Shown: positions 1-48,092 of the stretch, in pieces
How the letters are laid out: each line of letters opens with the position of its first letter
How positions within the stretch are numbered: the stretch's first letter is position 1
Virus record (IMG/VR): IMGVR_UViG_3300036852_000677
Coordinates: 1 to 48,092 of that record
Reading direction: 5' to 3' (one strand)
DNA length: 48,092 bases
Source: a virus
Program-made: the position numbers and the translations under genes
Notes under the pieces: generated by a model
What the model saw: the letters and a program-made list of their open reading frames with translations, nothing else
Told to the model about the DNA's origin: nothing
Database searches by the model: none

Positions 1-1583
1 GACGTAGCTGCAGAGCTGCCGCCACTGGTCGTACATCGGCGAGGTGCGGTAGGCGCGCAGCATCTGGACGTAGAGCTGGTCGGCGAAGACGTCACCCCAG
101 GCCGCGGTGGTGAGCGACTCCTGCAGCCGGGCGTGCGTGAAGGACGAGTCGTACTTGCCGCCGAAGGCGGCGAACATCTCGAGGTGGTTGACGTCCAGGT
201 AGTCCTGGCCCGTCCAGCGGGCGTAGGCCTCCTGGAGCGTGCGGAAGGCCGGGATGCCGTCGACCGGCTCGTTCTGGAAGAAGCCGGCGAGCTGCTTGGT
301 GAACTTCTCGGTCGGCCCGTCGCCCATCGAGGCGCGCGGGCCGCGCTGCCCGATCGCGACCGGCCGGTTGAACTGCTGGAGCAGCGCGCCCTCGTGGTCG
401 ACCTCTTCCTTGATGCGCGCGGCCAGCTCCTCCGGCGCCCAGGCCCGCCGCTCCCAGAGCGCCTGGTAGTCCTTGCGGACGCGCGCCTTGCCGAGCTCGC
501 TCAGCCCCGTCGCGGCCGCGATGGCCTCCTCGAGATTCGCGAACGCGGCCGCGCGCTCGTTGGTCTTCCGGAGGTCCTCGCGCAGGGCCTCCAGCTGGGC
601 GGTCACGTCAACGGGCGGCGGCGGAGGCGGTGCCGGCGGCTCCGGCGGGGGCGGAGGCTGCGGTGTCTCGCGCGCCTCCGTCAGGGTGGTGATCTGCGCC
701 TGGATGGGCGCGAGCAGCGGCGTGACGGCGCCCGGCAGCGCCTCGGTGAGCGCCCGGGCGATCGCCGCCTGGATCTCTTCGGGTGTCATCTCAATCCTGT
801 CCTCGTGGGGGATTCCTCCGGCCACCAGCCGCACGGGCTGGCCGCCGGCGGACGGTTCGGCGACGGCGTCGACCGAGCGCACGCGCGTGAGGCGGTCGAC
901 GTGGTTGACCTTGCGGCCGTCGATGTCGCGGCTGCGCCGGTGCCCCTCGGCGTTGATGGAGAAGCCGACGAAGTCCGGTTCGCCGGCCCGGTGCGCCTCG
1001 AGCATCTGCGTGCGCATCTGCGGGTCGATCACCCGCAGCCGCGCCCGGATGCCCTCGACCGAGCGATCGCCGACGGTGAAACGCCCGAACTCGGGAGACC
1101 GGAAGCGGCCGACCTTGTCGCGGATCGACCGGCCGCGGCCCTCGGGCACGTGGTCGGCGAAGGCAGAGACCCCCTCGAAGAGGGGCACGGCGGCCTTGAG
1201 GGTCTCGGCCGAGTAGTAGTTGTGGTTGGCCGACTCGCCGACCTGGATGAGCAGGACGTCCCACTCGCGGCCGGTGCCGCCCTCGGCTTCCTCGCACCAG
1301 GAGGCCGGCGCGGTCTCGACGAACGGGCTGGACTCCTTCCAGTCCTCGGGCAGCTCGTCCTCGGCGCCCAGCGCCTTGGCCCGCTTCTTGATCCAGGCCT
1401 TGACCGCCGCGCGGTCGCCCGGGCTGGCCCGCCCGAAGGCCTGGATCGCGTTCTTGAGGTCGGCGACGTTACGGATCGGGTAGCTGCCGTCGGGGCGCGC
1501 CTGGCCCTTATCGGCGAGGGCTTTGCGCTCCTCGTCGGAGAACTCGCGCTCCTCGATGGGGTCGATGGGAACGCCTCCGTCAC
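1..1583 (-). CDS. Scaffold/protease-major capsid polyprotein, N-terminal part (runs off left edge)
   Basis: Prohead protease fused to a capsid protein. The open frame runs from 1629 down to base 1. In order it shows a PDGSYPIRN...ALGAEDELPEDW block common at the start of phage prohead proteases; a protease core with AFADHV, FVGFSINAEG and VDAVAEPSAGG (candidate catalytic His and Ser); a proline-rich linker near 600-660; a charged helical segment; and the start of a capsid domain ending at the window edge. The continuation is on the right end (47258-48091). The start is unresolved: this frame has no ATG, GTG or TTG before the conserved block, and the well-placed GTG at 1583, 12 nt after GGGGAG, is in another frame. 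One extra base in the CCC run near 1568 would join them. An internal terminator lies upstream. Confidence 0.85.
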
Positions 1584-1659
1584 GCGTTCCCGGCTCTCCC
1601 CGTCCCCTGGCGCGCCGCTCGGTGGCGGGTCAGTGGGTCTCCCACGGGACAGGACACAG

Positions 1660-1697
1660 AAAAAGCCAGGTCCCTCGACCGGTGTCGAAGGCCTGGC
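1660..1697 (-). terminator. Rho-independent terminator inside the head operon
   Basis: On the minus strand GCCAGG...CTTCGAC pairs with GTCGAGG...CCTGGC across an ACCG loop and is followed by TTTTT. It lies after the gene ending at 1765 and before the protease-capsid gene, so capsid transcription needs read-through, antitermination or a separate promoter. I see no clear promoter between 1584 and 1660. Confidence 0.75.
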
Positions 1698-1764
1698 CTA
1701 CATCTGGCCTACGGGATCCGTCTAAGCGACGTTGCGGTGAGCATGCACGCGGACACCGCGCGTG

Positions 1765-2130
1765 TCAAGACGGGCAGGGGCAGGACGGCCCCGGCGTCCG
1801 CCTATGGACCGTGCGGCGCGCGACGCCGCGGAAGTGAACCGTGATCTGGTCGCCCCATCGCGTGAGCGCGGTGACGATGACGGCCGCGTTGTAGCTCAAC
1901 CCGACCGGCCCGCCGGGCCAGTACTCCAGAATCAACCGCCAGCCCGGGCCGGCGTAGCCGTCGCGCGGCAGGTTCTCGGCCGGTATCGTGAGCGAGCACG
2001 TGAAAGGCTGGTGCGGGTTGTGGCGAAGGCGACGACTGCCGACTCCGTCGAACCCGCCCTCTAGCGTTCCCGTCCATCGGGGCAGACTCTTCCGGTAGGT
2101 TCGCCACGCGGCCGGAGCGGTGTCGGTCAT
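1765..2130 (-). CDS. Hypothetical head-module protein, 121 aa
   Basis: Not recognised. The ATG at 2130 shares its A with the TGA of the upstream gene (TGATG), so translation is coupled. The protein has a tryptophan- and glycine-rich middle (YAGPGWRLILEYWPGGPVG) that looks like a compact beta-rich fold, and an arginine-rich C-terminus ending in PSCPCPS. No signal peptide or membrane segment. It is the last gene before the internal terminator, so it may act with the minor head genes. Confidence 0.6.
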   Translation of the reverse strand: MTDTAPAAWRTYRKSLPRWTGTLEGGFDGVGSRRLRHNPHQPFTCSLTIPAENLPRDGYAGPGWRLILEYWPGGPVGLSYNAAVIVTALTRWGDQITVHFRGVARRTVHRRTPGPSCPCPS

Positions 2131-2519
2131 CAGTCCCGCCACCGCTCCGGCGCGGCGGCCTCCCACGCCTCGCGGCTGGGGTAGCCCCTGATGACCGTCT
2201 CGCCGGAGAAGACCCATTGGCAGGGCTCGCCCGAACCGCACCGGCATCGGTGACTGCGAGGCTGTCCTGCAGGGGGCGCGTCGAGCGGGTAGAAGTGCCG
2301 GTCGATCGGGATGTAGAGCACGACGCAGCCGGTGAGGGCGTCAGGGCCGGAGACCGCCTCCACGCAGACGCTGCTCACGTCCGAGCCGCAGAACCAGACG
2401 CGGTAGTGGAAGCCGTCCCGGTACTGATCGCGCGCCCGAACGTGGCCCTCGGCGCCGCGGTAGACGGGGTATGCACACGGGTTGCAGACGCGGCAGTAGC
2501 AGGCGTGCTGCGCGCTCAC
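2130..2519 (-). CDS. Cysteine-rich hypothetical protein, 129 aa
   Basis: The GTG at 2519 overlaps the upstream stop (GTGA). At least nine cysteines occur: a cluster CYCRVCNPC at residues 7-15, VWFCGSDVSSVC in the middle and CRCGSGEPCQW later, consistent with zinc binding. The C-terminus APERWRD resembles the APERWRE end of the preceding gene at the DNA level, hinting at local duplication. Function unknown; one of many small Cys-rich proteins between head genes. Confidence 0.6.
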   Translation of the reverse strand: MSAQHACYCRVCNPCAYPVYRGAEGHVRARDQYRDGFHYRVWFCGSDVSSVCVEAVSGPDALTGCVVLYIPIDRHFYPLDAPPAGQPRSHRCRCGSGEPCQWVFSGETVIRGYPSREAWEAAAPERWRD

Positions 2520-2731
2520 TCCCGCCAGCGCTCCGGCGCCGGCCGCAACGAGCGCAGTTGCCCCTGCTCGTTGATCGCGACGAGGTTGCCGGCGTTGCAG
2601 CCGCACTTGTGCATCGCGACCGTACCCGGCCCGAGCCGGCCCTCGACGACGAGGTGCCCGCAGCGCCAGCACTGCCAGCGCGTCGCGTCCCGCGGCACCG
2701 CGTCGTAGGTGCCCTGGTGGTGGGTCAGCAC
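2516..2731 (-). CDS. Small zinc-ribbon-like protein, 71 aa
   Basis: Starts at GTG 2731 and overlaps the upstream gene by 7 nt. CWRC at residues 21-24 and CGC near 43-45 can form a zinc ribbon (CxxC...CxC). A typical sequence around the second half is GNLVAINEQGQLRSL. Role unknown; probably an accessory of the head operon. Confidence 0.6.
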   Translation of the reverse strand: MLTHHQGTYDAVPRDATRWQCWRCGHLVVEGRLGPGTVAMHKCGCNAGNLVAINEQGQLRSLRPAPERWRE

Positions 2732-3048
2732 AGGCCCGCGATCTCCAGCAACGCTTTCGGCCCCTGCACCGCCGCCCGCACCGCCAGCCGCGCGAGGGCG
2801 TCGACGCGCTCCCTCAGTTCGCCGAGCTGCGCCGCGTCGTCCCAGGCCCGATTCCGCCAATCGTCCCGCTGCGTGCGCGCCTCGTCGCCGATGCGGATCG
2901 CCTCGGCCCACTCGTCCTCCAGGTCGGCGATGCGCTCCCACATCAGCCGTTCCTCGTGCGTGGCGATTCGACGCCGGCCGTCGTCGGACAGCACTTCCCA
3001 CAGCCAATGCGCACCGACGCGCTCGACGCGGAAGCCTAGCTCGGTCAC
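2725..3048 (-). CDS. Helical hypothetical protein, 107 aa
   Basis: The GTG at 3048 overlaps the upstream minor head gene stop (GTGA). An N-terminal beta-like segment (ELGFRVERVGAHWLWEVL) is followed by a long charged helix rich in Glu, Arg, Asp and Ala, compatible with a coiled coil. Not assigned to a family. Its place directly after the minor head protein suggests a role in head assembly, which is inference only. Confidence 0.6.
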   Translation of the reverse strand: MTELGFRVERVGAHWLWEVLSDDGRRRIATHEERLMWERIADLEDEWAEAIRIGDEARTQRDDWRNRAWDDAAQLGELRERVDALARLAVRAAVQGPKALLEIAGLC

Positions 3049-3944
3049 CGCGCGACCCAGTCCGGGTGCCAAGGCATCGCAATGCAACGGCAGTTCACGC
3101 GGCTGCGCGCGGTCAACCGTGGATCGTGCGGGAAGGCGCAGGCTTCGGACCCGACCTCGAAGTCTTGCTCGAACGGGATCGGCCCGACCTCGCCGCCGGC
3201 GGAGTAGCGCTCGTCGGCGAGCCGGTGGGCGTCGCGCACCCGGCCGTCCCGCGCCGAGCGCCAGGTCTTCTGGATCCCCGGCAGGTCATGCGCGAGCCGG
3301 GCCTGCCCGAGTTGGGACGCCGTGTTGAAGGCGCCGACCAGCTCGGTGCGCACCAGCAGCTCGGCCTGCGAGGCGATCGGCCCGTACCGCGGATCGTAGG
3401 GCCGGCGTCCCGGCTCGGTCCGGAGCAAGTCGGCGACCTGGCCGATGAGCGTCTGTGGCGGCACCGCGCCCAGGACGCCGCGCGCCAGGACCGCGCGCGC
3501 CCGCTCGCGGAAGTCGGCCGAGACGGACGTGACCAGGTCGAAGCCGATCGTGGTCAGCACGCGCAGGTGGTCGAGCCCGATCGTCGGCCCCAGCGTCAAG
3601 GCCGGGGCGACCTGCACCCCGAGGGATGCCGGGACGGCGCGCGGGAACGCGGCGCCGGCCCCCCAAGCGCGGGCGATGCCGTCGGCGACCAGCGGGGCGA
3701 GGCGCCGGCGCAGGACCTCTGCGGCCTGGTCGATCTCCAGGCGCAGCCGCCCGAGCATCTCGGCGCGGAAGCCGGTCTGCGCGGAATCGTGCAGCTCGGC
3801 GATGACAGTCCGGCGCACGTCGGCCAGCGCCTCGAGGATCCGGGCGATCTGGGCCTCCGTCAGGCCGTCGAGGCCCCCCACCAGCTCGTCGACGGCGCGC
3901 TCGAGGGCGCGCGCGCGGGAGCGGTCGACGGCTTCGCGGATCAC
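3045..3944 (-). CDS. Minor head / head morphogenesis protein (Mu gpF-like), 299 aa
   Basis: Start GTG 3944 overlaps the upstream stop (GTGA). The N-terminal two thirds are helical; the C-terminal third has the features of the Mu gpF/SPP1 gp7 family: VRTELVGAFNTASQLGQA, then KTWRSARDGRVRDAHRLAD (the W..D.RVR..H signature), and a terminal VNCRCIAMP. These proteins sit near the portal inside the head and are usually encoded between portal and capsid genes, as here. Confidence 0.85.
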   Translation of the reverse strand: MIREAVDRSRARALERAVDELVGGLDGLTEAQIARILEALADVRRTVIAELHDSAQTGFRAEMLGRLRLEIDQAAEVLRRRLAPLVADGIARAWGAGAAFPRAVPASLGVQVAPALTLGPTIGLDHLRVLTTIGFDLVTSVSADFRERARAVLARGVLGAVPPQTLIGQVADLLRTEPGRRPYDPRYGPIASQAELLVRTELVGAFNTASQLGQARLAHDLPGIQKTWRSARDGRVRDAHRLADERYSAGGEVGPIPFEQDFEVGSEACAFPHDPRLTARSRVNCRCIAMPWHPDWVAR

Positions 3945-4165
3945 GACTGGCTCGCGATCACGGCCGCCCGGCTCGGGGGCACGTCGCGTCCGGCCGGGTA
4001 GAAGGAGACGCAGCAGCAGAACCGGCAACGGTGCGGCGACAGACCGCCGTGGTCGAGGCTCTCGTGATCGCAATCGCATCGTCCCGTCCAGCGTTCACGC
4101 ACCCAGGCCTCGTGGTCGGTGTGGGTCCGGGGCCACCGGCAGCCCAGGTCGATGGCCTCACACAT
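3941..4165 (-). CDS. Cys/His-rich small protein, 74 aa
   Basis: ATG at 4165 shares its A with the upstream TGA. Cysteines and histidines are dense: CDCDH, a following DHGGLSPHRC and RFCCC, enough for one or two metal sites. No transmembrane segment. Encoded between portal and minor head genes. Function unknown. Confidence 0.6.
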   Translation of the reverse strand: MCEAIDLGCRWPRTHTDHEAWVRERWTGRCDCDHESLDHGGLSPHRCRFCCCVSFYPAGRDVPPSRAAVIASQS

Positions 4166-4395
4166 CACCACAGGCGCCCCCAGAGCCGTAAGCAACGCAA
4201 CGCTTCCTCGACCGTCCAGAAGCGCCCTCCGGCGCCGGGCCGGTCGGGGTGGTCGACCACGAACGGGTAGACGTCCTGTTCCAACCGTCGGATGCGGTAG
4301 CCCAGCGCCTCCAGGATGGCTCGGGCCTGACCCGCATTGTCGATCACCGGCCGAGCGCCGTCCGCGCGACCATGCGACCAGCGGAACGTCGCCAT
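4165..4395 (-). CDS. Hypothetical protein, 76 aa
   Basis: ATG 4395 is coupled to the upstream stop by TGATG. Sequence features include ARAILEALGYRIRRLEQDVY and VDHPDRPGAGGRFWTVEEAL, suggesting a small alpha/beta fold. No recognised domain. Confidence 0.55.
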   Translation of the reverse strand: MATFRWSHGRADGARPVIDNAGQARAILEALGYRIRRLEQDVYPFVVDHPDRPGAGGRFWTVEEALRCLRLWGRLW

Positions 4396-4676
4396 CAGCG
4401 CCTGACTTTCCACAGGAAGCGGCCGTCGGCGTCCGTCTGGCCGGCGTCCAGCATCGACTTGGCATGACGGACGACGTCGACCGCGTCGCGCAGGATGCCC
4501 ATCTCGACGCCGCTGATCTGCGCGAAAAGCGCCCGTAGCTCGCGGTCCATCGTGAGCAGTTCCGCCGAATCGTCGCCTCGCAGTTCGCGCCCGTCGTCGC
4601 CCACGAACCGCACCGCCTCGAGCAGCCGCAGGTGGGCGGGGGTCAGGAACGGCACCTCGATCAGGTCAGCCGCCAC
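4395..4676 (-). CDS. Hypothetical protein, 93 aa
   Basis: GTG start at 4676, overlapping the upstream gene by 11 nt. Mostly helical with Leu-rich segments (LTPAHLRLLEAVRFV and LLTMDRELRALFAQI) and a basic end. No cysteines. No family recognised. Confidence 0.55.
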   Translation of the reverse strand: MAADLIEVPFLTPAHLRLLEAVRFVGDDGRELRGDDSAELLTMDRELRALFAQISGVEMGILRDAVDVVRHAKSMLDAGQTDADGRFLWKVRR

Positions 4677-4893
4677 TCAGGCCTCCCTCCGCCCGCTGCA
4701 GCTTGTAGGTCGCAGGGCCGATCGCCGCGGCCTTCAGCGCCTCGACCCGGTAGAAGCGCGCCTCGATGCTCCGCAGCTCGCGGTCGGCCTTGCAGCCGTG
4801 GCACAGACGGCTGAAGCGGCCGAGGAAGACCGTTTCCTCGCCGCATAGGCGGCAGGCGCCGCCCACCGGATCGTAGGGCTCAGCCGACCTCAA
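4666..4893 (-). CDS. Zinc-ribbon-like small protein, 75 aa
   Basis: TTG start at 4893 overlaps the upstream TGA (TTGA), the arrangement seen across this operon. CRLC (about residues 14-17) and CHGC (about 32-35) form a CxxC-CxxC pair typical of treble-clef or zinc-ribbon folds, followed by a basic helix. Possible nucleic-acid or protein binding; the target is unknown. Confidence 0.6.
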   Translation of the reverse strand: MRSAEPYDPVGGACRLCGEETVFLGRFSRLCHGCKADRELRSIEARFYRVEALKAAAIGPATYKLQRAEGGLSGG

Positions 4894-5093
4894 CCCGCTG
4901 TCCCCGCCGGCGTCTTGCCGTTGCTCGGCGATTGATCGGGTTCCACGACCGGTAGTCGCTTTCCCGAATGCTCGTAGTAGGGAACCACGCGACCGCAGCC
5001 ACCGCAGACGACGAGCTCCGTGCCGGCGATGCGGTAGCTGCCGAGGACGTAGCCGGCGGCGCCGTGGGTCGACCCGCAAACGGTCTCAGGCAT
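4890..5093 (-). CDS. Small protein with CGGC motif, 67 aa
   Basis: ATG 5093 lies 8 nt inside the portal gene end. Residues 29-33 read VCGGCG and an earlier Cys lies at position 6. The C-terminus SPSNGKTPAGTAG resembles the portal end PTNGKTPANA, so the two tails may share an origin by local duplication. Function unknown. Confidence 0.55.
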   Translation of the reverse strand: MPETVCGSTHGAAGYVLGSYRIAGTELVVCGGCGRVVPYYEHSGKRLPVVEPDQSPSNGKTPAGTAG

Positions 5094-6828
5094 TAGCCGG
5101 CGTCTTTCCGTTCGTCGGCGCCCCGTTCGGCGTCGGCGTCGGCTGCCCGGCCCTGGCGCTCAGCTCGGCCCGCTGGAGCATCAGGGCGGCCTGCTCCTGG
5201 CGCTGCTGCTCGCGCTGCTTGACCTCGTCGGCGATCCGGGTCCGCATCGCGTCCAGGTCGACCTCGACGCCCAGGCTCGTGAGCACCATCGCCAGCGCCT
5301 GCTGCTCGACCTGCACGTCGATCGCGTCGTCGGCCCGCGCGGTCGCCAGCGCCGAGGCCACCGCCGCCAGCGTCTGCCCCTGCTTGAGCTGGTCGTTGGC
5401 CCGCAGCTCGGGCGCCTCCACCGCGATCGGCCAGGGCGTCGGCAGCGTCGAGCCGGGCCGTTCGGGGCGCCGCGGCAGCCGGCCCGCCACCTCGGCCGCG
5501 TCGAGCACGGCCGTGGCGATCGCGCCGACGATGTACTTGACGTACCGCTGCCGCGCCGCCATCCGCGCGATCGCGGGCTCCGAGAGCCCCTCGGCGGTCG
5601 CCCGGTTCACATCCATCGTCCCGTTGAGCCAGGTCTTCGCCATCCCGGCGCCGGTCGAGACGTAGGACTGGAGCAGGTCGGCGCCGATCTGGTCGTCGAT
5701 CGCCTTCAGGTCGGGCTGCACCGCCGCCCAGGCGACCCGCTCGTTGTGGTAGCGGACGGACCCGGGCTTCGGCGCGGCCTGCTTGCGCGCGTAGGCGTCG
5801 ATCTCGGTCTCGTTCATCCCCTCCAGCGTGACGTCCCAGACGAAGGATTTCATCAAGAGGCCGCGGTCGATCGTGTTGAAGAGGACCTGGTCGTAGGCGT
5901 CGACCCAGTCGGCCAGGCAGAGTAGGTCGCTCCGCCCGCGCTGGGAGTTGCTGATCTTGTTGATCTGGAAGAGGAAGCAGGAGCCGGCGTAGGTGCCCGA
6001 GAGAGTGACCTCGCCCTGTAGGTTGTAGTCCTGCCAGCGCTCGATCACGCGCCCCGTCTCGTCGGTCTCGGCGCCGGCCATCCGGCCGTAGAGCGCGCTG
6101 TTGGGATCCTCGACCACCTGCACGACCTTGTAGCGCTGCTGGTCGGCCGCGACGGGGTCGGCGAGCACGACCGCGACCGGCTGGAGCACGTTGTCGCGGG
6201 CGAAGACGACTTCTTTCACGAGCGCCGGGTCGATGTGGCCGAGGCGGAGCGACCCGTCGGCCGGGTTCCTCCCCACGGTCGGGATCCACTCGCCGAAGAG
6301 TCCGAGCTCGAGCACGTGGTCGTGCAGACGCAGGTCGAGGCGGTTGAACGGGTCCGACCAGAAGGCGTCGAGGACCTCCTGCATCGGCCCGACGTCGGCG
6401 TCGCCACCGCGGTCCTGCGCCGCGACGTGCAGCCCGTCGCCGAGCACGAAGTCGCGGGTGAGCTCGAGGACGCGCTTGGCCAGCGGGTTGGTGTCGTAGA
6501 GCCAGGCCGCGATCTCGATCATCCGCATCTGCAGGATCGGGTGCAGGTCGCGCGGCGACTGCGTCAGGCGCCGGTAGTAGGCGCTGCCGCCTTGCGCCGC
6601 GGTCAACTGCGCATCTGGATCCATAAATCCACCCATCCCGAGCAGGCCCTCCTGCACCAGGTTCTCCCGCAGCCCCATCACGATCCGCTCGCGCGCGTGC
6701 GCGGGCAGGTTCTGCCACGCCGCCTGCTCCGTGCCGCGGAGGTAGGTCGCGGCCGGATCGACGGCGACGCTGGCCGCCTTCGGCGTCGGGTTCCAGAGCC
6801 ACTTCGCGAGCCGCTTAAGCCACGTCAT
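5086..6828 (-). CDS. Portal protein, 580 aa
   Basis: Forms the dodecameric DNA-entry vertex and the docking site for terminase. Length fits siphophage portals. Recognisable features are the N-terminal LRGTEQAAWQNLPAHARERI region, LQMRMIEIAAWLYDTNPLA with the following DFVLGDGL, a stem region around GYGRMAGAETDET-like loops, and the C-terminal helical tail rich in Gln and Ala. The gene overlaps the small upstream protein by 14 nt and lies downstream of terL, the standard order. Confidence 0.9.
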   Translation of the reverse strand: MTWLKRLAKWLWNPTPKAASVAVDPAATYLRGTEQAAWQNLPAHARERIVMGLRENLVQEGLLGMGGFMDPDAQLTAAQGGSAYYRRLTQSPRDLHPILQMRMIEIAAWLYDTNPLAKRVLELTRDFVLGDGLHVAAQDRGGDADVGPMQEVLDAFWSDPFNRLDLRLHDHVLELGLFGEWIPTVGRNPADGSLRLGHIDPALVKEVVFARDNVLQPVAVVLADPVAADQQRYKVVQVVEDPNSALYGRMAGAETDETGRVIERWQDYNLQGEVTLSGTYAGSCFLFQINKISNSQRGRSDLLCLADWVDAYDQVLFNTIDRGLLMKSFVWDVTLEGMNETEIDAYARKQAAPKPGSVRYHNERVAWAAVQPDLKAIDDQIGADLLQSYVSTGAGMAKTWLNGTMDVNRATAEGLSEPAIARMAARQRYVKYIVGAIATAVLDAAEVAGRLPRRPERPGSTLPTPWPIAVEAPELRANDQLKQGQTLAAVASALATARADDAIDVQVEQQALAMVLTSLGVEVDLDAMRTRIADEVKQREQQRQEQAALMLQRAELSARAGQPTPTPNGAPTNGKTPANA

Positions 6829-7060
6829 CGGGCAGCCCCCATTCCCTGCTGGCTTGTTCGATCAGTTCGACGGTCGGCATCCGCCCCGCCGCTTCGAGCT
6901 CGTCGTAGACCATCGAGATGATCTCGCCGTAGTTGGTGATCCCCCGCTCCTGGGCCTTGCGGTACGCGGCCTCCTTCAGGGGGTAGCACTTCGTGCACGC
7001 CCAGGAATGAGAATCGTTCTCCTGGTAGCACCAGAAGCACCGGGCGACCTGCTCCGGCAT
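6815..7060 (-). CDS. Cys-rich small protein, 81 aa
   Basis: ATG 7060 shares its A with the terL stop codon. CFWC at residues 8-11 and CTKC at 22-25 give a CxxC-CxxC metal site, followed by a helical GITNYGEIISMVYDELEAAG segment. Located between terL and the portal gene. Function unknown. Confidence 0.65.
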   Translation of the reverse strand: MPEQVARCFWCYQENDSHSWACTKCYPLKEAAYRKAQERGITNYGEIISMVYDELEAAGRMPTVELIEQASREWGLPDDVA

Positions 7061-9371
7061 CAGCCCCTCCTCATCCCGAGCCCCAGACCGCGGTGCGCGT
7101 AGCCGAGGGCCGGGTCGACCGCGACCTCGGCCGGCGGCGGCTGGTCGATCGCGTTCGCCAGGTAGCGGAACGCGTCGCAGTTGGACACGAGCACGCCGTT
7201 TGCGACGTACTCGTGAGCGTCGGCGACGGTGAGGTTAAAGACCCTTGCGCGTCCGGTGGCCCGCACGGCCAGCACACGCGGGGGAGCACCGCGCCGTAGG
7301 GAAGAAGCGCTCGACCGTGAACGAGCGGCCGCACTCCGAGCAGACGCGCTGCTCGCGATCCGCGCCCGACGCACGCCGTGCGGCGGCCTTGCAGGCGTTG
7401 GAACAGAAGCGGACACCGTAGGTGCGGCGCGACGCGAACCCCGCGCCGCACCGCTCGCAGGTGTGAGCGATCGGCTGGCGGTTCTCCCAGGAGCGCACGG
7501 CCAGGAGGCGATGCCATTCCCGACCCGCCTCGGAAGCGTGCCATGCAGCGGCGAGCGGGCGGATAGCCGCGGCGTGCTCGCGTAGAGCCTCGGTCTGCTC
7601 GGGGGTCCGCATCGCCGCATGCGCCGCACCGTGGCCGTTCGATGAGAGCGCGACCAAGTTGCCGGGGTCGTTGTTGAGGGAGTCGCCGTCCCGGTGGTGG
7701 ACCTCCCATCCGGCGGGGATGGGGCCGTTGTGGTCGATCCAGAGCTGCCGGTGGAGCGGTTCACGAACGCCGCGCTTCGTGCCGCGCGCCGGCTTGTAGT
7801 AGGCGCGGGAGCCGTGGTCGCGCGCGTTCGGGTAACGGATGTAGTACGTGCCGCCGTACCGGATGACCTCCGACACGACGCCGCTCGGCGAGACGAAACG
7901 CTCGGTGGTGAACACGCCTCAAGTTTATCACCGTATCGCAAAGCGCGCAATGCGGTATAGTCTGCACCGCGGACCCACACCGGATGGTCGCCGGTCCCGG
8001 TTAGGGTGCGGCCGTTCGACAGCTCGACGGTGTAGACCGAAGCGACGGCGGTCTGAGCAGCGGCGACCACAGGCCGCCAGCCCCGGCGGGTCCAGGCCAG
8101 CATCCCCGGCCGGACCCGCTCGATGGGCAGATCCCCCGATGCGGTCGTCACCCGCGTACCGGCCACGAAGCACAGATGGAACTTCTCCTTGTCCTTGATC
8201 TTCTCGGTCGGCTGGCCGGACTCGTCGACCTCGCGGCTGTAGGTGCCGAGCTCGTCGAGCGTGCGGGTGCAGGAGTCGAACACGAAGAGCCGCTGCGCCT
8301 TGAACAGCGCGATCACGCGGTCGATACCCGCCTCGACGTCGGCGACGACCGGCTCGCGCAGCGGCACGCCCTCGTGCTGCCAGTCCATCCGCTGCTGCGT
8401 CTCGGACTTCGAGCCGCCGAACCAGGTCAGCACGTTCAGGCCCTGGGCCTCCGCCTTGGCCGCGGCCGCGTGCTGCGCCGTCGTCTTACCGCCCTCCAGC
8501 GACTCGCGGTAGAGGTAGAAGACGTTCGCCTCCGGGTCGCGGGCCAGCCAGAGGCGCGCCGTGTTGACCGCGCCGAAGTCCACGCCGGCGTGCCGTGGCC
8601 ACTCCGGCGGGATGTCGAACGGGTGCACCTTGTGGCCGCCCTGCTCGCGGTACTCGTCGACGAAATCGCCGTAGATCGCCGCGGCGGGACGGCTGTAGAT
8701 CGCCCGATAGAACAGGTTGAACTTCCAGGCCGGCAGCGTGCGGCGGGCCCGCTCATACTCCTCGCGCGGGAAGGCCGGGTTCTCGATCGAGTCGAACTGG
8801 ATCACGGCGTGGTCCGGGTCGCCCGCACGCCAGCGGTCGTAGACCTGCTGCTTGAGCCAGCCGAGGTTGTACAGGGTCGTGCCGCCGAGCACGCGGCCCC
8901 GGTGGAGCGCGAGCCGCCGCAGGATCGCCTCCCAGGACGCGAGCCGGAAGTCGTCCTGGCCCACCTCGTCGAGCCAGGCGCCCTTAGCGGTCGCCGACTC
9001 GAGCGACTCGCTGTTGTGGGCCGAGCCGAAGATCACGCGCGTCGGCTCGTCGCGGAAAACGAAGACCCGGTCGGCGGCGTGCCAGCTCCCCAGCCGGAGC
9101 GTGTCCCGGAAGAAGCGAAGGAACTCGGGCAGCATCTTCAGCTTGAGCAGCGGGAACGTCGACGTCACGGCGAGGTAGTCGCCCGGGCCGCGGTCCCGGA
9201 TCTCACGCCAGAGCCACAAGGGACCCATCGACGTTTTGCGTTCAGTCAGCCACCCTGGGTTCCCGCGAGCATCCACACGAAGCGTCTCGTGCTCCGCAAT
9301 GCCCGCGCTTGCCCAGGGTGGGGCCGAACGATCAGCCGGCCGTCTGCTCCGACGGTCCACAGGTTCGCCAC
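7060..9371 (-). CDS. terL: Terminase large subunit, interrupted by an intein and an 11-nt insertion
   Basis: DNA-packaging ATPase/nuclease. The N-terminal piece (GTG 9371 to TGA 9246, 41 aa) ends VWMLAGTQGG; the rest resumes as KTSMGPLWLWREI at 9237, so 11 bases (9238-9248) split the Walker A motif AGTQGGKTS and put the halves in different frames. Downstream are a Walker B-like AKGAWLDEVGQDDF, GGTTLYNLGWLK, and the nuclease domain starting HAGVDFGAVNTARLWL. The nuclease end KEKFHL/CDAFRYLANAI is split by an intein at 7180-8172. A Shine-Dalgarno (GGAGAGGGG) precedes GTG 9371. Whether the gene is functional depends on whether the 11-nt insertion is real. Confidence 0.85.
7235..7915 (-). CDS. 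HNH homing endonuclease nested out of frame in the TerL intein, 226 aa
   Basis: Codes in the -1 frame relative to terL. HNH core: RQLWIDHNGPIPAGWEVHHR then DGDSLNNDPGNLVALSSNGH. The C-terminal half has zinc-finger-like pairs, CERCGAGFASRRTYGVRFC and VCSECGRSFTVERFF, probably DNA binding. It has its own promoter (TTGCGC-17-TAAACT) placed so that the GTG at 7915 would be leaderless. It ends about 55 nt before the C-terminal splice junction. It probably drives homing of the intein. Confidence 0.85.
   Translation of the reverse strand: MFTTERFVSPSGVVSEVIRYGGTYYIRYPNARDHGSRAYYKPARGTKRGVREPLHRQLWIDHNGPIPAGWEVHHRDGDSLNNDPGNLVALSSNGHGAAHAAMRTPEQTEALREHAAAIRPLAAAWHASEAGREWHRLLAVRSWENRQPIAHTCERCGAGFASRRTYGVRFCSNACKAAARRASGADREQRVCSECGRSFTVERFFPTARCSPACAGRAGHRTRKGL
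7922..7950 (-). promoter_or_regulatory. Promoter of the nested HNH gene
   Basis: Minus-strand TTGCGC, 17-nt spacer, TAAACT, then six bases and the GTG start. The stretch is AT-rich compared with its surroundings and lies inside the intein coding sequence. It suggests that the endonuclease is transcribed independently of terL. Confidence 0.55.
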
Positions 9372-9409
9372 GTCTCTCACCCCCTCTCCAAAAGGCACCG
9401 ATTCTTGTC

Positions 9410-9438
9410 TTGATAGAACGCTGCCGTTCGGGTACGAT
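9410..9438 (+). promoter_or_regulatory. Promoter of the free-standing HNH gene
   Basis: TTGATA, 17-nt spacer, TACGAT, then six bases and GTG 9445, predicting a leaderless message. Same geometry as the promoters of the intein HNH gene and the Cro-like gene. Confidence 0.6.
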
Positions 9439-9444
9439 GGCCCG

Positions 9445-10104
9445 GTGGCATCGAACCCCGCCGTGGTGTGTGCATGCGGCTGCGGGGTGACCTTCCCGCT
9501 CTACGACGGACGCGGGCGACCGCGCCGGTTCGCCGGAGCCGGGCACGTCAACCGCACACGGCCCGACCAGCGCCTGCTCGTGACGTGCGAAGCGTGCGGC
9601 GCGTCGATCAGGCGTCCGCGTTGGCATGCCCGGAAGGTCCTGCACCAGTTCTGCGATGGAGCCTGCGCGGGCCGCTGGGCGACCGAGCACGGCACCCGCC
9701 GGGGCACCGCCAACGGCCACTACAACACGATCACCGTGCCGTGCTCGGGATGCGAGGCGCCGGTCAGCAAAGCGGCGAGCCTGATCACCCGCCGCAACGG
9801 CCGCGTCTACTGCCCGGCCTGCATCCCGCTCATCCCCCGCCGGGGGAAGAAGGGCTTCTACGTCGGCTACCCGCCCGAGTTCAGTGCACCGCTGCGGGCG
9901 GCGATCCGCAAACGCGACGGCTACCAGTGCCGCCTCTGCGGCGTGCCCCAGCGCGAAGCCGGGACGCTGCACGTCCACCACATCGACTACGACGTTCGGC
10001 ACAACGCGCCGGCGAACCTGATCAGCTTGTGCCGGGTCTGCCACGGCAAGACGAACTTCGCCCTGCGCGAGTGGACCGCCCGCCTGCAAGCGCTGATGCA
10101 TTAG
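9445..10104 (+). CDS. HNH endonuclease between terS and terL, 219 aa
   Basis: Reads against the head operon from its own promoter. The N-terminal half has several Cys pairs (CACGCG, CEACG, CSGCEAPV, CPACIP), probably zinc fingers. The C-terminal HNH nuclease has RKRDGYQCRLCG, LHVHHIDYDVRHNAPANLI and CRVCHGKTNF. It separates terS from terL and ends 3 nt inside the terS stop region. Free-standing homing endonucleases beside terminase genes are common in phages; the likely target is a terminase gene lacking the insert. Confidence 0.9.
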   Translation: MASNPAVVCACGCGVTFPLYDGRGRPRRFAGAGHVNRTRPDQRLLVTCEACGASIRRPRWHARKVLHQFCDGACAGRWATEHGTRRGTANGHYNTITVPCSGCEAPVSKAASLITRRNGRVYCPACIPLIPRRGKKGFYVGYPPEFSAPLRAAIRKRDGYQCRLCGVPQREAGTLHVHHIDYDVRHNAPANLISLCRVCHGKTNFALREWTARLQALMH

Positions 10105-10694
10105 TCGTCGGCCTTCTCGGCCGGCATCTCGATCACGATCTCCCGGATGGCGATCGGCGCCCCGTCGCGCCCGCTGTGCTCGAGCCGCTTGACCCGCTCG
10201 CCCTTCTCCTTGGCGATGTCGTCGAGCAGCCCGCGCAGCTGCTCGACCTCGGCGGCGTTGAAGCGCTCGATGTCGACCCGCTCGGCGGACTCGCCCGATC
10301 CGATCGACTTCGCATCCTGCACCCAGAGCCGGCCCTCCTCCTCGATCTCGGTGCGCAGCCGCTCGGCGACGCGCTTGAGCACCGTGACGCGCTCGTAGTC
10401 CAGGCCCAGGCCGTCCTCGAGGACCTCGCGGCGGCGGGCGGCGATCGCGGCCTGGGCGTCGGCCGCGGCCGCGTCGGCGATCGCGCGCAGGCGCTCCTGC
10501 CAGCCGAACCGGGCGGACCATTCCTTGAGCGTCGAGAGGAAGCGCGTTGGGGGCGCGGGGCCGGTTTCCCGGTCCGGATCCGGTCCGGATCCGGACCGGG
10601 AAACGTAGTCCGCGGCGAGCTTCTCGAGGCTCCGGCCCTCGCCGAGCGCGAGGTAGTCGGCCCAGGCCTGCCGGGCCCGGCTGGTCTCGCGCAT
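10101..10694 (-). CDS. Terminase small subunit-like protein, 197 aa
   Basis: Start ATG 10694 is coupled by TGATG to a 15-codon mini-ORF upstream. The N-terminus (RARQAWADYLALGEGRSLEK...FLSTLKEWSARFGWQERLR) matches the helix-turn-helix style of TerS-type proteins, which recognise the packaging site. A long helical region follows. It precedes terL, the normal order. A 41-bp perfect palindrome lies within the codons for the DNA-binding region. The exact TerS family is not established. Confidence 0.7.
   Translation of the reverse strand: MRETSRARQAWADYLALGEGRSLEKLAADYVSRSGSGPDPDRETGPAPPTRFLSTLKEWSARFGWQERLRAIADAAAADAQAAIAARRREVLEDGLGLDYERVTVLKRVAERLRTEIEEEGRLWVQDAKSIGSGESAERVDIERFNAAEVEQLRGLLDDIAKEKGERVKRLEHSGRDGAPIAIREIVIEMPAEKADD
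10564..10604. repeat. 41-bp perfect palindrome inside terS
   Basis: Two 20-base arms (GTTTCCCGGTCCGGATCCGG and its reverse complement) flank a single central T at 10584. It contains two GGATCC cores and codes for part of a Ser/Gly/Asp/Pro-rich linker in the small terminase. Packaging sites often lie in terS, so a pac or cos function is possible but not shown. Confidence 0.9.
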
Positions 10695-10741
10695 CAGACG
10701 GCAACGACCGGAGCCGTACCGGATCCGCACCGGCCGGCCAT
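10694..10741 (-). CDS. Possible 15-aa coupling ORF before terS
   Basis: ATG 10741 shares its A with the stop of the upstream 188-aa gene, and its own TGA shares its A with the terS ATG. It encodes MAGRCGSGTAPVVAV. It may only carry ribosomes from one gene to the next; no function is claimed. Confidence 0.35.
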   Translation of the reverse strand: MAGRCGSGTAPVVAV

Positions 10742-11307
10742 CACTCGCGCTCCAGCTCCACGGCCCGCCGCTCCAGCTCGTCGGGGCCAAGGCTGGCTAG
10801 GTCCACCTCCGGAATGAGCCGCCGCGCCCGTTGGAGGATCAGCCGCCAGTCGTCGGCCTCGTCGGCGGAGGCGGGCATCGGCGACCGCCGCGCGGCCTGG
10901 AGCGCCAACTCGGCCCGCATCTCCGCCGCCCGGCGCCGCAGGAGCGCGGCCTGGTACGTCCGGAACTTGCGCTCGATCCCGTCCAGCCGGCTCTTCTCGT
11001 CGGCCTGCTTCTGCGCGACGGCGCGCTCGGTGAAGGCCTCGGCCCGTGCCTGCTCGGACGCCTCGGCGGCCGCGAGCAGCCCGACCAGCTCGCGCCGGCG
11101 GGCGTCGACCGCGACGATCCGCTCCTCGTGCAGGCGGGCGCCCGTCTCGTCCCGTCGCGCGAGGGCGTCGCGCAGGTTGGCGCGCGCGGTGGCCAGGTCC
11201 CGCTCGGCCGTCTGCAGGGCACCACGGAGCTCGTCCACCGTCATCGGCTGCGGCAGCGGGTGGCCGTACATCCCCCGCACGACCCGCGAGAACAGTCCTT
11301 CCGTCAC
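10741..11307 (-). CDS. Coiled-coil protein upstream of terS, 188 aa
   Basis: GTG 11307 is chosen because the sequence before it lies in a hairpin-rich region that does not look coding. After a short hydrophobic start (MTEGLFSRVVRGMYG) nearly the whole protein is a charged Ala/Arg/Glu helix (LRGALQTAERDLATARANLR onwards), a likely coiled coil. It is the first gene of the head operon. Not assigned to a family. Confidence 0.6.
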   Translation of the reverse strand: MTEGLFSRVVRGMYGHPLPQPMTVDELRGALQTAERDLATARANLRDALARRDETGARLHEERIVAVDARRRELVGLLAAAEASEQARAEAFTERAVAQKQADEKSRLDGIERKFRTYQAALLRRRAAEMRAELALQAARRSPMPASADEADDWRLILQRARRLIPEVDLASLGPDELERRAVELERE

Positions 11308-11326
11308 AGGACGTGGCTCAAGGACG

Positions 11327-11682
11327 CCCCCGGATTCATCCGGGGGATCAATTGAGCCGTGGCCTCGCAAGGCCAGACGCGTCCTGCACCGATGTGCAAC
11401 CGGACCCCGACCGCCGGCGCGTACACTGAGCGCGGCGCTGAAGGCACCCTCTCGGGGGTCAACGGTTGGGCGCTATTTTCCAACTGAATACCGGGGGTTG
11501 AGCCGAGAAACGCTTCGGCTCGTAAAGTGTTCAAGCTCTGGGCTCCTTCGGGGGTTCGGTACCCACCTTCGCGGGTTGGTGGCGCAAGCCACGAATCCGG
11601 GCCGGCTGTCAGGCGGCCGTACGCGTCACGATGGCAGGAACGCCTGCCGGAGTAGATGCAAGCTCCTGGATTCATCCGGGAG
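11327..11682 (+). ncRNA. Candidate large structured RNA (array of about 12 hairpins)
   Basis: No convincing gene fits here. The plus strand carries successive hairpins: 11327-11346, 11360-11375, 11385-11398, 11446-11459 (CTCG loop), 11465-11484, 11500-11521, 11542-11555 (TTCG loop), 11561-11576, 11579-11592 (GCAA loop), 11600-11618, 11633-11648 and 11663-11682. UUCG and GCAA tetraloops favour the plus strand as the RNA. The first and last hairpins share GGATTCATCCGGG, so they may be the ends of one unit. The family is unknown: I do not see group I or tmRNA core motifs, and no IscB/TnpB gene adjoins it. Confidence 0.5.
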
Positions 11683-11736
11683 TACCTGACACGATCTCCT
11701 TTACCTCACAGGCTAACAATTCCCGGACCAGGTTGT

Positions 11737-11955
11737 TCAGCCCGGGTGCAGCTCGCGCATGTGCCGGTCGTAGGCGGCCCGGCTCCGCGGCAGCGTGCTC
11801 GCGTCGTCGCCGCGCATCGCGCCCGCCAGCGCGCAGAACCTGCAGCAGAACGCGAGGCCGCCGCCGTGGACAGCGAAGATCACCGGTTCGCGCCAGCGCA
11901 GGTGCGGCCAGCGGCGTTCGAGCTCGGCGTCGGTCGGCGGACGCAGCCGGGTCAC
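11737..11955 (-). CDS. Small C2H2-type zinc-finger protein, 72 aa
   Basis: GTG 11955. A WPHLRWREPVIFAVHG region leads into CCRFCALAGAMRG and ends with YDRHMRELHPG, a C..C plus H...H pattern. Encoded divergently from the integrase with 35 nt between starts, so the two may share control. Function unknown, possibly DNA binding. Confidence 0.6.
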   Translation of the reverse strand: MTRLRPPTDAELERRWPHLRWREPVIFAVHGGGLAFCCRFCALAGAMRGDDASTLPRSRAAYDRHMRELHPG

Positions 11956-11990
11956 CGGGCCGGAGTCTCCTGTGGCATGATGAGCGCGCC

Positions 11991-13304
11991 GTGCCGGGCC
12001 AGCCACCGCCTGCCGTCGACCCGATCAGCGTCATGCTGCTCCTGCTCGCCTGGCGCGACGGCCAGCACCCGACCCGGCGCCGGCGACCGGGCGAAGGCAG
12101 CGTGCGCCGGATCGTCGACGCGCACCGCGGCCGGATCGTCTTCCGGACCCGCTACAAGGACCACGACGGCCCCTCCTGGTCGGTGCGCCTGGACCTCGAG
12201 CCCACCGCCCGCGCGCGCGCCGAAGCGGCCGCCCGCACCCGCGCCGAGGCCGCGCTCCTCGATCTGCGCCGCCGCGTCGACCAGGGCGAGAGTCCCAGCC
12301 CGCGCGCCGAGCGGCGCACGGTCGGCCAGGCCGTCGCGGCCTTCCTGGCCGAGGCCGAGGCCAGCCGCACCCCGACGACGCTGCGCACCTACCGCCACTG
12401 GTGCCGGCGCATCGCCGAGTCCCCGCTCTCCCGGGTGGCGCTCCGGGACGTGCGCCGGGCCGACGTCGCGTCCTGGCTCGGCCGGCTGCGGAGCGCCGGC
12501 GAGACCACGGGGGACCGCACCGGCGCCTTCGCTCGCCTGTGCCAGGTGTTCCGGCGCGAGCTGGCCGAGAACGCCGAGCTGCACAACCTGCGGGCCGTGC
12601 TCGACGCCGCGCGCACGCTCCGGCCCGGTCACCAGCCGGCCGAGACGCGGCCCTTCTCGGCCGAGGAGGCGCGGCTGCTGATCGCGGCCGGGCGCGCGGC
12701 CCCGGTGCTCGACGGCGTGCCGATCGGCCCGATCGTCGCGGTCTGCCTGTACGCCAAGACCCGGATCGCCGAGGCCTGCGGGCTGCGCTGGCGCGACGTC
12801 GACGCCTTCGGCGAGCGGATCAGCCTCGTGCAGCAGATCGGCCACCTGAGCGGGGAGCCCGAGGACGTCAAGGGCAAGCGCGCCGTGACGCTGCCCGTCG
12901 ACCGCGACCTGATCGCGCTGCTGGTGGACTGGCGCCGCCTCGAGCAGGGACGCGGCCGGCGCTGCCTGCCCGACGAGCTCGTCTTCACCGACGCCAAGAT
13001 GGGCGGTCGGGCGGTCACCTACGGACGGCTGCGGCCCTCCTTGCTCACCCTGACCGAGCGGGCCGGGCTCGAGCCGAGCGGCGCGAGCCACCGCCTCCGG
13101 CACGCCTCGGCCATGCTCAGCCTGGACGCCGGGACCCCGACGCCGGTCCTGCAGCGGCAGATGCGCCACGCCAACCTCGCCACGACGGCCGGCTACCTGC
13201 ACGCCGACGAGCCGCTCTCCCGGCGGGACGCGCGGGCCGTCGGCGAACGGCTCCGCTTCGGTGCGGCGGAGCCGCATGTCGGGGACACCCGGGAGGACGC
13301 TTAG
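11991..13304 (+). CDS. int: Tyrosine integrase, 437 aa
   Basis: Catalyses site-specific integration. The N-terminus has an arm-type domain (GEGSVRRIVDAHRGRIVFRT) and a helical core-binding domain (TVGQAVAAFLAEAEASRT). The catalytic domain has Arg in KTRIAEACGLRWRDVD, HRLRHA (His and Arg), MRHANLATT (His) and the nucleophile in AGYLHADEP. GTG 11991 follows a CATGAT -10-like element by 9 nt; an ATG at 12030 is the alternative start. A terminator and a repeat-rich candidate attP follow the gene, and an excisionase-like gene lies beyond on the opposite strand. Confidence 0.92.
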   Translation: MPGQPPPAVDPISVMLLLLAWRDGQHPTRRRRPGEGSVRRIVDAHRGRIVFRTRYKDHDGPSWSVRLDLEPTARARAEAAARTRAEAALLDLRRRVDQGESPSPRAERRTVGQAVAAFLAEAEASRTPTTLRTYRHWCRRIAESPLSRVALRDVRRADVASWLGRLRSAGETTGDRTGAFARLCQVFRRELAENAELHNLRAVLDAARTLRPGHQPAETRPFSAEEARLLIAAGRAAPVLDGVPIGPIVAVCLYAKTRIAEACGLRWRDVDAFGERISLVQQIGHLSGEPEDVKGKRAVTLPVDRDLIALLVDWRRLEQGRGRRCLPDELVFTDAKMGGRAVTYGRLRPSLLTLTERAGLEPSGASHRLRHASAMLSLDAGTPTPVLQRQMRHANLATTAGYLHADEPLSRRDARAVGERLRFGAAEPHVGDTREDA

Positions 13305-13513
13305 CCGGGAAACGGACGCGGCCGAGCGGATGCTATCCGAAAAATAGCGGTGGGTTAGGTAACGAAAGGTTAAGGCCCCGGCATCTCGCCGGCGCGCCGG
13401 GGTTTTCCGGCCAACCCGCCACATCCGGTCAGACCGGGGCAGACCGGGCCGCATCCGGTCGAAACCGGGTCCATTCGTGGACACCGGAAGGGGCATGCGC
13501 GCCGCGCGGCCCC
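13305..13513. other. Candidate attP region
   Basis: Noncoding interval between convergent int and the excisionase-like gene. It holds an AT-rich patch with GGTTAGGTAAC and GGTTAAGG repeats (13353-13375), the int terminator, and two direct copies of CATCCGGTC followed by ACCGGG (13422-13430 and 13452-13460, 30 bp apart), which could be integrase arm sites. The core site cannot be identified without a host attB. Confidence 0.45.
13376..13406 (+). terminator. Terminator after integrase
   Basis: CCCCGGC pairs with GCCGGGG across a 13-nt loop and is followed by TTTT on the plus strand, 70 nt after the integrase stop. Confidence 0.75.
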
Positions 13514-13768
13514 TCACGCGCCGTCCTGGTGGGCGCTCGGCCGGCCCCGCGGGCGCGCCGAGAGCGGACCCCCGACGGCGGCCTGGGCGATGCGCTCCAC
13601 CCAGAGCTCGAGCGCGCGGTAGGGGATGCGCCACTCGCGCCCGCGCTTGATCCCGCCGAGCGATCCGTCCTCGAGCTGCTGCTTGAGGAAGGCGGGATCG
13701 AAGCCGACGATCGCGGCCGCCTCTTCCAGCGCCAGGAAGCGCAGCGGGTCGCGCCCGTGCTCGCTCAC
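13514..13768 (-). CDS. Excisionase-like HTH protein, 84 aa
   Basis: LRFLALEEAAAIVGFDPAFL then GSLGGIKRGREWRIPYRALE has the pattern of MerR/excisionase winged-helix DNA-binding domains (tyrosine recombinase directionality factors). It is the last gene of the leftward early operon, facing the integrase across the candidate attP, which supports a recombination role. GTG 13768 overlaps the upstream stop (GTGA). Confidence 0.7.
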   Translation of the reverse strand: MSEHGRDPLRFLALEEAAAIVGFDPAFLKQQLEDGSLGGIKRGREWRIPYRALELWVERIAQAAVGGPLSARPRGRPSAHQDGA

Positions 13769-14289
13769 GCCGGCTTCCTCCCGCTCAGCGCGTCGTCGAT
13801 CGTCTTGCCCGCCTCCTCGCTCATCGGCTCGCCCGAGAGGATCATGCTCCGCGCCAGGGATAACGCCGCGCGCAGCCGCTGCTCCCGGTCCCAGAGCTCG
13901 TCGGCTTCTTCGAGTTCCAGGCGCACCGGCTCGCCCAGGCGCTGCTTGGCGTCGGCGAGCTGGGCCGTCACGGCCGCGAGCGCCAGGCCGATCTTGTGCT
14001 CGCGCTCGGACAGCGGGTGCTGCATGAACGGCTCGCCGTGCCTGGCGACGATCGCGGTGACCGCCGCGTGCAGGGTGCGCAGGCTCGTCTCGATCACGAC
14101 CGTGCGGCCGTCCGGCAGGTGGATCCGGAACATCACGGACGCGCGACCGCTCTGCATCCCACCGGCCAGCGCCGCGATCGCCATCGCGGAGTCGCCGAGC
14201 TTCATCACCTTGTTCGGCTTGCGGGCCAGATCCGGCCAGGCGCCCTCGCCGTCGACGGCGACGCGCAGCGACGGGCTCAGGGTGCCCAC
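13765..14289 (-). CDS. Hypothetical early protein, 174 aa
   Basis: GTG 14289, overlapping the upstream gene by 13 nt. The first half has MFRIHLPDGRTVVIETSLRT, the second is helical and charged (EPVRLELEEADELWDREQRL). No family recognised. Confidence 0.55.
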   Translation of the reverse strand: MGTLSPSLRVAVDGEGAWPDLARKPNKVMKLGDSAMAIAALAGGMQSGRASVMFRIHLPDGRTVVIETSLRTLHAAVTAIVARHGEPFMQHPLSEREHKIGLALAAVTAQLADAKQRLGEPVRLELEEADELWDREQRLRAALSLARSMILSGEPMSEEAGKTIDDALSGRKPA

Positions 14290-14600
14290 TCTTTCAGGAC
14301 GGCCGCGATCCGGTCCTGGCTCTTCGGGTCGTCCAGGTCCTCGACCTCGACGATGGCGTCGGCGACCCGGCGCAGCTTCGACGGCACGGTCCGGCCCTTG
14401 AGCACGACGAAGATCAGCGGCTTGTCGAGCAGCACGGCCAGCCCGAACTCCAGGGCGAACTTCACGTCCGGCTCCCCGTCCGGCGCGATGCCGAGGTAGA
14501 TCCCGGAGTCGGCCATCATCGGCACCAGCACGCGCCGCGCGTGCTCGAAGAAGCGGCGTTCCTCGTCGGAGACCCGGGGCTCGCGCCGGCGCTTGCTCAC
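14277..14600 (-). CDS. Putative deoxyribosyltransferase-like/nucleotide-binding protein, 107 aa
   Basis: GTG 14600 overlaps the upstream stop. GIAPDGEPDVKFALEFGLAV followed by LLDKPLIFVVLKGRTVPSKL gives a Rossmann-like strand-helix-strand, reminiscent of small actinobacterial and phage proteins related to nucleoside deoxyribosyltransferases. No catalytic residues can be assigned confidently, so this is a fold-level guess. Confidence 0.5.
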   Translation of the reverse strand: MSKRRREPRVSDEERRFFEHARRVLVPMMADSGIYLGIAPDGEPDVKFALEFGLAVLLDKPLIFVVLKGRTVPSKLRRVADAIVEVEDLDDPKSQDRIAAVLKEWAP

Positions 14601-14926
14601 CCCAGCCACCGCTGCGGCCGGTGGATCACCACGGTGGCCTCCTCGCCCAGGATCGGGTAGCCGTCGCGCGCCGCCTCGGCCCGGACCTCGTCGACGGGCA
14701 GCCCGAAGCGCTCGGCGATCGCGGCGTGGATCGCCTCGAGCTGAGCCGGGCTCATCAGGTCGGCCGCCAGCAGGAAGACGAGGCCGGGCGCGCGGTCGGG
14801 GAGCCGCGCCGGTGTGGGCCACGGCGAACGGATCGGCAGGACGGCGGTCCCGAGCACCCGCTCCCAGAAGACGCCGCGCTCGCCGTGCAGGTGGATCCAG
14901 AAGTCGTGCTCGCGCGCTTCGCTCAC
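14597..14926 (-). CDS. Hypothetical protein, 109 aa
   Basis: GTG 14926 overlaps the previous stop (GTGA). Contains LVFLLAADLMSPAQLEAIHA and a C-terminal EEATVVIHRPQRWLG. Resembles its neighbours in style (single-domain alpha/beta) but no family is recognised. Confidence 0.5.
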   Translation of the reverse strand: MSEAREHDFWIHLHGERGVFWERVLGTAVLPIRSPWPTPARLPDRAPGLVFLLAADLMSPAQLEAIHAAIAERFGLPVDEVRAEAARDGYPILGEEATVVIHRPQRWLG

Positions 14927-15138
14927 CGCCACCGCATCAGATCCTTCCCCACGCGCCGCAGGAGCGCGCCGATCTCGGCGTCGGTCGGCCCGTCCTCGGG
15001 CCGGCAGATCACGATCTTGCCCGCGACGGCGTCGTGACCGACGGCGATCAGGACGAGCGGGGTCGCGTGTTCGCGCACGCAGTCTTGGCCCCAGCGCTCC
15101 AGCCGTTCGCGGGTGATGATCTCGACGGGCACCGTCAC
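14923..15138 (-). CDS. Hypothetical protein, 71 aa
   Basis: GTG 15138 overlaps the previous stop. VPVEIITRERLERWGQDCVR and PLVLIAVGHDAVAGKIVICR suggest a small alpha/beta protein. Function unknown. Confidence 0.5.
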   Translation of the reverse strand: MTVPVEIITRERLERWGQDCVREHATPLVLIAVGHDAVAGKIVICRPEDGPTDAEIGALLRRVGKDLMRWR

Positions 15139-15200
15139 GGCGCGGCCTCCAGGTGGGGCCAAGCCCCGACGCGCGTGTCGCTCAGGGGCAGGTGGTTCAC
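15135..15200 (-). CDS. Possible 21-aa ORF
   Basis: GTG 15200 and stop 15135 both take part in GTGA overlaps, matching the operon style, and it bridges otherwise uncovered DNA. Encodes NHLPLSDTRVGAWPHLEAAP. It may be real or only a coupling ORF. Confidence 0.35.
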   Translation of the reverse strand: MNHLPLSDTRVGAWPHLEAAP

Positions 15201-15355
15201 GACCGCGCCCACCACGGCCGCCTCCCCGGCCCGCGTCTGTACCAGTGCAACGACAAGCAGGGCACGAGGCAGACGTACAAGTCGAAGCCGCGCGACGTGT
15301 CCCAGAACACGCCGATCCACAGGTCGCGCGGCTCGAACAACACCTCGAATCTCAC
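15197..15355 (-). CDS. Small hypothetical protein, 52 aa
   Basis: GTG 15355 overlaps the upstream stop. Aromatic and Cys-rich: DLWIGVFWDTSRGFDLYVCL then VPCLSLHWY. Not a clear membrane segment. Function unknown. Confidence 0.5.
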   Translation of the reverse strand: MRFEVLFEPRDLWIGVFWDTSRGFDLYVCLVPCLSLHWYRRGPGRRPWWARS

Positions 15356-15519
15356 GTGCTCCCTCCCTCCCCGGTCCCGCCGCCCGCCATCATCCGGTGG
15401 CTCCCGTCCAGCCCGCACCGGGCGCACCGGAAAAAGGCCCACGTCTCGCTAGGGTTCGTGCCGACGAGCACCCAGGCGTGCCCGCCGTAGGCCAGCAGGC
15501 ACCACAGTCGACGGATCAC
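15352..15519 (-). CDS. Small zinc-ribbon-like protein, 55 aa
   Basis: GTG 15519. CLLAYGGHAW near the start and FFRCARCGLDGSHRMM in the middle give C..H...C..C, a possible zinc site. It overlaps the end of the upstream gene by 71 nt, which is unusual here; a frame error near the upstream gene end would explain it. Confidence 0.5.
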   Translation of the reverse strand: MIRRLWCLLAYGGHAWVLVGTNPSETWAFFRCARCGLDGSHRMMAGGGTGEGGST

Positions 15520-16036
15520 GTCGCCTCCCCGGTCCCGCGCCGCCCGCGTCCCCGAGGGCGGCGCGCAGAGCCGCCCGGAGGCCGCAGGTGCAGCCGCCCC
15601 CGATCCCACGCCGCAACAGCGCACACCCCGGCTGATGGGCACCGTAACGGTCCAGGGCCGCCGCCAGCGTCACGCACCGCGCCTCTGCGGCCTCGGCCCT
15701 ACCCCGGTACTCCTTCGCCTGATCCACCGCCGCCTTGATCCCGGCCCTGAGCGCCGACCCTTCCCACTCCGGCGGCAGGGGCGGAACCAGCGTGTCCAGG
15801 CGTTCCTTGTAGGCGTCCCGTTCGGCCTCGGAGGTGGCCAGGGCGGCCTCCAGCTCCCGGACCCGGTTCTCGGGCCGCTCGGCGAACCACGCCGCCAGCG
15901 CCCGCCACCCGGGAGAAGCGAAGACCGCCTCCAGATGGGCCACTCGGGCCTCCAGCGCTGCGATCACGTCGGCGCAGGCCTCCCTGCGGGCGAAGGTGAT
16001 CGCCTCGGTGTCCTGGACCTGCTGCTCGTCGCTCAC
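15449..16036 (-). CDS. Helical protein with C-terminal Cys cluster, 195 aa
   Basis: GTG 16036 overlaps the upstream stop (GTGA). A long coiled-coil-like region (ALEARVAHLEAVF, VRELEAALATSEAERDAYKE) leads to HQPGCALLRRGIGGGCTCGL. The basic tail after about residue 165 looks out of place; in the alternative frame the gene would end GTGEAT at a GTGA junction with the next gene. A late frameshift is therefore possible. Confidence 0.55.
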   Translation of the reverse strand: MSDEQQVQDTEAITFARREACADVIAALEARVAHLEAVFASPGWRALAAWFAERPENRVRELEAALATSEAERDAYKERLDTLVPPLPPEWEGSALRAGIKAAVDQAKEYRGRAEAAEARCVTLAAALDRYGAHQPGCALLRRGIGGGCTCGLRAALRAALGDAGGAGPGRRRDPSTVVPAGLRRARLGARRHEP

Positions 16037-16521
16037 GTTCCCTCCTTGGACTTACGCAGCCGGAAGGCACGGAGCTGGTTCAGGATCGGTGCGACTTCCG
16101 GCAGGCCGAGGCCGATGTGGCGGACGAAGAACTCGACGATCAGGCCGTCGGTGAGCGCAGCCTCGGCGCCCTCGATCAGGTTCTGGGCGAGATCCCGCGC
16201 CTCGTGCGCACGCAGCTGGATCCGCGTCTCGGGGCCGGGCAACGTCAGCGTCACGAACGGTTCCTTCGAGTTGGCACCGTAGCCCGACTGGACCTCGATC
16301 TTGCGCTCGGAGTCGCCCGGGACGCGCACGCCCATCGCGGCCTCGAACGCGGCGTTGGCCACGGCCTCGCCGATGCGCCGGTCGACCTCGCGCAGCGACT
16401 CGTCGAGATCGTCCCAGTCGAGCAGCCAGGACGGCTTCGGGTCGGGCTGCTCCCTGGCCCAGCTCACCCAGACGCGCCGCACGAGGCGCCCGAGCTGCTC
16501 GCGGTCGACGTGCGGCGTCAT
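16033..16521 (-). CDS. Hypothetical early protein, 162 aa
   Basis: ATG 16521 overlaps the upstream stop (ATGA). Contains VWVSWAREQPDPKPSWLLDW and a beta-rich KEPFVTLTLPGPETRIQLRA, then a helical end. Resembles small early proteins of actinobacterial phages in style; no family assigned. Confidence 0.55.
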   Translation of the reverse strand: MTPHVDREQLGRLVRRVWVSWAREQPDPKPSWLLDWDDLDESLREVDRRIGEAVANAAFEAAMGVRVPGDSERKIEVQSGYGANSKEPFVTLTLPGPETRIQLRAHEARDLAQNLIEGAEAALTDGLIVEFFVRHIGLGLPEVAPILNQLRAFRLRKSKEGT

Positions 16522-16886
16522 AACCCCCTCCCGCAGGGCTTGGGCGGACCCGGCAGCCGGTTGTCCCAGAAGCCGCGGTGCACGGCGCCCACCTGGGCCA
16601 GCAGCGCCGATCGCCGCGACGCGGGGATGCCGCCGGTCCGCAGCAGGTGGTCGACCGCGCGCGCCATCGGCGGCCCCGTCCGGCCGGCGCAGACGTCCTC
16701 GACGCAGCGGACGCAGGCGCCCCAGGCCCCCGCAGACCCCCGGTCGAGCGTGCCCCCGACCGGGGGTAGGTCCAGCACGAAGTCGACGCAGGGGAAGTCG
16801 GCCACGATCGGCCGGCCCGAGCAGAAGTCGCAGGCGCCCGGGTACCCGACCGCGCGGATCGTGACCGGAGTGCGTTGCGCGCTCAT
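16518..16886 (-). CDS. Cys-rich protein, 122 aa
   Basis: ATG 16886 overlaps the upstream stop. CDFCSGRPIVADFPC and CVRCVEDVC form a plausible treble-clef zinc site; the remainder is helical with a basic end. Probable nucleic-acid or protein adaptor; unknown. Confidence 0.55.
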   Translation of the reverse strand: MSAQRTPVTIRAVGYPGACDFCSGRPIVADFPCVDFVLDLPPVGGTLDRGSAGAWGACVRCVEDVCAGRTGPPMARAVDHLLRTGGIPASRRSALLAQVGAVHRGFWDNRLPGPPKPCGRGL

Positions 16887-17101
16887 GGCACCAGCGGCTC
16901 CGTCGGCGGGATCGCGCGCGCCACCGCCCGCTCGAGCCGGCCCGCCGCCTCGGCGATCTCGTCGCACCAGGTCCGCACCCACGGCAGCCGCCCGTGGGCC
17001 AGCGCGCTCTGGGCGGCGCTGGCTTTGAGGCCGATGAGGGCGAGCTCTGCGATCAACGGGTCGCGCAGCTCGGGCGGCAGCGGCGCGGGAGTCGTGGTCA
17101 C
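16883..17101 (-). CDS. Hypothetical protein, 72 aa
   Basis: GTG 17101 overlaps the upstream stop. Helical: PLIAELALIGLKASAAQSAL and CDEIAEAAGRLERAVARAI. No family recognised. Confidence 0.5.
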   Translation of the reverse strand: MTTTPAPLPPELRDPLIAELALIGLKASAAQSALAHGRLPWVRTWCDEIAEAAGRLERAVARAIPPTEPLVP

Positions 17102-17529
17102 AGCGTCCGCACCCCGGCGAGGACACCGCTGAACTCGGGGCACGGCCACGCCTCCGGGTCGAGCGGCGCGAAGCAATGAAGCACCCGCGGATGGATGTTG
17201 ACGAACTCCCGCCGCGGCGGGAGCACGGTCAGCGCGTAGCGGTCGCCCAGGAACGCCTCCTTGGCCCGCCGGAACTCGTCCCAGGTCGGTATCCGCTGCC
17301 GGTGGCTCACGCTGAGGTGCAGCCAGCGCTTGCCGTCGCTCTCGGTCGCGCCCGATAGGATCAGGAACAGGCCCTCGACGCGCCGGACCGAGCAGTAGGA
17401 CGCACCGTCGAGCGCTTCCTCGACCAGGCGCCAGCCGGCCGGCGGCGGCCGCGGCAGCGCGGCCAATGCCCACGGGGTCTCGCCGCGCGCGTTCAGCACG
17501 TCGAATTGGTGCGGCGTGCGCCCGATCAC
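17098..17529 (-). CDS. Hypothetical protein, 143 aa
   Basis: GTG 17529 with GGAG upstream, 22 nt after the previous stop. Segments GWRLVEEALDGASYCSVRRV, RWLHLSVSHRQRIPTWDEFR and VLHCFAPLD look like a compact alpha/beta fold of the kind found in phage proteins annotated only as hypothetical. Start by analogy with neighbours. Confidence 0.6.
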   Translation of the reverse strand: MIGRTPHQFDVLNARGETPWALAALPRPPPAGWRLVEEALDGASYCSVRRVEGLFLILSGATESDGKRWLHLSVSHRQRIPTWDEFRRAKEAFLGDRYALTVLPPRREFVNIHPRVLHCFAPLDPEAWPCPEFSGVLAGVRTL

Positions 17530-17551
17530 CGGCGTTCTCCAGCAGAGAACA

Positions 17552-17782
17552 TCAGCGTCTCCACCCGAGCAGCCGGCGCGTGCGGATCACGGTCTCCTCG
17601 AGCTCGGCGAGGTCGGCGCGCATCGCCGCGGCGCTGATCGTGGCGACGTGGCCATCGATCGTGGCCTCGATATCGGGCACGGCGATGCGGCTCTGCTCGG
17701 CGACGCGTTGGAAAGCCACGTGCGCGGTCGCGGCCGAGGTCAGCCGCTCGAGGTCCTCGCGCTCGATCGACACCTTACTCAC
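17552..17782 (-). CDS. Hypothetical helical protein, 76 aa
   Basis: GTG 17782 overlaps the upstream stop (GTGA). Contains VSIEREDLERLTSAATAHV and DLAELEETVIRTRRLLGWRR. It follows the putative recombination protein and may be its accessory; unproven. Confidence 0.5.
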   Translation of the reverse strand: MSKVSIEREDLERLTSAATAHVAFQRVAEQSRIAVPDIEATIDGHVATISAAAMRADLAELEETVIRTRRLLGWRR

Positions 17783-18429
17783 CGCACCGCCTTCTCGGCC
17801 TTGGCCGCCCGTCCCGCGCTGGCGGCGCGCTTTTGCTCGGCCTCGGCGACCGCAGGGCCCCAAGTATCGATAAACGAGGTCCACACGTTGGGTGGATCGT
17901 CCTCGGCCGGCAACTCGACGCGGGTCTGCGGGTTGATGGCGCGCATGCGCCGGTGCAGGTCGCGCGCGATCGCCCGCGCTTCGGTCGCCTCGGCCGTGCG
18001 CGCCGGGTCCTGGCTGGCGGGCTGAAGCGGCGGCGCCGGCGACCGGCTGGAGGAGGCCGGCGCCGCCGGAGGCTGGCCGTTCGTGCGCGGGGCGGGCTGC
18101 TCGTCGTCGTCGCTCCCGCCCATCTCGACGTCGGCCACCTCGCCGGTGTTCGTCGCCCACCGCAGCGCGCGCGCGATCGCCCGCGACTCGGCCATCCGGA
18201 CCGCGTGGGGCGCGATCATCTTGCTGGCGTTTTCCGGATTCGCATCCCCGATCGCCGACCACTCGCCCCGCTCCGTCTCGACCGTGGCATGCACGATCGT
18301 CGTCCAGCGGTTGCTCTCGTTGGGCAGTTGCACGATCGAGGTCGTGACCCGCTTTAGGCCGTGCTTGGACCACGCGATGTCGAGCAGTTCCCCGAACCGG
18401 GGCGTCTTCATCTTCTGCTGGCGGTCCAT
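17779..18429 (-). CDS. Putative recombination/ssDNA-handling protein, 216 aa
   Basis: ATG 18429 is coupled by TGATG. The conserved-looking core WSAIGDANPENASKM then PHAVRMAESRAIARALRWAT resembles a motif (GDASPxN...RMAETRAxARALR) seen in phage and bacterial proteins grouped with single-strand annealing or Rad52-like factors. A Pro/Ala/Ser-rich linker (about residues 105-140) leads to a helical C-terminus. Function is a family-level guess from that motif. Confidence 0.5.
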   Translation of the reverse strand: MDRQQKMKTPRFGELLDIAWSKHGLKRVTTSIVQLPNESNRWTTIVHATVETERGEWSAIGDANPENASKMIAPHAVRMAESRAIARALRWATNTGEVADVEMGGSDDDEQPAPRTNGQPPAAPASSSRSPAPPLQPASQDPARTAEATEARAIARDLHRRMRAINPQTRVELPAEDDPPNVWTSFIDTWGPAVAEAEQKRAASAGRAAKAEKAVR

Positions 18430-18767
18430 CAACGCGCCTCCGGTCCCAGGAAGTAGGCCACCAGCTCCTCGCCCGTCCACGGCCGCGCCTGCTGCCGCGC
18501 CTCGTGCTCGGCCCGCGCCCGGTCGTTGGCGCGCCGGATCGCCACGGCCGCCCGGTGCCAGCACGCAGGCCGGAGCTCACTCTGGCAGGTGCAGGTGTAG
18601 ACGTTCTCCCGCACGCAGACGACGTAACCGGAATCGACGTCGGTGCTGGATCCAACCGCGTAAAGGTCGTACCCGGCCTCCGTGGTCTGGATGAAATGCA
18701 CCAGCGCCAGCCGGGAGCGCGCCCTGTCGAACGCCCCGCGGATCTGCGCCTCTTCCGTCATCGCCAT
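18429..18767 (-). CDS. SWIM-type zinc-finger protein, 112 aa
   Basis: ATG 18767 is coupled by TGATG. VVCVRENVYTCTCQSELRPA followed by CWHRAAVAIRRAN has the CxC...CxH signature of SWIM domains, which bind DNA or proteins. Encoded just before the putative recombination protein, compatible with a DNA-transaction role. Confidence 0.7.
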   Translation of the reverse strand: MAMTEEAQIRGAFDRARSRLALVHFIQTTEAGYDLYAVGSSTDVDSGYVVCVRENVYTCTCQSELRPACWHRAAVAIRRANDRARAEHEARQQARPWTGEELVAYFLGPEAR

Positions 18768-18931
18768 CACCGCACCTCGTAGCGCGGCATCACGTCTTCG
18801 AGCGGCATCGGCGCGCAGCCCTGCGCCGCCCGGAACGCGTTCGTCTCGAGCCACAGGTCGAGCGCGCGCGTGATCTGCTGCTCGCTCACGCCCTCCTCGA
18901 TCGCCCGCTGGATCACCTGATCGGTCGTCAT
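18767..18931 (-). CDS. Small early protein, 54 aa
   Basis: ATG 18931 preceded by GGGGAGCGG. First gene of the second leftward early operon, 25 nt downstream of the likely transcription start. Helical N-terminal half (DQVIQRAIEEGVSEQQITRA). Function unknown. Confidence 0.6.
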   Translation of the reverse strand: MTTDQVIQRAIEEGVSEQQITRALDLWLETNAFRAAQGCAPMPLEDVMPRYEVR

Positions 18932-18952
18932 TGCCCGCTCCCCTTGTGCTTT

Positions 18953-18992
18953 GTGTATCCTCACTATACACTACTTGTGGATACAACACAAG
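18953..18992. promoter_or_regulatory. Twin operators between RHH cassette and early operon 2
   Basis: Two palindromes of identical 6-7-6 geometry, GTGTAT-n7-ATACAC (18953-18971) and CTTGTG-n7-CACAAG (18974-18992), with centres 21 bp apart, two helical turns. They overlap the leftward promoter and lie before the RHH gene, suggesting autoregulation by the RHH protein. Confidence 0.6.
18963..18991 (-). promoter_or_regulatory. Leftward early promoter 2
   Basis: Minus-strand TTGTGT (18991-18986), 17-nt spacer, TATAGT (18968-18963). It drives the operon beginning at 18931 and is covered by two palindromic operators. Confidence 0.65.
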
Positions 18993-19035
18993 AGGGAGAC
19001 CGTGAGTGGGACACAAGTCGGATACACTGGGGACG

Positions 19036-19197
19036 GTGGCGAACAGGCGCAACACGTACGAGCTGCACCTGTACCTCCCGGAGGCGATGCGCGAGCCGCT
19101 GAGGCGGCTCGCCGAGCGGGAGGAACGATCGGTCACGAAGTTGGTCGAGCTGATCCTCCGGCGCGAGCTGGAGGCGCAGGAGCAGCGGCCGGCGTAA
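19036..19197 (+). CDS. Ribbon-helix-helix (CopG/Arc-like) regulator, 53 aa
   Basis: GTG 19036, 7 nt after a TACACT -10-like element, predicting a leaderless message. TYELHLYLPEAMREPLRRLA followed by EREERSVTKLVELILRREL is a classic RHH layout (strand, helix, helix). It probably dimerises on the palindromes at 18953-18992, silencing early promoter 2. Its gene runs straight into the GIY-YIG coding sequence in another frame. Confidence 0.75.
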   Translation: MANRRNTYELHLYLPEAMREPLRRLAEREERSVTKLVELILRRELEAQEQRPA

Positions 19198-19661
19198 GCG
19201 TCTACCGCCTCTACGACGCGGCCGGCGTGCTGCTCTACGTCGGGATCACCCAGCGGGGTGCGCAACGGCTGACGGAGCACGGGCGCGTGCAGGAGTGGTG
19301 GCGGGCGGTGGTACGCGCCGAGCTCGAGCATCACAACACCCGCCTCGAGGCGCTGGTGCGCGAAGATGCCCTGATCCGAAGCGAGCGCCCGCGGTACAAC
19401 CGGATCGTCGGCCGGCGCTCGGCCGTGGAGGCGCCGGTGCCGGCGTGCGCGGAGCCCGGCGCCGTGCCGAAACTGAGCAGGCTGCGTGAGATCCGCGAAC
19501 AGCGGATTCTGTCGCTCGCAGATCTGGCCGCGAAGGCAGGCGTCGCACGACGCACCATCATCCGGCTCGAGAAGCACGAGGTCACCGCCCAACCGCGCAC
19601 GGTGCACAAGCTGGCCGCGGCGCTCGGCGTCGAGCCTGCCGAGCTGATCAGCGCGGAGTAG
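19194..19661 (+). CDS. GIY-YIG nuclease fused to an XRE-type HTH, about 155 aa
   Basis: VYRLYDAAGVLLYVGITQRG is the GIY-YIG hallmark; the following Arg-rich helix, HHNTRLEALVREDALI (candidate catalytic Glu) and RPRYN complete a domain of about 75 aa. A linker leads to a C-terminal HTH: REQRILSLADLAAKAGVARR then TIIRLEKHE. No ATG, GTG or TTG lies in frame near the domain start; the coding signal begins at about 19194 (GTA), overlapping the RHH stop. It may be made by frameshift from the RHH gene, from an unusual start, or the start may be lost. Convergent with the next minus-strand gene, 4 nt apart. Confidence 0.7.
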   Translation, partial: VSVYRLYDAAGVLLYVGITQRGAQRLTEHGRVQEWWRAVVRAELEHHNTRLEALVREDALIRSERPRYNRIVGRRSAVEAPVPACAEPGAVPKLSRLREIREQRILSLADLAAKAGVARRTIIRLEKHEVTAQPRTVHKLAAALGVEPAELISAE

Positions 19662-19665
19662 GCGA

Positions 19666-20598
19666 TCACGCAGCCCTCCCGGCCCGGAACCGCGGGATCG
19701 GGCGCACGCCGATGACCTCGATGCCGCCGACGCGGATCCGTTCGGCGGGGTAGCCCTGGTGGCGGATCCAGTAGCGCAGCGTCGTCGGCGGCACGCCGAG
19801 GGACGCGGCCGCGGCGGGCACGGGGAGCAGGCCGCGCTCCCGCAGCTCGTCCGGGATCCGGAGCGCGATCCGGGTCGGCACGCCCCGGCGGCGCAGCCTG
19901 ACCTCGGCGCGGTAGCGGGCCACGCTCGCCGCGCACCGCTCGTGCCAGCCGGGCAGCCGCCCGCCCTCGAGCTGGGCGACCAGGCGTCCGATCAGCGCCC
20001 GCCGGACCGCGCGCACGAGCTCGTCCGAGGCTCGGGACCAGTCGATCTCCGGCAGCTCGACCAGATCGGCCGGATCCACGAAGAAACTCTTGCTGCCGCG
20101 CTCGAACGGGATCCGCCCCTTACCCACGTAGCCGTCGCGCAGCAGCGTGTACGGGATGCCGGTGGCCAGGCGGATCCGGTGCAGGCTCCAGCCGTGCAGG
20201 CGGTAGCTGTGCCAACCCAGCTCGATCAGGCGGCTCTTGACCGCCATCGGCGTGCGGCCGAGGTCGCGCGCGATCTCCAGGCGCGGCACGCGCCCAGCCC
20301 CTTCGCGCAGGTACCAGTCGTCGAGCGCGCTCCAGGGACGGTGGTCGTTGTCCACCGGCACGCCGGCGGCCTCCCAGGCGTCCCGGAAGGTCGCGAAGTG
20401 CGACAGCACGGACGGGAACGACGGGTAGCGCCGGCCGGGCGCGTTGCCGCCGCCGCGGGTGACGGCCTGCCAGGCATCGCTCGAGGTCGGCGCGGTCCCG
20501 GTCCGGGCGTGGAAGTAGCGCAGCGCCGCGAGCACGCGTTCACGGGTCCACCACCGGGGCCGTCGGGAGGCCGTCGCGGCCGAGCGCGCGGTGCCCAT
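19666..20598 (-). CDS. DNA-binding protein with homing-endonuclease-associated-repeat-like domain, 310 aa
   Basis: ATG 20598 is coupled to parB-like by TGATG. WWTRERVLAALRYFHARTGT...SSDAW...YPSFPSVLSHFATFRDAWEAAGV resembles the repeats found beside actinobacterial homing endonucleases. Middle: RLEIARDLGRTPMAVKSRLI (HTH). C-terminus: AAAASLGVPPTTLRYWIRHQ and AERIRVGGIEVIGV, a MerR-style HTH. A multi-HTH regulator or replication factor; no nuclease residues seen. Confidence 0.6.
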   Translation of the reverse strand: MGTARSAATASRRPRWWTRERVLAALRYFHARTGTAPTSSDAWQAVTRGGGNAPGRRYPSFPSVLSHFATFRDAWEAAGVPVDNDHRPWSALDDWYLREGAGRVPRLEIARDLGRTPMAVKSRLIELGWHSYRLHGWSLHRIRLATGIPYTLLRDGYVGKGRIPFERGSKSFFVDPADLVELPEIDWSRASDELVRAVRRALIGRLVAQLEGGRLPGWHERCAASVARYRAEVRLRRRGVPTRIALRIPDELRERGLLPVPAAAASLGVPPTTLRYWIRHQGYPAERIRVGGIEVIGVRPIPRFRAGRAA

Positions 20599-21422
20599 CA
20601 GCCGACCAGCTCGACCAGGAGCGTGGGCAGCGGGCATGCGCCGCAGATCTCGGGCTGGTCCTGCATCCCGCAGGCGCAACAGACGTCGCCGACCGCCTGC
20701 GCCAGGCGCCCGAAGGTGAGCCTGCGCTCCGGGTCGGCCTCCAGCGCCGCCAGCAGATCGGCGCGCACCGCGCGCACGTTCGTCGGCGCGGCCGCCACGA
20801 CCGGACGCGGCGTGCGCGCGAAGGGCGCGTCGCCACCGAGGCTGCGGTCGACGAGGCGCTCGAGCACCGCCACCTTGAGGCCGCGGCGTGCGGCGAAGAC
20901 CGCCAGGCGACGCTGGGTCGGCCAGTCCTGGATCCGGCTCAGCGGCCGGGCGAGCGTGATCGGGATCTCGTAGCGGTCGAGCTGGTCCTGCACCTCCGGT
21001 GCGAGCTGCAGGACCTCGAGGCGGCGCGCGATCCGGTCCCGTGCGACCCCGAGCCGGCGCGCCAGGTCGGCCACGTTGGCGCCGGCGTCGATCATCCGGC
21101 GGTAGGCGCGGGCCTCCTGCAGGGGCGTCAGGGCCTCGCGCTGCAGGTTCTCGACCAGCATCACCTCGAGCTGCTGGTCCTCGGAGAGGGCCCGCTCGAG
21201 CACGGGCACCTGCCCGATGCCGGCGCGCAGGGCGGCGAGGTAGCGCCGGTGGCCGGCGACGATCGTCCCGTCCGGGGTGACCAGCAGCGGCTGGAGCACG
21301 CCCTGCGCGCGGATCGAGGCGGCGAGCTCGTCGACGTCGTAGGTGTCGATCGAGCCGCGCGGGTTGAGCGGATTGGGGAACAGCCCCTCGAGGGAGCGCA
21401 TGCGCATCGTCTCGGTCGTCAT
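20598..21422 (-). CDS. ParB/Spo0J-like protein with C-terminal Cys motif, 274 aa
   Basis: NPLNPRGSIDTYDVDELAAS, VTPDGTIVAGHRRYLAALRA (ParB/Srx CTPase-type motif GHRR) and ENLQREALTPLQEARAYRRM define the N-terminal domain; ADLARRLGVARDRIARRLEV is the HTH. The C-terminus has CCACG...CGAC, an added metal-site-like cluster. No ParA partner occurs nearby, so a replication or transcription role is as likely as partition. Confidence 0.8.
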   Translation of the reverse strand: MTTETMRMRSLEGLFPNPLNPRGSIDTYDVDELAASIRAQGVLQPLLVTPDGTIVAGHRRYLAALRAGIGQVPVLERALSEDQQLEVMLVENLQREALTPLQEARAYRRMIDAGANVADLARRLGVARDRIARRLEVLQLAPEVQDQLDRYEIPITLARPLSRIQDWPTQRRLAVFAARRGLKVAVLERLVDRSLGGDAPFARTPRPVVAAAPTNVRAVRADLLAALEADPERRLTFGRLAQAVGDVCCACGMQDQPEICGACPLPTLLVELVG

Positions 21423-21715
21423 CGTGTGTCCTCCCGGATCCAGTCGCTCAATCGCTTCACCCGGCGCGGCTCGAGGTCCTCCTGCGGCGGCGGGTCGATC
21501 GGCGAGTGCGTCGGCGCGATGCGCTGCGGGACGTCGTAGTCGCGCCGGGCCCGGACCGGGTCGACGGGCCGCGCGATTGGGCCGCGGGTCCAGGGCCGCG
21601 GCCGCGGCGGCGGCTTGAACGCTGGCCGGTCCGCGGGCCGGCGCTTCGGGCCGACGAAGACGTGGCGCTGGCCCAACTCGACGAAGCCGCGCTGGACGCC
21701 GAGGATCTCGGCCAC
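21419..21715 (-). CDS. Basic proline-rich hypothetical protein, 98 aa
   Basis: GTG 21715. After a short folded start (EILGVQRGFVELGQRHVFVG) it is rich in Pro and Arg (FKPPPRPRPWTRGP). Probably disordered. Lies directly before the parB-like gene with an ATGA overlap. Confidence 0.5.
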   Translation of the reverse strand: MAEILGVQRGFVELGQRHVFVGPKRRPADRPAFKPPPRPRPWTRGPIARPVDPVRARRDYDVPQRIAPTHSPIDPPPQEDLEPRRVKRLSDWIREDTR

Positions 21716-21716
21716 C

Positions 21717-21935
21717 TCAGTCGAGTGCCGGCAGGGTCGGCGCGCCGATCTCGCGCAGCCGGATCGAGACGGGCACCTCGTCCCGGGTGTACGGGCAGCG
21801 GATCTCGGGCGCGTAGAAGTTCCGGCAGGCGAGGAAGCGTTTGCCGTCGGCTTTGCGGGTCATCAGCAGGAGCTGGCCGCCGCACTCGGGGCAGCCCGAC
21901 GTGGTCGGGACGTTCTGCTTGATCGACTCAGTCAC
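21717..21935 (-). CDS. Topoisomerase-type zinc-ribbon protein, 72 aa
   Basis: CPECGGQLLLMTRKADGKRF followed by LACRNFYAPEIRC matches the C-terminal topoisomerase I zinc finger (CPxCG...G.F..C....C). It probably binds single-stranded nucleic acid. Overlaps the upstream wHTH gene by 8 nt. Confidence 0.7.
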   Translation of the reverse strand: MTESIKQNVPTTSGCPECGGQLLLMTRKADGKRFLACRNFYAPEIRCPYTRDEVPVSIRLREIGAPTLPALD

Positions 21936-22392
21936 CGGGCACCTCCAAGCACAGCCGGTAGCCGGCGTAGTGCCGGAGCGTCTCGATCAATCCCGGCGCC
22001 TTGCGGCGCAGGTACCGGACGTAGACCGATACGGTGTGCGGCGCGACGTGACCGCCCCACACCTCCTGCAGGAGCGTCTCCTTGCGGACGCCCCGGGGCC
22101 AGGCGGCCGCCAGCACGCGCACCACCTCGCCCTCGCGCGCCGTGAACGCGATCTCCCTCCGGCCCCAGACCAGCGCGTGCCTGTCCGTGCGGACGACCAC
22201 GCCCGGCAGCACCAGGTCCGCGCCCACGCGGAAGACCGCGTAGCCGCGCCGCCGACACTCGGCCGCGAGGTCCTCGTCGGCCACATCGCCGATGTCGGCA
22301 TGCGCCGGCACCCGCAGCCAGACCGGCACGACCACCCGCCGCGGCCCGGCGTCCTCGAAGAGATCGGAATGGGGCTGCTGCGCGGCGATCAC
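21928..22392 (-). CDS. OmpR/PhoB-type winged-helix protein, 154 aa
   Basis: GTG 22392 overlaps the upstream stop. The C-terminal half, REIAFTAREGEVVRVLAAAW...HTVSVYVRYLRRKAPGLIET...GYRL, is a transcriptional-regulator winged helix without a receiver domain. A paralogue is at 25162-25533. Likely a transcription factor of early or late genes. Confidence 0.7.
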   Translation of the reverse strand: MIAAQQPHSDLFEDAGPRRVVVPVWLRVPAHADIGDVADEDLAAECRRRGYAVFRVGADLVLPGVVVRTDRHALVWGRREIAFTAREGEVVRVLAAAWPRGVRKETLLQEVWGGHVAPHTVSVYVRYLRRKAPGLIETLRHYAGYRLCLEVPGD

Positions 22393-22616
22393 GGCACCCT
22401 CCGCACGCGGAAGCTGACCCGCCACCGCTCGACCCGGTCGCGATCGCCGGGCACCTCGGCCTCGACCTCGAGCGGACCGACCATGAACCGGTCCCGGCCG
22501 GCGAGCTGGGCGCAGCCGATCGCGCGCCCGACCGCCTGGGTGAGCGCCCGGTCGACGGAGTCCGCACTCAGGTGCGCGCGGCGCACGTGCGCGACCTCGA
22601 CCTCGGCCGCGGCCAT
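22389..22616 (-). CDS. Hypothetical protein, 75 aa
   Basis: ATG 22616 coupled by TGATG. Contains EVEVAHVRRAHLSADSVDRA and GPLEVEAEVPGDRDRVERWR; a small alpha/beta protein of unknown role. Confidence 0.5.
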   Translation of the reverse strand: MAAAEVEVAHVRRAHLSADSVDRALTQAVGRAIGCAQLAGRDRFMVGPLEVEAEVPGDRDRVERWRVSFRVRRVP

Positions 22617-23500
22617 CAGGGTGGCCCCCCGGGCAGCGGCCGGTACAGCCACCGCGCCGCCAGCTCGCCCATCCCCATCACCTCGGCCAGGTCGGCGTAG
22701 CCCACCCGCTCCGCGAGGAGGCGGCGTGCGAACGCGTGGCGCAGTGCGCCGGGCACGACCCCGTCGGCCGGCAGCCCGGCGGCTCGGGCCCAGCCGTGCA
22801 GCAGCAAGTTGATGCCCTGCCGCGTCAGCCGCTCGCCGAACCGGTTCACGAACAGCGCCGGCGTGAGCTGGTCCGGCGCGGACGCGCGCCGGCGAAGCCT
22901 CGGCCGCCCGTCCGCCAGGTACACGACCAGGGAGGCGTGCGTGGCTCCGTCGAAGGGCACCAGCCGGTCGCGCCAGCCGCGGCCACGGATCCGGACGTAG
23001 TCGCTTTGCAGGTCGAGGTCCTCCAGGTCGAGCCCGACGAGCTCCGAGACGCGTGGACCGGCCGCCGAGAGAACGCGCAGCATCGCCGCGTCGCGCAAGC
23101 CGAGCGGGTGCGATCCGCCGACGACGCTGCCCAGCAGCGCCGCCTCCTGCGCCGGCGGTATCCCCACCGCCGGCCGCGTGGACGCCGACGGCGGCCGCAT
23201 GCCCGCCGTCGAGTCGCCCGGGGCGCGTCCGCTCGCCCGCAGCCAGGAGCAGAAGGCGCGCACCGCGGCGAAGCGGCGCGCGATCGTCGCCGGCGCGTAG
23301 CCGCCCGAGCGTAACGCCTCGAGGTACGCCCCGAGCTGGCCGGTCGACAGCCGACGAGGGCCCAGCCAGCCGCGCAGGTGCCGCAGGTCCTGACCGTAGG
23401 CCGCCACCGTCGCCTCGGCGCTGCCCCGGCCCCGCAGGTGCTCGAGGAAGGCCGGGATCGGCTCCGCCGTCGCCTCGGCGCGCTCGAGCTCGGCTACCAC
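22616..23500 (-). CDS. XerC/D-type tyrosine recombinase lacking catalytic histidines, 294 aa
   Basis: GTG 23500 overlaps the upstream stop. Core-binding domain IPAFLEHLRGRGSAEATVAA. Catalytic-domain landmarks: AAGPRVSELVGLDLEDLDL (Arg kept), GRGWRDRLVPF, VVPGALRHAFARRLLAERVG, EVMGMGELAARWLYRP (Tyr kept). Where active relatives have PHxLRH and LGH, this protein has PGALRH and MGM, so both histidines are absent. It sits in the early operon, far from int. It may bind DNA without cutting, or be degenerate. Confidence 0.75.
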   Translation of the reverse strand: MVAELERAEATAEPIPAFLEHLRGRGSAEATVAAYGQDLRHLRGWLGPRRLSTGQLGAYLEALRSGGYAPATIARRFAAVRAFCSWLRASGRAPGDSTAGMRPPSASTRPAVGIPPAQEAALLGSVVGGSHPLGLRDAAMLRVLSAAGPRVSELVGLDLEDLDLQSDYVRIRGRGWRDRLVPFDGATHASLVVYLADGRPRLRRRASAPDQLTPALFVNRFGERLTRQGINLLLHGWARAAGLPADGVVPGALRHAFARRLLAERVGYADLAEVMGMGELAARWLYRPLPGGPP

Positions 23501-23652
23501 AGCCTGCCTCCCGCGGCCCACCCGAGCCACGCGCCGACCGCGAACAGCACGCCGTAGACGGCGACCAGCTCCAGCCGCTGCCGCCGGCGCCGGCGCCGCG
23601 GGGCGAGCACGTACAGGTCCCGAAGGACCACGGGGCTACCGTGGCGGCTCAT
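23494..23652 (-). CDS. Small membrane protein, 52 aa
   Basis: ATG 23652 overlaps the upstream stop. A basic segment RRRRRRQRLELVAVYGVLFA is followed by hydrophobic VGAWLGWAAGG, giving one transmembrane helix with positive-inside topology. Too short to identify. Confidence 0.55.
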   Translation of the reverse strand: MSRHGSPVVLRDLYVLAPRRRRRRQRLELVAVYGVLFAVGAWLGWAAGGRLW

Positions 23653-24620
23653 GCCTCTCCTCCTTGCGCCGCGGCCGGCTCGTCGACCTCGACGTAGCCG
23701 CCGACGTCATCGTCCCACCGGGTCCGTCCCGGCGTGTTCGTCGTCGTCCAATCCCGCGGCGTGTCGGTCGCGTAGCTCCAATCGGGGTGCGTCTTCGTGC
23801 GCGAACGCGCATGCGGTTTGGCATCGCTTCCGCGACCGTTCGCCGACGCTTCGACGTCGGATCGCGCGCGACGGCGGCGCAGCTCGGCGACGGCCCGTGC
23901 GAGCGCGCGGGGCGTGCGCGGCACCGCGTCGCTGCGCGTCGCCTCGTACTCCGAGAGCAGCCGCGGCACCTCATCCGGTGTCACCGGCTCGGCCCGGGCG
24001 AGCATCGAATCCACGGCGGCGTGCCATTCGGCCTCCTCCTGGGGCGATTCCGCGGCGTAGTTCAACGCTTGGACGAGCGCCGCCAGAAGGGCCTCGTGCT
24101 CCACGGAGACTGGGGCGGGATCGGCGCGCGCACCGCCGCCGGTCGGCTGAGGCGCCGGCCTGTCTCTGCTAGCCGGCACACGATCCTCGGGGTCATGGGT
24201 CGGGTCATGGGTCATGGGACGGGGCGTGCGTACATGCGCCGTTACCAACGGCGTACGTACGCCGTTACCGCCGCTCCCGCGCTTGGCCTTGCGCCAGGCG
24301 TTGACGCGCTCGCGGCTCGCCGAGCGCTCCGCCAGCACGTCGGCGCGGCTCGGGTTGTACTCGAGGTAGTCGTGGACCCGGAAGCCGCCCGGTGCCTGCT
24401 CCCACAGACCCACCGCCACCAAACGCGCCGCGGCCCGTCCGGCGCCGCGGACGTCGGCCTGGCTCGCCATCTTCGCCACCGCGACGGTCGGGATGAAACC
24501 GTCGGTCAGCTCGCCCGCGCAGTGGCACAGGCTGGCGATGTACAGCATCCGCGCCTGCAGGCCCGCCTCCATCACCTTGCGGTTCTGCAGGAAGCGGTCG
24601 TCCAACCGCACCCAGCTCAC
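23649..24620 (-). CDS. Replication-initiator-like protein, 323 aa
   Basis: GTG 24620 overlaps the upstream stop. WVRLDDRFLQNRKVMEAGLQ...GFIPTVAVAKMASQADVRGA...HDYLEYNPSRADVLAER is the winged-helix pattern of phage replication-initiation (O-like) proteins. A long disordered Arg/Pro/Thr-rich region and a C-terminal acidic tail follow. It forms a pair with the related N-terminal domain of the next-door HNH fusion. Confidence 0.65.
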   Translation of the reverse strand: MSWVRLDDRFLQNRKVMEAGLQARMLYIASLCHCAGELTDGFIPTVAVAKMASQADVRGAGRAAARLVAVGLWEQAPGGFRVHDYLEYNPSRADVLAERSASRERVNAWRKAKRGSGGNGVRTPLVTAHVRTPRPMTHDPTHDPEDRVPASRDRPAPQPTGGGARADPAPVSVEHEALLAALVQALNYAAESPQEEAEWHAAVDSMLARAEPVTPDEVPRLLSEYEATRSDAVPRTPRALARAVAELRRRRARSDVEASANGRGSDAKPHARSRTKTHPDWSYATDTPRDWTTTNTPGRTRWDDDVGGYVEVDEPAAAQGGEA

Positions 24621-25162
24621 GCCCGGCCTCCTTTCGCCAGGTTGCACCGGGCATGCGCGGCCTGGAGGTTCGACGCATCGGACGTCCCGCCCCGGCACAC
24701 CGGCACGATATGGTCGATGTGCAACTGCGCGCGCGCGATCGGCGCGCCACAGATCCCGCAGATCCACCCGTCGCGTTCGGCGATCCGCTGGCGCCGGGCA
24801 CGGCGCCGAGCACGACGGGCCGCCGGCGAAGCGGGCGCGCGTTCGCCGCGCCACTCCATCAGGCGCGGCCGGTCCCTGCCCCTATCCCCGCCCCGAAACC
24901 CGACGATCTCGACGAACCGCTGCCCCGGGGCCGCGAACCGCCGGACGAAGCCGCGCCGGGCGAGCTGCTCGAGCAAATCGTCGGCGTCACACGCGCGCCC
25001 GGCTAGCATCACGCGGGCCAGGACCGACGGCTCGTCCTCGATGCGGCCCTGCCCGTCCGTCCAGCACCACAGCGCCATATACAGCAGGCGCCCGAGCGGC
25101 TCGACCTCGGCGAGGACCTCGTCCCGAAAGAACTCCGGTCGAATCATCGCCTGCCGCGGCAT
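24617..25162 (-). CDS. Replisome-organiser-like domain fused to HNH nuclease, 181 aa
   Basis: ATG 25162 is coupled by TGATG. The N-terminal half, IRPEFFRDEVLAEVEPLGRL...GRIEDEPSVLARVML, resembles phage replication-organiser domains. After a basic hinge, AERDGWICGICGAPI, LHIDHIVPVCRGGTSDASNL and HARCNLAKGG form a complete HNH nuclease with a CxxC...C zinc-type site. A fusion of replication and nuclease parts in the early operon is unusual. Confidence 0.75.
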   Translation of the reverse strand: MPRQAMIRPEFFRDEVLAEVEPLGRLLYMALWCWTDGQGRIEDEPSVLARVMLAGRACDADDLLEQLARRGFVRRFAAPGQRFVEIVGFRGGDRGRDRPRLMEWRGERAPASPAARRARRRARRQRIAERDGWICGICGAPIARAQLHIDHIVPVCRGGTSDASNLQAAHARCNLAKGGRA

Positions 25163-25533
25163 CAGGACGCCTCCTCGGCGAGTGCCAGCCGGTAGCCCGC
25201 GCCGACCGGCAGCGTCTCGATCAGACCGGGCAGCTTCACCCGGAGGTAGCAGACGTAGGCGCGCTGGATGTTCTCCTCGGCGTAGCTGCCCCAGACGGCG
25301 AACCGCAGCCGGTCCCCGCGCACCGCTCCGGGCCAGGCGGAGGCGAGCACCGCCAACACCTCGCCCTCGCGCCGGCTCAGGCCGACCGCGCCGCCGCGCC
25401 ACCGGACGCGGCACCCACCCGTCTCGATGCTCAGCCCCGGCAGCACGCGCCCGCCCCGCGGATCGACGACGAGCAACCCGCGCCGGCGCAGCTCGTCGGT
25501 TATCTCGGCCGTCGCGATTGCCGACAGAGTCAT
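25162..25533 (-). CDS. OmpR-type winged-helix protein, 123 aa
   Basis: ATG 25533 overlaps the upstream stop. Short N-terminal domain, then VGLSRREGEVLAVLASAWPG...NIQRAYVCYLRVKLPGLIET...GAGYRLAL, a stand-alone transcriptional winged helix. Clearly a paralogue of 21928-22392. Confidence 0.7.
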   Translation of the reverse strand: MTLSAIATAEITDELRRRGLLVVDPRGGRVLPGLSIETGGCRVRWRGGAVGLSRREGEVLAVLASAWPGAVRGDRLRFAVWGSYAEENIQRAYVCYLRVKLPGLIETLPVGAGYRLALAEEAS

Positions 25534-25718
25534 GCCGCCACCGCCGCGCGGACCACGGCGAAGGTCCACGCCCGGCCTTCCTTGGCGCACCCCGGGCAAC
25601 GCCGCCGCCGCCAGCCGTGCTGGCGGATCGGCAGGCCGGGATCGACCAGCACGAAGGCCGTCGTCCGCGCGACCAGGCCGCACCACGGGCACCTGCGCCA
25701 CCGCCTCGCCCGGGTCAC
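25530..25718 (-). CDS. Zinc-ribbon protein, 62 aa
   Basis: GTG 25718 overlaps the upstream stop. CPWCG at residues 10-14 and CPGC at about 41-44 form the CxxC-CxxC ribbon, with a basic loop between. Function unknown. Confidence 0.6.
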   Translation of the reverse strand: MTRARRWRRCPWCGLVARTTAFVLVDPGLPIRQHGWRRRRCPGCAKEGRAWTFAVVRAAVAA

Positions 25719-25933
25719 GCCGCCCGCACCCGCCGCCGGCGTTCCCGCTGGCGGTTGCGCTCGCAGGCCGCGCAGCAGCATTGCTCGCCCGGGTTGCGCC
25801 TCCTGGTCAGCGCCATCGGGTGCCCGGCGTGGCGACTGAGCCCCAGCCGCGGCCCCTTCGTCGAGAAAGGGCGGCAGCCGATACGAAGAGAGCCGTAGCC
25901 GGGTACGTCCCACCAGACGGTCCGGCAAAACAC
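25715..25933 (-). CDS. Cys/His small protein, 72 aa
   Basis: GTG 25933 chosen; the segment before it looks noncoding. CRTVWWDVPGYGSLRIGCRP, then GLSRHAGHP and CCCAACERNRQ give many metal ligands and an Arg-rich end. First of a run of early genes after a gap of about 210 nt. Confidence 0.55.
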   Translation of the reverse strand: MFCRTVWWDVPGYGSLRIGCRPFSTKGPRLGLSRHAGHPMALTRRRNPGEQCCCAACERNRQRERRRRVRAA

Positions 25934-26012
25934 CCGCGGCAAACCGCGACGGCGGGCGGGCCGATCACGAGCCGGCCCCTGAACTCTTACGCCGGCTGCG
26001 GTACGCGCCCCC

Positions 26013-26182
26013 TTGCGCACCACCGCGGGTCTGCCGCACAATCACGCTCGCGGAGTAGGTCGGGTCCTGCACGGGGCTGACCAACGCATTTCCTCTCTTC
26101 GGCCGCGGCGCCCGTCACGGGGTACCGCGGCCGGGGTGATGGGATCACCGGCTCGGCTTCAACCCCCGAGCCGGTTTTCTTT
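26013..26182 (+). ncRNA. Candidate small RNA 1 antisense to the early operon
   Basis: Plus-strand TTGCGC-18-CACAAT (26013-26042) followed by GGCCGCGG/CCGCGGCC (26101-26132) and a strong terminator ACCGGCTCGG...CCGAGCCGGTTTTC (26147-26182). No start codon or ORF follows the promoter sensibly. The region to 25934 lacks a minus-strand gene. Expression is untested. Confidence 0.4.
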
Positions 26183-26438
26183 CGCCCGCTCGTCGGGGAA
26201 GCCCCGATCCGTTGCCCCCTTCGGGGTCGGCCGTTACACTCGCCCTGTTCCTCGCGGACGTCGACCTACTCCGTTGCCGTCCTACCGAGGACCCCGCCGT
26301 GACTGGCCAGCGCGGCGGTTTCGCCGACGCAGGAGAGGCCCCCCTCTCCGCAGCGAGGCCATCCCACGCCGCGAGCAACCCGTCGAGCTGGGCCAGGACG
26401 TCCTCGAGCGGGACGATCAGGATTGGGCGCTCCCTCAT
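26145..26438 (-). CDS. Hypothetical protein, up to 97 aa
   Basis: ATG 26438 overlaps the upstream stop (ATGA). The first 30 residues (RERPILIVPLEDVLAQLDGL then LAAWDGLAAERG) look like a real protein; the rest is low-complexity Arg/Ser/Gly and overlaps candidate antisense RNA signals. The true end may be altered by a frame error. Confidence 0.45.
   Translation of the reverse strand: MRERPILIVPLEDVLAQLDGLLAAWDGLAAERGASPASAKPPRWPVTAGSSVGRQRSRSTSARNRASVTADPEGGNGSGLPRRAGERKPARGLKPSR
26147..26182 (+). terminator. Rightward terminator in the early operon
   Basis: Ten-base stem with a 9-nt loop followed by TTTTCTTT on the plus strand. The minus strand lacks a U-tract after the stem, so it is oriented against the operon. 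Confidence 0.65.
26212..26320 (+). ncRNA. Candidate small RNA 2 antisense to the early operon
   Basis: Plus-strand TTGCCC-17-TACACT (26212-26240). Downstream, CCGCCG/CGGCGG (26294-26318) is followed by TTTC, a weak terminator. The -10 flank CGTTACACTCGCC resembles that of candidate RNA 3 (CGTTACAATCGCC). Speculative. Confidence 0.3.
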
Positions 26439-26692
26439 GCCCGGTGCCCTTCGATCAGCGCCTGGGCCAGGAATGCCCTGGACGCCTCTTCGGTCATCCC
26501 GAAGCCGACGAACTCGGCGTGTGCCCGCCGAAGCGCCTCGCCCAGGCCCAGGCGGGCCGTGTTGGCCGCGAAGTGCTCCGTGGCGCGCGCCATCCGCTCG
26601 TCCAGGCAGGACGGGCAGACGCCGGGAGCGACGTCGCTCTCCTCTTCGCGCCCGCGCGCTCCGCAGAAGCGGCAGACGGCCAGGCGGCTCAC
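26435..26692 (-). CDS. Zinc-ribbon protein, 85 aa
   Basis: GTG 26692 overlaps the upstream stop. CRFCGARGREEESD then CPSCLDERM gives CxxC-CxxC, followed by a helical C-terminus. Function unknown. Confidence 0.6.
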   Translation of the reverse strand: MSRLAVCRFCGARGREEESDVAPGVCPSCLDERMARATEHFAANTARLGLGEALRRAHAEFVGFGMTEEASRAFLAQALIEGHRA

Positions 26693-26934
26693 GGTGTCTC
26701 CCGGTGGATCACCGTCTCGGGCCCGACGACGCCCAGCTCGTCCAGCCGCCGCACGAGCGCGGCCTCGCTCTCGCCGGCGAAGAGCAGGATCTCGCCGCGC
26801 CAGGGCAGGCCCAGCTGGATCTGGGTGTCGACGACGATCGGCTGGTCGGCCAGGAGGCGCTCGCAGTTGGCTCGTGAGAGGCCCAGGCCCACCAGCCTGC
26901 GCCCGTCCGGCAGCGTGGCGGTGAACTTGATCAC
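26689..26934 (-). CDS. Hypothetical protein, 81 aa
   Basis: GTG 26934 overlaps the upstream stop. FTATLPDGRRLVGLGLSRAN and LPWRGEILLFAGESEAALVR suggest a small alpha/beta fold, distantly like the 75-107-aa early proteins near 14.3-15.1 kb. Unknown. Confidence 0.5.
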   Translation of the reverse strand: MIKFTATLPDGRRLVGLGLSRANCERLLADQPIVVDTQIQLGLPWRGEILLFAGESEAALVRRLDELGVVGPETVIHRETP

Positions 26935-27305
26935 GGCGGCGCACCCTCGAGCGCGAGCGTCTCGTCGAGCGCCATCACGCGTGCGAGCGGGATCGCCAGC
27001 GGTTCGTTCGCCGGCGAGCGGGCGATCAACGACCAGACGAGCTCGTTCACCAGGAGGTTGCCGTCCGGCCGGTTGATTCGCTGCGGCCCGAGCGCGTGCG
27101 CCACGATGGCCCGCGCCAGGTTGTGTGGCCCGGTCCCCCCGTACCCGTAGGCGAATTGATCGACATCGGGAACCCGCCGGTAACGCCCGCTCTTCTGGTC
27201 GTACTCGTACAGCCAGAGGCGCCGGCGGTGACCGTCCACCTCGACCCACGCGCGACATTCCGTCGTGTCGCGTTGCTCGGCGCGGTAGATCGTCGTCGCG
27301 CTCAA
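26931..27305 (-). CDS. Hypothetical early protein, 124 aa
   Basis: TTG 27305 overlaps the upstream TGA (TTGA). Middle: RRLWLYEYDQKSGRYRRVPD and VDQFAYGYGGTGPHNLARAI; resembles the fold of small phage proteins with a conserved GYGGTGPHNLA-like loop. No function known to me. Confidence 0.55.
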   Translation of the reverse strand: MSATTIYRAEQRDTTECRAWVEVDGHRRRLWLYEYDQKSGRYRRVPDVDQFAYGYGGTGPHNLARAIVAHALGPQRINRPDGNLLVNELVWSLIARSPANEPLAIPLARVMALDETLALEGAPP

Positions 27306-27547
27306 TGAGGCTGCTCGATCGGGTCGTACAGCTCGACGCTGCCCACTGCCCGCTCGGCCGCGGCGCGGAGCTCGGCGGCGATCTCCCGCAGACCCCGGTA
27401 GGACACCAGTTCGATGTCCTCGGGGCGCGCGCGGCCCAGGATCGCCTCGATGCGCTGGGCGGCCAGGTCGGCGGTCATCGTCAGAAGGCACATCCGCTGG
27501 CGCAGCAGGATCTCCGCGCTCGGCTGATCGAGCCGTAGGTCGGTCAT
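27302..27547 (-). CDS. Hypothetical early protein, 81 aa
   Basis: ATG 27547 is preferred; it overlaps the stop of a 7-codon mini-ORF (ATG 27567, MKWTDKR) by ATGA, so the mini-ORF may deliver ribosomes. Helical protein: LLRQRMCLLTMTADLAAQRI and REIAAELRAAAERAV. Unknown function. Confidence 0.55.
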   Translation of the reverse strand: MTDLRLDQPSAEILLRQRMCLLTMTADLAAQRIEAILGRARPEDIELVSYRGLREIAAELRAAAERAVGSVELYDPIEQPH

Positions 27548-27587
27548 CGCTTGTCCGTCCACTTCATCCAGTCCTCAATCGCGTTCG

Positions 27588-27682
27588 TTGCCGGTCCCCC
27601 GTCGCGGTCGTTACAATCGCCGCGACGGCGGATTCCAGTCCTCGTCAGGCGGGGTCACCGGGCACGGCGGCCCCGCTTTTTT
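27588..27682 (+). ncRNA. Candidate small RNA 3, antisense to a 46-aa gene
   Basis: Plus-strand TTGCCG-18-TACAAT (27588-27617), about 30 nt later GCGGGG...CCCCGC and TTTTTT (27649-27682). The predicted RNA is about 60 nt and fully antisense to the small gene 27611-27751. The T-run stands out in this GC-rich region. Confidence 0.45.
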
Positions 27683-27751
27683 CTTGCCCGAACGCCGCCA
27701 CCAGAAAGCGCCGGGCGCTCGGTCGTCAACCGGCTTGGACCGTTCCTCCAC
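27611..27751 (-). CDS. Small basic/proline protein, 46 aa
   Basis: GTG 27751 follows GGGGGAGAAAGG. Encodes APGAFWWRRSGKKKAGPP then CPVTPPDEDWNPPSRRL. Composition is protein-like, but it overlaps antisense signals, so its coding status is uncertain. Between 27752 and 27842 no other gene is seen. Confidence 0.5.
   Translation of the reverse strand: MEERSKPVDDRAPGAFWWRRSGKKKAGPPCPVTPPDEDWNPPSRRL
27649..27682 (+). terminator. Rightward terminator opposite the 46-aa gene
   Basis: Six-base GC stem, 16-nt loop, six consecutive T on the plus strand. Confidence 0.6.
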
Positions 27752-27842
27752 CCTTTCTCCCCCGCGCCGGCCTAACAGAACCCGCCGCTGAGGCGTACCT
27801 TGATCCGGCCGTGCCGGCCTTCCTTCCCTTCACCCCACGCCT

Positions 27843-28118
27843 TCAGCCCGCGGCGGCGCTCGGGGTCGAGCCGTTTCCGTTCGCTTCCCCGCCCTCGGCC
27901 ATCAGAGCCGCGATGATCTCGAGCTGCCGCTCAGGGAAGGCGCGCAGGAGGCCGATGATCATCCCCCTGCCTGCGCGCCGTCCCCCTCGCAGGAAGCGGC
28001 TGAGCTCCGACTGCTCGATGCCCACGCGCGCCGAGAACCGAACCTGCGACTCGTCGCCTTGCAGCTCACGGACGATGTCGGTCAGCCCTCTGGTGCTATG
28101 CGGACGTTCATAGATCAT
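27843..28118 (-). CDS. Cro-like HTH regulator, 91 aa
   Basis: ATG 28118 lies 6 nt after the -10 of a consensus promoter, so the message is probably leaderless. HTH: VRFSARVGIEQSELSRFLRG, followed by a basic turn and a helical dimer-type region (GLLRAFPERQLEIIAALMAE). Divergent from the repressor gene and first in the leftward early operon, as Cro is in lambda. Operator O1 lies inside its first codons. Confidence 0.75.
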   Translation of the reverse strand: MIYERPHSTRGLTDIVRELQGDESQVRFSARVGIEQSELSRFLRGGRRAGRGMIIGLLRAFPERQLEIIAALMAEGGEANGNGSTPSAAAG

Positions 28119-28179
28119 AGGCGCATTCTATGAGCGTTTGCATAACCTGTCAAGTGGCCGCGTATGCCAAACTTCATAG
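28096..28179. promoter_or_regulatory. Three immunity operators O1-O3
   Basis: Three sites of the same 5-8-5 geometry: CTATG-n8-CATAG (28096-28113), CTATG-n8-CATAA (28128-28145) and GTATG-n8-CATAG (28162-28179), centres 32 and 34 bp apart. O1 is inside cro-like, O2 covers the early promoter, O3 abuts the repressor ATG. An extra CATAG half-site lies at 28116-28120. Confidence 0.75.
28125..28153 (-). promoter_or_regulatory. Leftward early promoter (consensus)
   Basis: Minus-strand TTGACA (28153-28148), 17-nt spacer, TAGAAT (28130-28125). It is the best match to a housekeeping sigma promoter in the window, and operator O2 covers its -10 and spacer. Confidence 0.8.
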
Positions 28180-28180
28180 G

Positions 28181-28627
28181 ATGAGAGCGGCCGACACCGT
28201 CATCGACGGCGACCGGATCCGTCTCCTGCGAGAGGCTCTTGATTGGAGCCAGAGCGAACTGGCGCGGCGATCGGGCGTGGACCAGGGCACCGTCTCGAAG
28301 ATCGAATCGGGCGAGGTGAAGAACCCCGGTATCGACAGCATCTTCAAGCTGATGGCGGCGCTCAAGACGCCGGTCGAACACATCCGCAGCGGCGCCGCGC
28401 CCGCGCTAGCGCCGGCCCCTGCGCTGGCGCACGACGCCGTTATGGCCGACTTGATCCGCGCGACCGTTCATGAGACGCTGGCGCAGCTTCTGGTGTCGCC
28501 CTCCAACCGCGACGAGCGCTCGGAGTTGATCGCCGTTCTGGTCGCGCCCGGGAAACTGGAGGAACCCGGTGCGTCCATCCGCGAAGCGCGTCGTCGCCGG
28601 ACAGGCAAGCAAGGAATAGAGTCCTAG
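28181..28627 (+). CDS. XRE-family repressor (CI-like), 148 aa
   Basis: ATG 28181 is chosen because O3 ends one base before it; an upstream ATG at 28130 would place the operators in coding DNA. HTH: IRLLREALDWSQSELARRSG then VDQGTVSKIESGEV. A Pro/Ala hinge (PALAPAPALA) leads to a helical C-terminal part; no peptidase motif is visible. Probably maintains lysogeny by binding O1-O3. Confidence 0.8.
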   Translation: MRAADTVIDGDRIRLLREALDWSQSELARRSGVDQGTVSKIESGEVKNPGIDSIFKLMAALKTPVEHIRSGAAPALAPAPALAHDAVMADLIRATVHETLAQLLVSPSNRDERSELIAVLVAPGKLEEPGASIREARRRRTGKQGIES

Positions 28628-28639
28628 CCGTGCCGTCCT

Positions 28640-28912
28640 ATGGTGACCTGGTCCGCCCTCCCGCACACTGCCGCGATGGGGTACGACGATGCGACCGTCG
28701 GGCGCCTGCTCGAACTGGTCGCACGGCTCGAGCGGGGCTGCCGCCACCGAGGACTCGTCGTGTCGGTGGTCATCGACGGTCGTCCGTTGCCCGGCGATCT
28801 CGTGTTCGTCCTGCGACCGCTCGGACCCAGCTTCGAGCCGTACCCAGTGCCGGACGAGGATGATCCGGATATCTGGGTGGTCGGAGTGGTCGTCGTGCGC
28901 GCGGAGCGCTGA
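28640..28912 (+). CDS. Hypothetical protein of the lysogeny operon, 90 aa
   Basis: ATG 28640, or ATG 28676 in the same frame. VGRLLELVARLERGCRHRGL and SVVIDGRPLPGDLVFVLRPL, with an acidic PVPDEDDPDIW end. Lies 12 nt after the repressor. Unknown, perhaps expressed in the prophage. Confidence 0.55.
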   Translation: MVTWSALPHTAAMGYDDATVGRLLELVARLERGCRHRGLVVSVVIDGRPLPGDLVFVLRPLGPSFEPYPVPDEDDPDIWVVGVVVVRAER

Positions 28913-29020
28913 GCGGTCGTCCGCCCGTCTCTTGACAGGGCGCCGTAGACTGCGCGGCAGCGAAGTGGCCCCGCGCCGCGTGAACGGCCGGGGCCGCGGC
29001 ACCGAGAAACGAGGAACCCG

Positions 29021-29698
29021 ATGCAGTCCAATCGTACCCGGGCCGCGAGCATCCGCTCGGGCGGCGTGCTCGAACCGCGGACGCGGACCGGCCGCGTGCG
29101 GTTGGGCTGCGGCTGCTTCCTGCTCGTCGTCCTCCTGATCACGTTCGCCGGCATGCTCGGCGGCCAATCCGCCGCTCCGACGCCGACGCCGACGGCGGCC
29201 GCGGACTGGGCACGGCCGGTCGCGGTCGGCACGACAGTCGTGCGCGTGGTCTATGCGCCGACGCCCCAGGCCGGTGCCGGTCCGTCGGCGCCGGCGATCG
29301 GGCCCGCGTTCGAGGCCGCCGCCCGTGGGTACTTCGACGGCGAGTTCCGCTCGAGCACCGTCGAGGGCTCCACGGGCACGGTCGACTACGAGCTCGCCGG
29401 CGTCTGGGGCGGCGAGGACATCGCGGCCCAGGCCGGCGACGCGCTGGCCGAGTTCGCGTCCAAGGCGTTCGCGCTGCCCGGGCTCGAGGCCGTCCGGCTC
29501 CGGGCGACGGCCCAGTTCAAGGACCTGCGGGGCCAGCCCGCCCACGGGCCGGCGGTCACCCTGACGCTCACGCGCGCGCTGGCCAGTCGTATGGACCTCT
29601 CCAAGATTCAGGCGCGCGACCTCTACCGCGCGATCGGGAGCTGGGAGGCCGATCCCTCGCTCCGTCCGGCCGTGCTCTCCTTCGTCCGCGGCGGCTAG
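29021..29698 (+). CDS. Membrane-anchored exported protein, 225 aa
   Basis: Starts after GAGGAACCCG. A basic N-terminus is followed by a transmembrane segment CGCFLLVVLLITFAGMLGG, a Thr/Pro-rich linker and a 165-aa extracytoplasmic domain (TVVRVVYAPTPQ, GGEDIAAQAGDALAEFASKA). In the lysogeny operon, so a lysogenic-conversion or superinfection-exclusion role is possible (inference). Confidence 0.65.
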   Translation: MQSNRTRAASIRSGGVLEPRTRTGRVRLGCGCFLLVVLLITFAGMLGGQSAAPTPTPTAAADWARPVAVGTTVVRVVYAPTPQAGAGPSAPAIGPAFEAAARGYFDGEFRSSTVEGSTGTVDYELAGVWGGEDIAAQAGDALAEFASKAFALPGLEAVRLRATAQFKDLRGQPAHGPAVTLTLTRALASRMDLSKIQARDLYRAIGSWEADPSLRPAVLSFVRGG

Positions 29699-29783
29699 GA
29701 GGCGGTGGGCGCGCGGTTCCACGGCGCCCGAGCCGTCCGGCGCAAGACGACCCACGGCACCGCCCGGAAACAGTGTACGGCCC

Positions 29784-29825
29784 CTTCGGCGCTGGCCCCG
29801 TCCCCACGATCACCGAGCGCCGAAG
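29784..29825 (+). terminator. Inverted repeat after the lysogeny operon
   Basis: CTTCGGCGCT (29784-29793) and AGCGCCGAAG (29816-29825) are perfect 10-base arms with a 22-nt loop, but no T-run follows, so a terminator role is uncertain. It lies about 85 nt after the exported-protein gene. Confidence 0.4.
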
Positions 29826-29867
29826 AGGGTCGGCCGCAACCGCGTCACCGCGGCAGCGGTTGTCAGT

Positions 29868-29909
29868 GTAGACGAGACCCGATCTGTACGCTTGTGAGGT
29901 AGACGAGAC
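29868..29909. repeat. Direct repeat GTAGACGAGAC
   Basis: Two exact 11-bp copies (29868-29878, 29899-29909), 31 bp apart, in the noncoding stretch 29699-29972 between the lysogeny operon and the tRNA-like gene. They could be protein-binding sites. No gene was seen in this stretch. Confidence 0.6.
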
Positions 29910-29972
29910 GCCGGTCTGACCAACCGGGTTGCCGGGGTTGACGCGCCGGCGCCTCGCCCGGGACGAGTCTAC

Positions 29973-30066
29973 TGGGCGATGCGGGATTCGGACCCGCGAG
30001 GACCGGAGCCCTACCCCCAACGCGGTGATACCTTGGGGGCGCCTTCGACCGCTCAGCCAACCGCCC
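29973..30066 (-). tRNA. Class II tRNA-like gene with an enlarged anticodon loop
   Basis: Acceptor GGGCGGT pairs with ATCGCCC, discriminator A, D-arm GCTGAGCGGTCGAAGGC, variable arm AGGGC-TCCG-GTCCT, T-arm GCGGG-TCCGAAT-CCCGC. The CCCCC/GGGGG anticodon stem encloses 16 nt instead of 7, so no anticodon can be named; length is 94 instead of about 85. The long variable arm and A73 point to a leucine-type body. No CCA is encoded. It may contain a 9-nt insertion or be a decayed tRNA. Confidence 0.6.
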
Positions 30067-30082
30067 ACCGGGAGTGTACGGC

Positions 30083-30346
30083 TCAGGGCCTGGGCGGCCC
30101 CTCGGTCGGATCGGACCGCCTGCGCCCGACTGTGCGCTCGAGCTCGTCGAGGCGGCGCACGATCCGGGCGACGTCGTCGGTCACCCCCTCGCCCACGGCG
30201 ACGACGACGCCGGCGGTGGCCTCGACGGCGCGGGTCAGGGAGCGCACGGCGTCGGCGATGGCGACCAGGGCGCGCGCCAGCAGGTAGATGGCGGCCAGGT
30301 CGACCAGGACGACGACCGCGAGCGCGACGGCGCTTAGATCGGGCAC
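30083..30346 (-). CDS. Membrane protein, 87 aa
   Basis: ATG 30346. One strongly hydrophobic N-terminal helix (SAVALAVVVLVDLAAIYLLA) and a helical cytoplasmic part with ARIVRRLDELERTVGRRR. The layout fits phage lysis-module or tail-assembly membrane proteins; no specific family. Confidence 0.6.
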   Translation of the reverse strand: MPDLSAVALAVVVLVDLAAIYLLARALVAIADAVRSLTRAVEATAGVVVAVGEGVTDDVARIVRRLDELERTVGRRRSDPTEGPPRP

Positions 30347-30373
30347 GGAAGGCCGATTTCGTGCAGCGGACGC

Positions 30374-30466
30374 TCAGTCCGGCGGGTCGGGTGCCCGGGG
30401 CCGGAGCGCGAACAGGACCCGCTGCCAGAGTCGCCAGTAGCGACGCCAGGCCTCCGGGGCGCTCAT
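30374..30466 (-). CDS. Possible 30-aa protein
   Basis: ATG 30466 overlaps the upstream stop (ATGA). Encodes SAPEAWRRYWRLWQRVLFAL then RPRAPDPPD: a short amphipathic, Trp/Arg-rich helix. May be real, given the overlap. Confidence 0.45.
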   Translation of the reverse strand: MSAPEAWRRYWRLWQRVLFALRPRAPDPPD

Positions 30467-30669
30467 CCGCGCGGCGTCGGCTTGGGCCTCTCCGAGACGG
30501 GCGTGTCCTGGATTCTCGGGAGCTGGTTGATCAGGACCGCCAGCACCGCGGAGGCGACGACCGCCGCGATCTTGAGCTCCTGGGGGATCTGCTCCCCGAA
30601 GCCGAGGTAGGCGGTGATGCCGGCCTGGACGGCGGCCAGCACGGTGACGGCCAGACGCAGCGCGATCAC
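30463..30669 (-). CDS. Holin-like membrane protein, 68 aa
   Basis: GTG 30669 overlaps the upstream stop. Two hydrophobic helices: LRLAVTVLAAVQAGITAYLG and IAAVVASAVLAVLINQ, then a charged tail ending KPTPRG. Length and topology resemble small holins; unproven. Confidence 0.6.
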   Translation of the reverse strand: MIALRLAVTVLAAVQAGITAYLGFGEQIPQELKIAAVVASAVLAVLINQLPRIQDTPVSERPKPTPRG

Positions 30670-30806
30670 GCGACCACCGTCGCGAGTTCCCACAAAAAGA
30701 GGCCGGCGGCGATCGCGCCGACGCGCCCGGTCGGGATGCCCACGGCGGCGATCCCGAACAGCAGCAGCGAGAGCAAGATCAGCACGGTCTTGAGCGTGAT
30801 CGTCAC
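30666..30806 (-). CDS. Small membrane protein, 46 aa
   Basis: GTG 30806 preceded by AGGAGGCGACAC. Nearly all hydrophobic: TVLILLSLLLFGIAAVGIPT and AIAAGLFLWELATVVA. Two short helices; possible antiholin or holin partner of the next gene. Confidence 0.55.
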   Translation of the reverse strand: MTITLKTVLILLSLLLFGIAAVGIPTGRVGAIAAGLFLWELATVVA

Positions 30807-30828
30807 GTGTCGCCTCCTGGGACGTCGT

Positions 30829-30999
30829 CTAGGTGCCTTCCGGCCGTCCCGGCGGCAGGGACGCCGGATCGACCCGGCCGCAGTCGGCGCAGCGCCAGCT
30901 CCAGACCAGGGCGCCGCCCTGCAGCCGCGCCGAGAGCAGCTGGGGGCCGCCGCAGGCCGGGCACGGGCGGTGGCCCTCGGCGCTGCGGTCTCGGGTCAT
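30829..30999 (-). CDS. Zinc-ribbon protein, 56 aa
   Basis: ATG 30999 chosen over an overlapping frame because it preserves CPACGG (residues 13-18) and CADCGR (37-42), a CxxC-CxxC ribbon. Role unknown. Confidence 0.6.
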   Translation of the reverse strand: MTRDRSAEGHRPCPACGGPQLLSARLQGGALVWSWRCADCGRVDPASLPPGRPEGT

Positions 31000-31005
31000 C
31001 GGGCA

Positions 31006-31191
31006 TCACCGTTCGCGCTGCGCTTTGCGCGCCTGGTTCGTGAGCCGGGCCTGATCCTTGGCCACGAGGCCGCGCAGCGTGTGCGCCAGCTCGCGGTCGG
31101 GGGCCTCGGTCGTCCGCTCCAGATCGGCCGCGGCCGAGAGCAGCCGGCTCCAGACGCGACTATCCCGCCAGCCGCGGTCGAAACCGGGCAC
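31006..31191 (-). CDS. Hypothetical basic helical protein, 61 aa
   Basis: GTG 31191, two bases after the upstream stop. RLLSAAADLERTTEAPDREL and a Lys/Arg/Gln-rich C-terminus (RLTNQARKAQRER). Unknown. Confidence 0.5.
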   Translation of the reverse strand: MPGFDRGWRDSRVWSRLLSAAADLERTTEAPDRELAHTLRGLVAKDQARLTNQARKAQRER

Positions 31192-31193
31192 GG

Positions 31194-31415
31194 CTAGTGT
31201 TCGCCCTTGCTGAGCGCGATCGCGCCCTTGATCGCCGCGGCCAGCCACGGGTAGCCGAGGTGCTCGAACTCCTCGGCCAGCCCCCAGGTCCGGTCGCGCA
31301 GGGCCGCCACCGGATCGGCCGGCACGTTGGACGGCGCGGCCGCGACCGGCGTCCTCTTGCGCTGCTTCACGGTCCGGGCGACCTGGCTCATCCGCGGCTC
31401 CGGCTGCTCGCTCAT
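31194..31415 (-). CDS. Hypothetical protein, 73 aa
   Basis: ATG 31415 overlaps the upstream stop. Disordered start (SEQPEPRMSQVARTVKQRKR), then helical AEEFEHLGYPWLAAAIKGAI. Unknown. Confidence 0.5.
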   Translation of the reverse strand: MSEQPEPRMSQVARTVKQRKRTPVAAAPSNVPADPVAALRDRTWGLAEEFEHLGYPWLAAAIKGAIALSKGEH

Positions 31416-31741
31416 CCGCGCGGACCCCGGTCCGTGGCCCGCCTGTTGCGCCGGCTCCGCTCCCGCTCGAGCCGCTTCAGGTCGAGCACCTCGAGCCAGG
31501 CCTCCAGCCCGAAGAGCGCCGAGCCCACGCTGGCGTAGGCCGCGGTCACGGAGGGCACCGGCAGGACCCCGAGGAAGGCGAGCACGCCGACCGCGCTGTT
31601 GCCCAGGAGCACGAGCGTGTAGAGCAGGCCCCGGCGCACGTCGCCCCCGGCGAGCAGCCGGCGCTCGCCGTCGAGGCCCTCGGCGCGCACGTAGCGGAGC
31701 GTGCCCCAGGCCTGGACGAGCAGGAAGCCGACCGGCACCAT
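31412..31741 (-). CDS. Membrane protein, 109 aa or longer
   Basis: ATG 31741 is the first standard start, but the frame stays open and hydrophobic upstream (FDLLWPLSSLGA), and AGGAGGAGG at about 31800 sits before a CTG at 31796, so the true start may be non-AUG and about 18 codons earlier. Two membrane segments (VPVGFLLVQAWG, LYTLVLLGNSAVGVLAFLG). Lysis-module candidate. Confidence 0.55.
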   Translation of the reverse strand: MVPVGFLLVQAWGTLRYVRAEGLDGERRLLAGGDVRRGLLYTLVLLGNSAVGVLAFLGVLPVPSVTAAYASVGSALFGLEAWLEVLDLKRLERERSRRNRRATDRGPRG

Positions 31742-31772
31742 CGCGCCGAGGCTGGACAGGGGCCAGAGGAGA

Positions 31773-31982
31773 TCAAAGGGACTCCCGGTCGCCAGCGTGC
31801 TCCTCCTCCTCCCGGCCGGATCGACGCAGCGCGTTGTTGAGTCGGGCGTCGAGCGTCTGCACGCGCCCGCGGAGGATGTCGACGCGCCGGTTGACGCGCT
31901 CCACGGCGCGCTTCTGCTCCTCGGCCTCCTCGGCCGTCGCCAGGCCGACGCGCGACAGCGCCCTGCGCCAGAAGGCTCTCAC
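31773..31982 (-). CDS. Coiled-coil protein, 69 aa
   Basis: GTG 31982 overlaps the upstream stop. Basic amphipathic helix throughout: EEQKRAVERVNRRVDILRGR. Possibly a lysis or tail accessory; no family. Confidence 0.5.
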   Translation of the reverse strand: MRAFWRRALSRVGLATAEEAEEQKRAVERVNRRVDILRGRVQTLDARLNNALRRSGREEEEHAGDRESL

Positions 31983-32200
31983 CGGCGTACCACCTGTTTG
32001 ACCGCCTTGTCCGCCACATCGCCCAATTCTTCGAGGGCATCGGTCGCCTTCTCGGCCACCCGGCGCCAGGCGTCGCGGTCCGCTTTCACCTCGTCGTACA
32101 TCAGCCGCGGGATGACCCGGCCCGTGGCGAAGGCATAGACACCGAGGAGCAACAGGGCGACGGGCAGCCCGAAGACCTGGGCGAGCTGCAGCAGGTCCAC
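31979..32200 (-). CDS. Membrane protein with C-terminal helix (holin-like), 73 aa
   Basis: N-terminal transmembrane helix LAQVFGLPVALLLLGVYAFA, then an amphipathic helix with DRDAWRRVAEKATDALEELG. This layout is common for phage holins and spanin-like small proteins downstream of tail fibres. Candidate holin. Confidence 0.6.
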   Translation of the reverse strand: MDLLQLAQVFGLPVALLLLGVYAFATGRVIPRLMYDEVKADRDAWRRVAEKATDALEELGDVADKAVKQVVRR

Positions 32201-32203
32201 GGC

Positions 32204-32599
32204 TCACGGCTCCGGCTCGTCGTCTTCGCCGGCCATCGCATCGAGCCGGAAGCGCCCGATGCCGTCCATCGCCTCGACGCGCGCCTTGATCCGCGCGCGG
32301 ATGGCTGGCCAGGTCCGCTCCCCAGTTGGGATGCCGAGCGCGGCGGCCCGACGCAGGTAGATCCGCGCGAAGAGCTTCTGGATCGCCCCCGGCTGGCAGC
32401 CGCCGCCGATCGGGTGGTAGGAGACGCCGGCGCACCCCGCCACGGGGCACGCCATCTCGATCCAGTCCGTGTTGACCGAGCCGTCCGGGTTGCGCCCGAA
32501 CCGCAGCGCGGCGCCGGTGAGTGTCCCGCCGTGGCCGGCCTCCGTATGCCAGACGTCGCAGCCGCCGTCGGCGTTGTGGCGCACGATCCCGATCGCCAT
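32204..32599 (-). CDS. Cys/His virion or lysis-associated protein, 131 aa
   Basis: ATG 32599, two bases after the fibre gene. GCDVWHTEAGHGG, then MACPVAGCAGVSYHPIGGGC contains a C-x4-C-x5-H-x5-C cluster; a helical C-terminus follows. No endolysin domain visible. Often such genes follow tail fibres; role unknown. Confidence 0.55.
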   Translation of the reverse strand: MAIGIVRHNADGGCDVWHTEAGHGGTLTGAALRFGRNPDGSVNTDWIEMACPVAGCAGVSYHPIGGGCQPGAIQKLFARIYLRRAAALGIPTGERTWPAIRARIKARVEAMDGIGRFRLDAMAGEDDEPEP

Positions 32600-32601
32600 C
32601 G

Positions 32602-33552
32602 CTACGGATTGCTTTCTCCGACCACCGTGTCGTCGGCGGAGTCGGTGTAGAAGTTGGCGGCGCCGGTCGCGGTGACCGCGGCGTAGAGGCTGTAGTTGTC
32701 CGGGCCGGCGCCCTGCACGATCGGCTGGCCGCAGTTGACGACGGACCAGGTCCCGTTCTTGGTGACGGTCGGCGTGACCGCCTTGCGGGCCCGCCAGACC
32801 ATCGCCTGGCCGATGTTCACGCCGGTCGTCGCGTACCCGTAGGGCGCGATCGTGGCCGACACCCCGCCGTGGACCTCGTAGTAGCGCTGGCACCGCGCCA
32901 GGTCCTCTTGTGGGTGCAGCGGCGCGTAGGGCGGCGCGACCGAGCCCACCACCAGGACCGCGCTATCGATATAGAAAGTGCCCACGGCGCTGAAGCGGAT
33001 CCCGGCGTAGATCGAGGTCGTGGCGGCCGGGATCGCTAACGTCAAAGTGATCGTCTCGTAGGCCCCGCCGCCGGTGTGGTACGAGGAATAGCGGTAGGCG
33101 TTCACGGAGTCGTACAGGAAGATCCGGACCCCGCTCGCGACGCTGGCTTTCACGCGCACCGAGAGCGTGAGCGTCCGCCCGCGCAGGCCGATGTAGTCCT
33201 CGAGCAGTTGGCGCACGAGCGAATCGACCGTGCCGGTCGTCGTCGCGGCGGCGCAGTACTGCGAGCCGGTGTCGGCGTTGGCGCTGTCGCGGCTGACCGA
33301 GAGCGTGCCGGTGCCGATCGTCATCTGCCAGCGGTCGGCCGTGAACGCGGCCGTCGTCGTGAAGGCGCCGGTGCCCCGCTGCCACACCTCGAAGCCGGGG
33401 TTGGTGAGCAGGTTCGCCCACGGGTAGGCGGCGTTCAGGATGCTCTCATCGAGGATGTCGAGGGAGGCGGCCAGGTCCGTCTTGAGGTAGTCGCGGGCGA
33501 CGTCGCCTCCGACGCCTTTCTTGAGCCCCAATCGGGCTGTCGTCGTGGTCAC
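32602..33552 (-). CDS. Putative tail fibre/receptor-binding protein, 316 aa
   Basis: ATG 33552, one base after the upstream gene. N-terminal KTDLAASLDILDESILNAAY attaches to LLTNPGFEVWQRGTGAF and FTADRWQMTIGTG, typical of carbohydrate-binding jelly-roll modules in phage fibres, then LTLSVRVKASVASGVRIFLY. The C-terminus RCQRYYEVHGGVSA and beta-rich end resemble host-recognition tips. Confidence 0.75.
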   Translation of the reverse strand: MTTTTARLGLKKGVGGDVARDYLKTDLAASLDILDESILNAAYPWANLLTNPGFEVWQRGTGAFTTTAAFTADRWQMTIGTGTLSVSRDSANADTGSQYCAAATTTGTVDSLVRQLLEDYIGLRGRTLTLSVRVKASVASGVRIFLYDSVNAYRYSSYHTGGGAYETITLTLAIPAATTSIYAGIRFSAVGTFYIDSAVLVVGSVAPPYAPLHPQEDLARCQRYYEVHGGVSATIAPYGYATTGVNIGQAMVWRARKAVTPTVTKNGTWSVVNCGQPIVQGAGPDNYSLYAAVTATGAANFYTDSADDTVVGESNP

Positions 33553-33553
33553 G

Positions 33554-34723
33554 TCAGCGGCCTTCCAGCGCCGCGAGGCGCGCGTCGAGCTCCGCGATGT
33601 AGCGCGCCTGCACCTCGACGGTCTCCCAGAGCCGGTCCGTCAGCGCGCCCATATTCGTGCTGCCGTCCTCGTGGACCTCGCCCGTCGGCAGCGTCGGTAG
33701 CTGCCGGTGCTCCTCGTAGTAGGCGCGCATCTCACGGATACTCGGCAGGGCGTAGGCGTCCTCGAAGACGTGGTCGAGGGAGGTGCCGTTGCGCCAGACC
33801 GCGACCGCGTTGATCGTGCCGCCGCCCTTGTAGCTGCCGCTCGGCGTGCCGAAGATGGTGCCGTTGGCGGGATCGACCTTGAGGTTGTTCGCCCCGGAAC
33901 CCAGGAGCAGGGTGTCCGAGCTGTCCACGCAGAGCGACGTGAAGTTGTTGTTGTTGGCGTTGTTGCGGAAGGTGATTCCCTGCGTCACGCCGTTGGGCAG
34001 ACGGACGATACCCCCCGCGTCGGCGGGGCTGGAGCCGACCGCGAGGGGCCCAGCGATCACCGTGAGGGAGACGACGCTCGGGCCCGCCGTCCAGGCCGGC
34101 AGACCGCCGCTGATCCCAAGGAGCGCCGAGCTCCCGATCGCGAGCCGCGCGAGCGCGTTGGCTCCGGTCCCGTAGAGCAGGTCACCGGCCGTCGTGACCT
34201 TGGCCGGCGCCGTCTCGAGCAGGTTGTCGCGGAGGTGCGTGTTGAGCATGGCCGCCGTGACGAGCTCGCCCGTCGTCCACGATCGGGGGGCCGTCCACGA
34301 ATCGTGCGCCGTGTCGCCGCGCTCAAGGCTCCGGATCGAGTCCGGGGCTGCCCGGCCGTGCTTCTCGGCCAACTCCTTGGTCGGGAACCATGTCCGCCAA
34401 CGCAGGTGCTCCCGCGAGAGCAGCGCGGCCTCGCCCCGGCGCCAGGACGCCGGCACCGCTACCCGGTGGACGGCGCCGCACTCGACGCAGGCGGCGACCA
34501 GCCATTCGGGGTGGGCACTCGGGCAGTTCCCGCAGGGGCACTGCACGACCCAGCGGCCGTCCGAGACGTAGGCAGGGAGCTCGAGCCCGCTGTCCCCTAC
34601 ATCCTCCGGCTGCCCGCCGAGCCCGACATGCTGGACGCGGATCCACGCGACGTACTCCTCCGGCGAGGAGACCCGGTGCGCGGTTTCGGGATTGCCGATC
34701 CGGTGGCGCAGGACGTGACTCAT
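33554..34723 (-). CDS. Tail fibre-like protein with N-terminal zinc site, 389 aa
   Basis: N-terminus: CPCGNCPSAHPEWLVAACVE then CGAVH, a Cys-rich module unusual in a fibre. Middle: SWTTGELVTAAMLNTHLRDN, a motif frequent at the start of tail-fibre shafts, followed by a Gly/Ser/Asn-rich beta region. C-terminus: LPSIREMRAYYEEHRQLPTL and a terminal coiled coil (ARYIAELDARLAALEGR), consistent with a trimeric fibre. Confidence 0.7.
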   Translation of the reverse strand: MSHVLRHRIGNPETAHRVSSPEEYVAWIRVQHVGLGGQPEDVGDSGLELPAYVSDGRWVVQCPCGNCPSAHPEWLVAACVECGAVHRVAVPASWRRGEAALLSREHLRWRTWFPTKELAEKHGRAAPDSIRSLERGDTAHDSWTAPRSWTTGELVTAAMLNTHLRDNLLETAPAKVTTAGDLLYGTGANALARLAIGSSALLGISGGLPAWTAGPSVVSLTVIAGPLAVGSSPADAGGIVRLPNGVTQGITFRNNANNNNFTSLCVDSSDTLLLGSGANNLKVDPANGTIFGTPSGSYKGGGTINAVAVWRNGTSLDHVFEDAYALPSIREMRAYYEEHRQLPTLPTGEVHEDGSTNMGALTDRLWETVEVQARYIAELDARLAALEGR

Positions 34724-34727
34724 CCGT

Positions 34728-36293
34728 CTAGTAGCCTGGGACCGTGGTCTGGCCGAGCTCGGAGTAGCCGGCCACGCCGAGCACCCAGAACGCCTGGTCG
34801 GAGGCCTTCTCGCAGCCGAAGATGCGCCGGTGGTTGCCGCCCGGCGACACCTCGTCGGCGATCTGCTCGACGAAGAAGTCGTCGTTGAGATACGCCCTGA
34901 GCGGCTCGACGACGGTGATCCGGTCGCTGAACTTACGCGGGAGCACGGCCGCGAGCCGCGCGTCGCTCTGGCTGTTGACCGCGAACCGGACCGTCGGGAC
35001 GGGGTCCTTGTAGCGGCTCACCACGTAGTTGCAGAAGTCCTGCGCGGTGTTCAGGTCCGGGAGCCAGGTCGGAATGAACTCGTCCCGGAACGTGCGCACG
35101 CCGTAGTCGATCCCCGACGCCGCCGCTCCGCTGACCGTGTTGGAGACGTCGGTCTTCGTGATCGTGACCGTCTGGGCACGGATCCGCAGGCCGGTGAGGG
35201 TCGCGCCCGAAGCCCCGGCCGTGAGCGTGAGGGTGCAGCGCTTGCCGCTGGTGCGGTCCAGCGTCGCCGAGACGAGCGAGCCCGCCGTCACCGTGAAGTC
35301 GCCGGCGCCGGATGTCGGCGCGGCGGCGGCGGTGAACCAGTCGGCGGTCGTGCTGACCGCGTAGGTCCGGACCTCGTTGGCCGCGAGCGTGACGGGCGTC
35401 GGGCCGGTCCAGACCGCGCCGACGGCGCCCAGCGCGTAGCTGTTGACCGGCACGGTGCAGGCGTTGACGATGTTGCGCACGCCCGGATCGAAGGCGAAGT
35501 CCTGCTCGAAGAGCGGCTCGGGACCCTGGCTCCGCGCCGTCATCTGGCTCGTCGTGCAGCGGCTGGTGAGGAGCCGGTAGTTCCTGTTCAGGAACGTGGC
35601 GTAGCTGGTGTCGGGGTCGATGAAGAACGCCGCGCCCGCCCCTTCGCTGAAGGCGAGGTCGCGGATCGCCTTGCCCGCGTCGATTCCGTCCACGCACCAG
35701 CGCACCAAGGTGGTGTCGGCGACCGCGAGGGCGCGGCGGTCGGCCGGCCAGTTGGCCGCATCCAGGCAGGCGGCGATCGCCTCGTCGATCCGCGCGCCCA
35801 CGAGCTCGGCGGTCGAGATGATCGCCGCCCGGAGCTTCTCCAGGCCGTCGTACGACGTCTCGCTGACGAGCTGCTGGCGGATGCCGGGCAGCTCGGACGG
35901 CTCGCCCAGGTAGCCGTCGTGCAGGCCGTAGGTGGTGCCCAGGAGCGTGATCGTGCTCCGGCAGCGCAGCCCCGGGTTCAGCTTGCCGAATAGCGGCGAG
36001 GAGGCGTTGAGGGAGGCGTATTTGCCGTCGGTGTTGTCGAGCAGGAAGGCCGATTTACCCGCCATCGGCGGGGAGTAGGCGCGCGCCTGGTCGCGCCCGT
36101 AGCTGGCGGTCAGCGGGGTGGAAAGCCGCACGTCCGCCGAGACGTCCTCGAGCGAGATGACGGACGCCAGGCCGTCGATGGTCATGGTGCCGAGCCCGTC
36201 GATGGTCGTCGTCCCGAGCGCGTCGATCGTGCCGGGGCCGCCCACGTCACCGGAGTTGTCCCAGTCGACGAAGACCGCGTAGGTCGGGGGCAT
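34728..36293 (-). CDS. Tail tip/baseplate protein, 521 aa
   Basis: Follows the tape measure by one base pair, the usual place of distal-tail or hub proteins. The N-terminus carries a short repeat TIDALGTTTIDGLGTMTIDG, then YGRDQARAYSPPMAGKSAFL and LDNTDGKYASLNASSPLFGK, a pattern common in siphophage tail proteins. The centre is beta-rich with ADWFTAAAAPTSGAGDFTVT; the C-terminus contains VSRYKDPVPTVRFAVNSQSD. Probably binds the tube end; enzyme activity not apparent. Confidence 0.7.
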   Translation of the reverse strand: MPPTYAVFVDWDNSGDVGGPGTIDALGTTTIDGLGTMTIDGLASVISLEDVSADVRLSTPLTASYGRDQARAYSPPMAGKSAFLLDNTDGKYASLNASSPLFGKLNPGLRCRSTITLLGTTYGLHDGYLGEPSELPGIRQQLVSETSYDGLEKLRAAIISTAELVGARIDEAIAACLDAANWPADRRALAVADTTLVRWCVDGIDAGKAIRDLAFSEGAGAAFFIDPDTSYATFLNRNYRLLTSRCTTSQMTARSQGPEPLFEQDFAFDPGVRNIVNACTVPVNSYALGAVGAVWTGPTPVTLAANEVRTYAVSTTADWFTAAAAPTSGAGDFTVTAGSLVSATLDRTSGKRCTLTLTAGASGATLTGLRIRAQTVTITKTDVSNTVSGAAASGIDYGVRTFRDEFIPTWLPDLNTAQDFCNYVVSRYKDPVPTVRFAVNSQSDARLAAVLPRKFSDRITVVEPLRAYLNDDFFVEQIADEVSPGGNHRRIFGCEKASDQAFWVLGVAGYSELGQTTVPGY

Positions 36294-36294
36294 C

Positions 36295-38319
36295 TCAGTC
36301 CGTCCGCATCCGGCGGCGCGCGTTGTCCAGCGTCCGCACGATCACGTCCTCGAGGTCCTGGCCGAGCATCGGCCCGCTGAAGTAGTTGTTGATCGTCACG
36401 CCGCCGCCCAGGCCACCGCCGCCCGAGAGCGGGATGACCGCCTCGTTCGGGTGCAGGTAGGCCAGGCCTGCGGAGCGCGTGATGCCGCCGGCCTGCATCG
36501 ACGGGATCGGCGCCTGCGACCCGCTCGTGCCGGTGTTCAGCCCGAGCGCGCCGCCAACCGCGCCCACGATCCCCCCGACCGCGCCGCGGATCGAGTCGAT
36601 GAGCTGCCCGAGCGGGGAATTGCGGATCGTCTCGATCATCCAGTTCCACCAGTCGACGACGTTCTGGGCCATCCCCGAGACCGCGCCGACGGCCGCATCC
36701 CAGAGCCAGGTGAACCACGACGCGACGGCCTGCCAGCCCGCGGACACGACGTTTCCCGCCGCGGTCACCAGCCAGGTGAACCAGTCGACGAGGTTCGCCC
36801 ACCCGCTCGAGACGACGTTGACCGCGCTCTCGATCAGCCAGGTGAACCAGGCCACGACGGTCTGCCACGCGCCCGAGACGATCGGCCCGACCGTGTCCAC
36901 GAGCCACTGGAACCACGAGACGATCCACTGCCAGCCGCTCGCGATCGTCGCGCCCGCGGCGGCGACGAGCCACTGGAACCAGGCCACGACCGAACCCCAG
37001 GCGCCGGACACGATCGGCCCGACTGTGTCGACGAGCCACTGGAAGAGCGCGGCGACGTACCCCCAGCCGGCCGAGAGCACGGCCCCGGTCGTGTCGGCGA
37101 GCCACCGCACCCCGGTCACGATCGAGGCGAACCAATCCGCGAAGTACTGGACCGTCCGCCCGACCACGTCGCGGATGCCGAGCCAGTTGCTCGTCCAGGC
37201 CAGGTACAGGCCGGCCGCGACCAGGATGACGGCCGCGATCGCGAGCGCGAGCGGCCCGCCCAGGACGGCGACGATGATGCCGACCGCGCCCGCGGCCGCG
37301 CCGATGACCGTGCCGATCGCCTCGACCGCGCCGACGATGCCCCCCAGCGCCAGGCCCAGCGGGATCAGGATCAAGAGCAGCGAACCGCCCACCTTGACGA
37401 AGTCCTTGACCGGCTGCGGCAGGCCGGCGAAGAAGGTCCGGAGCTTGACCAGGGAGTCGACGATCGTGCGCAGCAGGTCCCGGAGCTTGATGAAGAACGG
37501 CAGCATCACGTTGCCGAGGTCCTGCGAGACGATGTCGCGGATGTTGGAGACGACGCCCCGGAAGGTGTCCATCTGCTTCTGGCCCAGGCCCCCGAAGCGC
37601 GCCCGCAGCCCGGCCTCGAGGCGGGTCATAATCATCTCGGCCGGCAGGTCGCGCATCAGCATCCGGCGCATGCCGCGCGTGCTGGTCCCGAACTGCTCGG
37701 CCAGGATCTGCAGGGCCGGGATCCCCTGCGCGCTGAGCGTCTCGATCTCGCCCAGGCTCGCCACGCCCGACTCGCGCATCCGGGCGAAGGACATCGTGAT
37801 CGCGTTGAGCTGGTCGGCGCCGGCGCCGGGGATGGAGGAGACGACGTCGGAGAAGAGCTTGACCAGGCTCGTCGCCTGCTGGGCGCTGTAGCCGACGACG
37901 GCGAGGCGCTGCCCGATCTGCAGCACGTCGGAGAAGGCGAAGGGCGTCTCGAGCGCGGCCTGCTGCAGGCCCTGCAGGAACGCGGTCGCCCGGGAGGCCG
38001 AGCCGTAGATCTGCTCGAAGGCCAGCAGCGCCTGCTCGCGGAGCGAATCGAAGCCGATGCCGACCGCCATCAGCGTGCCCGAGAGGGCGCTCACGCCCCC
38101 GGCGGCCAGCAGCGGGCCGAGCCCGGTGCGCGAGGCCGCGGCGAAGGAGCGGATGTTCTGCTCGAACTGGCGGAGCGCCGGCGCGGCCTGCCGGGTCGAG
38201 CGCGTGCTGTCGTCGATCCCCCGGTTGAACAGGCCGAGCTGGCGCGCGGCGGCGTTGAGCACGGGCGCGGCCGTCGAGCGGGCCGAGAGTAAGAGTTGAA
38301 TCTCGCTCTGCGTGGGCAC
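36295..38319 (-). CDS. Tail tape measure protein, 674 aa
   Basis: Sets tail length. N-terminal region TRSTRQAAPALRQFEQNIRS and FLQGLQQAALETPFAFSDVL, GAGADQLNAITMSFARM and SLGEIETLSAQGIPALQIL match the tape-measure domain. Hydrophobic segments lie in the middle (SLLLILIPLGLALGGIVGAV). Residues about 400-540 hold six or more 22-residue Trp-rich repeats, WLVDTVGPIVSGAWGSVVAW and variants. At about 1.5 A per residue the tail would be near 100 nm (known rule for the family). Confidence 0.9.
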   Translation of the reverse strand: MPTQSEIQLLLSARSTAAPVLNAAARQLGLFNRGIDDSTRSTRQAAPALRQFEQNIRSFAAASRTGLGPLLAAGGVSALSGTLMAVGIGFDSLREQALLAFEQIYGSASRATAFLQGLQQAALETPFAFSDVLQIGQRLAVVGYSAQQATSLVKLFSDVVSSIPGAGADQLNAITMSFARMRESGVASLGEIETLSAQGIPALQILAEQFGTSTRGMRRMLMRDLPAEMIMTRLEAGLRARFGGLGQKQMDTFRGVVSNIRDIVSQDLGNVMLPFFIKLRDLLRTIVDSLVKLRTFFAGLPQPVKDFVKVGGSLLLILIPLGLALGGIVGAVEAIGTVIGAAAGAVGIIVAVLGGPLALAIAAVILVAAGLYLAWTSNWLGIRDVVGRTVQYFADWFASIVTGVRWLADTTGAVLSAGWGYVAALFQWLVDTVGPIVSGAWGSVVAWFQWLVAAAGATIASGWQWIVSWFQWLVDTVGPIVSGAWQTVVAWFTWLIESAVNVVSSGWANLVDWFTWLVTAAGNVVSAGWQAVASWFTWLWDAAVGAVSGMAQNVVDWWNWMIETIRNSPLGQLIDSIRGAVGGIVGAVGGALGLNTGTSGSQAPIPSMQAGGITRSAGLAYLHPNEAVIPLSGGGGLGGGVTINNYFSGPMLGQDLEDVIVRTLDNARRRMRTD

Positions 38320-38320
38320 G

Positions 38321-38847
38321 CTACTTACCGCCCTCCGCGTCGCGCCGTTCCTCGGCGATGAGCTCGGGGATCACCTCGACGACCAGCACGGCCGGCGCCC
38401 GGAGCAGGTCGTCGTAGCTCCAGCCCATCCACTTCATCACCGCGACCGCGTTCCGGTCGGCGGTCTCGTGCTCGTCGCTTTTCCCAGCGCCTCCTGCGCG
38501 GCGACGTGGGCGTCCAGCGCGTCCTGGATCTCCTGCGCGACGGCCGGGTCGAGCGAGCGGATCGCGTCGCGGCTGACGCGCACCGGCCTGTCGTCGTCGT
38601 CCCGGAAGCTCCAGTCGACCAGCCACACCGCGATGCGCTCGACCATCCAGCGGGCCATATCGACGTCCAGGCCGACGTCGTCGGCAGCCGCGCCGCTTCC
38701 GTTGGGGAAGACGCCGCCGACACGGGTCAGGCCGGCACTGTTCAGCGCCTGGAGCTCGCCGAAATTGAGCCGCTCCTTGGCCTCGATCCAGCGGTCCTCC
38801 GAGAGCCTCAGGCGGACGGTGGTCGGCTTGACGAACGGGCTAGGCAT
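38321..38847 (-). CDS. Tail assembly chaperone, -1 frameshift form (GT-like), about 175 aa
   Basis: After slipping on G-GGA-AAA (38485-38479), the ribosome continues in the -1 frame as KSDEHETADRNAVAVMKWMG then WSYDDLLRAPAVLVVEVIPE and stops at 38321, two bases before the tape measure start. This second domain, with MKWMGWSYDDLLRAP, resembles the T domain that contacts the tape measure in lambda-like phages. The frameshift is inferred from sequence, not shown. Confidence 0.75.
38437..38847 (-). CDS. Tail assembly chaperone, short form (G-like), 136 aa
   Basis: ATG 38847. Lies just before the tape measure, as lambda G does. PTTVRLRLSEDRWIEAKERL begins a domain similar in style to siphophage chaperones; the C-terminal 14 residues after the slip site are basic and probably unimportant. 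It contains GGGAAAA at 38479-38485 in the correct phase for -1 slippage. Confidence 0.75.
   Translation of the reverse strand: MPSPFVKPTTVRLRLSEDRWIEAKERLNFGELQALNSAGLTRVGGVFPNGSGAAADDVGLDVDMARWMVERIAVWLVDWSFRDDDDRPVRVSRDAIRSLDPAVAQEIQDALDAHVAAQEALGKATSTRPPTGTRSR
38479..38485 (-). other. -1 programmed frameshift slippery site GGGAAAA
   Basis: Heptamer X XXY YYZ = G GGA AAA in phase with the short chaperone frame, with a long open -1 frame ahead. Equivalent to the GGGAAAG site of lambda G/GT. Confidence 0.8.
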
Positions 38848-39136
38848 CGATCGAAACCTCCGGTGGTCCCTGGCCCGCGACGGTCAGCGCCCGCGCGCCG
38901 GCCTCGACGCGCACGGCCGGCCAGCGCCAGCGCTGGGGGCCGAGCTCGAGCTCGAGGCAGAAGGACGAGCCGTGGTCGAGCCAATAGGCGTCGGCGCTCT
39001 TGACCGTGGCGGTCAGCTCCCAGGCGCCGTCCAGGAAGCGGTCGTCGGACACGGCGAGCTCCCACGCGCCCAGGTGCGCGGCCGGCAGGTAGCCGACGAG
39101 CAGCCGGCCGGCCACGCCCTTGGCCAGCGTCCTCAC
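38840..39136 (-). CDS. Tail-associated hypothetical protein, 98 aa
   Basis: GTG 39136 overlaps the upstream stop (GTGA). VAGRLLVGYLPAAHLGAWEL and TATVKSADAYWLDHGSSFCL are beta-rich, like tail-tube or tail-terminator accessory proteins. Between tail-tube-like and chaperone genes. Confidence 0.55.
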   Translation of the reverse strand: MRTLAKGVAGRLLVGYLPAAHLGAWELAVSDDRFLDGAWELTATVKSADAYWLDHGSSFCLELELGPQRWRWPAVRVEAGARALTVAGQGPPEVSIDA

Positions 39137-39561
39137 GGCTGACCGTCCTGCTTCCACGGCCCGTCGCCGGTGATGTCCAGCGTGAAGCGGATGACCTCGC
39201 GCAGGCGCGCCTCGACGGTGAGGTTCGGCCAGCCGGTGCCGGAGTAGAAGCGGGCGTTGTTGGTGCCGTCGGGGTAGAAGTAGAAGCGGACCGGGCCGTA
39301 GGTGGCCTGGTTGGGCTGCTGCGCCGCGTCGAAGGGCGTCGTCTGGTTGGTGTCGAGGTTGCCGTCGATGCTGGCGGTCCAGCTCGTCGCGGCCAGCAGC
39401 CAGGTCTTCCAGATCGCGCCGAAGCCCTGCGTGTTCTCGATCAGGTCCTGGTCGATCTTGAACTTCCAGGCGCGCGCCTGGCCGAGCGCGATCGCGTCCC
39501 CGACCGGCGTGACGGCCATCATCACCTTGCCGCCGCGACCGTGGAGGGTCCTCGTGCTCAT
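39133..39561 (-). CDS. Tail-tube-like protein 2, 142 aa
   Basis: TRTLHGRGGKVMM, LGQARAWKFKIDQDLIENTQ, then ASIDGNLDTNQTTPF and YFYPDGTNNARFYSGTGWPN follow the same order as its upstream neighbour, a tandem paralogue. A beta-barrel tube or tail-decoration protein is likely. Confidence 0.7.
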   Translation of the reverse strand: MSTRTLHGRGGKVMMAVTPVGDAIALGQARAWKFKIDQDLIENTQGFGAIWKTWLLAATSWTASIDGNLDTNQTTPFDAAQQPNQATYGPVRFYFYPDGTNNARFYSGTGWPNLTVEARLREVIRFTLDITGDGPWKQDGQP

Positions 39562-39579
39562 ACCGGGCGATCGTCACGT

Positions 39580-39975
39580 CTACGCCGCGGCCAGGGCGCC
39601 CTCGCCCTCGAAGTCCGCCGTGTAGCGGATCACGTTCTGCAGCGTGTCCTCGAGGTCGAGCTTGAAGTGGCCTTGCCCGCTGTAGAAGCGCAGCGGCGTG
39701 CTCGCGTCGGGGTAGAAGTAGAAGCTCTTGGCCACGGTGGCGACCGCGGCATCGAAGGCACCGGTGAACCCGCTGTCCAGGTTGCCGCTGATCGAGCCGG
39801 TGAACTTGAGCAGCCCGACCTTCTGGGTGACCCACAGGTCGCCGAGCGCGTTGTCCTCGTCGAGCGCCTTGTCGATCGTGAACTTCCACGACCGGGCCTG
39901 TCCGACCTTGACCGCGGCACCGGTCGATGCGAGGTAGAGCATGCCCCCGCGGCCGTGCAACGTGGTGGTCGCCAT
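39580..39975 (-). CDS. Major tail tube-like protein 1, 131 aa
   Basis: ATG 39975 after GAGGAGTCAAATTA. TTTLHGRGGMLYL, VKVGQARSWKFTIDKALDED, TGSISGNLDSGFTG and FYFYPDASTPLRFYSGQGHF, ending in RYTADFEGEGA, are characteristic of tail-tube subunits. Strong upstream ribosome binding fits a highly made structural protein. Confidence 0.75.
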   Translation of the reverse strand: MATTTLHGRGGMLYLASTGAAVKVGQARSWKFTIDKALDEDNALGDLWVTQKVGLLKFTGSISGNLDSGFTGAFDAAVATVAKSFYFYPDASTPLRFYSGQGHFKLDLEDTLQNVIRYTADFEGEGALAAA

Positions 39976-40016
39976 TAATTTGACTCCTCTATGCTTGCGT
40001 CGCCGTGCCCGGCGCG

Positions 40017-40394
40017 ATGACCCGACCCGTCGCCCTGATCCTGTTCGTGCTCTGCTGCCTGCTCGCGGCGTGCGGCGAGCCGCCCGACGACCCGGCCCGG
40101 GCCGAGGCGGTCCGGGCGATCCTGGTGCGCGCCTACCCCGAGATGCAGGACAAGGCCACCATCCGGGTGCCGAAGACCGCGGCCGCCAAGGCCCAGGCGC
40201 GCACCGCCCTCGACCGGACCGCGGCGACCGGTCCCCAGGGCCAGGACATCTGCTTCAAGCTCTACACCGCCGCGATGAGCCGGTCGGCCGCGTCCCTCGA
40301 CCTGAACGGCGCCGAGGTCTACGACCGCGACGGGAAGCTCGCGGTCTACCGCTGGGGCGACATGGCCGCCTGCCAGGTCTGGGCTTCGTCCTAG
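40017..40394 (+). CDS. Lipoprotein, 125 aa (moron-type gene)
   Basis: Reads against the tail operon. ATG 40017: MTRPVALILFVLCCLLAACG is a lipoprotein signal with lipobox LAAC. The mature part has DDPARAEAVRAILVRAYPEM and QGQDICFKLYTAAMSRSAAS then VYRWGDMAACQVW with two or three cysteines. Likely lysogen-expressed on the cell surface; superinfection exclusion is a guess. A TATGCT -10-like element lies at 39990. Confidence 0.7.
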   Translation: MTRPVALILFVLCCLLAACGEPPDDPARAEAVRAILVRAYPEMQDKATIRVPKTAAAKAQARTALDRTAATGPQGQDICFKLYTAAMSRSAASLDLNGAEVYDRDGKLAVYRWGDMAACQVWASS

Positions 40395-40399
40395 ACGCC

Positions 40400-41479
40400 T
40401 CACGCGGCCACCGCCCGGCCGGCCCGGTCGTGCGCCTCGATCGCGGTCAGCACCGTCTCGGCCCGCGCCGCGAACGTGTGCGCTGCGGTGCGCTCTTTGG
40501 CCAGCGCTGCCAGGCGCCGCCGCTCCGGCTCGCCGGCCAGGTAGCGCCGGATCAGCGCCTCAAGGCGCCAGGGCACACCCGGCGGGTAGGTCGGCACCGC
40601 GTCGCCGACGAGCTCACCGATCTCGGCCCGTTCGTCGGCGATCTGGAAGGCCCCGCAAGCCGCGGCCTCGTAGAAGCGCGGGTTGGCCGACTCGGCGCCC
40701 TCGGCGAAGCGGTGCGGGTTCAGCACGATCTTCGCGCCCCGGTACAGGCGCGCGGTCTGCCGGTTGTCGATGCAGCCCCAGGTCAGGTGCCGGTGAAGCC
40801 GGTGGGGCTCGCCGTAGCCGGTCACTCCCGCCCAGTACCCGCCCAGCTTGAGGTCGATCCCTTGCCAGTTGATCGCCTCCAGCAGGACCTGGCGCTCCTC
40901 GAACCCGGTCCCGATCAGGAGGACGTCGGAGCGCTCCGCGTCGGTCAGCGGCGGGTCGTCGTCGACCGCCGGTCGGTGGATCGCCGGGTCGTGGGCGTGC
41001 GGGAGGTACAGCGCACGCCCACCGCGCCCGGCCGCGTCCAGGGCGGCCTGGAACGCCGCGACGGATGTCCGTTCGCAGGTGAAGGCCAAGTCGCAGACCG
41101 GCGCCATCCGCAGCTCGCCCTCCTCGCTCGTCTCGTACGGGCTCTCCGTGAAGACGATGGCCACCTTGACGCCGATGCGGTGGCAGGCGGCGAGCACGTT
41201 GGGGTGCAGGCCCATCCCGGACACGACCAGCAACCACCGGCAGCCCTCGATCACGGTCCGGTAGAGCAGGGCCTCCGAGGCGTGCAGGGCCACGAGCGCC
41301 GGATCCGGGGTCTTGCCTTCGGGCGCCATCGCCTGCAGGCCCTCGGCGGTCATCCGCAGGCGGCTCGCCAGGCCGTACTCGGCGACGTGGTGGCCGGCCG
41401 CGGTGAGGGCACCGAAGAGGCCGCGGGCCACGTCGTACGTCGAGAACGAAGCGGACGGCCAGCAACCCAAGATCCTCAC
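40400..41479 (-). CDS. Glycosyltransferase family 4-like, 359 aa
   Basis: GTG 41479 overlaps the upstream stop. N-terminal Rossmann part RILGCWPSASFSTYDVARGL; C-terminal GT-B part with KIVLNPHRFAEGAESANPRF then YEAAACGAFQIADERAEIGE (donor-binding E..ACG motif) and WRLEALIRRYLAGEPERRRL. Lies in the virion gene cluster with methyltransferases, suggesting glycan modification of the particle. Confidence 0.8.
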   Translation of the reverse strand: MRILGCWPSASFSTYDVARGLFGALTAAGHHVAEYGLASRLRMTAEGLQAMAPEGKTPDPALVALHASEALLYRTVIEGCRWLLVVSGMGLHPNVLAACHRIGVKVAIVFTESPYETSEEGELRMAPVCDLAFTCERTSVAAFQAALDAAGRGGRALYLPHAHDPAIHRPAVDDDPPLTDAERSDVLLIGTGFEERQVLLEAINWQGIDLKLGGYWAGVTGYGEPHRLHRHLTWGCIDNRQTARLYRGAKIVLNPHRFAEGAESANPRFYEAAACGAFQIADERAEIGELVGDAVPTYPPGVPWRLEALIRRYLAGEPERRRLAALAKERTAAHTFAARAETVLTAIEAHDRAGRAVAA

Positions 41480-41616
41480 CGGCGCGGCACCGATGGCTCG
41501 GGCTTCGCGGGCGTCCGATCCGCTTTCGGCCGGCAGTCCGCGCACCGCCGCTCATCGTCGAGCTCGTCGGTGTAGAACGCCCGGTGGCAGACCACGCACG
41601 CATCGGAGCCTTTCAC
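41476..41616 (-). CDS. Zinc-ribbon microprotein, 46 aa
   Basis: GTG 41616 overlaps the methyltransferase stop. CVVCHRAFYTDELDDERRC followed by ADC gives a CxxC...CxxC zinc site, then a Lys/Pro-rich end. It is between two sugar-modification genes; role unknown. Confidence 0.6.
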   Translation of the reverse strand: MKGSDACVVCHRAFYTDELDDERRCADCRPKADRTPAKPEPSVPRR

Positions 41617-42107
41617 CGCTTCACCCCCTCGGCCTTTAAGCACCAGCCTTCTGTGCGATTCGGTCCGTCGTCCTCGTCGGTCAGCACGTCGGCGAACCCG
41701 ACCGCCTCGAGCAGGTCGCCGAGCGTGTCCTCGTCCCACCCGGAGAGGTGGTGCTCGCCCTCGTGGAACTGGCCGCCGTAGAGACCGCGCAGGAGCAGCG
41801 CCTTCTCCTGGTGGTCGTCCTTGGCGTCGGCCTCGAGGTACTTCTCGCAGTAGGCGAGCAGGTCCGGCACCCCGACGCGGATCCGCCCGCCCGGCCGGAG
41901 GACCCGCCGCGCCTCGAGCAGCGCCGCGACCGCGAACCGTTGGGGCAGGTGCTCGAGCACGTGATCCGCGACGACGAGCTCGGCGCAGCCGTCCCGAAAC
42001 GGCAGCCGAAGGATGTCGGCCTGGACGTCGCAGCCGGCCGTGGCGTGCAGGTCGACGCCGATCGCGCCCTCGAGGCGCACCGGGCCGGCGCCCAGATTCA
42101 GGATCAC
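41613..42107 (-). CDS. SAM-dependent methyltransferase, 164 aa
   Basis: GTG 42107 overlaps the upstream stop. ILNLGAGPVRLEGAIGVDLH (SAM-binding motif I), LPFRDGCAELVVADHVLEHL (motif IV, class I) and ARRVLRPGGRIRVGVPDLLA. Resembles methyltransferases of surface-sugar clusters (type 11). Shares its layout with the C-terminal domain of the 483-aa fusion. Confidence 0.85.
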   Translation of the reverse strand: MILNLGAGPVRLEGAIGVDLHATAGCDVQADILRLPFRDGCAELVVADHVLEHLPQRFAVAALLEARRVLRPGGRIRVGVPDLLAYCEKYLEADAKDDHQEKALLLRGLYGGQFHEGEHHLSGWDEDTLGDLLEAVGFADVLTDEDDGPNRTEGWCLKAEGVKR

Positions 42108-42604
42108 GCGTATACCTCGGATTTGTGGACGATCACGGGCAGGTCGACCTCGACGTAGTTGCAGACCACGGAGCCGAACTGGCGCACGTCGTTGACGACC
42201 CAGGACGAAGGGCCGACGCCGTAGCGCAGCACGTTGGCGGTGCCGCCCAGGTCGATCTGGTTGTCGAGCGCGTCCATCACGGCCTCGACCAGGTCGCCGA
42301 TCAGGCCCTCCGTGTTGCTGCTGTCCTTCAGGCCGATCATCCCGACGATCTTGATCGTGTAGACACGGGCGATCTGCCCGAAGGCGGCGTCCTGCTCGGA
42401 GGCGGTGCCGACCACCGGGTTGGTCGGCGCGAGCGTCACGATCCAACCGCGCGTCTGCCGGGTGCCGAGGACCGTGGTGGCGAACTGGCCCAGGAAGTCG
42501 TCCCACTTCGAGCTGTAGCGCTGGTAGGCATGCACCGTCCCGATATTCGCGACCGTGTTCAGCCGGGTGACCACGGCGGAGAGCAGGTTCGAGCGGTCGC
42601 TCAT
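42104..42604 (-). CDS. Head-tail connector / tail terminator-like protein, 166 aa
   Basis: ATG 42604 overlaps the upstream stop. LLSAVVTRLNTVANIGTVHA, YTIKIVGMIGLKDSSNTEGL, then VEAVMDALDNQIDLGGTAN and VEVDLPVIVHKSE show the pattern of tail-completion proteins of long-tailed phages. Sits after the gp10-like gene, as expected. Confidence 0.6.
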   Translation of the reverse strand: MSDRSNLLSAVVTRLNTVANIGTVHAYQRYSSKWDDFLGQFATTVLGTRQTRGWIVTLAPTNPVVGTASEQDAAFGQIARVYTIKIVGMIGLKDSSNTEGLIGDLVEAVMDALDNQIDLGGTANVLRYGVGPSSWVVNDVRQFGSVVCNYVEVDLPVIVHKSEVYA

Positions 42605-43071
42605 ATCTGGCTGATCCAGCGGTGCCAGATGCCGCCGAGCGGGCCGACCGCGAAGGCCGCCGCGTCCCGGAACATACGGTGTGCCTTGAGCCCGTGCTGG
42701 CCGATCGCGCGGGCGACGAGGAAGGCGGCCTCGGCCGGCATGCCGTGGCGCACCACCCACGGACGGATCGCCTCGACCGGCGGCATCCGCGCGCCGGCCC
42801 GGCGGCCCTCCTCCAGCGTGCCCATGTACGTGACCGTCGGCGCGTGCCCCACGATCCCGCGCAGGTCCCCGAGCAGGCTCCGCCCGCGCAGCTCGGCCGT
42901 GATCGAGGCGCGCGCCAGCCCGCGGTCGGCCGGGACCCGCTCCTGGACGAGGCCCTTGACGTACTGCAGCGACTCCCCCATCGCGCCCAGCGCCACGGCG
43001 TCGAGCCGCGCCGGGTCGAGCCGCCGCGCGGCCTGGGCGAGGCCCCTGACCTGGATCGTGACCGTCGTCAC
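42601..43071 (-). CDS. HK97 gp10-like tail completion protein, 156 aa
   Basis: GTG 43071 chosen; the longer ORF upstream overlaps an HNH gene inserted on the other strand. VTIQVRGLAQAARRLDPARL, ALGAMGESLQYVKGLVQERV and YMGTLEEGRRAGARMPPVEA are characteristic of the gp10 family, which bridges head and tail. Confidence 0.7.
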   Translation of the reverse strand: MTTVTIQVRGLAQAARRLDPARLDAVALGAMGESLQYVKGLVQERVPADRGLARASITAELRGRSLLGDLRGIVGHAPTVTYMGTLEEGRRAGARMPPVEAIRPWVVRHGMPAEAAFLVARAIGQHGLKAHRMFRDAAAFAVGPLGGIWHRWISQI

Positions 43072-43100
43072 GGGCTCACCGGGTATGAGAAAATAAGTCG

Positions 43101-43712
43101 ATGCCACGAACCGGCCGACCGCCGAAGCCGGGTAACCGCGTCGGCCGCGTCTGCGTCCACTGCGGCAAGGAGTTCGTCGTCTTCGCGTCGGATGCGCGGC
43201 TGAGCCCGTGCCTGTTCTGCACGGCAGCCTGTCATTACGCGCACCAGCGCGCGACGCGCGCCGAGCGCTTCTGGGCCAAGGTCGACCGGTCCGGCGACTG
43301 TTGGGTCTGGACCGGACGCCGCGATCCGCAGGGCTACGGACGGACGGGCCTGAGCGGCAACTCGAGCGAGCGAGCGCATCGCCTTGCCTGGAAGCTCACG
43401 CACGGTGACATACCGGCGGGGCTCTGGGTGCTGCATCGTTGCGACAACCCGCCCTGCGTCCGTCCGGATCACCTTTTCCTCGGGGACAACGCCGCCAACA
43501 TGGCCGATCTGGTCGAGAAGAGGCTGTCTCCTATCGGTGAGCGCAACGGAACCGCGAAGCTGACCGATGAGGCCGTCCGCGAGATGCGTCAACGGCACGC
43601 TGTCGGGGAGCCTATAGCCACGCTCGCGACGCGCTTCGGTGTCAGCAAGAGTGTTGCCGAGAAGGCGATCCACGGCGCGACCTGGCGCCACCTTCCTGCC
43701 CATAGCCCTTAG
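43101..43712 (+). CDS. HNH homing endonuclease with C-terminal HTH, 203 aa
   Basis: N-terminal zinc-type CVHCGKEF...CLFCTAAC; HNH core CWVWTG, GYGRTGLSGN, ERAHRLAWKLTHGDIPAGLW and HRCDNPPCVRPDHLFLGD; C-terminal HTH KLTDEAVREMRQRHA... VGEPIATLATRFGVSKSVAE. Inserted on the opposite strand between two head-tail genes with its own start after an AT-rich GAAAATAAGTCG. A selfish insertion. Confidence 0.9.
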   Translation: MPRTGRPPKPGNRVGRVCVHCGKEFVVFASDARLSPCLFCTAACHYAHQRATRAERFWAKVDRSGDCWVWTGRRDPQGYGRTGLSGNSSERAHRLAWKLTHGDIPAGLWVLHRCDNPPCVRPDHLFLGDNAANMADLVEKRLSPIGERNGTAKLTDEAVREMRQRHAVGEPIATLATRFGVSKSVAEKAIHGATWRHLPAHSP

Positions 43713-44971
43713 CGCCTTCTCCTGCCGTGGAGGAGGAAGTCGCCCGACCAGCTCTGGTTCACGTCCCACTCGCGCGTCACGCCGGCCGCCGGCGCGGCCG
43801 CGTTCACGCCGATGTGCTCCTCGTAGCGCTTGCGGCAGGCGGAGGCGACCTTGAGCCAGCGGTCGGTCCCGCTCTGGTAGTCGACCGCGTCGGCCGCGAT
43901 CGTCGAGTCCGAGGTCGCGGCCGCCCGCGCCGCCGCGTAGGTCGCCGCCACGGAGGCGGCCAGGTCGACCACGAAGGGCAGGTCGTCGGCGGGGATGGTC
44001 GAGAACTCGTCGGAGTGGGCGTGCCGGGTCGTGTAACGGAGCACGAGGTTGTCCGTTCCGACCTCCGGCACCGAGGTCGTGAAGCGGAGCGATCGCACCG
44101 GCTGCGGTCCTAAGGCCGTCTCGACCAGCTCCCATTCGTTCGGGTCGACCACGACCCGCTGCTGCTGCCCGGCCGGGTACTCGACCTCGATCAAGCGCGA
44201 CAGGCCGGGCACCCAGCGCCGCGGCATCGGGAAGTCGTAGGACACCCCGTCGCCCGAGAGGCTCGTGGCCACCCGCAGCGGCCGGTCGCGCGAGTACTCG
44301 CGGAGCGCCGTGCCCCAGGCCTGCGTGAGCTCCAGGTCGGACAGGAACGGGTTCGTCGCATCGGCGTCCTTGAGCGCGTAGCGGATCCCGAGTAGGGTGG
44401 AGGCCGGCAGCGCGAAGGTCGTCGCGAGCGTGTCCGGGCAGAGCACGTAGCTGTCGCCCTCGGCGTCGCCGAGCTCGCCGTTGTAGGAAACGGTCACGGT
44501 GTAGCCGGCCGCCATCGCGGACGCCGCGTCCTTCAGGGAGGGCGCGATCACGAGGCGGTCGCGGTCGACCAGGCTCGTCGCCGTGGCGACCGCGGTCGTG
44601 CGCGCGTAATCGGCGACGGCGGTCCCTATCTCGGCGGTGGGCGTGTCGGCCAGGACCGAGGCCCCCTCGACGCCGGCTGTCCAGCGCGTCACGTCCAGGC
44701 GCAGCGCCGCGTTGGCCGCCGCATCCGACTCGAGCGCCCAGAGGTGCAGCTGCCAGGCCGCGGCCGTGAGGGACACCGCCGAGAGCGGGTCGGTGATCCA
44801 CTTCAGGGGTGTGCCGCCCGGCGTGCGCGTGATCGGCGTGCTGCCTCCGGTGACCAGCGTGTTGGTGACCGCGCGCACGAGCGACGTCGCGTCGGCGCGG
44901 ACTCCCAGCGTGGCACGCAGGTAGCCGGCGACCTCGCTCGGCTCGTCGGTGAGGTAGAGCGTGCTCGGCAT
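43709..44971 (-). CDS. Putative virion/connector protein, 420 aa
   Basis: ATG 44971. N-terminal half beta-rich: TPTAEIGTAVADYARTTAVA; middle AASAMAAGYTVTVSYNGELG; C-terminal helical domain VAATYAAARAAATSDSTIAA and QSGTDRWLKVAS, similar in style to phage head-tail connector domains. Unique assignment is not possible from sequence alone. Confidence 0.55.
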   Translation of the reverse strand: MPSTLYLTDEPSEVAGYLRATLGVRADATSLVRAVTNTLVTGGSTPITRTPGGTPLKWITDPLSAVSLTAAAWQLHLWALESDAAANAALRLDVTRWTAGVEGASVLADTPTAEIGTAVADYARTTAVATATSLVDRDRLVIAPSLKDAASAMAAGYTVTVSYNGELGDAEGDSYVLCPDTLATTFALPASTLLGIRYALKDADATNPFLSDLELTQAWGTALREYSRDRPLRVATSLSGDGVSYDFPMPRRWVPGLSRLIEVEYPAGQQQRVVVDPNEWELVETALGPQPVRSLRFTTSVPEVGTDNLVLRYTTRHAHSDEFSTIPADDLPFVVDLAASVAATYAAARAAATSDSTIAADAVDYQSGTDRWLKVASACRKRYEEHIGVNAAAPAAGVTREWDVNQSWSGDFLLHGRRRR

Positions 44972-44989
44972 ACCGGTCTGGCCGTCCTC

Positions 44990-45259
44990 CTAGTCGGCGA
45001 ACACGAGCGTCAGGCTCGGGCTGGTGCCGGTGAGCGTCGCGTGGACCTGGCCCGAGAGGACCATTCCCCCGATGAAAGGCCCGGCCGTCTGCAACGTCGG
45101 CGCCGAGAGGACCAGCTTGATGGTGCCGCCCGAGCCGCCCTCCCGGATCGTCGCGGTGGCGGTGTCGCTGGTGGCGGTTAGGACGGCGCCGATGATCGTG
45201 CCGCCCCGGGCCGGCCCGACGTTGCCGGTCGCGGCCGCCTGGAACGGCAGCCCGTTCAT
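44990..45259 (-). CDS. Small beta-rich virion protein, 89 aa
   Basis: ATG 45259 overlaps the upstream stop (ATGA). Gly/Thr/Ala-rich beta sequence: NVGPARGGTIIGAVLTATSD and TATIREGGSGGTIKLVLSAP. Possibly a decoration protein; no family. Confidence 0.5.
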   Translation of the reverse strand: MNGLPFQAAATGNVGPARGGTIIGAVLTATSDTATATIREGGSGGTIKLVLSAPTLQTAGPFIGGMVLSGQVHATLTGTSPSLTLVFAD

Positions 45260-46707
45260 GCCGGGACCTCCTGCGGATCCGCGCTCGTGTGCCCGTTCGC
45301 CGACGGTGTGACGAGCACGGCGGGTTCCGTTCGCGAGCCCTCCGGGTCCGCAGGCGGCAGCGTCTCCTGCTCGGCGATCCGGGCGAGGATGACGTCGAGC
45401 GCCTCGGGCGCGACCGGCCCGGCGTACGTGGCCTCGGCGCGCAGGTTCTGCCCGCCGTCGACCGCCGCGACCCGCACGTCGGCCACCCCCGGCACCGCGA
45501 CCAGGAGCTTCTCGAGCGTGGCGGCGACGAAGCCCGAGCGGTGGAAGGCGGTGTCGTAGCCGCGCTGGTCGCCGTAGATCTGCGCCCAGGCGTACTGCTG
45601 GTGATCGGCCGGCACCGTTCCCGGGTTGTCCACCGCGCGCAGGATGAGCTTGAAAGTCTGCTCCAGGTTCGGCACGCCGACGACGAGGCGGCCGCCCGGC
45701 TTGAGGAGCCGCGCCCAGTGGGCGACGAGCTCCTGGGCCTCGCGGCGGGGGAAGTGTTCGAGCACGTGGTGGGCGTGGACGACGTCGAACTGCGCGAAGT
45801 GGCGGGGCGGGATCGCGTGCAGGTCGCAGCGCACGTCGGGCTTGACCTCGGCCCGACCGTCGAAGCGCACCACCGTCGTCTTCGCCCCCCAGTTGGGCGA
45901 CCAGAGGCCGGCGCCGAGCTCGGCGACGCGGAGCGCCTGCTCGTCCGGGGTCGCCGGCTCGCCGCCGGCCTGGCGCATGTCCTCGGTCAGGCCGAAGCAG
46001 GCGCCGGTCTCGCGGTCCTCGTGCAGGCACTGGATGGACGTGTCGGCGAAGAGACGGAATCCGTACTCGCGCGCCTTGGCGTAGAAGTAGAAGTCCTCGG
46101 TCGCGATCGGGCTCGGAGACTGCCCGGTCTCCCAGACCCACTCCGTCGCGAACCAGCCGGGGAAGGCGCGCGGCGCGCGTCCGGCTTCGGGCGCGGCGGC
46201 CGCCTCGTCGGCCAGCCACCGCTCCCGGAACGCGCGCAGCATCCCGACCTCGACCATCAGGCAGTCGCAGCCGGCCAGGTCGATCGGGAAGAACTCGCCG
46301 GCCGTCCAGTCGCGGTAGCTGCCCCGCTGCCCGGGGAATTCCCACAGGTACGGTTCTGAAGGGTAGGTCTTGGTCCAGTAGACGCCGGTCACCATCGAGG
46401 CGCGGCCGGTCTTGCCGTCCGCGACCGGGAACGTGCGCCCGATCTTCTCGAGCAGGATGAGGACGAGGTTCGGCGGAGGGAGGACGTCGTCGCCGAGGAA
46501 GACGAGGTAGTGGCAGCCGGCGTCGAGCGCGGCCTGGCAGAGGCGGTTACGGGCCTCGGCGATCCGGGCGTCGACGATCCACTGGCGGCCCATCGAGGAC
46601 CCGAGCGCCATCTGCAGGTTGGCGAGGGCCTCGACCCACCGGACGCTCATGCGCGCGCCCGTCGTCGTGGGGATCCCCAGCAGGACGCGCGTGCCGAGCG
46701 AGGGCAT
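45256..46707 (-). CDS. Glycosyltransferase-methyltransferase fusion, 483 aa
   Basis: ATG 46707. N-terminal glycosyltransferase-like domain with GIPTTTGARMSVRWVEALAN, ARIAEARNRLCQAALDAGCH and YLVFLGDDVLPPP (D-D box, GT-A type). C-terminal class I methyltransferase: DVVHAHHVLEHFPRREAQEL and ARLLKPGGRLVVGVPNLEQT. Lies among virion genes with a separate methyltransferase and glycosyltransferase; probably glycosylates and methylates a capsid or tail protein. Confidence 0.8.
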   Translation of the reverse strand: MPSLGTRVLLGIPTTTGARMSVRWVEALANLQMALGSSMGRQWIVDARIAEARNRLCQAALDAGCHYLVFLGDDVLPPPNLVLILLEKIGRTFPVADGKTGRASMVTGVYWTKTYPSEPYLWEFPGQRGSYRDWTAGEFFPIDLAGCDCLMVEVGMLRAFRERWLADEAAAAPEAGRAPRAFPGWFATEWVWETGQSPSPIATEDFYFYAKAREYGFRLFADTSIQCLHEDRETGACFGLTEDMRQAGGEPATPDEQALRVAELGAGLWSPNWGAKTTVVRFDGRAEVKPDVRCDLHAIPPRHFAQFDVVHAHHVLEHFPRREAQELVAHWARLLKPGGRLVVGVPNLEQTFKLILRAVDNPGTVPADHQQYAWAQIYGDQRGYDTAFHRSGFVAATLEKLLVAVPGVADVRVAAVDGGQNLRAEATYAGPVAPEALDVILARIAEQETLPPADPEGSRTEPAVLVTPSANGHTSADPQEVPA

Positions 46708-47151
46708 TCAGATCGCCTCGAAGGCCAGGGCGAGCTGGCCCGCGACCAGGACGGTGCCGTTGGCGTCGTTGCCGCCGACGGTCGACTGGCTGAAGTAGAT
46801 GATCGAGCCCGATGGGGCGGTGACGGTCGTGTCGACCACGAAGGCGGCCGCGCCGAGCGATGCCTGGCTGGCGGTCAGGCCGAGCGTGCCCATCCGGTTG
46901 GCCGAGGTCGAGATCGTGCCGGCGCTGCCGCCGTTGACGATGTCGAGCCGCCGGTAGCTGGCGCTCTGCGTGGCCGCCTGGTCGGCGCCGGTCGGGCTGA
47001 ACCAGGCCTCCCGCAGCCGCACGGGGTGGCTGAAGGGGCCGACCTGGCCGAGCCGGGCGCCGGCGCCGTTGGAGGCGACCGAGGCGAACGTGACCGCCTG
47101 GGGCAGGTGGATCCGGTTGCCGGGGATGTCGCCGGCCGGGGTGCTGGCCAT
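46708..47151 (-). CDS. Putative head decoration/virion protein, 147 aa
   Basis: ATG 47151 preceded by AGGAGAGAAAG. NRIHLPQAVTFASVASNGAG and VVDTTVTAPSGSIIYFSQST give a beta-rich protein rich in Ala, Gly, Ser, Thr, suited to a decoration or stabilising protein. It is the first gene after the capsid gene, separated by stem-loops. Confidence 0.6.
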   Translation of the reverse strand: MASTPAGDIPGNRIHLPQAVTFASVASNGAGARLGQVGPFSHPVRLREAWFSPTGADQAATQSASYRRLDIVNGGSAGTISTSANRMGTLGLTASQASLGAAAFVVDTTVTAPSGSIIYFSQSTVGGNDANGTVLVAGQLALAFEAI

Positions 47152-47174
47152 CTTTCTCTCCTGTTCAGAGGACG

Positions 47175-47263
47175 CCATCACGCGGCGATCTAGCCGGGGC
47201 TAGTGCCGCGTGACGGCGCTTCATTACCTGTGTCCTTATTGACTCGGTTAATCGCTATTAACC
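47175..47263 (-). promoter_or_regulatory. Two stem-loops between capsid and decoration genes
   Basis: GGTTAAtcgctaTTAACC (47246-47263) covers the capsid stop, and a long stem CACGCGGC...GCCGCGTG with an inner CTAGCC/GGCTAG (47175-47216) lies before the next gene. No T-run follows, so an mRNA-stability or expression-ratio role is more likely than termination. Confidence 0.5.
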
Positions 47264-48091
47264 GGCGACAACCTGGCGGTAGAATGATCGATGATCTGCG
47301 ACGTCCCCTCCGTACACATGACGGATCTTGTACGAAATCTTATCGGCCGAGAAGACCGCACCGACCAGCGCGTTGTCTTGCACGAACATTTCGGGCTCGG
47401 TCGCGCCGTTCCAGAAGCCGATCACGACCGCGTTCATCTCGGCCGGGTTCGCGATCGCCCACCAGTCGGTCGCGTCGGTGAGCTGGTCGTAGACCAGGAC
47501 ACTGATGCCGCGGCCGTAGAAGCTGGTCGGGTCGAGCGCGGTGTCGGCGTCGGGGGTGGACGAGAGCGCGTAGTTGTAGTTGTTGTTCGGGAAGTCGCCG
47601 ACGACCCGGCGCGCCCGCATCTCGAGCGTGTTGGGCACGACCAGGGTCTTGATCGCGTTGCGCATGCCGAGGATCTCGGCCGACTCGTTGTAGGCGGTCT
47701 GGTTGCGCATCGCGATCTGGGTCGTGTTCAGGCCCGCGACCGAGAGCGCGGTGGTGCCGGTGTTGGCGTGGTTGGAGTGGTAGAGGGCGACCGAGTCGTA
47801 GTCGAGGGTCGGGTTGTCGGTCGTGACCATATTGAGCACGAACTTGAAGAGCGTCCGCGCCGCGGATCGGGCCATCGCCACCGGGATCTGCCGGATCTTC
47901 TGGGCGCCGCGCTCGTAGCTGAGCATCTCGAGCGTGACGTCGTCGAGGCCGCCCCGCTTGGCGATCGCGTAGCTGATCGCCTCGTCGGTCGGGCTGGTGA
48001 GCTGCGGGTACGTGGCCTGCTCGGCGACGGTTCCCAGGTCGGCGTACCCGCCGATCCGGACCCAGTGGCGGGTCTGGAAGTCGGGCACGTT
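47258..48091 (-). CDS. Major capsid protein, C-terminal part (runs off right edge)
   Basis: Continuation of the polyprotein at 1-1583. Begins mid-gene (NVPDFQTRHWVRIGGYADLG). Later: GLDDVTLEMLSYERGAQK, VTTDNPTLDYDSVALYHS, YGRGISVLVYDQLTDATDWW and FWNGATEPEMFVQDNALVGA, matching the C-terminal portion of HK97-fold/Mu gpT-type capsid proteins. When base 48092 is joined directly to base 1 the frame is off by one nucleotide; the residues otherwise run on naturally. Confidence 0.9.
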   Translation of the reverse strand, partial: NVPDFQTRHWVRIGGYADLGTVAEQATYPQLTSPTDEAISYAIAKRGGLDDVTLEMLSYERGAQKIRQIPVAMARSAARTLFKFVLNMVTTDNPTLDYDSVALYHSNHANTGTTALSVAGLNTTQIAMRNQTAYNESAEILGMRNAIKTLVVPNTLEMRARRVVGDFPNNNYNYALSSTPDADTALDPTSFYGRGISVLVYDQLTDATDWWAIANPAEMNAVVIGFWNGATEPEMFVQDNALVGAVFSADKISYKIRHVYGGDVADHRSFYRQVVAG

Positions 48092-48092
48092 C

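Follow-up and report, generated by a model that had tools for sequence, protein, structure and literature searches.

How should a terminase gene be interpreted when it holds the complete ends of an intein in its own reading frame and, between those ends, an HNH endonuclease gene in another frame? Textbook homing inteins have their endonuclease within the same polypeptide. The question is raised by the terL gene of the virus record IMGVR_UViG_3300036852_000677, whose 48,092 bases constitute the window analyzed here. The original prediction for this locus, made from the sequence alone, was that a terL intein surrounds an HNH gene that is read in the -1 frame from its own promoter and GTG codon, while the host frame remains open throughout. 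An overprinted element, a mini-intein joined by a homing gene, and a relative of split inteins were all entertained, and the existence of relatives with an in-frame endonuclease was named as the result that would expose a sequence error.

The evidence described below makes it very probable that the element is a mobile intein in the TerL nuclease domain whose homing endonuclease is encoded by an overprinted gene, uncoupled from the splicing precursor. If the gene is indeed overprinted, the endonuclease is freed from that precursor, and its separate regulation becomes possible.

The terL intein

The terL gene (about 9398-7060, - strand; PHROG terminase large subunit) lies between genes for the terminase small subunit (10790-10101, - strand; PHROG 6299) and the portal protein (6828-5086, - strand). 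Signature residues, profiles, AlphaFold, and Foldseek together delimit an intein of 331 codons in the terL frame, from Cys1 to Asn331 (7180..8172, - strand). Upstream is the N-extein, which starts at KTSMG in the P-loop and ends in KFHL (8173..9234, - strand; PHROG terminase large subunit, 3.1e-17). Downstream, the C-extein begins CDAFRYLANAI and carries the DALRY-type motif of the nuclease domain (7060..7179, - strand; identified by PHROG and from the sequence). When spliced in silico, the extein matches the terminase large subunits of Paenibacillus phages. The insertion point falls immediately before the DALRY-type motif, both here and in most relatives, and thus fulfills the expectation that inteins occupy conserved sites.

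The intein reads CFVAGTRV...GDHPVW...LRYGDKL...VFNLTVADAHEYVANGVLVSN and then continues into CDAFRYLANAI, which bears out the earlier description of complete ends, from CFVAGT to LVSN (8172..7180, - strand; 331 aa) with Cys at the +1 position. The signature residues are all present, including Cys1, the block B sequence TGDH (TxxH), the terminal Asn331, and Cys+1. The penultimate residue is Ser and not His, a feature common to 25 of 98 loci. Across these loci the terminal Asn and a Cys, Ser, or Thr at +1 are universal (98/98 for each), and Cys1 is found in 94. A database search with the intein halves and the HNH protein had been proposed as a check, and it returned Hint_2, Intein_splicing, and TIGR01443 (the TIGR models of intein ends) for the former and HNH_3 for the latter.

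AlphaFold, supplied with 36 family members, confidently predicts a Hint (splicing) fold assembled from the two ends of the intein. Residues 1-90, which include TGDH and the LRYGDKL segment, form the N-terminal part (7903..8172, - strand; pLDDT about 97), and residues 298-331, VLAVRATGRARVFNLTVADAHEYVANGVLVSN, form the C-terminal part (7180..7281, - strand; TIGR01443 intein_Cterm, 5e-05; pLDDT about 96). The 207 overprinted residues between them (91-297; 7282..7902, - strand) are predicted to be a disordered linker, mostly with pLDDT <50. A Foldseek search with the intein model places the gp41-1 intein first (1.1e-05) and Mtu RecA second (2.2e-05), and a profile search of PDB sequences agrees that gp41-1 is the closest solved splicing domain. 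Positions 7000-9500 have no Rfam match, and a group I intron carrying the HNH gene was therefore rejected.

The terL gene of the window has an irregularity outside the intein. At about 9232-9250 (- strand), an 11-nt insertion with an in-frame stop (TGA) interrupts the Walker A/P-loop (GG^KTSMGPLW), such that AGTQGG is followed by the insertion and only then by KTSMGPLW. A relative, L008, is intact and reads through this point. The insertion could be an assembly error, the mark of a decayed gene, or a scar of imprecise repair; a near-identical contig for comparison was sought, and none was found. The affected Walker A motif is one into which other TerL inteins insert. Unless the insertion is an assembly error, the TerL precursor may be truncated in this contig. 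This limits what can be claimed for the individual phage, and leaves the family-level conclusion unaffected.

An endonuclease gene in the -1 frame

The HNH gene was also found as originally described, in the -1 frame and with a GTG start. It runs from GTG 7915 to TAA 7235 (7235..7915, - strand) and encodes 226 aa, as supported by Pfam, PHROG, and AlphaFold; its first base coincides with position 3 of a terL codon. The product comprises an HNH core and two C-terminal zinc fingers of the form CxxC...CxxxC, and matches Pfam HNH_3 (5.6e-14) and the HNH endonucleases of PHROG 15471 (5.5e-30). The catalytic and zinc residues are invariant or nearly so, with H and N invariant and C nearly invariant. 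AlphaFold folds this protein on its own with a mean pLDDT of 94. No structure was matched with confidence when the HNH model was used in a fold search, and I-HmuI (1u3e) matches the protein only weakly. An HNH motif combined with DNA-binding appendages is what an HNH_3, I-HmuI-like homing endonuclease should have, and both are present. That the enzyme cuts the empty site and copies itself is inferred, as there are no cleavage data.

The prediction that the HNH gene fills the middle of the intein holds in that the gene lies entirely inside it, but the gene is not confined to the linker. Over its final ~15 codons it runs into a structured strand in the C-terminal half of the intein, VLAVRATGRARVF, so that positions 7235..7281 (- strand) encode both this strand and the HNH tail together with the last part of the second zinc finger. 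Such an overlap between the HNH reading frame and the intein C-terminal model is seen at 152 of 154 related loci, with a median of 41 nt. A canonical large intein, in which the endonuclease shares the frame and the polypeptide, is thus not what is encoded in the window or in any of these loci. The suggestion of a composite between a mini-intein and a homing gene, on the other hand, fits both the fold prediction and the occurrence of free-standing HNH homologs beside terL.

Conservation of the overprint among relatives

We retrieved relatives of the HNH protein from viral contigs, from bacterial and archaeal genomes, and from named phages, along with relatives of the intein. At each locus, all three forward frames were scanned with profile models of the intein N-half, the intein C-half, and the HNH protein. 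Loci were classed as overprinted when both intein halves and the HNH gene lay within one open host reading frame, and only non-redundant viral or prophage loci were counted. This anatomy is present at 154 loci, and the HNH gene occupies the same -1 frame in every one (154/154). The overprint is conserved and long, at about 190-225 codons. Some of the loci lie in genomes or bins labeled Bacteroidota, Actinomycetota, Pseudomonadota, Myxococcota, Nitrospirota, Acidobacteriota, Bacillota, and archaea. The same offset is found in two isolates whose genomes are finished, Tetrasphaera phage TJE1 and Acinetobacter phage Highwayman. Their terL genes are annotated as plain terminases, which means that overprinted HNH genes are being missed in annotation.

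The refutation that had been proposed therefore failed, with none of 154 relatives carrying the endonuclease in frame. A second search for in-frame relatives, made with an intein-based query, likewise recovered none, and all 70 new loci again used the -1 frame. That query contains the overprinted linker and is biased toward overprinted loci.

These relatives also bear on the possibility that frameshift errors in sequencing or assembly have displaced an ordinary in-frame HNH intein. The window is a single metagenome contig and its P-loop has an odd 11-nt insertion, both of which would be compatible with error. However, the same offset recurs in all 154 loci and in the finished genomes of TJE1 and Highwayman, and each case would require two compensating errors at matching places. 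Moreover, a separate start codon serves the HNH frame, which is closed by a stop two codons upstream, and the end of the gene overlaps conserved intein sequence in another frame. We give this explanation practically no credence, and rejected it because relatives with the same anatomy exist.

Selection on both reading frames

Confirmation that the host frame is open through the HNH gene is by itself of little value in the window, where 42% of synonymous shuffles leave the terL frame open as well (P 0.42). The stretch is 72% GC, and in such sequence an open alternative frame is often expected. Chance openness consequently cannot be rejected for the window alone, but it can be across the family. 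Over the HNH core of the 154 loci, synonymous shuffling predicts 227.1 host-frame stops, and none is present. Treated as independent, the loci give a log10 P of about -148. Because they are related, this product overstates the significance, but free-standing and split members of the same family serve as controls and show no depletion. Among 23 free-standing HNH genes, 105 alternative-frame stops were counted where 105.3 were expected, and 12 split loci have 61 where 58.6 were expected. It should also be noted that the one-ORF class is defined by openness; yet nearly all loci with both halves in a matching frame prove to be open.

The start of the gene carries a related signature. An A directly after the start codon would give ATGA or GTGA and so create a TGA in the host frame, and this base is absent from that position in all 146 overprinted genes assessed (0/146), as compared with 12 of 34 free-standing or split ones. 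Comparative sequence data of this kind indicate that the host frame is under strong selection for translation through the HNH gene. The absence of host-frame stops across the family implies that both frames are translated and the overprint is genuine, as the original prediction had allowed, and the pair meets the definition of overlapping genes in which both frames are selected for translation.

The two frames are nevertheless not constrained in the same manner. In five pairs of close relatives, 523 substitutions fall at HNH codon positions 1, 2, and 3 in the numbers 139, 112, and 272. Their concentration at third positions identifies the HNH frame as the constrained protein. Identity ranges from 0.65 to 0.97 for the HNH protein and from 0.48 to 0.93 for the host-frame linker, the latter being close to that of the unused third frame, and the HNH protein is the more conserved of the two in 5/5 pairs. 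To judge from these comparisons, the linker seems to be required to stay open without needing any particular sequence.

A further possibility is that the intein is dead, that its open frame is a relic, and that only the HNH gene still functions. The lack of functional data and the disrupted P-loop of the window terL leave room for this idea. A relic frame would collect stops, however, and almost every locus has kept the splicing residues. In addition, TerL is essential, and a phage with an unspliced 331-aa insert by the nuclease motif would not be expected to survive. A dead intein is accordingly improbable.

Expression of the endonuclease

A gene that is nested in this way needs a means of expression. 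The HNH frame is closed a short distance upstream, by a stop whose median distance from the start is 6 codons and whose distance is 5 codons or fewer in 48 of 97 loci, so the use of its own start is most likely. To look for accompanying signals, the sigma-70 -10 hexamer was scored at each distance from the HNH start against a null that preserves the host protein and its codon use. In 49 of 146 loci, a -10 element scoring 5 bits or more is placed exactly 6 nt ahead of the start; the null gives 13.4 +/- 2.5 loci, and other spacings give 0-9. The codons of the intein segment LRYGDxL supply this element, which occurs in about a third of loci, including the window. Of 31 cases, 15 have the TG that marks an extended -10 (null 5.4). 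A -35 signal 16-17 nt upstream is weak, and in the leaderless class only slightly exceeds the synonymous null. With the hexamer at -12 to -7, transcription would begin at the start codon itself, and a leaderless message is predicted.

Nearly another third of the loci (43; null 20.0 +/- 3.1) have a Shine-Dalgarno sequence instead. The -10 class, the Shine-Dalgarno class, and the class with both number 56, 43, and 0, making the two signals mutually exclusive. The remaining 47 of 146 loci have neither a -10 at the 6-nt spacing nor a Shine-Dalgarno sequence, and how they express the gene is unexplained.

The window falls into the leaderless-like class, TGaTAAACTtgaggcGTG. Its extended -10 like element, TGaTAAACT (7922..7930, - strand), stands exactly 6 nt before the GTG and predicts a leaderless start, and a possible but weak -35, TTGCGC, is seen in the sequence after a 17-nt spacer (7945..7950, - strand). 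The claim that the HNH gene has its own promoter is only partly supported, and that support is drawn from relatives. Within the window alone the -10 match is marginal, as a fraction of 0.043 of synonymous controls are as good, and a consensus promoter scan of the window found no match. Leaderless transcription of the gene is an inference, made in the absence of transcription data.

Programmed -1 ribosomal frameshifting offers another route to the enzyme, in which translation of the terL precursor would yield a fusion of TerL, the intein N-half, and HNH. The offset is always -1, the classical direction. This regularity can be explained without frameshifting, because the third frame is full of stops (1987 in the 154 loci compared with 2157 expected, or about 13 per gene) and only the -1 frame is usable. 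The short distance to the upstream stop leaves almost no overlap in which slippage could occur, slippery heptamers resembling X_XXY_YYZ are found in only 10 of 97 loci, and start codons are enriched for a -10 element or a Shine-Dalgarno sequence. The stop distances and heptamer counts in particular disfavor frameshifting, which we consider quite unlikely.

Proposed mechanism

An overprinted homing intein would operate as follows. Ribosomes would translate the terL mRNA straight through the N-extein, the Hint N-half, a linker of ~207 residues, the Hint C-half, and the C-extein, the disordered linker being merely a shifted reading of the HNH gene. The Hint halves would fold together around the linker and splice, freeing mature TerL. 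Splicing of the TerL precursor is inferred from the conserved residues and predicted fold, and there are no splicing data. Production of the HNH enzyme would be a separate process that uses the -1 frame. For the window phage and roughly one in three of its relatives, this would proceed through a leaderless mRNA from an internal sigma-70-like promoter within the LRYGDxL codons, and at other loci through translation from a Shine-Dalgarno sequence. As an independent enzyme, the HNH protein could then cut an intein-less terL near the DALRY codons, after which repair would copy the whole unit of intein and HNH gene. Homing, like cutting, remains an inference.

Comparison with known elements

Among published elements, the closest is the ShiLan domain, an insertion in phage methylases in which the HNH is out of frame, no splicing domain is detectable, and the inserted stretch is thought to remain part of the methylase (PMC11855218). 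ShiLan and the terL element share an HNH gene in another frame of an open host gene, a GTG start without a Shine-Dalgarno sequence, a proposed leaderless initiation, and a patchy spread. They differ in that a full Hint intein surrounds the HNH gene in terL and none is described for ShiLan, for which the parts of the report that were consulted mention no internal promoter. The terL element thus has the alternative-frame HNH gene in an open host gene that characterizes ShiLan, but not the other expected features, namely the absence of a splicing domain, a homologous HNH, and the same offset. In the ShiLan counterpart Applejack gp54/gp55 (PMC12613952), the HNH start falls at codon position 2, a different offset. 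Applejack gp55 scores only 5.4 bits against the terL HNH profile, from a scrap of zinc finger. Membership in ShiLan was rejected because the HNH proteins are not homologous by profile, the offset differs, and no intein is found there.

The TerL inteins of mycobacteriophages are mobile, have been shown to splice, and in two cases have been shown to cut (PMC5050341). These inteins reside in the ATPase domain, unlike the window intein in the nuclease domain, and the two tested for cutting have an in-frame LAGLIDADG endonuclease, whereas the terL element has an out-of-frame HNH (PMC5050341). The ShiLan report (PMC11855218) also cites a preprint (Gosselin et al. 2025) on actinobacteriophage inteins of "non-canonical architecture" in connection with overlapping frames, and that work may cover inteins whose endonuclease is unusually arranged and may overlap with ours.

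We incline, though only modestly, to the view that the terL elements constitute a previously undescribed and widespread class of mobile intein. Its members would carry an overprinted HNH gene with an intein-encoded, often leaderless promoter, would divide splicing and homing between two proteins from the same DNA, and would have an HNH in common with free-standing and split forms, between which they may be a bridge.

Split and free-standing relatives

Homologous HNH proteins with two zinc fingers are encoded by free-standing genes beside terminase/terL or portal genes in other phages, among them Pseudomonas phages PAE1 and FBPa53, Sphaerotilus phage SN1, Exiguobacterium phage EauM-23, Acinetobacter phage BP10, and Salmonella phage PhiSTP1. 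These differ from the overprinted genes in lying outside an intein and in having an alternative frame that is closed at the expected stop rate.

Other members of the family lie between the halves of split inteins, as in Lactobacillus phage CL2 (L049) and in metagenomic loci (the split relatives include L015, L021, L023, L024, L049, L120, L126, L143, L148, and L150). In some cases, such as L021, the second terL half begins in overlap with the HNH stop. Dassa et al. are said to have described, in 2009, split inteins in fractured genes that have a free-standing endonuclease between the halves and are of the gp41-1 type. Fractured-gene inteins resemble the terL element in that the endonuclease has its own gene and the closest splicing domain is gp41-1, but the terL element is continuous and its endonuclease gene overlaps the intein.

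The window could accordingly be suspected of holding a functional split intein, with TerL joined from two proteins and the HNH gene lying between their genes. The presence of the same HNH family between split halves in CL2 and about ten other loci lends this some plausibility, as does the similarity to gp41-1, itself a split intein from a fractured gene. Yet the host gene is not interrupted and its halves are not separately translated in the window, where the frame lacks any stop, as it does in 154 contiguous loci against the expectation without selection. Split relatives, by comparison, contain about as many stops as expected, and their frames vary. A split intein is thus very unlikely in the window, and the earlier suggestion of kinship with split inteins stands only insofar as split relatives with the same HNH do exist.

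With the continuous, overprinted intein retained as the preferred reading, an order of origin can be put forward by inference. A free terminase-associated HNH gene would have joined a gp41-1-like mini-intein in terL, giving a continuous element where the -1 frame could stay open and a fractured gene elsewhere. In the HNH tree, overprinted, split, and free states are clustered (19 changes in all, compared with a shuffled mean of 32.2), although deep support is weak. A single origin of the overprint receives no clear support from this tree, in which the overprinted label needs 16 changes and is clustered without forming one clade, with few well-supported deep branches. The series of free-standing, overprinted, and split forms makes the origin of split inteins testable.

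Additional loci and genes

Several individual loci depart from the common pattern. Two terL genes (L039 and L157) apparently contain two inteins, of which only the second has an overprinted HNH gene. At L151 (3454-4290), an out-of-frame HNH lies in an open frame that ends in the TerL-like sequence DCFRYAL, with no recognized intein half; it may represent an insertion of the ShiLan kind or an intein that has decayed. In L077 and L135, frameshifts break the intein N-half and leave the HNH gene intact, and these are apparent decay states or contig errors. Lactobacillus phage CL2 has a second split-TerL half at 2487-2771, comprising an intein C-half and MDATRYFVMQ..., that is unannotated in GenBank. 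Finally, the window holds a second, free-standing HNH gene between the terminase small subunit gene and terL, on the opposite strand (about 9446-10104, + strand), whose product contains zinc ribbons and the sequence ...GTLHVHHIDYD...ANLISLCRVCHGKTN.

Follow-up and report, generated by a model that had tools for sequence, protein, structure and literature searches.

We consider it likely that the hairpin array described here is a non-autonomous IS200/IS605 element resembling palindrome-associated transposable elements (PATEs), resident in a phage, which makes its own guide RNA for TnpB acting in trans and is moved by TnpA acting in trans. The transposon ends, the TAM-like flank, the boundaries in relatives, the lack of tnpA and tnpB, a covarying omegaRNA scaffold, and a covarying 5' domain are shown by sequence; transcription, TnpB binding, cleavage, and excision by TnpA are inferred. 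The window, by which we mean the whole 48,092-base IMG/VR virus record analyzed (approximately 72% GC), contains the following features.

10741–11307, minus strand: interrupted gene, with its GTG start directly beside the element and its Shine–Dalgarno motif, AAAGGAG, across the element at 11696–11702
11303–11307, plus strand: TAM-like left flank GTCAC, outside the element; the minus strand of GTCAC includes the GTG start of gene 11307–10741
11308–11690, plus strand: the complete element, 383 nt, of IS200/IS605 type, non-autonomous and without a protein gene (end hairpins, boundaries by analogy, joined-flank test)
11315–11358, plus strand: left end (LE), outer stem GGCTCAA/TTGAGCC enclosing hairpin CCCCCGGATTCATCCGGGGG (11327–11346)
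11422–11427, plus strand: candidate −10 box TACACT, weak in the window copy
11425–11535, plus strand: conserved 5' RNA domain of the tnpB-less family, approximately 110 nt, with a helix (11485–11491/11527–11533) and an inner hairpin (11500–11521); model R2
11536–11589, plus strand: linker hairpins including GTGGC-GCAA-GCCAC (11579–11592), variable between members
11590–11690, plus strand: omegaRNA-like (TnpB guide RNA) 3' scaffold; in Chloroflexota genomes model R1 finds its equivalent immediately after tnpB
11608–11613, plus strand: GTCAGG in a hairpin loop, 5' strand of a pseudoknot pairing with 11685–11690, approximately 70 nt downstream
11663–11682, plus strand: right-end (RE) hairpin CTCCTGGATTCATCCGGGAG; a 34-nt stretch here matches, at 85%, the RE of L098, a tnpB element from Chloroflexota
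11685–11690, plus strand: CCTGAC, right end of the element and 3' strand of the pseudoknot
11691–11706, plus strand: inferred guide of 16 nt read from flanking DNA, by analogy with ISDra2 (PMC8612924); no RNA data

Phage Context and Non-coding Character of the Array

The minus strand of the window encodes a portal protein, a large terminase with an intein, a homolog of the gene immediately preceding the terminase in L016 and L021, and the small gene 10741–11307, followed by the array, beyond which lie a small unknown minus-strand gene (11737–12006) and a plus-strand integrase gene ending at 13304. By record title, 14 of the 21 loci with terminase relatives in genome contigs are labelled Chloroflexota. 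No viral relatives were found for the protein neighbors 11737–12006 and 10741–11244 or for the integrase. Three further observations concern the terminase region. The intein (7191–8184, minus strand) matches Hint_2 and Intein_splicing only weakly, under the curated cut-offs; the terminase frame is broken at the Walker A motif (9230–9260, minus strand) where relatives are continuous, which could reflect genuine interruption of the gene, misassembly, or recoding; and an HNH-type endonuclease frame, recognized by eye, occupies approximately 9440–10104 on the opposite (plus) strand, separating the terminase from the gene upstream of it, with no counterpart in L016.

The plus strand of 11300–11700 folds at −203.2 kcal/mol compared with −169.1 ± 6.2 kcal/mol for 100 dinucleotide shuffles (z −5.5, 0/100), and the minus strand of the array folds less strongly (z −2.9). 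In a coarse 200-nt folding scan, two segments from the array come 5th and 14th out of 800 for energy excess; folding energy by itself is strong and not unique in the window. Strong folding on both strands was also seen at 10561–10760 (z −4.3 and −2.9), at the start of the gene before the terminase. Codon-position GC is flat over approximately 11300–11750, unlike the periodic signal in both flanks, so we conclude that this stretch is non-coding; open reading frames crossing the array have no Pfam match. Rfam covariance models, including those for GOLLD, ROOL, HEARO, group I and II introns, and the sotRNAs, gave no match in the window at gathering score, and a single chance-level match in the array region at E up to 10.

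These results bear on the original prediction, which described about 12 near-perfect hairpins at 11327–11682, end hairpins sharing GGATTCATCCGGG, and no convincing open reading frame. The hairpins and the repeat are present at those places (the figure of 12 was not individually recounted) and the absence of a convincing reading frame held; the span held in part, the element being slightly wider. It proposed either a structured RNA that is expressed or a mobile element, non-autonomous and ending in hairpins. The second identity is upheld, and a structured RNA is very probably encoded by it, with transcription inferred.

Transposon Ends and Insertion Site

TTCA-loop hairpins of at least 7 bp occur only twice in the 48 kb, both strands scanned, one at each array end and both in the same orientation, as at the ends of autonomous elements. 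An exact viral scan for CCCCGGATTCATCCGGGG returned three loci. In L089 this hairpin lies right behind a C-terminal remnant of tnpB, and in L087 it lies upstream of a complete tnpB; L087 bears the related hairpin GCCTCCGACTTCAGTCGGGGG at its own right end. The LE hairpin sequence of the window is identical in both. The third match, L088, appears due to chance. In Chloroflexota locus L098, tnpB is followed by GAAGCTCCCGGATTCATCCGGGAGAGTTGTCAC, compared with CAAGCTCCTGGATTCATCCGGGAGTACCTGACAC in the window; two other genome matches to the RE pattern (L097 and L099) look unrelated, leaving L098 as the only tnpB element of the three. The LE layout is common to the window, L087, and L098, with outer stems GGCTCAA/TTGAGCC, GTCGTT/AACGAC, and GGCCA/TGGCC, respectively (pairings by eye). 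Based on the matches in L089, L087, and L098, the TTCA pair, and the common outer stem, we assign the two array-end hairpins as LE and RE of an IS200/IS605-type element, whose end hairpins match those of tnpB elements exactly or almost exactly. As a separate observation, in L089 (3280–3400) a portal-like phage gene ends immediately next to the tnpB 3' remnant and RE, which may be a further phage-borne remnant of non-autonomous type.

The domains of tnpA and tnpB (PF01797 and PF07282) were not detected in the window, and tblastn of the window with two TnpB queries gave nothing below E 0.8. Both protein families are present in 10/10 cellular genomes tested that carry the element.

We set the boundaries at 11308 and 11690 by analogy with two near-identical copies in unrelated flanks, L148 and L149, found in two genomes. 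Over the first 230 nt the two copies agree at 99.6%, and their last 60 nt do not differ at all, with identity starting at CTCAT|AGATG and stopping at CTGAC, and their 100-nt flanks are 28% and 31% identical. In L149 a foreign stretch replaces the pseudoknot hairpin downstream of the 5' domain (element of 401 nt vs 351 nt in L148). TCA[CT] precedes the left end in 18/18 members having both RNA parts (site chosen by eye). Sharp ends are thus demonstrated in L148/L149 and the insertion motif in the 18 members; for the window copy the joined-flank test alone is available.

When the flanks are joined after GTCAC (11307) and before ACGATC (11691), the minus strand reads GGTAAAGGAGATCGT and then GTGACGGAAGGA, placing a Shine–Dalgarno motif 5 nt ahead of the GTG that opens the frame of gene 11307–10741, which has a strong GC3 bias. 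With the element in place no such motif precedes this GTG, and AAAGGAG-N4-9-NTG occurs once in the unjoined window, both strands counted together. The element thus very likely landed between the ribosome-binding site and start codon of this gene. A natural empty allele was not found, as the joined flank matches none of 199 loci compared. The inferred 16-nt guide has no second site in the window at 13/16 matching.

Relatives of the Element

Similarity searches with the array DNA were uninformative: there was no match in phage and plasmid collections, one 23-nt blastn match in 6 genomes, and short chance-like matches in 6/400 Chloroflexota genomes. A paired-motif viral scan gave 4 matches, all unrelated repeats or coding sequence, a viral scan for the 5'-domain motif gave none, and the first MAFFT runs aligned poorly, both for three RE sequences and for entire elements. 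In genome G098, the RE of tnpB-less element L139 equals that of tnpB element L103 over 27/27 nt, and its LE equals that of tnpB element L191 over 20/20 nt. Another genome, G369 (13.7 Mb), has a very large tnpB load, with 150/150 scored candidates (of 525) matching the TnpB zinc ribbon.

An omegaRNA-like 3' Scaffold With a Covarying Pseudoknot

A covariance model (R1) was built from window positions 11590–11692 alone, without the pseudoknot. At E up to 0.01 it finds 28 matches in 23/400 Chloroflexota genomes, some at loci that have tnpB and others at loci that lack it. When two TnpB proteins were used as tblastn queries, tnpB was located directly upstream in 7 of these 28 (L100, L101, L103, L110, L123, L124, and L126); L112 also has a tnpB match, distant from and opposite to its R1 match. 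Later counts exclude L109 and L111, which lack the RE tail and appear chance-like, and L115–L122, which were not inspected.

The pseudoknot between GTCAGG and CCTGAC is complete (6/6 pairs) in 28 of 34 usable rows by hand count and incomplete in the remaining 6, five of 39 rows having been left out (two window matches at the left end, the L087 left end, L101:501, and the partial L155). Its 5' strands are of nine kinds, ending AGG, ATG, AGA, AAG, ATA, AAT, AAC, and ATC, plus a GTAAAC type. Over all 39 rows, 91.7% of cells are paired vs 74.6 ± 1.9 when shuffled, and covariation is 0.312 vs 0.083 ± 0.018, a value reached by 0/500 shuffles. Kinship alone can push covariation above shuffles; the slid controls (0.022–0.063) argue against this for the pseudoknot. 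The pseudoknot is retained in tnpB-less copies and covaries alike in copies with and without tnpB.

The 3' approximately 100 nt are therefore a scaffold of the TnpB guide-RNA (omegaRNA/reRNA) type as shown by sequence, with TnpB binding and cleavage inferred. The original prediction recognized no diagnostic guide-RNA parts, which did not hold given the RE hairpin known beside tnpB in relatives, the omegaRNA 3'-terminal pseudoknot, and the TAM-like flank. Since the locus has no tnpB, it does not fit the definition of an omegaRNA as encoded by the tnpB 3' end plus RE, and we call it omegaRNA-like, without a nuclease gene, rather than a canonical cis omegaRNA.

A Conserved 5' RNA Domain and a Candidate Promoter

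Upstream of the scaffold, blastn matched window positions 11463–11538 to L108 (E 5e-6), and inspection showed sequence upstream of R1 in common with the window at other tnpB-less loci (L104–L107, L125, and L127). A model of this 5' domain (R2) was built from five sequences, the window included, so the 80-bit score of the window is not independent. R2 is found in 16/400 Chloroflexota genomes (48 listed matches, as many as 7 in a single genome), in 8/47 genomes of one class (20 matches), which includes a 13.7-Mb genome and which we take to be possibly Ktedonobacteria, and in 2/201 genomes of the Armatimonadetes phylum, the phylum of G003, whose locus L070 bears that name in its title. The proposal of a phage RNA family consequently failed, with copies in Chloroflexota and Armatimonadetes-phylum genomes and the 5' domain in 0/50 terminase-related phage records.

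R1 lies directly downstream of R2 in 18 of 23 distinct R2 loci (window counted), and the other five have no R1 match. By tblastn with two queries, tnpB was found in 0/28 loci (L128–L155); conversely, R2 was beside tnpB in 0/22 tnpB loci and in 0/9 tnpB-bearing loci of a separate set. Several loci are duplicates (L105=L132, L106=L129, L125=L128, L127=L136, and L107=L143).

In a sequence-only alignment of 23 sequences, 13/14 pairs of the long helix are changed on both sides, and covariation of the helix is 0.677 vs 0.230 ± 0.022 (0/500), with slid controls at most 0.151. RNAalifold, unaided, recovers the helix with double changes in 12/15 pairs; the resulting fold has a modest energy (−17.9 kcal/mol) and lacks the first hairpin, where the alignment is a bad fit. 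This alignment (A8) omits L104, L107/L143, L134, L135, L142, L144, and L146 as poor or divergent fits, L149 as a near-duplicate of L148, and L198–L200, which were found later. The approximately 110-nt 5' domain is a structured RNA found in neither Rfam nor the tnpB loci tested.

A TAnnnT hexamer occupies one fixed place ahead of the 5' domain in 18/30 aligned sequences, being exactly TATACT in 8, and 4/30 have no such hexamer nearby. The fixed position suggests a dedicated promoter inside the tnpB-less elements, in the absence of transcript data.

Proposed Mechanism and Rival Explanations

In our preferred reading, the internal promoter would produce an RNA of approximately 260 nt running through the right end into flanking DNA, which would become the guide. 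The TnpA (Y1 transposase) of the host would move the element as single-stranded DNA via both end hairpins, host TnpB with the element RNA would cut the emptied site (GTCAC and then the guide sequence), and repair would restore the element. In a phage, the TnpB cut would favor spread into related phages without the insertion. This reading is limited by the lack of transcript data, the lack of TnpB on the contig, an unidentified host, and the fact that TnpB binding to an RNA with the 5' domain is inferred.

A bolder reading, which we consider possible but less likely than not, is that these are bacterial RNA-only homing elements that have discarded both proteins and kept the ends, promoter, and two-domain guide RNA. 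The 5' domain would select or improve TnpB (or TnpA) acting in trans, and a phage-borne guide would direct host TnpB against rival phages without the insertion, such that the element homes through phage populations and its carrier gains. TnpB guide RNAs have so far been described as part of the tnpB transcript. If true, a guide encoded without a nuclease would mean that RNA-guided transposon maintenance can be parasitized in trans, and such elements would be natural stand-alone guide RNAs, with a layout like the separate guide and nuclease of CRISPR. TnpB is related, and probably ancestral, to the Cas12 enzymes used in gene editing. The conserved multi-copy family defines a new structured RNA domain.

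The element could instead be a decaying internal-deletion derivative, that is, a tnpB element with its genes lost, a functionless RNA, and at most mobility through TnpA in trans. A PATE-like element of Halanaerobium that keeps only its ends and the last 58 nt of tnpB (PMC7290912) provides a precedent, and the weak promoter of the window copy is compatible with decay. We regard this as unlikely: the 5' domain lies beside no tnpB tested, it is conserved with compensatory changes in 23 sequences, and tnpB-less copies keep the pseudoknot. We consider similarly unlikely an RNA that acts on TnpA or host genes, in regulation or in the control of transposition, and that retains a TnpB-like 3' end only as a transposition end and guides no TnpB. 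In its favor, the RE must stay conserved for TnpA regardless, an IS200 tnpA transcript is reported to yield a regulatory RNA in Salmonella (PMC12594629), and the 5' domain has no known role; however, the RE hairpin does not include the pseudoknot, whose covariation is alike with and without tnpB, and recognition of DNA ends does not by itself account for this.

A stand-alone ornate phage RNA of the GOLLD or ROOL type, an intron, or a replication origin would fit the phage location and dense folding. This possibility is all but excluded by the absence of an Rfam match, by bacterial copies with transposon boundaries, and by the absence from all 50 related phage records; intron, packaging-RNA, and origin ideas were dropped given the lack of an Rfam signal and the presence of transposon ends.

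Comparison With Known Systems

One close parallel is the TnpB omegaRNA/reRNA, as in ISDra2 and the sotRNAs of Halobacteria (RF02656 and RF02657). In the published ISDra2 omegaRNA structure, a pseudoknot forms between the scaffold bases that immediately precede the guide and a segment farther upstream (PMC10097598), and ISDra2 TnpB requires a TAM and a guide-matching target, with donor-joint cutting proposed to let repair reinstate the transposon (PMC8612924). The window RNA shares with these systems a 3' scaffold that ends at the RE, a pseudoknot joining the 3' end to a segment farther upstream, a guide predicted to come from the flank, and a TAM-like motif at the LE (PMC8612924, PMC10097598, PMC12558985). 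It differs in lying outside any tnpB gene, in having its own candidate promoter and an approximately 110-nt 5' domain, and in matching no Rfam family.

PATEs are ends-only IS200/IS605 derivatives (PMC7290912) and resemble the window element in being short, having only IS200/IS605 ends, and being mobilized in trans, the last inferred for the window element. A PATE carried by the archaeal virus HRTV-DL1 is transcribed at a high level, and the authors of that study cite a Halobacterium PATE active as a non-coding RNA (PMC10544981); a virus-borne, expressed PATE is therefore not new. Unlike PATEs, the window element belongs to an RNA family that is conserved in genomes of Chloroflexota and of the Armatimonadetes phylum and has a 5' domain of its own, although the sequence and structure of archaeal PATE RNA were not compared, and a bacterial tnpB-less family with such a 5' domain was not found in the open-access literature searched. 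Finally, the IS607 TnpB with a reRNA derived from RAGATH-18, in which the RNA is described as co-occurring stably with an upstream tnpB (PMC11061315), likewise ties a structured guide RNA to a transposon nuclease, whereas the ends of the window element are of the IS200/IS605 type.
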